A DNA stretch of 39,925 nt, taken from positions 76,181-116,105 of the forward strand of contig PCXA01000010.1 in NCBI GenBank assembly GCA_002796325.1. The letters are read 5' to 3'. Origin of the DNA: Deltaproteobacteria bacterium CG11_big_fil_rev_8_21_14_0_20_47_16. Lineage in GTDB: Bacteria; UBA10199; GCA-002796325; 1-14-0-20-47-16. Position 1 is the stretch's first letter; each line of letters begins with the position of its first letter. Made by a program: the position numbers and the translations under genes. The notes under the pieces were generated by a model. The model made no database searches. It worked only from the letters and a program-made list of their open reading frames with translations, and had not been told where the DNA came from. Shown in pieces: positions 1-39,925 of this stretch.

Positions 1-1
1 A

Positions 2-2851
2 GATATGTTGGCTACCTGCAAAGCATTGGATCCGAATACACAAAACGCACTATTCCAAAAAGCGAAAATTAACCGACAACCTATTGCGGATATTCGTAAC
101 GTAGGCTCAGGTTCATCTGAAGTTGTTTTTTCAGCACAAGAAGTAGATCCTTATATTGAATTTCCGTCGGTCCCTGGAGGAACGTTTGGCACTGTCATTG
201 GGGGGGGGGAGGGGGATGATACATGGAATGATGGTATTGTAACTTTGTCCGCAACACCCATTAATTTCTCAGCCACTTCAAACTATGCCAGAACGACATT
301 AGTGCTATCGCGCCTTTTGCCGAGCAAAGCCAACCAGAAGAAGATTTTACAATTGGTGGGATTTTCACCTTCATTTTTGGACAAATCACCAAAAACCAAT
401 CAGGTAAATGATTGCCTCATGGTTACTGGAAAAGATGCACAGGGCAATGATACATATGGCCCCAAGAACGACCCAAATCTCCTTGTCAATGGATGTGTGG
501 GTGAGAGCTTAAGTGTCGGTATTGTCGCTCCCCATTTGTTTCAAAATGCCAATGTTACGCTTGAGAGCCAAAATAAGTCCAAAGACTTGGTCGTCATTAA
601 TCGCGACTGGATGGGAAGCGTAAGAGGTTTTATCACAACCTATAACCGCACAGATAAAGTCCCAACCGACACAAGCATATTTTCCGACATCTGGTCGTTT
701 AATAGATCCATAACAAACATAGCGACTGGTATTCCTGAGCCATATGACATTGCTGTGCTGCACGACACAGCGGGTGTAAACCCACACGATGGCGTTGTCA
801 TTACCTCCAATGCGCAACAAGCACCACCTGCCGGCAACTCACTTGCCTATTCCATTTATTACTATAAATCCGGGATGCTCGCCAATGGTGTACCGAATGT
901 TGCCGCGAGTCTTGCTGGCTTTGTCACAAAACCAAATCCCCAAACGCCCAATCAGGTAGTTACGGGGGGATTTGGACCATATCGCGTTTACTCCAAAGAT
1001 TTTAATAAGGATGGCTGTGCAGACATTTTACTCACTCGTGCCAAAATTGTCGAAGATGCTGCAAAACCAGGTACTATGCTCATCACTATGGCACCTTATT
1101 TTGAACAGTATTTTCGGATCAAGGATGGCCAAGGTGAATGCACTGGATTTCAAGTCGTTCCTAACAGGATTAATATTCCGGCACTCGACCCTGCGCAGCC
1201 CCCCCAAGTCTCCAGTTTGGCAATTGCCGATTTTGATAAAGATGGGGTTGATGACATCATGGTGGGCGACCTTAACACTTACTTGAGCCCAAAGACAAAA
1301 GCCCGTGAAAACTATGTCTATTTTATCAAAGGCACACCAACAGGACTTGTGACCACTCTTAATCCTCAATCCTTACCCAAATATCGGGTTAACACCATTT
1401 CGCAGGACAATAATAACAATGGTATTGTTGACATCAAGGCGGATAAGTTTGGCAATTTGGCAGCTGTCATTGCAACACCTGTCACGTATCCTCCTCTTGT
1501 AAAACCTCACACTGGTGCTTGTCTAGCAATGCCCTGTAATTCGAGCGCAGCTCCATTGAAGCAGCAACCTATTGCGGATAATCGTCCCATTCATCATGAA
1601 GATCGCGTTGTTGATTTAAATAGCGGTACAATTGCTTACTCAAGCGAACTCAAATCGGTATTTACGCCCATCAATTTGGGCCAGAATATTCCAGAGGTAA
1701 CGGTCTTACTCAATAAAGTAGTGGTTGGTCACACACCACCGCCACCCGTAGCTTGCCCGAATGGCGATCTAGAGTGTATTTGTAAACAAAATCCCGACTT
1801 ACAGTTCTGCAAATGCATCGCTGATCCAAATGCGCCGGGCTGCAAGGCAGCACTCAATCAGCAATCCACTTGCTGTGTAGATGTTTGCCGCGGAGATTTA
1901 ACAGCACCATTTCCACAAGCCTGTGATTTTGTACGTCCATATAACGATGAAATTCGCAAAATTACCGGTCTTTGCATTGATGTACTCGCCCCTCCTGAAG
2001 GAGCTCAGTATCACATCTCTTGCACACTACCTGATGCGACAGCGATGGACTTGAATGATGGGCATGCCTACATGCAGGTTTTCAAAACCGGCCAAATTCC
2101 CAAAAACTACTTTAAAGGGCTACGACCTATTGCCAGCCAAAATGTTCTCAAGTCGCCTGTACTGCTCAATCCGGTGACAACAGAAGTGACTGGCAATAAC
2201 GCTGCATTTGATGTGACAAAGCTACCTGTACCTAATTTTGATTTCAATAATTTAGACGCAATCATGCCCGACGCGGTCGTTAATCAGGCACCCGGCATCA
2301 CGCAAATCAATGACGTCTTACAGATCGAGACCTTCATGGCGGACAACAATGCCGGATTATCCGCATCTCAAAATTCCGGAAATGGACAGAAGGGGAATGG
2401 TGCGAAGGTACCATTAATTGATCTGAAAGGTTTTACAAGTCCTCCAGGTTGTCTATGGGAAGATTCCACATGTCCCGAAATGATGCCACTTCCACCTCCA
2501 CCACAGGAGTTTGTAGATGCCATTCGCAAAATGGTAGCCCAGTATGAGGCTGAAGGAAAACCCATCACACAAGATGTGTTGGTCGATGCTATGAAGACCA
2601 TGAATGTGGGTCCCGAATTCATGCACCAACAATTTATCATTCCAAACGCTCAAAAGGATGCAAACAATAATTTAGCTCCTGTAGTCATTCCACAGCAACT
2701 ATCCATGATGGGTTCCAATGTGACAGGCGGCTGTGGTTGTAGCATTAGCACACGGCCTGATTTGCATAACACACTTGAACCACTGCTAATGGCTCTTACA
2801 AGCCTCGCAGGAATGGTGATTCTCCGTCGCCGAACGGTCAAAAAGCATTGA
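2..2851 (+). CDS. FG-GAP/VCBS-like surface protein with MYXO-CTERM-like C-terminal anchor, 5' partial
   Basis: The reading frame is open to the window edge, so the true start and signal peptide probably lie upstream; at least 948 residues are present. Counting from the ATG at 5, three Asp/Asn-rich calcium-loop motifs typical of FG-GAP or VCBS beta-propeller blades appear: DFNKDGCADI near 332, DFDKDGVDDI near 409 and DNNNNGIVDI near 468. A Cys-rich segment (about 582-632) follows, with CICK and CKC clusters. The C-terminus has GGCGCS, then a hydrophobic helix and RRRTVKKH, the layout of MYXO-CTERM and GlyGly-CTERM sorting signals (short Cys/Gly motif, transmembrane helix, basic tail). I infer a secreted, surface-anchored protein whose tail is processed by a rhombosortase-like protease. 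Function is unknown. A run of ten G lies at 200-209. An outer-membrane OmpA-type gene follows 33 bp downstream. Confidence 0.7.
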   Translation, partial: DMLATCKALDPNTQNALFQKAKINRQPIADIRNVGSGSSEVVFSAQEVDPYIEFPSVPGGTFGTVIGGGEGDDTWNDGIVTLSATPINFSATSNYARTTLVLSRLLPSKANQKKILQLVGFSPSFLDKSPKTNQVNDCLMVTGKDAQGNDTYGPKNDPNLLVNGCVGESLSVGIVAPHLFQNANVTLESQNKSKDLVVINRDWMGSVRGFITTYNRTDKVPTDTSIFSDIWSFNRSITNIATGIPEPYDIAVLHDTAGVNPHDGVVITSNAQQAPPAGNSLAYSIYYYKSGMLANGVPNVAASLAGFVTKPNPQTPNQVVTGGFGPYRVYSKDFNKDGCADILLTRAKIVEDAAKPGTMLITMAPYFEQYFRIKDGQGECTGFQVVPNRINIPALDPAQPPQVSSLAIADFDKDGVDDIMVGDLNTYLSPKTKARENYVYFIKGTPTGLVTTLNPQSLPKYRVNTISQDNNNNGIVDIKADKFGNLAAVIATPVTYPPLVKPHTGACLAMPCNSSAAPLKQQPIADNRPIHHEDRVVDLNSGTIAYSSELKSVFTPINLGQNIPEVTVLLNKVVVGHTPPPPVACPNGDLECICKQNPDLQFCKCIADPNAPGCKAALNQQSTCCVDVCRGDLTAPFPQACDFVRPYNDEIRKITGLCIDVLAPPEGAQYHISCTLPDATAMDLNDGHAYMQVFKTGQIPKNYFKGLRPIASQNVLKSPVLLNPVTTEVTGNNAAFDVTKLPVPNFDFNNLDAIMPDAVVNQAPGITQINDVLQIETFMADNNAGLSASQNSGNGQKGNGAKVPLIDLKGFTSPPGCLWEDSTCPEMMPLPPPPQEFVDAIRKMVAQYEAEGKPITQDVLVDAMKTMNVGPEFMHQQFIIPNAQKDANNNLAPVVIPQQLSMMGSNVTGGCGCSISTRPDLHNTLEPLLMALTSLAGMVILRRRTVKKH

Positions 2852-2884
2852 CTTTAAAGCCATGTTCAATGTAAACGCCCGGAT

Positions 2885-4210
2885 ATGTTGATTAAACGGC
2901 ACGTTGCGTGGCTTACCCTTGGCATCCTGTTGGCACTCTCACAAAGTGCTGGCGCGACGTCACGGCCCCAAGCCTACATTTTTAACCCATCACCCGATAT
3001 TACCCGCTACCTCAATACCCGTCAGGCCGAAAACTTGCGGCAGTGGCATTTTGGTGCCGGTCTCTTTTTTGATTATGGGCGCAACCCAATTAAGGTTGTC
3101 GATCTCACCACAGGCGCTACACAACGCATTGTTGGCAATTTGGTCATGGGTCATGCCACGGGATCTGTTGGTTTTACTAATTGGTTCCAACTTGGTTTGG
3201 ACATTCCAATGGAGCTCTACGAAACATACTCCAGCCCTAACGCCGGCGCTGTAGCCGGCGGCCCAACGCAAAAGTATGCAGGCAAGATGGGGGACCTCCG
3301 GGCAGAAGCGCAGTTCCAAATCCTGGATATTAATCGCTACAATATTGGTGTCGCTGTAGCGCCATTCGCGCAATTCCCTACAGGTAAAAAAGATATTTTC
3401 ATTTCAAATGAACAATACAGTGGCGGTGTTCGCGGTATTGTCGAAGGTAAAATCAAAGATCGTGCGTGGATCTCGGGTAACATTGGTTACCAGTATCTTC
3501 AAAAGAATCAGTATTTTTCGGGCGATCCCAATGCCAGCATTGGCAGTTTGTTGCTCTTCGGCGTTGGTGCTCACGTTAAAATTGCAAAAGGCTTCTCATT
3601 CATCGGTGAAGGTATGGGAGAAACAGTACTCAGCAATGCCTTTAAAACAACCAATCAAACGCCCATCTCTTTACTTGGTGGTTTTCGATACACCATCGAG
3701 CATGGACCCATTCAAGGATTTGAAATTACGGCAGTGGGTGGTAGTGGTATCACCAAAGGCGTAGGTGCCCCTCAGGGTGAGGCTGTTCTGAGCATCGCAT
3801 ATCGCAAACCCAACGTCGCCAATGTGCCAGAGCTAACACCCACTAATGTGGATGCACGGGCTGATGAAAAGATTCTTATTACCCAAAAAATTCACTTCGA
3901 ATTTAACCGTGCGATCATTCGTCCCATTTCGTACCCAATCCTGGATGACGTGGTGCAACTCTTGAAGCTGAATCCACAGATCCATAAGGTTCAAGTAGAA
4001 GGGCATACCGACTCTGTAGGTGGCGATGCCTATAACTTAAGACTATCTGAAAGCCGTGCCAAAGCGGTGGTTGCATACTTGGTCTCCAAGGGGATTGCGT
4101 CAGATCGCTTGGTTGCAGTCGGGTATGGCAAATCACGGCCAATCGCAGATAATAGCACTGCAGAAGGCCGTGCCAAAAACCGCCGCACTGAATTCACCGT
4201 TATTCAATAA
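2885..4210 (+). CDS. OmpA-family outer-membrane protein
   Basis: This 441-residue protein begins with a Sec signal peptide (MLIKRH, hydrophobic core, cleavage after SAGA near residue 25). The middle, about 30-310, alternates short Gly/aromatic strands as expected of an outer-membrane beta-barrel. The last 115 residues form an OmpA-like peptidoglycan-binding domain: IHFEFNRAIIRP, VEGHTDSVGG, the NLRLSESRAKAVVAYL helix with the Asp/Arg-type diaminopimelate-binding environment, and the closing GRAKNRRTEF. It should link the outer membrane to the cell wall. It lies 33 bp after the surface-protein gene on the same strand, so co-transcription is plausible. No clear Shine-Dalgarno precedes the ATG, but the signal peptide fixes the start closely. 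Family assignment is secure; the barrel's specific role is not known. Confidence 0.85.
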   Translation: MLIKRHVAWLTLGILLALSQSAGATSRPQAYIFNPSPDITRYLNTRQAENLRQWHFGAGLFFDYGRNPIKVVDLTTGATQRIVGNLVMGHATGSVGFTNWFQLGLDIPMELYETYSSPNAGAVAGGPTQKYAGKMGDLRAEAQFQILDINRYNIGVAVAPFAQFPTGKKDIFISNEQYSGGVRGIVEGKIKDRAWISGNIGYQYLQKNQYFSGDPNASIGSLLLFGVGAHVKIAKGFSFIGEGMGETVLSNAFKTTNQTPISLLGGFRYTIEHGPIQGFEITAVGGSGITKGVGAPQGEAVLSIAYRKPNVANVPELTPTNVDARADEKILITQKIHFEFNRAIIRPISYPILDDVVQLLKLNPQIHKVQVEGHTDSVGGDAYNLRLSESRAKAVVAYLVSKGIASDRLVAVGYGKSRPIADNSTAEGRAKNRRTEFTVIQ

Positions 4211-4255
4211 TTGTCATTGTAGACATCCGCCGGCCATGGCAATTCTGATAGTGTC

Positions 4256-6370
4256 ATGACAAGCACACAGCCTAACAACCCACTAGCAACCCCTGTTCAA
4301 TATGTGAAAGGCGTTGGGCCACGTATCGCCGCACTACTGGAGAAGCGGGGCATTACGACCGTTGAACATCTCTTTTTCCATCTACCCACGCGCTACATTG
4401 ATCGACGTAATGTCAGTAAAATTTCACAACTCACCATTGGTAAAGACCGCACCACGGTTGCCCGTGTTCAATCACAGGGAGCACGTATTATTGGGCGTGG
4501 GCGGCGTGTCTATGAAGTTGTTTTCACGGACGGCACTGGCCAGCTCATCGCCCGTTGGTTCCGCTTTAATGGCAAGATTATGGGTAAACGTTTTTTACTG
4601 GATACGGACTACTTGCTTGCAGGGGATGTGAGTTTCTTTGGCCGTGGTAAGCAGATGATCCACCCTGAAATTGAAAGCATGTCAGACCCAGAGGATTCAC
4701 TCATTGGTGGTCGCATCTTGCCCATATACCCCTCCACTGAAGGACTCAGCCAGCGCATGATCCGCAAGATCATGAAAAATGCGTGGGAAAAGTTTGGAAG
4801 CGACATTGGCGACAGCCTTCCAGCGCCACTTAAAATATCCAATCGTATCGCACCGCTACGGGTATCCCTCTCATGTCTTCACTTTCCACCCGCCAACTTC
4901 GAGGTTGACTCCTTAAATCAACACTCGAACGAAATGCATCAAGGGGTTGTTTTTGAAGAATCTTTCTTCTTCTTTTTAGGTTTAGGGATCCGAAACCAAG
5001 CGATTGAACACAAAAAGACAACTGCCTATCCATTGCCATCATCATTAGCCGAGCAGGGGAGAAGAACACTCCCATTCGAGCTCACAGGGGACCAGAAAAC
5101 TGTGCTCTCTGAAATTGCAACAGATCTTGGTCGTGATGTCCCGATGCATCGTATGTTGCAGGGTGACGTCGGCTCAGGAAAAACAGTTGTTGCGCTATTG
5201 TCAGCACTTCAGGTCGTTGGACTTGGTGATCAAGTGGCGCTCATGGCCCCGACAGAACTCCTAGCCCAACAACATTATCACTCGTTTAAGCGCGTTTTAG
5301 ATGATCTGAGAATTCCTGTAGCGTGTCTAACATCCCAAGTGAAAGGCAAGGAACGCCGCGCAATTTATGAGGCATTATCAGATGGCAGTCTACCGATCAT
5401 TGTGGGAACGCATGCACTGATTCAAGAGGATGTCCGCTTTAAAAAATTGGGCATGGTCATTATCGATGAGCAGCATCGCTTTGGTGTTCTCCAACGTCAG
5501 GACATGATGCAGAAGGGGATAAACCCACACTTGCTCGTCATGACCGCCACCCCCATTCCCCGCACACTATCGATGACGATTTATGGTGACTTAAATGTCT
5601 CGATTATTCGTGAAATGCCCCCGGGACGGCGGCCCGTTGTCACCAAAATCTACCGCGAATCTCTCCGAGAAAAGCTCTATCATGGCATGCGCGTGGAGCT
5701 GGAAAAGGGTCATCAAATTTATGTCGTCTATCCACTCATTGAAGAAAGTGAAAAGATGGACCTTAAAAATGCCACAGATATGGCTGCAAAGTTGGCAGAA
5801 GTTTTTGAACCAAAGTTTAAAGTTGCTCTTTTGCACGGCAAGATGAAGGGCGATGAAAAAGAATCCATCATGCAATCCTTTAAGGACAAGAAGGCCCAAG
5901 TCTTAGTCACCACATCTGTGATTGAGGTTGGCGTTGATGTGCCAAATGCTACCGTTATGGTGATTGAACATGCCGAACGGTTTGGCTTATCCCAACTGCA
6001 CCAGCTCCGTGGCCGTATCGGAAGAAGTGATATTCAATCCTATTGCATTCTCTTAAATCATGGTGCACCCGGTAGTGCGTCTGTAGACCGCATGCAGATT
6101 TTAGAGAACTCCACGGATGGCTTTGCCATCGCAGAAGCTGACTTAGAAATTCGTGGCCCAGGTGAATTTTTGGGAACCCGACAATCTGGGCTCCCAGACC
6201 TACAGGTCACCAACCTGGCACGCGATGGGGATATCTTGAGCCGGGCAAAAGAGGCCGCTTTTCGCATTCTTTTCCAAGATCCCAAACTTAGCGCACCTGA
6301 AAATCAGGGCCTCCGCGAAACGGTTGCCCGTCGCTGGGCCCATAAACTGTCATTGGGCGATGTAGCCTAG
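4256..6370 (+). CDS. recG: ATP-dependent DNA helicase RecG
   Basis: RecG remodels stalled replication forks and branch-migrates Holliday junctions. The 704-residue length is normal for the family. The N-terminal third holds the wedge/OB-fold domain (VKGVGPRIAALLEKRGI, then FTDGTGQLIARWF). The helicase core follows with Walker A GDVGSGKT near residue 303, motif II DEQHRFG near 404, motif III MTATPIPRTL, and motif VI QLRGRIGRS near 583, ending with the family's GEFLGTRQSGLPDL. All catalytic motifs are intact. No strong ribosome binding site is visible upstream of the ATG. It follows the OmpA-type gene by 45 bp and precedes lipA by 56 bp, so it may be part of a loose plus-strand transcription unit. 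Confidence 0.96.
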   Translation: MTSTQPNNPLATPVQYVKGVGPRIAALLEKRGITTVEHLFFHLPTRYIDRRNVSKISQLTIGKDRTTVARVQSQGARIIGRGRRVYEVVFTDGTGQLIARWFRFNGKIMGKRFLLDTDYLLAGDVSFFGRGKQMIHPEIESMSDPEDSLIGGRILPIYPSTEGLSQRMIRKIMKNAWEKFGSDIGDSLPAPLKISNRIAPLRVSLSCLHFPPANFEVDSLNQHSNEMHQGVVFEESFFFFLGLGIRNQAIEHKKTTAYPLPSSLAEQGRRTLPFELTGDQKTVLSEIATDLGRDVPMHRMLQGDVGSGKTVVALLSALQVVGLGDQVALMAPTELLAQQHYHSFKRVLDDLRIPVACLTSQVKGKERRAIYEALSDGSLPIIVGTHALIQEDVRFKKLGMVIIDEQHRFGVLQRQDMMQKGINPHLLVMTATPIPRTLSMTIYGDLNVSIIREMPPGRRPVVTKIYRESLREKLYHGMRVELEKGHQIYVVYPLIEESEKMDLKNATDMAAKLAEVFEPKFKVALLHGKMKGDEKESIMQSFKDKKAQVLVTTSVIEVGVDVPNATVMVIEHAERFGLSQLHQLRGRIGRSDIQSYCILLNHGAPGSASVDRMQILENSTDGFAIAEADLEIRGPGEFLGTRQSGLPDLQVTNLARDGDILSRAKEAAFRILFQDPKLSAPENQGLRETVARRWAHKLSLGDVA

Positions 6371-6426
6371 CCCCACAGTCAATAAACTCTTTACATTACA
6401 GGCATTTGCTGGCAGTTCGTTCACAT

Positions 6427-7302
6427 ATGACTGAAACAGTTCAAGTCGCCCCACGGCGCCGCCTGCCAGAGTGGCTTAAGAAGACAACTGGAACACCTGA
6501 CGCTATTCACGACATGAAAGTGCGTCTGCGCGGTAACCGATTGCATACTGTTTGCGAAGAAGCCCGCTGCCCCAATTTGACCGAATGTTTCTCGCGTGGC
6601 GTTTCCACCATTATGATTGCAGGGGACATCTGCACACGCAGCTGTCGTTTCTGCGCGGTTAAAACCGGTCGCCCCAATCCGCTTGATCCCAATGAACCAC
6701 TGAATACCGCACAGATGGTCGAAGCCATGGCATTGCGCCATGTGGTTTTAACATCTGTAGACCGCGATGACTTGGAAGATGGTGGCGCAGCACACTGGGC
6801 GGAAACCATCCGTGCCGTGCGTGAACGCACACCTAAAGTAGTTGTTGAAGTGCTTACCCCTGACTTTGATGGACGCGAATCTGACTTACATGTCGTTTGC
6901 AAAGCAAGCCCACATATTTTCAATCACAATATGGAAACGGTTCGTCGCCTCACACCACAGGTGCGTAGCCGCGCAAAATATGATCGTTCATTGTCAGTTT
7001 TAAAATTTGTCGCCACACAGTACCCCCATATTCCAGCCAAATCTGGTATCATGGTGGGCTTGGGTGAAACAAAAAATGAAGTCTTTGAAGCATTACGCGA
7101 TCTCAAAGATGCGGGCTGCAAGTACATTACTATTGGACAATACTTGCAACCCACACAAAAACATATGCCGGTTGCCAGCTTTATTCACCCGGATGAGTTT
7201 CAGGAATATGTTCAGTATGGTCACTCAATTGGGCTCAAACATATTTTTGCAGGACCATTTGTACGTAGTTCATATATGGCCGACCACCAAGTCGAGCTCT
7301 AG
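6427..7302 (+). CDS. lipA: Lipoyl synthase
   Basis: LipA is a radical-SAM enzyme that inserts two sulfur atoms into protein-bound octanoyl groups to give the lipoyl cofactor of 2-oxoacid dehydrogenases and the glycine cleavage system. Both iron-sulfur cluster motifs are present: the auxiliary cluster CX4CX5C (C43, C48, C54 in CEEARCPNLTEC) and the radical-SAM CX3CX2C (CTRSCRFC, C69-C76). The C-terminal RSSY, whose Ser ligates the auxiliary cluster, is also there. I place the start at the ATG at 6427, giving 291 residues; an in-frame TTG at 6406 would add seven residues but fits the family less well. No lipB octanoyltransferase gene is adjacent in this window. glpX starts 8 bp downstream. Confidence 0.96.
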   Translation: MTETVQVAPRRRLPEWLKKTTGTPDAIHDMKVRLRGNRLHTVCEEARCPNLTECFSRGVSTIMIAGDICTRSCRFCAVKTGRPNPLDPNEPLNTAQMVEAMALRHVVLTSVDRDDLEDGGAAHWAETIRAVRERTPKVVVEVLTPDFDGRESDLHVVCKASPHIFNHNMETVRRLTPQVRSRAKYDRSLSVLKFVATQYPHIPAKSGIMVGLGETKNEVFEALRDLKDAGCKYITIGQYLQPTQKHMPVASFIHPDEFQEYVQYGHSIGLKHIFAGPFVRSSYMADHQVEL

Positions 7303-7310
7303 GGGGAAAC

Positions 7311-8279
7311 ATGGATCGTAATCTAGCGTTAGAGATGGTGCGTGTTACTGAAGCAGCAGCAATTGCATCAGCTCAGTGGATGGGTTTGGGTAATGAGCAT
7401 GCAGCTGATCAAGCTGCGGTTGATGCAATGCGCACAGCACTCAATGACATGGATATCGCAGGACGTGTTGTTATCGGGGAAGGGGAACGCGATGAAGCCC
7501 CCATGCTCTATATTGGTGAAGAAGTTGGACGTGGCAATGGCCCTCAAATTGACATCGCACTCGATCCACTCGAAGGAACAACGCTTACCGCTACAGGTGC
7601 CGCAAACGCGTTGGCTGTTATCGCTATTGCTGAGCGCGGAAACTTTCTGAATGCACCTGACACTTACATGAAAAAATTGGCAGTAGGGCCTGAAGCCAAG
7701 GGTGCTATCGATATCACCAAAAGCCCAACCGAAAATCTTGTGAGCATTGCAAGAGCCAAAAAGTGCAAGGTTGAAGAACTAACAGTCATGATCCTAGATC
7801 GTCCACGACATGAAGACATTATTGCCGAAGTACGCAAGTCCGGTGCACGCATCAAGTTGCTCACAGATGGTGACGTATCAGGTGCTATTGCCACCTGCAG
7901 CTTGCGTCATACTGCAGACGTTCTGATGGGTACAGGCGGTGCCCCTGAGGGTGTGATTGCTGCTGCTGCGCTCAAGTGCTTGGGCGGAGACTTCCAAGGC
8001 CAATTGGTCTTCCGCACCGAAAGCGAAAAATCGCGTGCCCAAAAAATGGGAATCACAGACTTTGACCGCATTTATCAACGTGATGAGCTAGCCAAGGGGG
8101 ATGTCATGTTTGCGGCAACGGGTGTCACCGATGGTGACTATCTGAAGGGTGTCACATTCCAAGGTGGCGGTGCCAGCACCCACTCCATCATTATGCGGTC
8201 TGCCACTGGAACCGTCCGGTATATCGACGCGATTCACCGAGCTCTCAAAAAACCAGGACGAACGGCGGCCACAAAATGA
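7311..8279 (+). CDS. glpX: Class II fructose-1,6-bisphosphatase
   Basis: GlpX hydrolyses fructose 1,6-bisphosphate to fructose 6-phosphate in gluconeogenesis, using divalent metal. The 322-residue protein shows the class II hallmarks: WMGLGNEHAADQAAVDAMR, the metal-binding GEGERDEAPMLYIGEEVG, and DPLEGT. A clear Shine-Dalgarno (AGGGGG) sits six bases before the ATG and overlaps the lipA stop region. Its last bases overlap the START-like gene in an ATGA junction at 8276-8279, so those two are translationally coupled. Some GlpX proteins also hydrolyse sedoheptulose 1,7-bisphosphate; the sequence does not decide this. Confidence 0.95.
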   Translation: MDRNLALEMVRVTEAAAIASAQWMGLGNEHAADQAAVDAMRTALNDMDIAGRVVIGEGERDEAPMLYIGEEVGRGNGPQIDIALDPLEGTTLTATGAANALAVIAIAERGNFLNAPDTYMKKLAVGPEAKGAIDITKSPTENLVSIARAKKCKVEELTVMILDRPRHEDIIAEVRKSGARIKLLTDGDVSGAIATCSLRHTADVLMGTGGAPEGVIAAAALKCLGGDFQGQLVFRTESEKSRAQKMGITDFDRIYQRDELAKGDVMFAATGVTDGDYLKGVTFQGGGASTHSIIMRSATGTVRYIDAIHRALKKPGRTAATK

Positions 8280-8704
8280 GTGATGTCTCTCGCGAAATTG
8301 TCGTTGAGGCCCCCATTGCAATCGCATTCGATGTCATCACCAATTTTGCCCAATATCCAAAATTCTTAAAAGACATGAAGGCAGTCAAGGTGATTAAAGC
8401 CACCAAGACATCTGCTGATGTTTTTTTTAGATTGGATCTTATTAGAGATGTTGAATACACATTGAGCTTCAAACTCAAGTCGCCGACATCTGTTACATGG
8501 AAACTGGTGGAAGGTAGTATGTTCAAAAAGAACACCGGCAGCTGGAAGCTCAAAAAGTTAGATGCCAACACCACAGAATTGACCTACACACTCGAAGTTG
8601 ATTTTGGTCTTTTCGTTCCAAGCATGATCAGTAAAATGCTCATTTCTCAATCACTTCCTGCAACACTTAAGGCCTTCAAAACACGCATCGAATCTTTGGC
8701 TTAG
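8276..8704 (+). CDS. SRPBCC/START-like (polyketide cyclase/dehydrase, COQ10/RatA type) protein
   Basis: This 142-residue protein has the single-domain helix-grip pattern of the SRPBCC superfamily: an opening REIVVEAPIAIAFDVITNFAQYPKFLKDMKAV, a run of alternating beta strands, and a long C-terminal amphipathic helix ending LKAFKTRIESLA. Relatives bind hydrophobic ligands such as quinones or lipids; the ligand here cannot be read from sequence. The ATG overlaps the glpX stop (ATGA). It is the last gene of the plus-strand run and converges on shc with only 18 bp between stop codons and no visible hairpin terminator. Position next to a triterpene cyclase might hint at lipid handling, but the genes are on opposite strands. 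Confidence 0.75.
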   Translation: MSDVSREIVVEAPIAIAFDVITNFAQYPKFLKDMKAVKVIKATKTSADVFFRLDLIRDVEYTLSFKLKSPTSVTWKLVEGSMFKKNTGSWKLKKLDANTTELTYTLEVDFGLFVPSMISKMLISQSLPATLKAFKTRIESLA

Positions 8705-8722
8705 TTCACGATTCTATATAAT

Positions 8723-10687
8723 TTACTTTAAAGCAGTTTGGTAACGGCCCAAGGCGAGGAGAGGGAAGTAGTGGCGATAGCCATGGTAGCGAATGTAGAA
8801 GTGGCCAGGGAAGCCGGTGCCGGTGAACTGTGGTTCATCCCAAGTACCGTCCTCTAGTTGAGCCCCAATAAGCCAATCAGCGGCACAACGAGCTTCGTCT
8901 GAGCGGGCCTCACCAGCGGCGACAAGACCCATGAGCGCCCAACCTGTTTGAGAGGGGACAGCACTATCGCCATAAGGTACATAGCGCCGGAAGTTATAGC
9001 TCTCAGGGGATTCACTAAAACCACCATCGGTACGTTGAACACTCTTCAGCCACTGCACAGCATGACGAATATAATCGGATGATAAATTTTCACCGATGGC
9101 AGCTAATCCCGTTAACACTGCCCATGTGCCATAAATATAATTGACACCCCAGCGACCAAACCATGACCCATTGGTTTCTTGATTCTTTTTCAAATAGCGT
9201 ATCGCTCGACGAACAATACGATCATCCTTTTGATATCCAAAATGGCTTAACAACTCCAATACACGACCCGTAATATCTGGTGAGCTTGGGTCCAAACAAG
9301 CACCGTGATCAGAGAAGGGGATTTTGTTTACAAGTTCTAAGCTATTATTTTTGTCAAAAGCAGCCCAACCACCATCGTCATTCTGCATTGAAATTAGCCA
9401 ATCCAAACCACGACGAATTGAGTGAGCCTTTTCTTTTTCTGGAAGTCCCAAGCGATGCAAAACAGTAAGCACTTGAATCGTGTCATCCACATCTGGAAAA
9501 TAATCGTTTTGAAATTCAAATGCCCAACCACCTGGCTCACCATCTGGATTTTTGAAATGCCAATCACCATAGCAATCTGTGATTTGTTTATCAATTAACC
9601 AACGACCTGTCTTAATCAGTGCTGGGGACTTTGGATCAAAACCTGAATCCAAAAGGGCAGTTGCCGACCAAGGCGTATCCCAAATTGGCGAGATGCAGCA
9701 CTGCTGGTGAACCATCGCCCCCTTAGGATGTGCTTCGTGCGGCACGCTGGCATCGAGAACGCCATCATTGCGCTGCCGAAAACGCGCTAGCCCTTCAAGT
9801 GCCTTTTCAATAACAGGATTGGTAAGCGGCTCACCAATAGTGTGAAGCGCCAATGCCGCATAAGCCATAGCTGGATAAATGTCTTCCGTACGCATGATAT
9901 GGGTACTGATCCATTCTTCGCAACGCTTCATAGCAATGCTTTTCACTTGTTTGGGTGCAAGTGGTTGAATAAGACGCAGTGCCTTATCAATTTGTTGAAA
10001 GAAATTTTCCCAGGACACGTAACCACTCAGCTTTACATCATCATGATACTTCCGCTCTGCTGGTGCCTCGACAAATAGCTCATCCAATCGCAAGTCCTCT
10101 GGCAACTCACATACAGGCTTCTTTTCAGAAATCATGAGCAGGGGGATGATACAAGCCCGTGCCCAACTGGAAAATTCATAGACACTAATTGGTGCCCAGT
10201 GTGGCAACAAAATCACTTCGACCGGCATGGCTGGAACGGCCGACCATGGCACCACACCAAACATCGCCAAGTGAATGCGTGTAAAAACACGGGACTCAGT
10301 GATACCACCACGATGAAGAATAAATGAACGCGCTTTGGAAAGTGCCGGATGATCCTTGGGATAGCCTGCGAGTCGCAAGGCAAAGTAGCACTCAATAGTG
10401 GTGCTAAGTTCAGCTGGTGACTCCCAATAAAGTCCCCAGGTGCCATCTTCACGCTGTTCATTCAAAATACGCTTTGCAATGCCTGCCTCAACCTCAGCGT
10501 CTACATTGCCCATAAAATGCATCAGGAAAATGTATTCCGCACTAATGGATTCATTGGCCTCTAGGGTAAACCACCAATAGGATTCCTTAGTCTGGTATTG
10601 TAGTAAGGCAGATTGGCCACGAGTAATCGCAGTCTGAAGGCCTGAGTCAAGCGCACGAAGTGCAGGTTGTGAGCGGCGTGTCGTCAT
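8723..10687 (-). CDS. shc: Squalene-hopene cyclase
   Basis: SHC cyclises squalene to hopene/diplopterol, the first committed step to hopanoids, at the inner membrane. The 654-residue length is typical. The catalytic acid motif DVDDT lies near residue 399. QW repeats that brace the alpha/alpha barrels are visible: QREDGTWGLYW, QNDDGGWAAFD, QETNGSWFGRWG, QRTDGGFSES and QLEDGTW. The C-terminus carries the usual FPGHFYIRYHGYRHYFPLLALGRY block (about 24 residues, ending at the stop). No other hopanoid (hpn) gene is near. Upstream on the same strand, 53 bp away, is a 51-codon membrane peptide with a strong ribosome binding site, likely in the same transcript. The shc ATG itself lacks a strong Shine-Dalgarno. 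Confidence 0.95.
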   Translation of the reverse strand: MTTRRSQPALRALDSGLQTAITRGQSALLQYQTKESYWWFTLEANESISAEYIFLMHFMGNVDAEVEAGIAKRILNEQREDGTWGLYWESPAELSTTIECYFALRLAGYPKDHPALSKARSFILHRGGITESRVFTRIHLAMFGVVPWSAVPAMPVEVILLPHWAPISVYEFSSWARACIIPLLMISEKKPVCELPEDLRLDELFVEAPAERKYHDDVKLSGYVSWENFFQQIDKALRLIQPLAPKQVKSIAMKRCEEWISTHIMRTEDIYPAMAYAALALHTIGEPLTNPVIEKALEGLARFRQRNDGVLDASVPHEAHPKGAMVHQQCCISPIWDTPWSATALLDSGFDPKSPALIKTGRWLIDKQITDCYGDWHFKNPDGEPGGWAFEFQNDYFPDVDDTIQVLTVLHRLGLPEKEKAHSIRRGLDWLISMQNDDGGWAAFDKNNSLELVNKIPFSDHGACLDPSSPDITGRVLELLSHFGYQKDDRIVRRAIRYLKKNQETNGSWFGRWGVNYIYGTWAVLTGLAAIGENLSSDYIRHAVQWLKSVQRTDGGFSESPESYNFRRYVPYGDSAVPSQTGWALMGLVAAGEARSDEARCAADWLIGAQLEDGTWDEPQFTGTGFPGHFYIRYHGYRHYFPLLALGRYQTALK

Positions 10688-10740
10688 AGGACACTGCTTT
10701 TACCGCGGACTTCTCAGAAAAATCAAGGTTAGGAAAAAGA

Positions 10741-10896
10741 TTAGCCCAAGAACATCTGTGGGTGATCCAGGCTGACAAAAACAGACTCACCATCATCTGT
10801 ATCATCTGAAGAGCTTTCCTCATGGAATCGTTTACCAATACCAAGACCAACCGCTAAGATCGCTAACAGCAGAAATAGGGACTGAATACGTTTCAT
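10741..10896 (-). CDS. Small membrane/secreted peptide upstream of shc (51 aa)
   Basis: A 51-codon frame reads MKRIQSLFLLLAILAVGLGI, then GKRFHEESSSDDTDDGESVF and VSLDHPQMFLG. It has a basic start, one hydrophobic helix (about 6-20) and a short acidic Ser/Asp tail, so it is either a single-pass anchor or an uncleaved signal peptide. The start is supported by a near-perfect Shine-Dalgarno (AGGAGG, plus-strand 10903-10908) at good spacing, the best in its neighbourhood. It ends 53 bp before shc on the same strand, suggesting one transcript. I recognise no family. A sigma-54-like box lies just upstream at 10923-10939. Real translation is likely but not proven. Confidence 0.6.
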   Translation of the reverse strand: MKRIQSLFLLLAILAVGLGIGKRFHEESSSDDTDDGESVFVSLDHPQMFLG

Positions 10897-10922
10897 ACAA
10901 ACCTCCTCTGCACAGTATAATT

Positions 10923-10939
10923 ACAAGGCCTGTGCCAAG
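10923..10939 (-). promoter_or_regulatory. Candidate sigma-54 (-24/-12) promoter for small peptide and shc
   Basis: On the minus strand the sequence reads CTTGGCACAGGCCTTGT. It matches the sigma-54 consensus TGGCAC-N5-TTGC with exact GG-to-GC spacing except that the -12 GC is GT. Transcription would begin near 10912, leaving a leader of about 16 nt with the AGGAGG site. A competing reading is an inverted repeat, GCACAG (10910-10915) with CTGTGC (10930-10935), which could be an operator. Confidence 0.35.
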
Positions 10940-11219
10940 AGGGGGAGTGGCTTTAAAATATTTACCCTTATAATTCAGATAGTTATAGACACCCTTTTAT
11001 GTAACTCCCTAGATTTTATATGATTACTGCGGAATGTAGGCCCCACTTGGCTTTGCGGGTGGGGGAATAAGGCCTCACCTGGAGATGGCCCAAGCGATCG
11101 CTTAAAAGTACGGTCATTACGCGGCATAAAGCCATAGCGAGTCGTTTGCCAGTGCCAGGTTTCTTGAATGTTACATAATATATATTATGCGACATTATTT
11201 GGGAAATATAGAAAGGCAA
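10940..11219. other. Non-coding, hairpin-rich gap between rpoH and the shc unit
   Basis: No convincing gene is visible. The stretch contains CCCCAC (11041-11046) pairing with GTGGGG (11059-11064), ACCTGG (11077-11082) pairing with CCAGGT (11155-11160), the perfect 12-bp palindrome AAGCGATCGCTT (11092-11103) and the 16-bp palindrome CATAATATATATTATG (11174-11189). None is followed by a clear T-tract. It could be a structured leader or small RNA, or an rpoH 3' region with operators; the sequence alone does not decide. Confidence 0.4.
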
Positions 11220-12113
11220 CTACCGCAGTAAACTGATATCCATGCCGCTATCCTTAAAGTGATCCCGTAGCTTTTCAATGATGCGCTCCTCGATTTGTCG
11301 GGCCCTTTCCTTGGATATGCCGTACTCATCCCCAATCTGCTGCAATGTCAAAGGCACTTCGGCCAATAAACGCTCCTGAAATATTTTAAGTTCTCTTGGC
11401 TTTAGCTCACTCGAAAATTCCATGAGCTTTTCGTGAAACTTATCCTTAACCTCTTCGTTTGCTAACTTTTCATCAATCGGCACATCATCGTCCGCAATAA
11501 AATCAGATAATATTGCGTCTGAATCAGCGCCGCCAACTGGCGCGTCTAAATGCGCTTCGGATTGGCTTAAGCGCTTGGTCATTTCCTCAACTTCATATTT
11601 TGGAACTTCAAGACGCTCTGCCAACATCTGACTGCTCGGCTTAATACCCAGAGCCTCAATTTTGCGCTTTTCCTGCATTAGATTATAAAACAGTTTGCGC
11701 TGCGTTTTCGTTGTTCCAATTTTGACGAGCCTAAAGTTATCGAGGATGTACTTGAGAATAAATGCACGAATCCACCATGTCGCATAATATCCAAGGCGTG
11801 TATTCTTATCTGGATCATACTTTTTAATTGCAGTGACTAGACCCACATTGCCTTCTTGAATGAGGTCCATGAGATTTGAGAATGTATTGCGATATTCCAT
11901 CGCAATTTTTACCACAAGACGTAAATGTGAGCCCACCAGTTGACGAGCCGCCTCTGGATCAGCATCTTTTCGATATTGTGCAAGGAGTTTCTTTTCTTGC
12001 GCGTCTGTCAAGAGTGGATACTTCCCCACTTCTGCCAAATAGCGCTTCAGTGGGTCAGCTGGAACAAGCGCATCAATTGGACGTGTTATTAGTGATTTGC
12101 TTTCTTTAACCAT
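11220..12113 (-). CDS. rpoH: RNA polymerase sigma factor, RpoH (sigma-32) family
   Basis: A 297-residue sigma-70-family factor with region 2 (LRLVVKIAMEYRN, DLIQEGNVGLVTAIKKYDP, YATWWIRAFI), the RpoH-box-like segment between regions 2 and 3 (TKTQRKLFYNLMQEKRK), and region 4 helix-turn-helix (LTLQQIGDEYGISKERARQIE). The RpoH box and short length separate it from RpoD and RpoS. It should direct heat-shock or envelope-stress genes. Its ATG shares one base with the bamA stop (TAATG at 12113), so its translation is coupled to BamA, unusual company for a heat-shock factor. No separate promoter is obvious because the upstream DNA is bamA coding sequence. Confidence 0.88.
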   Translation of the reverse strand: MVKESKSLITRPIDALVPADPLKRYLAEVGKYPLLTDAQEKKLLAQYRKDADPEAARQLVGSHLRLVVKIAMEYRNTFSNLMDLIQEGNVGLVTAIKKYDPDKNTRLGYYATWWIRAFILKYILDNFRLVKIGTTKTQRKLFYNLMQEKRKIEALGIKPSSQMLAERLEVPKYEVEEMTKRLSQSEAHLDAPVGGADSDAILSDFIADDDVPIDEKLANEEVKDKFHEKLMEFSSELKPRELKIFQERLLAEVPLTLQQIGDEYGISKERARQIEERIIEKLRDHFKDSGMDISLLR

Positions 12114-14395
12114 TAGAAAAGATCGCCGATTGTAAAGTTGAACACAACAGGGTCTTCACCAGGCTGCTTATTGATTGGCATACCCCACTCAAATCGCAAG
12201 GGACCCATTGGTGATAACCAGCGGAATCCAAATCCATAGTCTAACTTCAAGTGCCTCATTGATATGCTCTGATCTTCCGCATAGGCATTACCTGCATCAA
12301 AAAAGGCCACAGCCTTGAATCCCGCAGGATTATAGATGGGTAGCTCAATTTCAAAGTTGGCTTGAATCATTTTATCGCCACCATAGTTGAATACACCTAC
12401 TGGGCCTGCTGGACCAGATGGAATCTGCACCGTAGGACCAACTGTACGTGGGTAATATCCGCGCAAGGTATTCGGTCCACCCAGGAAGTATCGTTCATAC
12501 AGCGGGACGATCTGGCTATTGAGGCTCTTGATATACCCAATTCTAAAATAGTTTTTTGAGGATATACCCTTATATATTGGCTGATAATAACGCGCACTTG
12601 CATTTACACGGGCAAAATCGACTGTACCACCCAGCTTGGCGCCTGATATCTCACCTGTTGATGTAATAAAAACACCTTTGTTTGGGAAGACGCGATTGTC
12701 ACGTGTATCATATGAAATTGTCATAGTAACTTCAGAAGTCACACCCGATGCATTGGCTGTAAAGACACTTGGTACGGCAAACGAAAAGTCGGTAACTTTG
12801 ATCTTCTCATACTGATACCCAATATTGACAGATGCATTTGTGAATAATCGCCGCCCAATATTAAGACCAGCCCCCAAAGAGTCACGATTAAAGTCCACAA
12901 ATTTAAATGCAGACTTGTATCCATTTACACCCAACATCCAATCTGTATCTAAGAAGTACGGGTCAGATGCACTCAAGCTGAACTGTTGTCTCAAACTACT
13001 ATACTCAGCCGATAAATTTCCACTGATACCATAACCAAAGAAATTATTCTTTGATATTGATCCTTGAAGGATTAAATTTTCACCGGTTGAGAAACCTGCA
13101 CCAAAGTTAAAGCTTCCAGTAGGTTTTTCTTTTACCGTAATGTTAATATTAAGCACATCGTCTTGATTACCACGAGGCGTTGCAATGTTAATTTCTGAGA
13201 AGAAACCAAGCTGCTGAAGTTTTTGCTTACTGAGCTCAAGAAGGCGTTGATTAAATATATCACCCTCTTTCACACGCATTTCACGACGAATGACCTTATC
13301 ACGCGTAATAGTATTTCCCGAAATATTAATTTTCCCTACTTTAACGCGCGGACCCTTATCAATTTTGAAAACAATATCTGCAGTATCATCATCATGCGTC
13401 TCGGGAATGGGCTGTATATTGACAAACGCATAGCCTTCATCACTGTATAGATTTGTGATTGATGCTACATCACCTTCTACAACTGATTGGTTGTAAATCT
13501 GTTTGGGCTTTATTGTTACCATATCAATAATCTGATCTGGTGTTGTCAGAATATCACCCTCAACACGGATGTTGGCAATTCGATATTGATGACCCTCCTC
13601 AATAAGATAGTTGATATATATCGTCCGCATATCCTTGCTAATATCGGTACGTGGATTATCAACCTTGATTTTGAGATATCCCTTATTCAAGTAATTGTAT
13701 GTGATGAGCATTACGTCCTGCTCTAACTGCTGCTCTTTGAACTTCCCGGAACCAGTCATGAAGGAGATTGGACTTTTCTCTTTGGTACGAATTATTTTCC
13801 GCAACTGACTATCACTAAAAACATGATTGCCAATAAAACTGATTTTGCGCACAGCTGCTTTTTCATTTTCCTTGATTGTAATAATTAAATCCATCTCACC
13901 AGGATTTGGTGTAGCCACAAGTTGATAATCTGTTTCAACTGTATAGTAGCCCTTTTTAGCATAGCGCTCACGAATTTTTTGCATTGTGATAGCCAACTCT
14001 TTACCGTCCAATGGTTGGAAGGGTTTAATTTTAAGATCCTCTTGTAGTGTGTGTGATTTGATATGGGTATTGCCTTGAAACTTAATATTACGAATGACAG
14101 GTCGCTCACGTAGTACGATACGCATAACCCCGCCGACATCTTCAATACGCACATCCATGAATTGGCCTAATGCAAATAGGGCCTTCACGTCATGCGAAAT
14201 ACGATCCGCATTGAAAGGTTGGCCGGCACGACTTTGAATCGTGGCCAGAATTGTATCTGCAGAAACACTGTGGTTGCCCACAACGTCAATGGCGCGAATA
14301 ATTTCAGCGTGGGCACTTGTTACACCCATCACCAAAACCATTGTCACAACCACAACTCTACAAATCCATTTATGAAATTGCGTGTAAAATCCCAT
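12113..14395 (-). CDS. bamA: Outer-membrane protein assembly factor BamA
   Basis: BamA inserts beta-barrel proteins into the outer membrane. The 760-residue protein has a signal peptide (cleavage after SAHA, about residue 30), five POTRA repeats (about 31-420; the first opens [18 protein letters not shown]) and a C-terminal barrel. The loop-6 motif, normally VRGF, appears as LRGYYPRT. The final residue is Phe (TIGDLF), the classical barrel C-signal. The start overlaps the end of lolD by 26 bp, and the basic n-region FHKWICR supports this ATG. In related genomes a skp and lpxD often follow; here rpoH follows directly. Confidence 0.96.
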
Positions 14396-15047
14396 TCCTC
14401 AGTTCCAGGCGCCGATGCATGGCGTGCAGCACAGTTGTATTATGGGTAACCAAAAGTAGACTCATACGGTGCAGGCTACACAATTGCAAGAGTAGTCGTA
14501 GAATCCCCTCACCCGTTTCAGAATCCAGATTTCCGGTGGGTTCATCCGCAAAAAGCAGCTTAGGATGCCTTATAAGGGCCCTGGCGATAGCCACCCGTTG
14601 TTGTTCTCCCCCAGACAGTTGGTGGGGGCGATGGACAGCACGATTGGCAAGGCCAACCGCATCCAACATGACCGCCGCCTGCTTCCGCGCCTCGGCCTGC
14701 GACAACCTGGCAATTAAAAGAGGCACCATCACATTTTCAAGGGCGGATAACGCCGGCAAAAGATGAAATTGCTGGAAGACAAATCCAATTGTCCGGTTGC
14801 GAAATTCCGCAGAAGCTGTTTCTGAAAGCGTCAGCACATCTCGACCATCAATTTGGACTGACCCAGACTGCACAGGTTCAAGTCCAGCAATACAATGCAG
14901 TAACGTTGATTTTCCGCTTCCTGAAGGGCCACAGATACCCAATTGTTCACCTTTAGCCAAGCTTAGGTCTGCCCCATTCAGAACAGGTAGCTCACGATCA
15001 CCATCATGAAATATTTTATGAAGATTCGAAACTGATACAATTGTCAT
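14370..15047 (-). CDS. lolD: Lipoprotein-releasing ABC transporter ATP-binding protein LolD
   Basis: LolD powers extraction of outer-membrane lipoproteins from the inner membrane. The 225-residue protein contains Walker [11 protein letters not shown]-loop [18 protein letters not shown], signature [15 protein letters not shown], Walker [13 protein letters not shown] and the H-loop LLVTHN. I place the start at the ATG at 15047 ([13 protein letters not shown]), which overlaps the upstream permease stop in an ATGA junction; the frame extends further upstream but that part looks unlike LolD. Its 3' end overlaps bamA by 26 bp. Confidence 0.93.
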
Positions 15048-16243
15048 ATACGCACCAACCCTTTTAAAATGGGCAACTTCGCCATTCGAACAACTGCAAT
15101 GGCCGTCACCGTCGCTGCTGCTAAAAGAACCCCAGAAACCACAACACCCACCCACAGAGTCTTCATTTGCAATGGGAGCTGCTCAACAAAATAAACTGAT
15201 GCCGGCAATTCGATAAAGTGACTGAAACGTAACCATGAAATGATCACCAGAGCCAAACTTGTTCCAATCGTCACACCTACAATGGATGTGCGAATTGCAG
15301 AACGCCATATGAGGCGTCTCAGTTCACTCCGTGACAAACCCAGCAGCCTGAGGATAGCGGCTTCTCTCCGGCGGAACCACACTTGCAATCCCACGACACC
15401 GGTCACATTACTTAACGCGATCAGCACAAAAAGGGACATCAATACCACAAATGTCGTGCGCTGGAGGCGTAATGCATCGAACATGGCGTAGTTCAGTTCA
15501 CCCCACGTCGCAACGGTAACGTTCAAGAACTGATCTTGCCATCGTCGTGCAAGCGACCACGTTTCATCTGGATTATTGAGACGCAATGCAATGCCGTCCA
15601 CTGTCTTTTCTGGCAAATGATAAAGAGCTCCTAATTGATGGCGTGGCACCAAAATAAATTGATGGTCATAGTCGTAGAGACCACTGCTAAATGTCCCCAC
15701 CACATTAATCGGGATAGACTCCCCTTCAGGATGTACCTTTGTTGGCATAAAAAGATGTGTTGGTCGCTCAGTGGCATCCAAAGCGCTTCCCAAAATCACG
15801 GGTAGTGCTGATGTTGTTGCAGGCGACAAAAACTTTGTATCGCCACCCTCGTCCCAACGCACGAGAAGCCCCATATGCACACGTGAAAAGGAATCCCAAT
15901 CGATTCCTTTAACCACAACCCCATTCACGCCGTTGCCACCGGTAAGTAGTCCTTCACGCACAATAAAGGGACTTTCTGCAGCGATACCGGATGAATGGGT
16001 GTCAGACCGAAATTCAGAAAGCATATCCGTCGATACAATTCCCTCGGGATCCTGAAGAATAACCATGTCCCCATGGAATCCCCGCGCCGCTGAGACATAA
16101 CTTCCCCAAAATCCTTGCATGATGGCAATCGTGACAATCAGCATTGCAACAGCCGTGGCAATGCCGGCTGCAACCAGTCGATGTGTCAGCTTCAATAGTC
16201 GCGGTGTATCGCGATTGAGAAAATTGAATAGGATGCTATTCAT
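15044..16243 (-). CDS. Lol-type ABC transporter permease (FtsX domain), second copy
   Basis: A 399-residue inner-membrane protein with the LolC/LolE topology: one N-terminal membrane helix (LVAAGIATAVAMLIVTIAIM, about 26-45), a large periplasmic domain to about residue 255, then three C-terminal helices of the FtsX domain (VVLMSLFVLIALSNVTG onward; the cytoplasmic RLLGLSRSELRRL segment is conserved). Its N-terminus is less like canonical LolC/E than the permease before it. Together with that gene and lolD it should form a LolCDE-like heteromeric exporter. It overlaps its upstream neighbour by 8 bp and lolD by 4 bp. Which of the two is functionally LolC or LolE cannot be fixed from this window. 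Confidence 0.82.
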   Translation of the reverse strand: MNSILFNFLNRDTPRLLKLTHRLVAAGIATAVAMLIVTIAIMQGFWGSYVSAARGFHGDMVILQDPEGIVSTDMLSEFRSDTHSSGIAAESPFIVREGLLTGGNGVNGVVVKGIDWDSFSRVHMGLLVRWDEGGDTKFLSPATTSALPVILGSALDATERPTHLFMPTKVHPEGESIPINVVGTFSSGLYDYDHQFILVPRHQLGALYHLPEKTVDGIALRLNNPDETWSLARRWQDQFLNVTVATWGELNYAMFDALRLQRTTFVVLMSLFVLIALSNVTGVVGLQVWFRRREAAILRLLGLSRSELRRLIWRSAIRTSIVGVTIGTSLALVIISWLRFSHFIELPASVYFVEQLPLQMKTLWVGVVVSGVLLAAATVTAIAVVRMAKLPILKGLVRI

Positions 16244-17420
16244 ACTTCAATTGCTCCATAATGCTGTGTTCGCCAATACCGCGTGCTGGCCAAAATGCGG
16301 CAAATGTTGTCACCAAACAAGAACCCACTGCAATGGCAACAAGACCTGGAATGGAAATAGACACAGGTAACACACGAACATATAATGAATCAGGTAATGG
16401 AATCCCCATATGGGAAATGACAGTGCAGCCCAATAACGCAACACCAATCCCCAATACACCGCCCATTGCACCCACCATCGCGCCATGCCACATGAATACC
16501 TGGCGAATTTGCGTGGGCGAACATCCCAGTGCCAATAAAATTCCCATCTCTTGCTGGCGGGATGAAACCAACAAAAATAAAACCGCAATAATCCCCGTTG
16601 CCGCAATGGCCACAACCAGTGCCAGTAACGCCGTCATAACGCGACGCTCAAGGGTCAGCGCCCCAAAGAGTGCAGCGTTCTCTTCTTGCCATGTCGTAAT
16701 TGTGGCATCAGGCTGATCATTGCGGAGCTGTTGTGCGATGCGAGATACCTGCATGGGGGTGTCTGTATATCCCCACCAGGCTTCAGTGGCCTGTGGTCCC
16801 AATAACTGTTTGGCGTAGACGGCTGGCATGAGCACCAATGATTGATCTGCCTCATAAAGACCGGAACGAAAGACGGCGCGCACTGTAGCTGTAATGCGGT
16901 TGGGGGCCAAATCACCCGAGGGTGTCACCTGTCCAAAGGGCGCAATCATATTGACTGTTCGTGCACTATTGGGCGTGGCACCAAACTGACTTGCCAACTC
17001 AACACCAATGGCAATCGGAACACCGGACATTTCGAATGCCGTCACGGGATCTTTGTCTACGGGAAGCGCCCATTCCAATGTTGGCATTTGCGCCAAAAGT
17101 GCGGGGGTCACACCACGAATGTGTACGCCAGTTTCAACACCCGATCCCGCATCTAAAATGCCCTGACCTTCAACAGCTGGAATCCATGTCATATTGGCAA
17201 GTTGCAGCGGAGCCTCTGTCGAGACAAGACGGATATGCGGATTAAGTCCGACAAATTTTTCAATCAGATCTGCACGGAAACCACGCATCACTGACAGGAC
17301 CAAGACCTGAACCATAACGGCAATAGCAACTGCCAAAATGGCTGTTGTGGTGAAGTAAGAAATGCGCCACCCCCGGTGAGGAAACAAATATCTCAATGCG
17401 AGATAGCGCGTCACACTCAT
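16236..17420 (-). CDS. lolC: Lipoprotein-releasing system permease, LolC/LolE family
   Basis: A 394-residue permease starting [20 protein letters not shown], the conserved N-terminus of the family, followed by a membrane helix ending VLVLSVMRGF (compare the LolC/E VLSVMNGF signature). A periplasmic domain (about 50-265) and three C-terminal FtsX helices follow, with LLALGCSPTQIRQVFMW between helices. The protein holds lipoproteins for LolD-driven release to a periplasmic carrier. Its ATG overlaps the lysS stop (17417-17420). LolC and LolE are hard to tell apart, so the symbol is provisional. Confidence 0.85.
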   Translation of the reverse strand: MSVTRYLALRYLFPHRGWRISYFTTTAILAVAIAVMVQVLVLSVMRGFRADLIEKFVGLNPHIRLVSTEAPLQLANMTWIPAVEGQGILDAGSGVETGVHIRGVTPALLAQMPTLEWALPVDKDPVTAFEMSGVPIAIGVELASQFGATPNSARTVNMIAPFGQVTPSGDLAPNRITATVRAVFRSGLYEADQSLVLMPAVYAKQLLGPQATEAWWGYTDTPMQVSRIAQQLRNDQPDATITTWQEENAALFGALTLERRVMTALLALVVAIAATGIIAVLFLLVSSRQQEMGILLALGCSPTQIRQVFMWHGAMVGAMGGVLGIGVALLGCTVISHMGIPLPDSLYVRVLPVSISIPGLVAIAVGSCLVTTFAAFWPARGIGEHSIMEQLKYE

Positions 17421-18910
17421 GAATTTTTCCGCAGTTGGGGAAATAAAATAACGTCACGAATTGAAGCGGCATTGGTGAGGAGCATGACTACACGATCAAT
17501 ACCCACACCCAATCCCGCAGCAGGCGGCATGCCATGCTCTAGGGCACGCACATAATCGGCATCGAAGTGCATGGATTCGTCATCGCCCTTCTCTTTTGCT
17601 GCAACCTGCGATCGGAATCGATCAGCTTGATCGACAGGATCATTTAATTCTGAAAAGGCGTTTGCAATTTCACGACCAAAAATGAACAGTTCAAATCGAT
17701 CTGTGAACTTGGGGTCCGTTTCATTCTTGCGCGCAAGCGGTGAAATTTCTGTGGGATACTGTGTAATGAATGTGGGTTGAATCAATTCGGGCTGCACACA
17801 CACATCAAATATTTCAGCAAGCACGGCGCCCAGACCTTCTTGGTGGCGCTTGAGCTTAATGCCTGTATCCAGAGCATACTTCACAGCCGCATCCCGATTG
17901 GACAGCACATCCTCGGGCACCTTGGCAATTTCACGCAACGCATCCATCATGGTGTAACGTGCAAATGGCGTTTTAAATGAAATTTTGCGTTCTTGATACA
18001 TCACGTCATCTGAACCCGTAATTGCAACAGCAGCTTTATTGAGAAGATCCTGTGTCAGAACAATCAGATCTTCGTATGTTGCATAGGTTTGATACAATTC
18101 AAGCATTGTAAATTCAGGATTGTGCTGGATGGAAATTCCTTCATTGCGAAAGTTGCGATTGATTTCGAAAACCCGCTCCAAACCACCCACCAGCAATCGC
18201 TTCAAATAAAGTTCTGGAGCGATGCGGAGATATAGATCCATGTCTAACGTATTGTGATGCGTTACAAAGGGACGCGCAGCAGCCCCGCCTGGAATGGGAT
18301 GCATCATCGGCGTTTCCACTTCTAAAAATCCACGATTAACCAACTCATCGCGCATCACTTGCAGAACTTTGGATCGCTTCACAAAAGTTTCACGCACTTC
18401 GGGATTCACCGCCATATCCAAATAACGCTGGCGATATCGCACTTCCACATCGGTCAAGCCATGCCACTTTTCTGGCAGACCGCGCAGCGCTTTGCTCACC
18501 ACACGACAGTCTTCAGCGTGCAATGTCAGTTCGTTCGTCTTGGTGCGAAATAAAAATCCATCGAACCATGCGATGTCACCCAAATCTAAAAGTTGATACC
18601 GCTCGTATGCCTCTGGAGATAAACTGTTCTTCTGCACAAATATTTGAAACCGTTGCGAACCATCTTGCAACTGCACAAACGCGGCTTTACCAAACGAGCG
18701 AATGGCCATTACACGACCCGCCAACTTGAATTGTCTTTTCTCGGCCTCAAGTGATTCTTTGGTGGCCTCACCAAATTCCTTTACCAAATCCGCACAACGG
18801 GCATTGGGATGATAGGTATTCGCATAGGGATTCTCACCCTTTTCGCGCAGCTGCTCCGCTTTTTTGAGACGCTGGGCGTAATATTCATCGTGTTCTTCGG
18901 GACTACTCAT
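17417..18910 (-). CDS. lysS: Lysyl-tRNA synthetase, class II
   Basis: LysS charges tRNA-Lys. The 497-residue protein has the N-terminal OB-fold anticodon-binding domain (about 60-170) and a class II catalytic core: motif 1 around [23 protein letters not shown], motif 2 [20 protein letters not shown], and motif 3 [15 protein letters not shown] with the terminal [10 protein letters not shown] Shine-Dalgarno GGAGG lies 6 bases before the ATG, inside the end of prfB, with which it overlaps by 8 bp. The 3' end overlaps the Lol permease start by 4 bp. Confidence 0.96.
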
Positions 18911-20010
18911 TTTTTCCTCCTGACAACAGATAGCTCCTTATAAAGGGCATCAGCTCACCATCCAAGACTTTTTGCACATTCCCCGATTCGGTATCGGTGC
19001 GGTGGTCCTTGACCATTTGATACGGCTGCATGACATAAGAGCGAATCTGGGATCCCCACGCATTTTCCATCTTGGCCGCCTCAACGGCATCCGCTTCTTT
19101 GCGACGCTTCATCAATTCTATTTCGTAGAGTTTGGCCCGAAGTAACTTCATGGCTTGGGCACGGTTTTGGTGCTGGCTGCGCTGGGATTGGCAAGCCACA
19201 ATTGTGCCTGTCGGAATGTGGGTTAGACGCACTGCCGATTCTGTTTTATTAACGTGCTGACCACCGGCACCACCTGCACGGAAGGTATCCATTTTAATAT
19301 CATCATCTTTGATTTCGATTTCAATATCATCTTCAACTTCGGGCAACACAAATACCGATGCAAACGATGTATGGCGGCGCTTGTTGGCATCAAACGGGGA
19401 AATACGCACCAGACGGTGCACGCCAATTTCAGCTTTCAAGTAGCCATAGGCATTAAGCCCCTCGACCGTCATGGTCACCCCACGAAACCCAGCGCCATCA
19501 CCGGGTGTAAAGTCGACCACCTCTACAGAAAATCCCTGTTGTTCACAGAAGCGTTGATACATGCGCGTCAGAATGCCGGCCCAATCACAGGCCTCGGTAC
19601 CACCTGCACCGGCATTAATTGAAAGAATGGCGCTATTTTTATCGAGCTCACCCGACAGCATGCGTTCAAATTCAAATTGGTCAAGGGCAGCTTGCACACC
19701 ATGTAATTTGGCCTCTGCCTCTTGCATCAAATCAGGATCGTCCATGTCGGCAAGCAGTTCAATTGTCGCAGCAACATCGGCAAGCGCAGATTCTTGCGTG
19801 GTGAAACGTTCGACCTCCCCCTTCAACACAGACATTTCTTGCTGAACCGCTTTGGCTTGATGGGAATCATTCCAAAAATCAGGGTCTTGGGTATCTTGTT
19901 CTAGAGAGCGAAGCCGATCGACTTTGACCGGCAGGTCAAAGCGACCTCCGGACGTCGTCGAGCTTGGAGTGAAGGATAGATAGTTGTTCTTTTAATTCTT
20001 TAATAGTCAT
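18903..20010 (-). CDS. prfB: Peptide chain release factor 2, with +1 programmed frameshift
   Basis: RF2 terminates translation at UGA and UAA. The gene is split over two frames. From ATG at 20010, 24 codons run to CTT (19941-19939), then an in-frame TGA (19938-19936). Skipping the T gives GAC CTG CCG and the long downstream frame to 18903, a total of about 368 residues (E. coli RF2 has 365). A Shine-Dalgarno-like GGAGGT (plus-strand 19944-19949) sits two bases before CTT TGA C, as at the known autoregulatory site. The protein has the stop-recognition SPF motif ([10 protein letters not shown]) and the catalytic GGQ ([16 protein letters not shown]). Starting at the downstream ATG at 19835 would wrongly truncate it. 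SD TGAGGT precedes the true ATG. lysS overlaps its 3' end. Confidence 0.95.
19936..19949 (-). promoter_or_regulatory. prfB programmed +1 frameshift site
   Basis: On the minus strand GGAGGT-CG-CTT-TGA-C: an internal Shine-Dalgarno, slippery CTT and in-frame TGA. Low RF2 slows termination at the TGA and favours the +1 shift, giving negative feedback on RF2 synthesis. The downstream frame continues with typical RF2 sequence ([15 protein letters not shown]), showing it is programmed and not a sequencing error. Confidence 0.92.
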
Positions 20011-20025
20011 ATTATAACCTCATAC

Positions 20026-20388
20026 ATGACAAAACGAAGCCAAATACTTAGTGTGCTTTTCCTTACCCTAACAGCCGTAGGTCTCTATTACGCTTTCTTC
20101 TTTCAAGGAAAGGAAAAAAACGAGATCCCTTCGAAAGACGATGCGATAAAAGCCATTCAAAATAGAGCTGAGAGAGCTTATAAAAAGGCCTATCTGGCCC
20201 CCATGATCACCACATATGAGAAGATCTTGATAGCAGCCCCGAATAGCCTTGATACACAAAAGAAATTGGTGAAGGCCTATCTTGAAATTGGGGATACCGA
20301 AAAAGCAAAACCACTCTTAGAAAGACTTTCTAAGAGTAACGATAGTGATGCTGAACAATACAAGCAACAACTAGAAATGCTTCCATAA
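20026..20388 (+). CDS. Small TPR-like membrane-anchored protein
   Basis: A 120-residue protein with an N-terminal membrane helix (SQILSVLFLTLTAVGLYYAFFF, about 5-26), then a charged region and a helical pair resembling one tetratricopeptide repeat (about 60-110: YEKILIAAPNSLDTQKKLVKAY, GDTEKAKPLLERL). It probably sits in the inner membrane with the helices in the periplasm and mediates protein contact; no specific function is recognisable. Its ATG is only 15 bp from the divergent prfB ATG, and no Shine-Dalgarno is visible. A strong hairpin terminator begins 2 bp after its stop. Confidence 0.7.
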   Translation: MTKRSQILSVLFLTLTAVGLYYAFFFQGKEKNEIPSKDDAIKAIQNRAERAYKKAYLAPMITTYEKILIAAPNSLDTQKKLVKAYLEIGDTEKAKPLLERLSKSNDSDAEQYKQQLEMLP

Positions 20389-20390
20389 CA

Positions 20391-20416
20391 AAACACCCCT
20401 CAGATGAGGGGTGTTT
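20391..20416. terminator. Bidirectional hairpin terminator
   Basis: AAACACCCCTC pairs with GAGGGGTGTTT around a 4-nt loop. On the minus strand the stem is followed by TTTTGTT, a good T-tract for the large lipoprotein gene ending at 20440; on the plus strand the T-tract is short (TTTACT) but it directly follows the TPR-like gene. It separates two convergent genes. Confidence 0.8.
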
Positions 20417-20439
20417 ACTCGTGACGTTACCAATCACAA

Positions 20440-22635
20440 TTAGAAGCAGTGATTTTCAGGTTTACCACAATACTGACGGCAAGCCTCAGGATCCGTGATA
20501 CTGTTAGAACGGCATTTTTCAGGAAGTTCTCCTGCAACAGGAGTTGGGGGTTTATCAAAACTTGGCTGGCTCAGTGTATATGCCCCAAAACAATCTCCAT
20601 TAAATGTGAAATTAGCGCCTGTTGCTTTGGATGTAAATCCAGCACCAGCACCCCCTGTGAACGCAATATTTGTAATTATTGTCCCTTGACGTATCTGTAT
20701 ATTTTGATTGGTCAACTCAGAACTCTCAACGTGTATAACCTCACAACCACCTACTCCTACAGGTATGCAGTACTCATTGGCTTGTATACCCGCATTAATA
20801 AACATCCGCTCAGGGGCAACCCCATCCGCACAGTTGCTGGAAGACCGAGTATAATCGCCACCCGCATTGCCAAACGATGGAGGATCATCCTTAATATTGT
20901 CGGCAATCACACTCATTTCCTGACCGCCACAGTCATGTCCCCCCATGCCTTCGTTATCGCGCAATTTTTCTTCTTCTTGTGAACATTCCTCCATTGCCGT
21001 AGTGAGTGCCGGTAGCTTAGCTAAAACCCCAGCAGAAACACTTTCTGGGTTAGATAAATCAATTGTTCTTGCCGCTGTGATCCCTGAACAATCCCAATTA
21101 CGTACAAAGGCAATCGCCCCAGCACTGGCTGATACCTTGCTCAAATCAACCCTAGAAATGAGCGCATAAAACGGCGACTGAGAATCCGGAATTGTTTTGA
21201 ATGTCTGCTCAACCTTATTTCCATAGTTGCCCGACTCAACAATATTTGTCACCTCAAATGACTCTATACCTGTATGCGTTTGGGATCCACAGGACTCGCC
21301 TTTGCTCACCTGCAGCATTGGCTTTTTTGAAAGATCTGGACGACTAAAATCAAAGTCTGGATTTGGACACACATACACAGACTCGTAATTAGACAATGTT
21401 AGCACCATGTTCATTTCCGCGCCGAACGTCTTTAAGAAATTTTCAAGCTGCGCACCGGCCATATCAAATGGAATCATGTTTTTAAGTGGCATTGCCGGTG
21501 GCCGACCTGTAAAACTAAACTGCGAAGTCCCTTTGTTGGTGGCATCTGACGCTAATTCTTTGCCTACCTTGGCAGCAACTTTTCCTGTAAAACTTGTTGT
21601 CGAATCTGAAAAGGGATCCGTAAATGAACCCGAGAATCCACCGATAAGGGTATAGTTTAGTTTATTGGCGGCAAAGGTCATTCGACCGCTACCAAAGCCA
21701 CCATCCATTAATGCTGTGATAGTAGCTGCACCTGTATCACTTAACGTCACTGCGCCATTTTTGATGGATGACACACCTGTCAGTGAACCAGTGATACTAT
21801 TCTTTTCTGCTGCACCCTGCCACGTACCGATACGAATTGCGGAAAACGTAGGTGAGTCACCACCAGTATAGGTTGACTCATTTTCCAACTTCAAATTGCT
21901 TTCAGATGTCCCAGAACAGACATCAATTTGTAACGCATTATCAATAAAACCAACACGGGCAGCAACTGCACCACCCGTCGGTCCCTCATTACCTTGTAGA
22001 CATGCCGTACGCTCCCGTTCACGTTCTACAGGAATACCTGCACACTTTTTGGACCTATCCTCGTCATTCTCTGCCGGTGGTTTGAAAAAATATACCGCCC
22101 TGCTTCCATCTGTGGGTATCGAAATCAAACCTGCAGACTCAAATGCTTGTATATAACAACGATCCAGCTGTGCTTGCGCTGCGTTACGTACAATTTCCTT
22201 CTTTTGCATATTTTGTTCACAACCTGCGCGTGAAGACCCACCATCCCTTGAAGTGTCATATTTATTGTCTAGGGTATGGTCCTCACCACGAAACCCTTCA
22301 CCCGCCCTAATGCCATCATCGGATACGCCAGGTATTTCGGAATCATCACCGGGTTTATTAAATTCCCCCTTTGCAACTGACTTGGAAAGCGATTTGCCAA
22401 CGGATGCTACCGGTGACTCACTACTACTAGGTGAACTAGTCGAGGTGGTCGGGTCATAGGATGAGACATCAGTGGTAGGCACAGTCGTGAGAGAAGCTGA
22501 CGACGTGGTCGAATCTGAGCCGGAGGTTGCAGATCCGCTACCACCACAACCAGCAGCCATCCAAACCCCCAACGCCAAACCCAGAGCGGAAACTATTCCA
22601 ACGCGACACCGCACTTTTGATTGAAATGAACTCAT
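20440..22635 (-). CDS. Large lipoprotein with Ser/Thr-rich linker, unknown function
   Basis: I start at the ATG at 22635, preceded by a strong Shine-Dalgarno (GAGGGGGT), giving 731 residues; the frame extends upstream to 22692 but lacks such support. The N-terminus is a lipoprotein signal: SKVRCRVGIVSALGLALGVW then lipobox MAAGC, with GGSGS after the Cys, which would send it to the outer membrane via Lol. A Ser/Thr-rich low-complexity linker follows (about 30-90). The rest contains beta-rich Gly/Thr sequence and scattered Cys, with a Cys-rich tail (CRSNSITDPEACRQYCGKPE). No family is recognised. The gene is monocistronic, with a terminator after it and an AT-rich region before it. Confidence 0.8.
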   Translation of the reverse strand: MSSFQSKVRCRVGIVSALGLALGVWMAAGCGGSGSATSGSDSTTSSASLTTVPTTDVSSYDPTTSTSSPSSSESPVASVGKSLSKSVAKGEFNKPGDDSEIPGVSDDGIRAGEGFRGEDHTLDNKYDTSRDGGSSRAGCEQNMQKKEIVRNAAQAQLDRCYIQAFESAGLISIPTDGSRAVYFFKPPAENDEDRSKKCAGIPVERERERTACLQGNEGPTGGAVAARVGFIDNALQIDVCSGTSESNLKLENESTYTGGDSPTFSAIRIGTWQGAAEKNSITGSLTGVSSIKNGAVTLSDTGAATITALMDGGFGSGRMTFAANKLNYTLIGGFSGSFTDPFSDSTTSFTGKVAAKVGKELASDATNKGTSQFSFTGRPPAMPLKNMIPFDMAGAQLENFLKTFGAEMNMVLTLSNYESVYVCPNPDFDFSRPDLSKKPMLQVSKGESCGSQTHTGIESFEVTNIVESGNYGNKVEQTFKTIPDSQSPFYALISRVDLSKVSASAGAIAFVRNWDCSGITAARTIDLSNPESVSAGVLAKLPALTTAMEECSQEEEKLRDNEGMGGHDCGGQEMSVIADNIKDDPPSFGNAGGDYTRSSSNCADGVAPERMFINAGIQANEYCIPVGVGGCEVIHVESSELTNQNIQIRQGTIITNIAFTGGAGAGFTSKATGANFTFNGDCFGAYTLSQPSFDKPPTPVAGELPEKCRSNSITDPEACRQYCGKPENHCF

Positions 22636-22788
22636 ATGACACCCCCTCGGCAAATTGAATTGTACACAATCCGTATGCAAAGGCCGCTCCAATACAAGCG
22701 ATTTATAACTATATGACTTTTAATATGTTTATTTTATCACTTTGAATGTGAGTCAATAATAGGAGGCTTCGTGAGGTAAATTGAAACT
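22636..22788 (-). promoter_or_regulatory. AT-rich leader/promoter region of the lipoprotein gene
   Basis: Between the lnt stop and the lipoprotein start lies an AT-rich stretch. A TTGACT (minus strand, plus positions 22751-22756) resembles a -35 element, but no -10 hexamer sits at ideal spacing. The promoter is probably here; the exact site is uncertain. Confidence 0.3.
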
Positions 22789-24288
22789 CTATGGGTGCGT
22801 TTTTTGACGCCTAATGACGTATAATGCAAAGGTCAGCAGCACTGGCAACGCCAGGTCCACTCCCCACCCCCAACGATTATATGGCGTCTGCCCAATTCCG
22901 AGCGGCACAGCTGCTGCGATAATGGCTGGACTATAGAGTGGAGATTTAAATTCAAGTTCACCATCTGCACCAATAATAGCGCTCACACCTGTGTTGGTCG
23001 CACGCACCAGCGCTCGACCATTTTCGACAGCCCGAAATACAGACGCAGCCAAGTGCTGCTCTGCTGCTGATGACCAACCATACCAGGCATCATTCGTGAT
23101 GTTCACCAACAGGGTACTTCCATCCGCAACAAGTTTTCGGGCAATTTCAGGAAAGGTATCTTCGTAACACACCAGAACACCCAAAGGGATGCCATCCAGT
23201 GAAATGGGACGAATGTTTGTAGCTGGACGCAAATCACCTACTTCGCGTGTTAGCTTTTTGGCAAAGAAGAGAAATTTTTTATAAGGGACATACTCACCAA
23301 ATGGCACCAAGTGATACTTGTGTACCACATCTGCATACTGGGTATTGCCATCAAAGAGAACAGCGCTGTTGTGATGAAAGTTTCCCTCGCGCGTCAGTGC
23401 GCCCAATAGAATGGGCACTTGAGGTAATCCTGCATCCGTTGGAAATTCCTTTGTTTGCAGATCAAAAATCCAGGGATAGCTCGCTTCTGGCCAAACAATT
23501 AAATCCGGTTTGGCTGCTGCCACATCAATAGATGCCTGTTGATAGATTCTAAAGTTATGCACCGCCAATTGCGCATTCCACTTATCATCCTGTGGAATAT
23601 TCCCTTGAATCAAGGCAACCTTGAGCGTTGGCATATCCAGTGACACAGATTGGATATGGATCTTGGAATACGCGCCATATCCCAGCAGAAGCGCAAAAAC
23701 ACCACCTACCATTGCCAAATATCTCACGTGCGTACGCGCGCGTGCAATTCCCACATTCACCAAAACAATCAGTGACAAGAACCAATATGGCCCGACCAAA
23801 TTGACAATTTGAATGATGAGTGGATAGCGATATTGAGAATGAATCAGGTTACAAAACGTGAAGCCTTGTAAAAACGGATCAAAATTACGCGCAAATTCAA
23901 TTGTTGCCCAGACCAGTGGCCACGCCCACCAATGAAATTGAGACCGATTGATCCACGCCACAATCATAGGCGCAAGCGATGTGATCGCTGTCAAAAATGC
24001 AATGCCTGCAAATGTGATTAAGATAGATACAACTGTAGGCAGGTGTCCAAAGACATGCACTGCTGTGAAGAACCAGTACACCATTATTGTATGGGCAAGC
24101 AGCATGCCGGGGAAGGCAACCCAATAGGCGCGACCAGGTCGTAGCCCGTCCACTGCAAAAATGAGTGGTACCAACGCAATCCACGCCAGAAATCCTAGAT
24201 TGGGAGGCACCCAGTGTCCCCACTGCATGGGCAGGGCCATTCCCATTAAAAGGCCACTGAGCAAACTGAGAATTAGACGGTTACGCAT
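22789..24288 (-). CDS. lnt: Apolipoprotein N-acyltransferase
   Basis: Lnt adds the third acyl chain to the N-terminal Cys of lipoproteins in the inner membrane, which is needed for Lol export. The 499-residue protein has about six N-terminal membrane helices (1-210) and a nitrilase-like periplasmic domain with the Glu-Lys-Cys triad: E268 in WPEASYPW, K324 in HKYHLVPFGEYVP, and C374 in VCYEDTFPE. A last helix (LALPVLLTFALYVI) closes the protein. It overlaps ybeY by 16 bp. The genes for its downstream partners, LolCDE, are in this same window. Confidence 0.95.
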   Translation of the reverse strand: MRNRLILSLLSGLLMGMALPMQWGHWVPPNLGFLAWIALVPLIFAVDGLRPGRAYWVAFPGMLLAHTIMVYWFFTAVHVFGHLPTVVSILITFAGIAFLTAITSLAPMIVAWINRSQFHWWAWPLVWATIEFARNFDPFLQGFTFCNLIHSQYRYPLIIQIVNLVGPYWFLSLIVLVNVGIARARTHVRYLAMVGGVFALLLGYGAYSKIHIQSVSLDMPTLKVALIQGNIPQDDKWNAQLAVHNFRIYQQASIDVAAAKPDLIVWPEASYPWIFDLQTKEFPTDAGLPQVPILLGALTREGNFHHNSAVLFDGNTQYADVVHKYHLVPFGEYVPYKKFLFFAKKLTREVGDLRPATNIRPISLDGIPLGVLVCYEDTFPEIARKLVADGSTLLVNITNDAWYGWSSAAEQHLAASVFRAVENGRALVRATNTGVSAIIGADGELEFKSPLYSPAIIAAAVPLGIGQTPYNRWGWGVDLALPVLLTFALYVIRRQKTHP

Positions 24289-24665
24289 TGGATCAACACC
24301 TCGAATTCAAATTTTCGCATCGCTTCAAAGTCGGATGGTGTGTGATGATCCATCCCGGCTGCATGTGAAATGCCGTGCACAAACAAACGCTGGCATTCTT
24401 GCATGAGTGTCACGTTGCGCTCTTTCGCTTGTCGTTTGGCCACTGCCAACGACATATAAATATCGGCATTATGTGCATCGTATACAAAGGTTAAAACATC
24501 GGTTGTCTTATTTTTTTTGCGATACTGCTGATTCAGCACTTTCATTTCGGCATCTGAAACCGCTGCTACCGTGATGCGGCGTAATTGTTTGGGTGTAAAT
24601 GGAACCACTTTTTTCATGGCCAACTGCAAAGCTTTTGAAAAACCTGACCATTCCACCTTAACCAT
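24273..24665 (-). CDS. ybeY: Endoribonuclease YbeY (rRNA maturation factor)
   Basis: YbeY is a zinc-dependent RNase involved in 16S rRNA 3' maturation and ribosome quality control. The 130-residue protein carries the zinc motif HGISHAAGMDHH with H97, H101 and H107 at the exact family spacing, and the conserved KNKTTDVLTF before it. It shares one base with the 7TM-HD hydrolase stop and overlaps lnt by 16 bp, so the three are translationally coupled. The phoH-type gene that often accompanies this cluster is missing. Confidence 0.93.
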   Translation of the reverse strand: MVKVEWSGFSKALQLAMKKVVPFTPKQLRRITVAAVSDAEMKVLNQQYRKKNKTTDVLTFVYDAHNADIYMSLAVAKRQAKERNVTLMQECQRLFVHGISHAAGMDHHTPSDFEAMRKFEFEVLIQCVTV

Positions 24666-26932
24666 TAGAGAACCTTATCCTTTTCGGCTACTTCTGTAGC
24701 TTGCTTGGGATACTCAATACGTTGATGGTAGATGCCTGACAAAATATGCGTAAACGCGTCCGCAATATCCGTTAAATCACGCAGCGTTAAATCACATTCA
24801 TCAAGTTGGGATTCCACAAAACTTTTATTGATAATACTTTCAACCATTTGCTGGATACGTGTAGGGGTTTTTTCCTTAAGCGCACGCACCGCCGCTTCCA
24901 CACCATCCGCTAACAACAAAATTCCTGCTTCTTTCGTCTGTGGCTTGGGACCCGGGTAACGAAAATCATCTTCACTTAATGTTTGCAGTTCAGGATCGTT
25001 GCTCTTTTTAGCAAGCTCATAGAAGAAGCTTACTTTCTTGGTACCGTGATGCTGTGGAATCATATCGATGATTTGTTGTGGCAGCCCATATTGTTGGGCC
25101 ATTTCAACCCCATCTTTAATATGGGAACTAATAATAAGCGCTGCCATATGGGGACTGATTTTTTCGTGCCAATTGGCATTATCTTTTGAGTTTTCAATAT
25201 AGTACTGTGGCTTACGCATCTTACCAATGTCGTGATAATAAGCACCAACACGCGCCAACAAAGGATTACCACCAATACGCTCAGATGCAGATTCAGAGAG
25301 AATGCCCACCAAATGGGAATGGTGGTATGTCCCTGGTGCGCGAATAATTAATTCTCTGAGGAGTGGATGATTCAAGTTGGCCAGCTCTAGCAATCGCATA
25401 TCGGTCGTGTAACCAAATATTGTCTCTACAAATGGCGCTGCAAACAACACCAGCACAGAGTTCATAATACCACCTGTCAATGCAGCAGCCAGATACCATA
25501 GGGCATCAACACCTTGCACTTTCATCGCAGGATTGTGGTAACTCTGGGCCAGCAGCAAACCACCTACAATCACCACATTCACGAGTGCAATTTTAAGACC
25601 CGCGCGCATCACATTGGATCGTTTATCAACATTTGCAATAAAACTGGTTGCCGCAATATTACTTAGAAGGCAGTATGCCGTATATTCTGGATCATGAAGG
25701 ACGAAAAATCCGCAGAAAATACTCACCACGATTGAAAAAATCAGTGCAACTTCGGCATTGAGCACCAATCGAATGAGCATGGCACCAATTGCAACAGGGA
25801 TTGCATAAACGTAGGCCCCTGATGGAATATTCAAATAAGGTGATGCTGCAACTGTTGCGGTGAGAAACAAAGAAATGCGAACTACAAATAGTGCGACAAT
25901 CAACATCACCGCCACAAATCGAATGTCGCGCGGCCCCATATGGAATTTGGGAATAAATCGGGAACCAAAGAAATAACTTACCCACAAAATGAGTGAAACA
26001 AGGATAAAATAGCCCAGGAAGATTGTTGAAATTGATTTTTGTTCAAGCTGTTTGCGAATGCCTTGAATGATAAGCTCATGTCGGGGTTCAAACTTTTCTC
26101 CGGCATGAATAATCACATCACCTGATTGAATACTCAGCACCACATTGGGTACAGATTCGCGTGCAAGCACTTGATTGCCACGCGTTAACTCCAAATTAAC
26201 AAACATGTTCGTATGAATTAGCTGTGCAACAAGTGATGGCAGCCACTCATCCTTCCCCAAACTACGAATGCTCATCACCTGTTTTTTGGCGTCATCTAAA
26301 GACCAAACAACAGAAATTGCCTGGGCATCCCACTGCCATTGCTTGTCTTGATCATCGTGGTGACGATCCACCACCACGACACCTTTCTCCTTTTCTGCAA
26401 GTAACGTCGCTTTATCACTGACAATGGGGTGATGCATAATCCCCTGCACGACTGAAACAATGGTATCCTCCAACGAACGACTAAAGCGTCCTTTTTGAAG
26501 CCCTGCCCATTGTTTATCTGTCAGTCCAATACCCACTGTTTCTTCGAACAAATCACGAGACGAGGCTGAGCCCGTTTCCCGTGCTTGATTGAAGGCCTTG
26601 CGAATTTTTTCTACCTCTTCGCTACTAGCAGATTGATTAAAGCTATAGACAAGTAATGACTGATCAGCCGCAGCTTCCTTCATACGCCGCGTCGCGGTAT
26701 CATCGACGATAGTATAATTGCGATCGGCTCGAATATCATAGGTAGCCTGCTGCCCCACTTTGATACGACTGGGGATGCTCGAAAAACTCATTGTCATGAT
26801 CAGGGTAATGAGTGCTGCAACAAGGGCAAAAGATGCCCACAGCCAAATGGCGGAAGAATACGGCATTGCAATCAACTTGAGCCAGGATTGATACCAGCGC
26901 GAACTGCGCTTATCCTCTTGTTTTAGCATCAT
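24665..26932 (-). CDS. 7TM-HD family membrane phosphohydrolase (PgpH-like)
   Basis: A 755-residue protein of the 7TMR-HD family. It has an N-terminal helix (about 30-50), an extracytoplasmic 7TMR-HDED domain (about 55-290), seven membrane helices (about 300-490) and a cytoplasmic HD domain with HHSHLVGILSESA and HDIG at H567-D568, then RYPGPKPQTKEAGILLLADG. Gram-positive PgpH hydrolyses cyclic di-AMP; that activity in this organism is inference. It is the middle gene of an overlapping set with the YjbQ-like gene upstream and ybeY downstream. Alternative start at 26929 (second Met). Confidence 0.9.
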   Translation of the reverse strand: MMLKQEDKRSSRWYQSWLKLIAMPYSSAIWLWASFALVAALITLIMTMSFSSIPSRIKVGQQATYDIRADRNYTIVDDTATRRMKEAAADQSLLVYSFNQSASSEEVEKIRKAFNQARETGSASSRDLFEETVGIGLTDKQWAGLQKGRFSRSLEDTIVSVVQGIMHHPIVSDKATLLAEKEKGVVVVDRHHDDQDKQWQWDAQAISVVWSLDDAKKQVMSIRSLGKDEWLPSLVAQLIHTNMFVNLELTRGNQVLARESVPNVVLSIQSGDVIIHAGEKFEPRHELIIQGIRKQLEQKSISTIFLGYFILVSLILWVSYFFGSRFIPKFHMGPRDIRFVAVMLIVALFVVRISLFLTATVAASPYLNIPSGAYVYAIPVAIGAMLIRLVLNAEVALIFSIVVSIFCGFFVLHDPEYTAYCLLSNIAATSFIANVDKRSNVMRAGLKIALVNVVIVGGLLLAQSYHNPAMKVQGVDALWYLAAALTGGIMNSVLVLFAAPFVETIFGYTTDMRLLELANLNHPLLRELIIRAPGTYHHSHLVGILSESASERIGGNPLLARVGAYYHDIGKMRKPQYYIENSKDNANWHEKISPHMAALIISSHIKDGVEMAQQYGLPQQIIDMIPQHHGTKKVSFFYELAKKSNDPELQTLSEDDFRYPGPKPQTKEAGILLLADGVEAAVRALKEKTPTRIQQMVESIINKSFVESQLDECDLTLRDLTDIADAFTHILSGIYHQRIEYPKQATEVAEKDKVL

Positions 26933-27363
26933 TCCTTCTTGTCCTCTCCACCACCACTACCGGATGAAACAATGACCACTTCGCGACGTTGTTCGCGCAA
27001 ATCGCAGTCCAGCAAAATGACATCTTCATAGGGGGCCAATGCTACCTCGCCAGCAACCACTGGAAGGCTCAGCGCACGCGGCAACAGGGCAGTCTGTAAT
27101 CGTGGCGCCAATTCCACTTCACGATTGAGACGATCCTTTAGTTTGCCCTCTTTGCTGAATTGCGCCAAATAATTGGTAATGGCTTTGCGAACTTCGGGTA
27201 GATTTTCAAAAACCAACAGTGCTGCCCCACTTTTTGGAACTGCAATGTGCACAGCACCATCCACTACACCGGCATCCCGAATTGCAGCTGTGATATCGTG
27301 ATTGAGTGGAATAAAATCGATAGCGGCTGTTGTAACAACATACACCTTTTTAACATGCGACAT
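26929..27363 (-). CDS. YjbQ/UPF0047-fold protein lacking the conserved histidines
   Basis: The 144-residue protein aligns with YjbQ (UPF0047) throughout: an opening VTTAAIDFIPLNHDITAAIR, GAVHIAVPKSGAALLVFEN and a C-terminal LPVVAGEVALAPYEDVILLD. In typical members the strand is VPHTT...N and the second site is HLKAS with ALGTWQ; here the PHT histidine is Lys and the AHLKAS histidine is Pro. Whatever enzymatic activity the family has (thiamine-phosphate synthase in some members) is probably lost. I start at 27363, which has GGGAG seven bases upstream; an ATG at 27387 lacks a ribosome binding site. It ends inside the start of the 7TM-HD gene, at the position where phoH is common, so a partner role is possible. 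Confidence 0.65.
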   Translation of the reverse strand: MSHVKKVYVVTTAAIDFIPLNHDITAAIRDAGVVDGAVHIAVPKSGAALLVFENLPEVRKAITNYLAQFSKEGKLKDRLNREVELAPRLQTALLPRALSLPVVAGEVALAPYEDVILLDCDLREQRREVVIVSSGSGGGEDKKE

Positions 27364-27404
27364 GGGACGACTCCCTATCGTGCTCATTAGATTTTTGCAA
27401 TAAC

Positions 27405-27805
27405 CATAAAATTGCTTATACGTCGTTCATTCAGTTCAACACACGCCATCGTTCGGCGACCAAACCCCAGCAGGCGTATGGCGCCTACCGCTGGCGCGCG
27501 CTGATACTTCACTCATGTGCGGCGCATTGAACGAATGGTATACCTACACAATGCCGCGGAGACCTACGCTATGCTGAGTATCAAGGCGCGTTTATGAGCG
27601 TAGTCGTATGACGATGGCAAAAATGCCATTGGCCACCGAGCTTGAAGGCCGACAAGCAGGAGGACATTCAAGCTCGTTTTATGGTCAAGACATTTTTGTC
27701 GAGTCATGACGGAGCGATTGCGCCACTCAGCATAGCGTAGGGTCGGAGAGGCATTGTGTGGGTATCGTGAGTGAAACTTAGGAACAGCGTATAAGCAATT
27801 CTATG
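27405..27805. repeat. Nested inverted-repeat element (MITE-like or structured RNA)
   Basis: Terminal inverted repeats of 18 bp with one mismatch bound the element: CATAAAATTGCTTATACG (27405-27422) and CGTATAAGCAATTCTATG (27788-27805). Inside are further paired arms: ATACCTACACAATGCC (27540-27555) with 27750-27765, CTACGCTATGCTGAGT (27564-27579) with its exact complement at 27725-27740, an imperfect stem around GGCAAAAATGCC (27616-27627), and a central hairpin CGAGCTTGAA (27637-27646) with TTCAAGCTCG (27667-27676). A side hairpin occupies 27428-27537. No ORF is visible. It fills the gap between divergent genes, leaving 41 bp on each side. No clear target duplication is seen. Confidence 0.75.
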
Positions 27806-27846
27806 TAGTCTTGACGCTCCATCTCAATTCACTTAGAGCTCGGTTC

Positions 27847-28620
27847 ATGACGACAAACACTGCAGGTGAGGCCTTTCAAAAGTTAGTGGATATTATTGCA
27901 CAACTGCGTGCGCCCAATGGTTGCCCATGGGACCGCGAACAAACACCCCAATCTGCTGCACAATATATAATAGAAGAAGCCTTCGAATCGGTTGAAGCAA
28001 TCGAGTTTGGTGATACCAAAAATATTTGCGAAGAATTGGGTGATTTACTGATGCAGCCGGTCTTTCAAGCGCAAATGATTGCAGATACGTCCGCGCAATT
28101 CACGATTACCGACGTCATTAATGCGATTACTCAAAAGCTACTGGTTCGCCACCCCCACGTATTTGGTGAAACCAAAGTGGCCGATAGCACCGAAGTCTTG
28201 GCCAATTGGGAAAAGATCAAGGCCGATGAAAAGCCAAAGCGCGAATCCATGCTGGAAGGCTTGCCCAAGGGCTTGCCCGCCCTCCTCAAGGCCTATCGCA
28301 TTGGTGAAAAAGTTTCGCGCGTGGGTTTTGATTGGAAAACAACCGATGGCGTATTGAATAAAATTGAAGAAGAGGCCAAAGAATTACATCAGGCCAAAAC
28401 ACCCCATGAGATCGAAGACGAATTGGGCGATTTATTGTTTACACTGGCCAACTTAGCGCGCCATTTGAAAGTAGACCCTGAAGCGGCACTCCGCAAGGCC
28501 TCCGACAAATTTTCCAAACGCTTTCAATGGATGGAAACGCAGTGCAAACAAAAAGGCACCCCACTCCAGTCGTTAACCGACGCAGAATGGGATGCCTTGT
28601 GGAATCAGTCTAAAAAATAA
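27847..28620 (+). CDS. mazG: Nucleoside triphosphate pyrophosphohydrolase MazG
   Basis: MazG hydrolyses (d)NTPs to monophosphates and pyrophosphate, cleaning the nucleotide pool and damping (p)ppGpp signalling. The 257-residue protein shows the tandem layout: first domain with GCPWDREQTPQSAAQYIIEE and EELGDLL, second with EEEAKEL and EDELGDLLFTLANLARHL. The EEXX(E/D) metal-binding helices are intact. I start at the ATG at 27847; an in-frame TTG at 27811 would add 12 residues. Only 41 bp separate it from the inverted-repeat element, so its promoter may be influenced by, or lie in, that element. Its stop abuts the rpsT stop with no gap. Confidence 0.94.
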   Translation: MTTNTAGEAFQKLVDIIAQLRAPNGCPWDREQTPQSAAQYIIEEAFESVEAIEFGDTKNICEELGDLLMQPVFQAQMIADTSAQFTITDVINAITQKLLVRHPHVFGETKVADSTEVLANWEKIKADEKPKRESMLEGLPKGLPALLKAYRIGEKVSRVGFDWKTTDGVLNKIEEEAKELHQAKTPHEIEDELGDLLFTLANLARHLKVDPEAALRKASDKFSKRFQWMETQCKQKGTPLQSLTDAEWDALWNQSKK

Positions 28621-28917
28621 TTACAGTGATGCAACCGCAACAGTCAGACGTGATACCATGCGTGACGCACGCACTTTTGGAATCACACCTTTGGATACTG
28701 TTTTGTCAATGACAGGCACTGCTTGCTTCAATGCTTTTTGAGCAGCGGCTTTGTCCTTGGAACCAATTGCATTGCGAACACTCTTCACAGCATTACGCAT
28801 GGTGCTCATGACGTGGCGGTTACGAATGCTACGAACTTCGGCCTGTTTGGCACGCTTGATTGCGGATGCGTGACGGCCTTTGATGAGTTTTTTCTTTTTG
28901 GGTGCTTCTGCTGCCAT
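28621..28917 (-). CDS. rpsT: 30S ribosomal protein S20
   Basis: S20 binds 16S rRNA in the body of the small subunit. The 98-residue, highly basic, helical protein has the family's pattern: KKKKLIKGRHASAIKRAKQ, then RNRHVMSTMRNAVKSVR and RASRMVSRLTVAVASL at the C-terminus. A Shine-Dalgarno (AAGGA) precedes the ATG. It is transcribed alone, divergent from murJ with 59 bp between starts, and its stop codon is directly adjacent to that of mazG; no terminator hairpin is evident between them. Confidence 0.95.
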   Translation of the reverse strand: MAAEAPKKKKLIKGRHASAIKRAKQAEVRSIRNRHVMSTMRNAVKSVRNAIGSKDKAAAQKALKQAVPVIDKTVSKGVIPKVRASRMVSRLTVAVASL

Positions 28918-28976
28918 AAAATCCTTGCCTTTCGGTCAGTTAAATGAGAGCGGGCAACTAGTCGTAATAAAAGGGG

Positions 28977-30551
28977 ATGTCAATAAAAACAATGACTGAC
29001 ACTCAGGCCATTACCCGACGGGCCAGCCATGTAGGGCTTTTGACCATGGGCAGCCGCGTTTTGGGGCTCATTCGCGATGCGGTTGTCGCCTATGTCTTTG
29101 GTACCCGTATGGCCGCGGATGCCTTTTATGTGGCCTTCCGAATCCCCAATTTGCTCCGCCGACTGCTCGCAGAAGGCTCCCTCACCTTCGCCTTTGTACC
29201 TGTTTTTACTCAATATTTACGCAAATCCCCCGAAGAAGGCCGCCGGGCCGCCAATGCGGTCTTTTCCGCCCTGTGCCTGCTGCTGGTGGGGGTCGTGGCC
29301 CTGGGTGTTATTGGCGCCCCCTTCATTGTTAGAGCAGTCGCTGCAGGTTTTGCAGATGACCCGGAAAAGTTAGCCCTGACGGTCAAGCTAACCCGCATCA
29401 TGTTCCCCTACATCGGCATGGCGAGCATCATGGCCTTCATGATGGGCATGCTCAATTCCATGAAACACTTCACGGCACCTGCGGCAGCCCCCATGCTCTT
29501 GAACATTGGGATTATTACTGGCGCATTGGGGCTATCCCACCTTTTCCCAGAAATGACTGTGGGCCTAGCACTCGGTGTGCTCCTGGGTGGCGCCATGCAG
29601 ATGGCGGTTCAAGTACCACCTTTGCACAAATTGGGATTCATTCCTCAGTTTAAGCCCGATTGGAAACATCCGGCAATCCGCGAAGTCTGGCGCATGATGT
29701 TGCCGTCTGTGTATGGATCTGCTGTGTATCAACTCAATGTCTTGGTCATCACACTACTTGCATCGTTTCTACCGAGCGGCAGCGTGTCTTACTTGTGGTA
29801 TGCGGATCGCATTACGGAACTGCCACTTGGCGTGTTTGCGGTTGCCATTGCAACCGCAATTCTTCCCACACTTTCGGATCATGCGGCTGACAAAAAAATT
29901 GATCAGTTCATAGAAACATTTCGACATGGCTTGCGTGTCGCCATGCTCGAAGCCATTCCATCAGCTGTTGGCATTATCTTGCTCGCCACGCCCATTGTGC
30001 AATTGCTTTTTGAACGCGGTAGCTTTGGCCCCGAATCCGTTGAAGGTACTGTTGGTGCGTTGATTTTCTTTGCACTAGGAATTCCATTCATTAGCGGCGT
30101 TCGCAACACCGTTCCCGCATACTATGCGCTGAAAGATGCCAAGACCCCTGTCAAAGTCGCAACAGTTGCACTCTTTGTGAATGCCGCATTTGCAGGCATC
30201 CTCATGCGGTTCATGGCACACCGCGGGCTTGCACTGGCCATGGCACTTTCCTCTGCAACGAATTTCATAATTCTTGTTTATATGCTGCGAAAAAAACTTG
30301 GGCGCCTCGGTTTAAAGGACTTGGGCGCCACCGTGCGCACCTCACTTATTGCGTGTACGATTATGGCAGCTTGGCTACTTGCGGCGCGCTGGTGGTTGGC
30401 ATTGCATCCGATTCACGGCACACTCAATCGCGCGGCATTTCTATTCCCTGTTATTGGTGTTGGACTGTTGATATATATGATGAGCATTAAATTGATCAGC
30501 CGAAATGACTATGACATTTTAGCACAACTTCTTCATCGCAGGAAAAAGTAA
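28977..30551 (+). CDS. murJ: Lipid II flippase MurJ (MviN)
   Basis: MurJ moves lipid II across the inner membrane for peptidoglycan synthesis. The 524-residue protein has 14 predicted membrane helices of the MVF/MOP superfamily; the start block SHVGLLTMGSRVLGLIRDAVVA and FRIPNLLRRLLAEGSLTFAFVPVF are diagnostic. The start is uncertain: the ATG at 28977 directly abuts AAGGGG (too close for an ideal ribosome site) and that at 28992 lies 15 nt beyond it. It is followed within 16 bp by the convergent holA. In many genomes murJ lies near rpsT, as here. Confidence 0.95.
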   Translation: MSIKTMTDTQAITRRASHVGLLTMGSRVLGLIRDAVVAYVFGTRMAADAFYVAFRIPNLLRRLLAEGSLTFAFVPVFTQYLRKSPEEGRRAANAVFSALCLLLVGVVALGVIGAPFIVRAVAAGFADDPEKLALTVKLTRIMFPYIGMASIMAFMMGMLNSMKHFTAPAAAPMLLNIGIITGALGLSHLFPEMTVGLALGVLLGGAMQMAVQVPPLHKLGFIPQFKPDWKHPAIREVWRMMLPSVYGSAVYQLNVLVITLLASFLPSGSVSYLWYADRITELPLGVFAVAIATAILPTLSDHAADKKIDQFIETFRHGLRVAMLEAIPSAVGIILLATPIVQLLFERGSFGPESVEGTVGALIFFALGIPFISGVRNTVPAYYALKDAKTPVKVATVALFVNAAFAGILMRFMAHRGLALAMALSSATNFIILVYMLRKKLGRLGLKDLGATVRTSLIACTIMAAWLLAARWWLALHPIHGTLNRAAFLFPVIGVGLLIYMMSIKLISRNDYDILAQLLHRRKK

Positions 30552-30567
30552 ACATAACGATTAATAC

Positions 30568-31512
30568 TTATAACGACAACATCGCCAATTCTTCGATGAG
30601 CGCGTTATCCATCTTGCTTGATTTCAATTTACGATCGGTACGTGCAAGAGTAGCGAGACCCCGCATCAAACGGCGTGGCTCCCAGCGCTTGGCTTGCGAT
30701 TGATATTCCCCCACAAAGAACGGCGGTAATTTGAATTGTCGAATCACAGCATCTGCTTCGGGTTTTGTGGTTGCAGCACGCAAGCCCAACAAAATGCGCC
30801 AGTGACGTGCAATCATATAATTAATGCGCACCGGCGGCTCGCCATTACCCAACAGATTATCCAAGTACTGTGTCGCATCGGCCAAACGGCCCATCCCCAG
30901 TGCCTTGCATAGTTCAAAAATATCGTGTTGAGATGTGTTGGAGAGGAAACCTTCTACATCGGCCAAATCAATTGTAGGCTTGGTGCCCACATATAATGAC
31001 AGCCCCTCAATCGCACGCTTCAGCATAGACAGATCGGTGCCCACCAACTCGATGCACCAGTTGGCGGCTTCAAGTGATAAATTCTTGTCCATGGACTTAG
31101 TAAGTTGACGCAACCAATCTGGAATTTGATTGGCATACAGTGGCTTGCATTGAATTACGTCGCAGGCGGCTTTAAAATTCTGAATAGCCTTGATACGTCC
31201 ATCCACTTTATTGGCTTGCAGCAAAATGCTTGTCGCGGGGTTAGGCGACCTGGTGTAGTCCAACAAGGCGTCTGCCTTTCCCCAGTCCCAATCATTAATA
31301 TTCCGTACGATGATCAGTGTATGGGTGCCCCACATCGAGACACTTTGTGCGGCTTCGAGACAGGCTGGAATATCAAATTGCTCGGCATCGTGACGTTCCA
31401 CATGCAGCCCATCACCATGCTGCTTTTTGACCTGAGCCACAATACGGTCCATGGCCTCTGTCTGCAAATAGATGTCATCACCCAATACAAGATGAATGGA
31501 ATGTTCGGCCAT
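30568..31512 (-). CDS. holA: DNA polymerase III subunit delta
   Basis: HolA is the wrench of the clamp loader, opening the beta clamp. The 314-residue protein follows the family layout: an N-terminal AAA-like domain (IHLVLGDDIYLQTEAMDRI, LIIVRNINDWD), a middle region with ELVGTDLSMLKRAIEGLSLYVG, and the C-terminal collar domain with ISTSQHDIF-like SNTSQHDIFELCKAL, NYMIARHWRILLGLR and LARTDRKLKSSKMDNALIEE. Its ATG shares one base with the leuS stop. The lptE gene that commonly separates leuS and holA in Proteobacteria is absent. Confidence 0.92.
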   Translation of the reverse strand: MAEHSIHLVLGDDIYLQTEAMDRIVAQVKKQHGDGLHVERHDAEQFDIPACLEAAQSVSMWGTHTLIIVRNINDWDWGKADALLDYTRSPNPATSILLQANKVDGRIKAIQNFKAACDVIQCKPLYANQIPDWLRQLTKSMDKNLSLEAANWCIELVGTDLSMLKRAIEGLSLYVGTKPTIDLADVEGFLSNTSQHDIFELCKALGMGRLADATQYLDNLLGNGEPPVRINYMIARHWRILLGLRAATTKPEADAVIRQFKLPPFFVGEYQSQAKRWEPRRLMRGLATLARTDRKLKSSKMDNALIEELAMLSL

Positions 31513-33962
31513 TATTTCACCACAAAGTTAAGGAGTCTTCCGGGAACATAAATTTCTTTTACAATTTGTTTACCAGACAAAAAGCTGGCTACTTTTTCAG
31601 ATGCACGCGCTTGGGTTTTAACATCGTCTTCAGAGCAGTCAGCTGCCAGGTCCATTTTATCACGCAGCTTGCCATTGACCTGTACCACCACACACACCGT
31701 ATCACGCACCAGATACTCTGGATTTAATTTTGGCCACGATGCCTGGCAAACCAATCCCTTTTCACCCAGAAATTGCCAGAGTTCCTCGCACATGTGCGGA
31801 GCAAAGGGCGCCAGCAGTTGGATAAATGTCTTAATCAAGACAGGGTCATGCTGTTCAAGTGGTAACTTTTGCAAATGATTCAAATACTCCATCATTGCTG
31901 CAATGGCTGTATTGAAATGCATGCGTTCAATATCTTTGGTGACACGTTCAATCGTACGGTGCATGAGCTGAAGTGATTCTTTTTGTGCGCTCCCTGCAGA
32001 AGCCGATTCTAACCACTCGACCACTAATCGCCACACACGACCCAAAAATCGGAATGATCCTTCAACGCCCTTGTCGCTCCATTCCAGATCCAATTCGGGC
32101 GGCGCTGCAAAGAGCAGGAAGAGCCGCGCGGTATCGGCACCATACGTTGCAATCATGTCATCGGGGTCCACAACGTTGCCCTTTGACTTGCTCATCTTGG
32201 CGCCATCTTTATACACCATACCTTGCGTGAGCAGATTCACCACCGGTTCATTTGTCTCAGAAAATTTAAGAATGTCCAAATCCCGAAGCAGTTTCATGAA
32301 AAGACGGCAATACAGCAAATGCCCCACCGCATGCTCGATACCACCAATATACTGATCGATTGGCATCCAGTACTTGGCTTCCGCAGGATCCACCATGCCC
32401 TTGTCAAAATGAGGCGAACAGTAGCGCAGAAAATACCAGGATGACTCCACAAACGTATCCATCGTATCTGTTTCGCGACGCGCTGGCTTTCCACACGTTG
32501 GGCAAGTTGTATGAACAAAGCGCTCACACTTGGCGAGTGGCGAGCCGCCTTCACCCGTTAGTTCCACATCCTTCGGCAACACAACTGGGAGGTCCTTTTC
32601 TGGAACAGGCACAACGCCACAGCTCTCACAATAAATGATCGGAATGGGTGTGCCCCAATAGCGTTGACGCGACATACACCAGTCGCGCAAGCGATAGGTC
32701 ACACGCGGACCGCCCTTTTTAAGCTGCCCTAATTTGTCTGCAATTTTTTCGATGGCCTTACGATTATCCAATCCAGAAAATTCACCTGAATCGACCATAA
32801 TACCATCATCACCATATGCCTGTGAAAGTGCATTGACTTGAAGTGATTGATCGGCATTTTGAATCACAAGCTTAAGTGGCAATTTGTATTTTTTTGCAAA
32901 TTCAAAGTCACGCTGGTCATGAGCAGGAACACCCATCACTGCGCCCGTTCCATAATCCATGAGCACATAATTGGCTGCCCAGAGTGGAATTTTCTCACCC
33001 GAAAGAGGGTTTACGACGTAGGCACCTGTGAACACACCCTCTTTTTCAAACTGCCCCGAAACACGTGACGCATGATCCAAACGCGACTGACGTGCAGCCA
33101 TTTCCTGAAGTTCAGCAGTAACTTTGGGATCTGTTACCACCTGATTTAGGATGGGATGGTTCAGAGCCACACTTAAGAAGCTAACACCAAATAGCGTGTC
33201 AGCACGTGTGGTAAATACCGAAAGGCATTCAGAACTATCCTCTATTTGAAAATCAATTTCGGCACCCGGGCTTTGACCAATCCAATCCTGTTGCATGGTG
33301 CGTACCCGATCAGGCCAACCGGCGAGTGTATCAATATCTTTAAGCAAAACCTCAGCATACTCCGGCAAGCGAAAAAACCACTGCGTCATTGGCTTTTGTT
33401 CAACGGTACTTTCACAACGCCAGCACAAGCCTTGCTCGACTTGTTCGTTGGCCAAGACTGTTTGACAGGTGGGACACCAATTGATGACTGAATTTTTTCG
33501 AAATGCGAGACCCTTTTCATACAACTTGGTAAAGAGCCACTGTTCCCACTTATAATACTCAGGTTCACATGTCGCAATCTCACGACTCCAGTCATAAGAC
33601 AATCCCAACTTCTTGAGCTGGACCTTCATGGTGGCGATATTTTCCATTGTCCATGGCTGAGGGTGCACTTTATTTTTAATCGCCGCATTTTCAGCCGGCA
33701 TACCAAATGCATCCCACCCCATCGGATGCAACACATTAAATCCACTCATCCATTTGTAACGGGCTACCACATCACCAATGGCATAATTTCGCACATGGCC
33801 CATATGAATGCGCCCTGATGGATAGGGCAACATCTCTAGTAAATAGTACTTGGGCTTCTTGGGATTATGGGTCGCATGAAATACAGATTCATCTTCCCAG
33901 CGCTTTTGCCACTTGGATTCAAGCAATTGAGGATCGTAAATTTTATGTGGAGTCGTCGTCAT
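31512..33962 (-). CDS. leuS: Leucyl-tRNA synthetase
   Basis: LeuS charges tRNA-Leu. The 816-residue class I enzyme has the HIGH-type motif PYPSGRIHMGHVRNY near residue 50, the editing domain (about 220-410, with TTRADTLFGVSF), a Cys zinc-finger pair (CESCG and CPTCG), and KMSKS in GAKMSKSKGNVVDP. The C-terminal anticodon and Leu-specific domains are complete. The start overlaps the stop of the upstream secreted-protein gene (ATGA) and its stop overlaps holA by one base. Confidence 0.97.
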   Translation of the reverse strand: MTTTPHKIYDPQLLESKWQKRWEDESVFHATHNPKKPKYYLLEMLPYPSGRIHMGHVRNYAIGDVVARYKWMSGFNVLHPMGWDAFGMPAENAAIKNKVHPQPWTMENIATMKVQLKKLGLSYDWSREIATCEPEYYKWEQWLFTKLYEKGLAFRKNSVINWCPTCQTVLANEQVEQGLCWRCESTVEQKPMTQWFFRLPEYAEVLLKDIDTLAGWPDRVRTMQQDWIGQSPGAEIDFQIEDSSECLSVFTTRADTLFGVSFLSVALNHPILNQVVTDPKVTAELQEMAARQSRLDHASRVSGQFEKEGVFTGAYVVNPLSGEKIPLWAANYVLMDYGTGAVMGVPAHDQRDFEFAKKYKLPLKLVIQNADQSLQVNALSQAYGDDGIMVDSGEFSGLDNRKAIEKIADKLGQLKKGGPRVTYRLRDWCMSRQRYWGTPIPIIYCESCGVVPVPEKDLPVVLPKDVELTGEGGSPLAKCERFVHTTCPTCGKPARRETDTMDTFVESSWYFLRYCSPHFDKGMVDPAEAKYWMPIDQYIGGIEHAVGHLLYCRLFMKLLRDLDILKFSETNEPVVNLLTQGMVYKDGAKMSKSKGNVVDPDDMIATYGADTARLFLLFAAPPELDLEWSDKGVEGSFRFLGRVWRLVVEWLESASAGSAQKESLQLMHRTIERVTKDIERMHFNTAIAAMMEYLNHLQKLPLEQHDPVLIKTFIQLLAPFAPHMCEELWQFLGEKGLVCQASWPKLNPEYLVRDTVCVVVQVNGKLRDKMDLAADCSEDDVKTQARASEKVASFLSGKQIVKEIYVPGRLLNFVVK

Positions 33963-34396
33963 ATATGTTTATGGCAGTCTGGGAGTGGTGTATCGCTTGC
34001 GCGGCGGACAAATACAGCACTCCAATTAACAGGCATCCAGGCATCATCACCACGTGGTACTAGATAATATAAGCCACGCTCACCCACACGATGAATATGC
34101 TCTGTTCCACCAACACAGTGATTAATAAAATGAACATCCCTGAATAAAATGGTGATTGTCTTTCCTGGGTAGTCTCCCTTTTTAACTTCGCGCACTTTTA
34201 GCGTCGCCTTGTATGTGTCTGAAGTCGCACAACGAGTCTGCTCAAAGCTATTGGGTACACATTGAACATCTATAATGTCTCCCACAACCGTCAGCTTCGC
34301 AATTTTCTTTAAATCCTTTTCGTCAATAGGTGGTACTTCTGCAAGGACACGTGACGAAATCAAAACAAGCACCAAAACTGTAATCACTTTTTTCAT
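33959..34396 (-). CDS. Secreted small protein of unknown function
   Basis: The 145-residue product starts at 34396, where GGGAGG lies three bases upstream; a longer frame to 34429 lacks support. It has a Sec signal peptide (MKKVITVLVLVLISSRVLA, cleavage before EVPP) and a mature domain of about 125 residues. The strand pattern KLTVVGDIIDVQC, YKATLKVREVKKGDYPGKTI and TILFRDVHF resembles small beta-barrel domains of the TIMP/netrin type, but this is a weak match by eye. Two Cys (QCVPNSFEQTRC) may form a disulfide. It is wedged between tilS and leuS with ATGA overlaps on both sides, so it is expressed with them despite being exported. Confidence 0.7.
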   Translation of the reverse strand: MKKVITVLVLVLISSRVLAEVPPIDEKDLKKIAKLTVVGDIIDVQCVPNSFEQTRCATSDTYKATLKVREVKKGDYPGKTITILFRDVHFINHCVGGTEHIHRVGERGLYYLVPRGDDAWMPVNWSAVFVRRASDTPLPDCHKHI

Positions 34397-35145
34397 TTTA
34401 CCTCCCGACACTGTTGAGCCACTTGGCACAAGGCCTCGACAACTCGTGGATTTTGTTTAGCCAATAACGGCATAACCTCTTTTCGTATCCAATTCCGCGT
34501 ATATTTAAGCGAGCGATTACTACGGTCTTTTACATAAGGCAACCGTGCATTCTCAATATAGGCCTCAAGTTCTGGGCGTGTATAAGGAAGTAACGGACGC
34601 AACAATTGAATCTTTTGGGATAGCAGGCGTTTGGCATGAATACCAGATAGCACTCGGGGTCCACTCCCCCGCAACATATGGAGCAAAACTGTTTCGGCTT
34701 GATCGTTGGCATGATGCGCTGTCAGAACAACGGGGCTTTTGGTAATGCGCGCGGCCGCAGTGAGGGCAGCGTAACGCAGATCACGTGCCATCTTTTGAAC
34801 ATTGCCTGACTTTGAAAGCTTGGCATCCAGAACCACCACTGGCAAATCCCGCTTCTGACAAAATTCGCGTACAAACTTGGCATCACGTTGTGATTCTTTG
34901 CCGCGTAAGTGATGATTCACATGGACCACCACGGGAATCACTGTGTGTTCACAGGCAAAGCGATGCATCATATCAACCAGCGCAATGGAGTCGGGTCCAC
35001 CCGAACAGGCAATTACAATGTGACGTGGCAACTGCTTACCCAGCATCGATTTTAAGTGACTTGCGACTTTGCGATAAAATCGATGGGCTTCGTAGTTAAA
35101 ATGAAGTGGCGTTTTACGCCCTGTATTTTTTCGTGTAGTTGACAT
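34393..35145 (-). CDS. tilS: tRNA(Ile)-lysidine synthase, short form
   Basis: TilS converts C34 of the minor tRNA-Ile to lysidine so that it reads AUA. The PP-loop SGGPDS motif (VIACSGGPDSIALVDMMHRF) and the following VVHVNHHLRGKES, HHANDQAETVLLHMLRGSG and LPYVKDRSNRS are all present. From the ATG at 35145 the protein is 250 residues, much shorter than E. coli TilS (432), so the C-terminal substrate-binding domains are missing or reduced; shorter N-terminal-only forms are known. The start overlaps the carbonic-anhydrase-like gene by 32 bp and has no clear ribosome binding site; upstream ATG 35220 is possible but would extend the overlap. Confidence 0.88.
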   Translation of the reverse strand: MSTTRKNTGRKTPLHFNYEAHRFYRKVASHLKSMLGKQLPRHIVIACSGGPDSIALVDMMHRFACEHTVIPVVVHVNHHLRGKESQRDAKFVREFCQKRDLPVVVLDAKLSKSGNVQKMARDLRYAALTAAARITKSPVVLTAHHANDQAETVLLHMLRGSGPRVLSGIHAKRLLSQKIQLLRPLLPYTRPELEAYIENARLPYVKDRSNRSLKYTRNWIRKEVMPLLAKQNPRVVEALCQVAQQCREVK

Positions 35146-35626
35146 AGTTTTGTGCAGATTTGTAATTATAAGCAATCTCTTCGGCTGTCGTAGCACGCTT
35201 AATGCGACCAGGTGTTCCAACCACTAGTGATCGTGGTGGCACAATCATTCCTGGTGGAACCAAAGCCCCGGCGCCAATCACAGATTCTTCTCCAATGACT
35301 GCACCATCCATAATAATGGACCCCATCCCAATCAAGCAGGCGTGCTTGATATGACATGCGTGTAAAATAGCGCCGTGCCCCACTGTCACATCATCTTCTA
35401 CGATGAGTGGCAAATCTTTGGTGTGGTGACACGCCACCAAATCTTGCAAATTGCTTCGGTTACCAATGCGAATTTCATTCAAATCCGCACGTAATACTGC
35501 ACCAAACCAAATACTACTGTCCTCGCCTAGCGTCACACGACCAATAAGCGTTGCGGTAGATGCAATAAATGCCGACTTTGGGATAATTGGGCTTTCCCCG
35601 GCGATACTGATCATTGTTGTACTCAT
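35114..35626 (-). CDS. Gamma-carbonic-anhydrase-like left-handed beta-helix protein
   Basis: A 170-residue protein with hexapeptide repeats of the left-handed beta-helix (AFIASTATLIGRVTLGEDSSIWFGAVLRADLNEIRIG). It carries three His in family positions (ACHHTKDLP, VGHGAILHAC) that would bind zinc at the trimer interface. Most relatives are annotated as gamma carbonic anhydrases (YrdA/PaaY type), though many have no proven activity. GAGGAG lies three bases before the ATG. It follows the vanZ-like gene by 7 bp and overlaps tilS. Confidence 0.85.
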   Translation of the reverse strand: MSTTMISIAGESPIIPKSAFIASTATLIGRVTLGEDSSIWFGAVLRADLNEIRIGNRSNLQDLVACHHTKDLPLIVEDDVTVGHGAILHACHIKHACLIGMGSIIMDGAVIGEESVIGAGALVPPGMIVPPRSLVVGTPGRIKRATTAEEIAYNYKSAQNYVNYTKKYRA

Positions 35627-35633
35627 ACGCTCC

Positions 35634-36089
35634 TCAATTGATTGACTTTTTAAAACGACATTTCAACAAACTGTAACGATATGCCGAAAAGACAAAAACT
35701 CCCAATACACTTCCCACCACATCTGCGCACCAATCCAAAACATCACAGCTGCGTGTGGGTACAAAAAATTGGTGGATTTCATCACTTAATCCATAAAGGG
35801 ACGAGATTGCAATTGTCAGCCACAATGTCATGCGACTGATTTCCTTCCATTGAAAGCATACCGCACGTGCAACAAAGAATGAAAACCCTGTATACAATGT
35901 AACATGCACCACTTTATCAAAATTTGGGAATGGTGGTGGAATGTCTGGCGATGGGCCTGACGACAAATAAAAAATGCCAGCTGCATACATCAACACTGGT
36001 ATCCAATATTTACACCACTTACATTTTGTATTTTCCAAAATCTTCTGGGGAAAGTCGCTCAAGAATCTCTGTCCATTTCTGTTTAACAT
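35634..36089 (-). CDS. VanZ-family membrane protein
   Basis: A 151-residue protein with four or five membrane helices and the VanZ signature: NFDKVVHVTLYTGFSFF, then LYGLSDEIHQFFVPTRSCDVLDWCADVVGSVLG. VanZ raises teicoplanin resistance in enterococci; the role of the many bacterial homologues is unknown. The ATG is supported by a strong Shine-Dalgarno (AGGAGG six bases upstream), although it lies 71 bp inside the end of the bifunctional-nuclease gene in another frame. Confidence 0.85.
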   Translation of the reverse strand: MLNRNGQRFLSDFPQKILENTKCKWCKYWIPVLMYAAGIFYLSSGPSPDIPPPFPNFDKVVHVTLYTGFSFFVARAVCFQWKEISRMTLWLTIAISSLYGLSDEIHQFFVPTRSCDVLDWCADVVGSVLGVFVFSAYRYSLLKCRFKKSIN

Positions 36090-36534
36090 CTGTACCCTCC
36101 TCAGCAGCCTTCACATCAATTTTGCGCGACTTCTCAATCACTGGTTTCGCCACAAAAATGGGTGATTTGGTACGCAGGGCAATCGCCAACGCATCAGAGG
36201 GGCGAGCATCCATTACAATTTCTTTATTATTTTGGTTCAGCACAATGCTGGCAAAAAATGTATTATCGGCAAGATCTGTAATCATCACCTTGGTCACATC
36301 CGCTCCCAACTCACCTAAAATATTTTTTACCAAATCATGTGTCATAGGGCGTGATAGTTGGATTTTCTCGAGCTCAGTGGCAATTGCACTTGCTTCTATC
36401 AAACCAATCCAAATGGGCAACACTGCGCGATCATCCAAATCCTTTAAAATAATAATCGGCATACTGGTAAAGGGATCGATCGTCAGACCAGTGACTTTCA
36501 TCTCCACCATATCTTTGTCCGCTTTTGTACTCAT
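36019..36534 (-). CDS. Bifunctional nuclease family (DUF151) protein
   Basis: The 171-residue protein belongs to the BFN/DUF151 family: MKVTGLTIDPFTSMPIIILKD, LPIWIGLIEASAIATELE, RPMTHDLVKNILGELGADV and MDARPSDALAIALRTKSPIFV. A plant homologue has RNase and DNase activity; the bacterial role is not settled. A short UvrB/UvrC-like helix often follows the core and the acidic tail here may correspond. Its ATG overlaps the miaB stop (ATGA). vanZ-like overlaps its last 71 bp. Confidence 0.9.
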   Translation of the reverse strand: MSTKADKDMVEMKVTGLTIDPFTSMPIIILKDLDDRAVLPIWIGLIEASAIATELEKIQLSRPMTHDLVKNILGELGADVTKVMITDLADNTFFASIVLNQNNKEIVMDARPSDALAIALRTKSPIFVAKPVIEKSRKIDVKAAEEGTDVKQKWTEILERLSPEDFGKYKM

Positions 36535-37853
36535 GCGCTCACCTGCTCTCCAATTAATGAATAGTTATATGCCTTAGAAACTTTAACGCGCATCATCTGT
36601 CCTACCGCTGCTGGCCCATCCACATTCACAATGGTGTACCCTGCAGTACGCCCACGCCACTGACCAGGCCGCTCCCCTTCCCCTTCGATCAAAATTTCCT
36701 GTTCCGTGCCAATGAGTGAATCGTTGTGTGCGCGCGCCACAGTGTTCGCCAAATCAAACAAGCGTTGCAGACGTTCTTCTTTGACTGCAAGCGACGTATC
36801 ATCCGGCATCTCTGCGGCTTTGGTGCCGGGGCGTTTGGAATAGACAAAGGCATAGATCTGCACAAAACCCACTTCCCGAATCATATCCAACGTGTCTTGA
36901 AAATCTGCTTCGGTTTCACCCGGGAATCCCACAATAATGTCTGTTGTAATCGCAATGCCTGGAACAGCAGCTTGCAGCATTTTGACCATCTTCAGATAAT
37001 GTTCACGCGAATACGCACGCTTCATGGCTTTGAGTACATCGCTCGAACCCGATTGCAATGGCAGATGCATATGGCGACAGAGTTTTTGATTTTCGACGTA
37101 CTCCTGAATCAAATCCTCGCGCAAATCTTTGGGATGCGGACTTGTAAAGCGAATGCGTTGAATTGCTGTTTCGTCTGCAATGCGGCGAAGTAATTGTGGA
37201 AATGATACACCGTCTGCGCGTCCGCCACGCCCGTATGAGTTGACGGTTTGCCCCAAGAGCGTCACTTCTTTCACACCATGACGGGCTAGACCTTTGACTT
37301 CATTTAAAATATCATCTGCTGGACGAGAGACCTCTGCACCACGAACCGATGGCACAATGCAAAATGTACAGGCGTTGTCACATCCCTTCATGATGGTGAC
37401 ATATGCCGTTGCACCCGACTGATCTTTGGGCGGAATGAGTGACACAAATTCATAATCCGCTTGCGTATTCACCAAATCCAATGCGGATACCGCACGTTTA
37501 CGTTGGGGTGCCTTTTCCAAAAGTTCTGGTAGTTTTGAAATTTGATCCGGACCAAATAATAAATCGACATGCGGGAATCGCGATGCGACCGCTTCCTTTT
37601 GCTGTTGCGCCACACAGCCACAAACACCAACAACTAGACCCGGATGCTGCTCTTTGAGCACCGCTGTTTTGCCAATTTCACTCATGGCCTTCATTTGTGC
37701 TTTGTCGCGAATGGTACAGGTATTGAATAAAATAAAGTCAGCAGTCTCGGGACGATCCGCAGGCTGGTATCCCATTTGACGCAGCATGGCCCCGATTTTG
37801 ACAGAATCGTGCTCATTCATCTGGCATCCAAATGTTTTGATAAAGTACTGCAT
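36531..37853 (-). CDS. miaB: tRNA-2-methylthio-N6-dimethylallyladenosine synthase MiaB
   Basis: MiaB is a radical-SAM methylthiotransferase acting on A37 of tRNAs reading U-starting codons. The 440-residue protein has the N-terminal UPF0004 domain with three Cys (KTFGCQMNEHDS, NTCTIRDKA, VGVCGCVAQ), the radical-SAM CX3CX2C motif (CDNACTFC near residue 160) and a C-terminal TRAM domain (about 375-438) that binds tRNA. The i6A-type sequence places it with MiaB, not RimO or MtaB. It lies 9 bp after the zinc-finger-like gene. Confidence 0.95.
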   Translation of the reverse strand: MQYFIKTFGCQMNEHDSVKIGAMLRQMGYQPADRPETADFILFNTCTIRDKAQMKAMSEIGKTAVLKEQHPGLVVGVCGCVAQQQKEAVASRFPHVDLLFGPDQISKLPELLEKAPQRKRAVSALDLVNTQADYEFVSLIPPKDQSGATAYVTIMKGCDNACTFCIVPSVRGAEVSRPADDILNEVKGLARHGVKEVTLLGQTVNSYGRGGRADGVSFPQLLRRIADETAIQRIRFTSPHPKDLREDLIQEYVENQKLCRHMHLPLQSGSSDVLKAMKRAYSREHYLKMVKMLQAAVPGIAITTDIIVGFPGETEADFQDTLDMIREVGFVQIYAFVYSKRPGTKAAEMPDDTSLAVKEERLQRLFDLANTVARAHNDSLIGTEQEILIEGEGERPGQWRGRTAGYTIVNVDGPAAVGQMMRVKVSKAYNYSLIGEQVSA

Positions 37854-37862
37854 GCGGTTTCC

Positions 37863-38213
37863 TTAAAAGTCTTTTTCGATTTTCAGGTCTCTGAGGATTT
37901 CGTCCAGCTCTTCCTTTTCATCTGTACCAAAGAGCCGATCGACAATATCGGGTTCACCAGCAACGGTTTCGTCGTCTTGGCCGGCATTGGCATTAAAATG
38001 CTTCTGTCTTAAATCGCGGCGAATATCATCGATATAACGGTCCGGATTTTTCTTGGACATGTAGGTAACGTAGTTATTCAAGCGCTTGGCTGCTTTCTCT
38101 GCCGCTGCAGCCTTTAATTCCTTCCAATGTTTAAGATAATGTAGTCGGCAATAACCCGATGTCGTTTGGGCATTGTGACAGCCAGTTTCCTTACAAATCT
38201 TAATTCGCGCCAT
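37863..38213 (-). CDS. Putative zinc-binding small protein upstream of miaB
   Basis: From the ATG at 38213 this is 116 residues. The N-terminus has Cys/His at C7, C12, C22 and H25 (KICKETGCHNAQTTSGYCRLHYLKHW), a CX4CX9CX2H arrangement that could hold one zinc. The rest is helical and charged, ending in an acidic tail (EKEELDEILRDLKIEKDF). I do not recognise a characterised family; an in-frame TTG at 38219 could add two residues. Tight linkage to miaB and the other translation genes suggests a link to RNA or translation, but that is inference. Confidence 0.7.
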   Translation of the reverse strand: MARIKICKETGCHNAQTTSGYCRLHYLKHWKELKAAAAEKAAKRLNNYVTYMSKKNPDRYIDDIRRDLRQKHFNANAGQDDETVAGEPDIVDRLFGTDEKEELDEILRDLKIEKDF

Positions 38214-38235
38214 GGACAAGGGCGCTAACAGGCCC

Positions 38236-38478
38236 CTACTTTGAAGTCAAGGAATTATCCTGTGATTTTGACGACTTAGCTGCACTTTCAAGGGCATTCT
38301 TGAACTTTTCCTGACGCCGTTTGCTCTCTTCAATTTCGGCTTCAATTTCTTGTCGTACTTTGGGTCCCAACACATCGCGCGTGCGCTGATTAAGATAAGA
38401 TCGGTCTTTGCGATAAATGTATACCAGCCCTGCGAGCAGACCAGCGAGCATTAAAACGACAAGAATTCCCCACCCCAT
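38236..38478 (-). CDS. Small membrane protein with coiled-coil tail
   Basis: The 80-residue product starts at the ATG at 38478, with AGGGGG four bases upstream; an in-frame GTG at 38484 is too near that site. It begins MGWGILVVLMLAGLLAGLVYIY, one membrane helix, then a charged helical segment (RTRDVLGPKVRQEIEAEIEE) and a Lys/Ser-rich end, consistent with an inner-membrane anchor with a cytoplasmic coiled coil. Function is unknown. It is the first gene of the minus-strand run leading to holA. Confidence 0.65.
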   Translation of the reverse strand: MGWGILVVLMLAGLLAGLVYIYRKDRSYLNQRTRDVLGPKVRQEIEAEIEESKRRQEKFKNALESAAKSSKSQDNSLTSK

Positions 38479-38671
38479 AGGCACCCCCTACTCTTGATAT
38501 TCTACACCCTGATCAGGCAATGCCACTCAATCACTTGAATATCAAGGTGATAAATAACACAGCAAAGGGGTCCCAACCTACCCCCATGCCCAGCAAAACA
38601 ATCAATTATATATATATTTTTCAACAACTTAACATACAATCCCATTGGCATGTCTCTTGCTCTAAAAAGCC
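38479..38671. promoter_or_regulatory. Divergent AT-rich promoter region
   Basis: This gap serves the minus-strand ten-gene run and the plus-strand Cys-repeat gene. On the minus strand TTAAGT (38627-38632) and TATAAT (38605-38610) are 16 bp apart, a plausible sigma-70 promoter with a long leader. On the plus strand TACAAT (38635-38640) could be a -10 element with a weak -35. An imperfect hairpin lies at about 38529-38550. Confidence 0.35.
38645..38661 (+). promoter_or_regulatory. Candidate sigma-54 promoter of the Cys-repeat gene
   Basis: TTGGCATGTCTCTTGCT matches the sigma-54 -24/-12 consensus (TGGCAY-N5-TTGCW) with correct GG-to-GC spacing. The predicted start (about 38671) is adjacent to the ATG at 38672, which would give a leaderless message, so either translation is unusual or the match is chance. 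Confidence 0.35.
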
Positions 38672-39925
38672 ATGATGAAGAACCATGCCATCAAAACTGT
38701 ATTTGCCCTACTCACCGTCTTGATGCTGGTATCAATACCAGCGCACGCAACGGTTCTCGACATTCCCTGGCTCTACGCGAAGGATTTTGGTCAGAATATT
38801 CACGGCTTCTATCAAGGTATGTCTGACATTCCAGATTCTATTGATAACGATCCGCTCCCATGGGGCCCCACGTCTGTCGTCCAAGTTTATTATTCCGGTC
38901 GAAAATTTGGTACTAACTGGATTTATGAAAGCAGCCGCGGTCAGCCCGTTAGCGGTACCTGGTACTTCGCCAAAAATGGCCAACTGATGGGTCCTTTTAG
39001 AGGATGGGCCAATCCGGATAATGACCCTCAGGGACGTTGGGCACCAACCAAAACAGCGGCAACCTATATTTCAAACAATATTCCTGATAGTCTGCTTCCC
39101 TCGCCGCGTCCTGTCACGGGGTGGGAGCATGGAACCATTAACACAACAGATTCGAACACAACCACTACCAACACGACTTCAAGTACCGATACAAACACTT
39201 CAACAAATACCGTTACGGGTGGCACACTCAAAACTGGCACCCTTGGCGGTCTTCCCATTGGTAGCATTAATTTAGATCCCTGCAAAGATTGGCAGCCTCC
39301 ATTCGATGCAGATCCATGTTATGACTACTCCTGTAAAGATGGACAAACCGTTAGCGCTAAAAAACAGCCGCCCTCAAGCGCGCCTGCGTGTCGCACTTAC
39401 GGAGAATGCGTAAATGGTGAGTTCCCTATCCAAAACATTGTCTGTCCATCCAATGAAGCATGCTCAATGGCATCGGGTCAGTGCGAAAATAAATGTAACT
39501 CCTATGTAGCCCATCAGGATGGCTGTTTCAGCTACACATGCGATACCACCACAGGCAACGAAGTGAAAAAGCAATTACCCCCACCATCAGTCGATAGCTG
39601 CCATGTCGTTCAAGATAAATGCAGCACAGAAGGAAAATACGTTATTACTGAAATTCAGAAACCGACTGTGGATGCCTGCCATACCGTGAATAACACATGT
39701 GACGCCTCCATCGGTGGTTATAAGGTGACGACCATCGCCAAACCCTCTGTCGACTCATGTCACACCGTCAGTGATACATGTGATCCCAAAAATGGGTATA
39801 AGGTAAGCACTATCCAAAAGCCAACCACTGATGCCTGCCATATCGTTAGTGATACATGTGATTCCGTAAATGGCTACAAAGTAACCACCATTCAAAAGCC
39901 AACCGTCGATGCCTGTCACTCTGTC
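38672..39925 (+). CDS. Secreted Cys-rich tandem-repeat protein, 3' partial
   Basis: An open frame of 418 codons runs from the ATG at 38672 to the window end with no stop. It starts MMKNHAIKTVFALLTVLMLV, a Sec signal peptide cleaved after PAHA. Residues about 30-155 form an unrecognised Trp/Tyr/Gly-rich domain. A Thr/Asn/Ser linker (about 155-185) follows, then a Cys-rich region and, from residue 310, tandem repeats of 26 or 27 residues starting at 39599, 39677, 39758, 39836 and 39914. Consensus: CHTVSDTCD-x-NGYKVTTIQKPTVDA (two Cys per unit, likely one disulfide). It is probably an extracellular or surface adhesin-like protein. No Shine-Dalgarno precedes the ATG. Function unknown. Confidence 0.75.
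   Translation, partial: MMKNHAIKTVFALLTVLMLVSIPAHATVLDIPWLYAKDFGQNIHGFYQGMSDIPDSIDNDPLPWGPTSVVQVYYSGRKFGTNWIYESSRGQPVSGTWYFAKNGQLMGPFRGWANPDNDPQGRWAPTKTAATYISNNIPDSLLPSPRPVTGWEHGTINTTDSNTTTTNTTSSTDTNTSTNTVTGGTLKTGTLGGLPIGSINLDPCKDWQPPFDADPCYDYSCKDGQTVSAKKQPPSSAPACRTYGECVNGEFPIQNIVCPSNEACSMASGQCENKCNSYVAHQDGCFSYTCDTTTGNEVKKQLPPPSVDSCHVVQDKCSTEGKYVITEIQKPTVDACHTVNNTCDASIGGYKVTTIAKPSVDSCHTVSDTCDPKNGYKVSTIQKPTTDACHIVSDTCDSVNGYKVTTIQKPTVDACHSV
39599..39925 (+). repeat. Tandem 78-bp repeats encoding Cys-rich 26-residue units
   Basis: Units begin at 39599, 39677, 39758 (the second is 81 bp), 39836 and 39914, the last cut by the window end. Units three and four are the most alike at DNA level, including a shared GATACATGTGAT stretch, suggesting recent duplication. 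Each codes C-H-x-V at its start and C-D six residues later. Confidence 0.85.

Follow-up and report, generated by a model that had tools for sequence, protein, structure and literature searches.

Bacterial palindromic repeats are usually read as MITEs, by their ends, or as structured RNAs, by covariation. Which of these readings fits the 401-bp non-coding nested palindrome found at positions 27405-27805 of the window, the whole stretch of 39,925 nucleotides analysed here? The palindrome lies between two divergent genes, a UPF0047/YjbQ-like gene on the minus strand and mazG on the plus strand. An earlier note had delimited the element and its nested arms, and had described it as devoid of coding potential and able to fold on itself over nearly its whole length. 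These points were borne out. A repeat search recovered the terminal, middle and inner arms as well as the central hairpin (Table 1), and no gene was found inside. The fold energy lay 10 to 13 standard deviations beyond that of shuffled sequence, whether the element was folded as DNA (-108.1 kcal/mol as compared to -59.7 +/- 4.7 for shuffles; z -10.4) or as RNA of either strand (-193.2 and -185.9 as compared to about -123 and about -118; z -12.0). The distance of 41 bp to each gene holds if the YjbQ-like gene starts at 27363 and mazG at 27847, but the longest open frames start nearer. The proposal that the element may carry promoters for mazG and for the YjbQ-like operon, with TATAAG as a -10 box, found no support: one promoter-like match was found as compared to 0.9 expected, not at the proposed TATAAG, and CGTATAA merely belongs to the terminal repeat that other copies of the same genome also have. 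A regulatory role at the mazG/YjbQ-like site is conceivable. As described below, the window element belongs to a family of non-coding, probably mobile hairpins, hitherto without a name, that occurs in a class of uncultured bacteria.

Table 1. Features of the window element, in window positions
Feature	Position	Strand	Observation
Left terminal inverted repeat (CATAAAATTGCTTATACGTCGTTC)	27405..27428		24 nt, 88% complementary to 27782-27805
Orphan arm of probably lost second core (CGACCAAACCCCAGCAGGCGTATGGCGC)	27457..27484		In L025, belongs to head-to-head second core; side hairpin region of the earlier note
TGGCGC, probable deletion scar of second core	27479..27484		In L025, TGGCGC on both sides of 160 extra bp
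Left middle arm	27540..27564		80% complementary to 27741-27765; common to core-less L027; swapped as matching arm pair in L023-L026
Left inner arm adjoining core	27563..27579		17/17 with 27725-27741; differences among own-genome (G000) copies mirrored in right arm
Conserved core hairpin, about 140 nt, class-wide family	27583..27724	+	Covariance model R2, 119.3 bits, E 5e-32, the window copy itself being part of the alignment that built the model
Conserved left internal loop	27591..27615	+	Family consensus GAGCG.AG.CGTATGAGGAG
Central hairpin	27637-27646/27667-27676		10/10 complementary (repeat search)
Conserved apical loop	27647..27666	+	Family consensus GGCTGACA.GAGGAAGAC
Conserved right internal loop	27699..27718	+	Family consensus CGACGAATAGCGGAGGGA
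Right inner arm adjoining core	27725..27741		17/17 with 27563-27579
Right middle arm	27741..27765		80% complementary to 27540-27564
Right terminal inverted repeat	27782..27805		88% complementary to 27405-27428; also seen in own-genome copies

The genome that carries the window element (1.95 Mb, 20 contigs) contains it repeatedly. The search for dispersed copies suggested in the earlier note gave 21 BLAST matches, some of them being one copy's palindrome matching itself on the opposite strand. A covariance model of the core detected ten cores, all dispersed. Overall, the genome holds about ten copies plus fragments, not a single copy. Side-by-side reading showed that these copies are modular, with terminal repeats, a middle arm pair, an inner arm pair and a core, and that they vary in the modules they hold. 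L030 consists of the ends only (about 88 bp), L027 has ends and middle arms without a core, and L025 has two cores. The end of the window element recurs in L023, L025, L027, L030 and L031 with inner bases that are different yet match each other. In L027, one spacer segment is inverted relative to the window copy. In this genome, fragments of the element are also joined to another palindromic repeat (GTGCGGGACGGGTCCTGC ... GGGAACCTCCGGGCGTCACCC; L031 1000-1200, L034 324-550, L028 900-990), which may break the assembly, given its location close to contig ends in L031 and L034.

The core defines a wider family. The covariance model, built on an alignment of ten cores from three genomes, detected it in 15 of the 46 class genomes; across the class, copy number varies from 0 to 17 per genome. 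A wider search covered 385 genomes, the majority of which lie outside the class. It gave 13 positives, all class members, and none in about 340 genomes outside. As this search applied stricter filters and scored few candidates per genome, weakly matching members beyond the class may have escaped it. When a degenerate core pattern was run against 84,980 species genomes, 15 matches were obtained. Only two were real, both in the isolate SKS1.bin41; the others had no complementary 3′ half and resembled coding DNA. No core match was seen in viral contigs, searched with two patterns, or in plasmids and phages. The statement that no named family matches also stands. No Rfam family scored above its gathering cut-off, and the candidates that came up (plant or animal microRNA, STnc380, BjrC68), all below their gathering scores, were judged to be chance matches.

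The consensus hairpin of the ten-core alignment has 43 pairs, 22 of which show compensatory changes. In a set of 36 representative copies, conservation is highest at positions that are for the most part unpaired, in the left internal, apical and right internal loops, together with the AAAAAT/ATTTTT base of the stem. The terminal stem of the core is free to vary but remains paired. Conserved loops combined with a variable but paired stem suggest a trans-acting factor that would read the folded strand.

The outer arms are related among the copies of the window's genome; between genomes they are unrelated and mostly private. To quantify this, the left flank of each of 62 copies was scored against the right flank of its own copy and of all others. 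The median score was 26 within a copy, 9 with other copies of the same genome and 7 with other genomes, and the pairing of a copy with its own arm was unbeaten by any other partner in 51 of the 62 copies. Genome G015, with 17 copies of a nearly identical core, allowed changes to be followed in each arm. There, mean identity is 91% for cores and 77-79% for arms. Deviations of the arms from consensus, counted in 14 copies, were mirrored in 46 cases as compared to 15 one-sided cases, while after shuffling of the arms among copies the mirrored cases averaged 13 and never exceeded 36. A one-base difference in the length of a C run separates the sister copies L288 and L304 and is present in both arms of each. 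Between very recent or close copies in other genomes the differences are mostly one-sided, showing that arm correction is not instantaneous. Template switching has been reported to create hairpins and to maintain or mend them (PMC8794818). The mirrored changes, together with the rapid turnover of the arms, suggest that template switching during replication contributes; compensatory selection on the folded strand could account for part of the mirrored changes. In G015, the core at L301 1-240, near a contig start, has a left arm matching L293 and a right arm resembling L300, and is either a natural recombinant or an assembly chimera.

Evidence for insertion was obtained at two loci, where gene names were read by eye from translations. 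Copy L129 (genome G019) lies between murG and murC, which nearly touch each other, with no element, in three relatives of other genera. Copy L151 (genome G020) lies between acyl-CoA dehydrogenase and carboxylase genes, and the corresponding junction of G030 is bare. Empty sites, which the earlier note had proposed to look for, were thus found for two other family copies but not for the window site, where gene order is insufficiently conserved to give a clean ortholog without the element. No exact empty site was found for any copy of the window's genome, and no target-site duplication was obvious by eye at the ends of those copies that were read side by side. Overall, the dispersed copies, the terminal repeats common to several of them and the two element-less orthologous loci agree with a non-autonomous MITE-like element, as had been proposed. 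Another multi-copy repeat adjoins the core element in G019 (L129 2280-2385); it occurs in many places in G007, G014, G024 and G034, including G007 where the core was not found.

A Y1 transposase was considered as a partner. Such enzymes are present in 38 of the 46 class genomes. Searching 32 Y1 loci with the covariance model revealed no core beside the gene; the two matches obtained were both known copies, about 2 and about 5 kb away. This candidate was discarded as too common to correlate and never adjacent to a core.

Most copies are single cores. However, head-to-head pairs with 90-108 bp between the 5′ ends were observed in five genera (L025, L113, L121, L130, L135), and no tail-to-tail pair was seen so close together. 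The ancestral or active unit probably comprised a head-to-head pair of cores separated by about 100 bp. In L025, the second core is within 160 extra bases flanked by TGGCGC, at the position of the window copy's orphan arm. As compared to this sister copy, the window element has neither the second core nor the arm opposite 27457-27484. The simplest reading of this alignment is that the window copy probably lost its second core by slippage between the TGGCGC repeats; alternatively, L025 gained its second core by an insertion that duplicated TGGCGC. The window copy is probably immobile now. Two other arrangements of cores were noted. In G029, the apical part of a core holds a further inserted hairpin (L113 890-1085), another case of nesting. 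In G009, apparent HigB/HigA toxin-antitoxin genes, assigned by eye from sequence, lie between two cores in inverted orientation at a distance of about 1 kb from each other (L147 975-2243).

From these data, we think it probable, with some reservation, that the window copy belongs to a class-wide family of non-autonomous mobile palindromic elements, the core of which is recognised in trans as a folded strand while the arms are homogenised by template switching. The core of about 140 nt with its conserved loops would define what moves. A putative trans-acting recombinase or nuclease would probably recognise it as a folded single strand, consistent with the conservation of the loops. The outer arms would be carried along with the core. 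Both arms would be rewritten jointly as the hairpin replicates, template switching being the most likely means, and each copy would thus end with private, self-matching arms. The window copy would derive from a two-core unit by loss of one core between TGGCGC repeats.

A rival reading is a structured non-coding RNA or an mRNA-processing hairpin that would be made from the core-sense strand and maintained because it serves the cell; the conservation of the loops and the compensatory changes in the stems speak for it. Strand-specific mismatches bear on this point. The earlier note had observed that several differences between arms would still pair as G-U if transcribed from the plus strand. Over 84 copies, the long stems of the core contained 2144 Watson-Crick cells, 14 G-T and 20 A-C (34 transition mismatches in all, and 63 others). 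These stems therefore show no G-T excess, whereas tRNAs of the same class, used as a control, gave 33 G-T and no A-C for 1058 Watson-Crick cells. In the outer arms, however, G-T mismatches outnumbered A-C (80 versus 31, with 2445 Watson-Crick), and did so in all 11 informative genomes, i.e. those neither tied nor empty. The proposed G-U pairing thus holds for the outer arms family-wide and not for the core stems, and a reading of the stems as free of any G-U signature was dropped on the outer-arm counts. Judging from this excess, the strand that folds seems to be the core-sense one, in the arms at any rate, which is compatible with single-stranded DNA as well as with RNA. Selection on a transcribed hairpin would also account for the excess. 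In a rough open-frame census, copies were commoner between convergent (13) or tandem (24) genes than between divergent ones (5), as a transcribed hairpin might be; yet the window copy itself sits between divergent genes. The variable copy number across the class, the two compared loci not being common to relatives and the lack of an Rfam match also argue against a cellular RNA, which we consider unlikely.

Equally unlikely, in our opinion, is that the core inserts into the loops of pre-existing palindromes, the private arms being the target and not part of the element. REP palindromes are known to serve as targets of some insertion sequences (PMC1525189). At the junction where G020 has its core, G025 and G015 carry different palindromes, and in G025 the outermost arm is related. 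Such nesting points either to palindromes being inserted into or to their central parts being replaced. Cores also nest inside arms in L025, and the core-less L027 resembles the window element minus its core. L027 can however be explained as well by deletion between short GCG repeats. Moreover, the arms of dispersed copies are related within several genomes, indicating that arms travel with the core. A further reading, a new kind of single-stranded mobile element of which only the folded core would be recognised and moved, its stem being rewritten at each insertion from the target or by hairpin-primed copying so that each copy has its own stem, appears quite improbable to us. Finally, an ordinary MITE made of the degenerate ends of a known insertion-sequence family is very doubtful. 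Terminal inverted repeats, a size near 400 bp, intergenic location and internally deleted versions such as L030 would suit it. In a MITE, however, the ends are the transposase sites, whereas here the ends vary from genome to genome and it is the centre that is conserved; in addition, no target duplication was seen by eye and no parent element was met.

The preferred reading, a mobile palindrome acted upon in trans, can be compared with known systems. REPs and REPINs are recognised by a palindrome of 20-40 nt with a GTAG or CGTC tag and by a copy adjoining a RAYT (Y1) gene, and REPINs are mobilised by RAYT transposases. REPINs are REP doublets, in which conserved blocks form inverted pairs about 70-110 bp apart around a less conserved spacer with compensatory changes (PMC3116915). 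Our element resembles them in being non-coding and intergenic, with conserved blocks in inverted pairs (the five pairs described above). Unlike REPINs, its unit is a 140-nt hairpin with other conserved loops instead of a short tagged palindrome, its copies number about 1-17 per genome and are mostly single cores, and none of the Y1 loci examined had a core at its side. Prokaryotic MITEs include QMITE2, Chunjie and the Correia elements. With regard to the definition of prokaryotic MITEs (PMC10969869), the element is similar in its size below 500 bp, its lack of coding capacity, its terminal inverted repeats within the own genome, its dispersion and its internally deleted copies. It differs from them by a conserved centre with ends private to copies or genomes, by the absence of a target duplication visible by eye, and by a parent insertion sequence not having been met. 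As in template-switched quasipalindromes (PMC8794818, PMC8604942), the arms homogenise, with mirrored changes, one mirrored length difference and the inverted spacer segment of L027; unlike these, it is a dispersed family with a conserved centre and not a lone hairpin. Because the unit lacks the size and tag of REPs as well as a transposase neighbourhood, and because it has the size of a MITE while the other marks of MITEs are not clearly present, we would class the family among the palindromic mobile repeats of bacteria and take REPINs as its nearest working analogue.

A conserved centre, private ends and mirrored changes that accumulate faster than changes in the core make this family a natural test bed for template switching in long hairpins. 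It also serves as a warning that covariation by itself is no proof of RNA. In addition, the core offers a concrete recognition motif with which to seek the mobilising enzyme in this uncultured class. Palindromes of another type were also noted: short, high-copy REP-like palindromes, separate from the core family, occur at L091 1176-1202 and 1241-1269 and in many places in G042.
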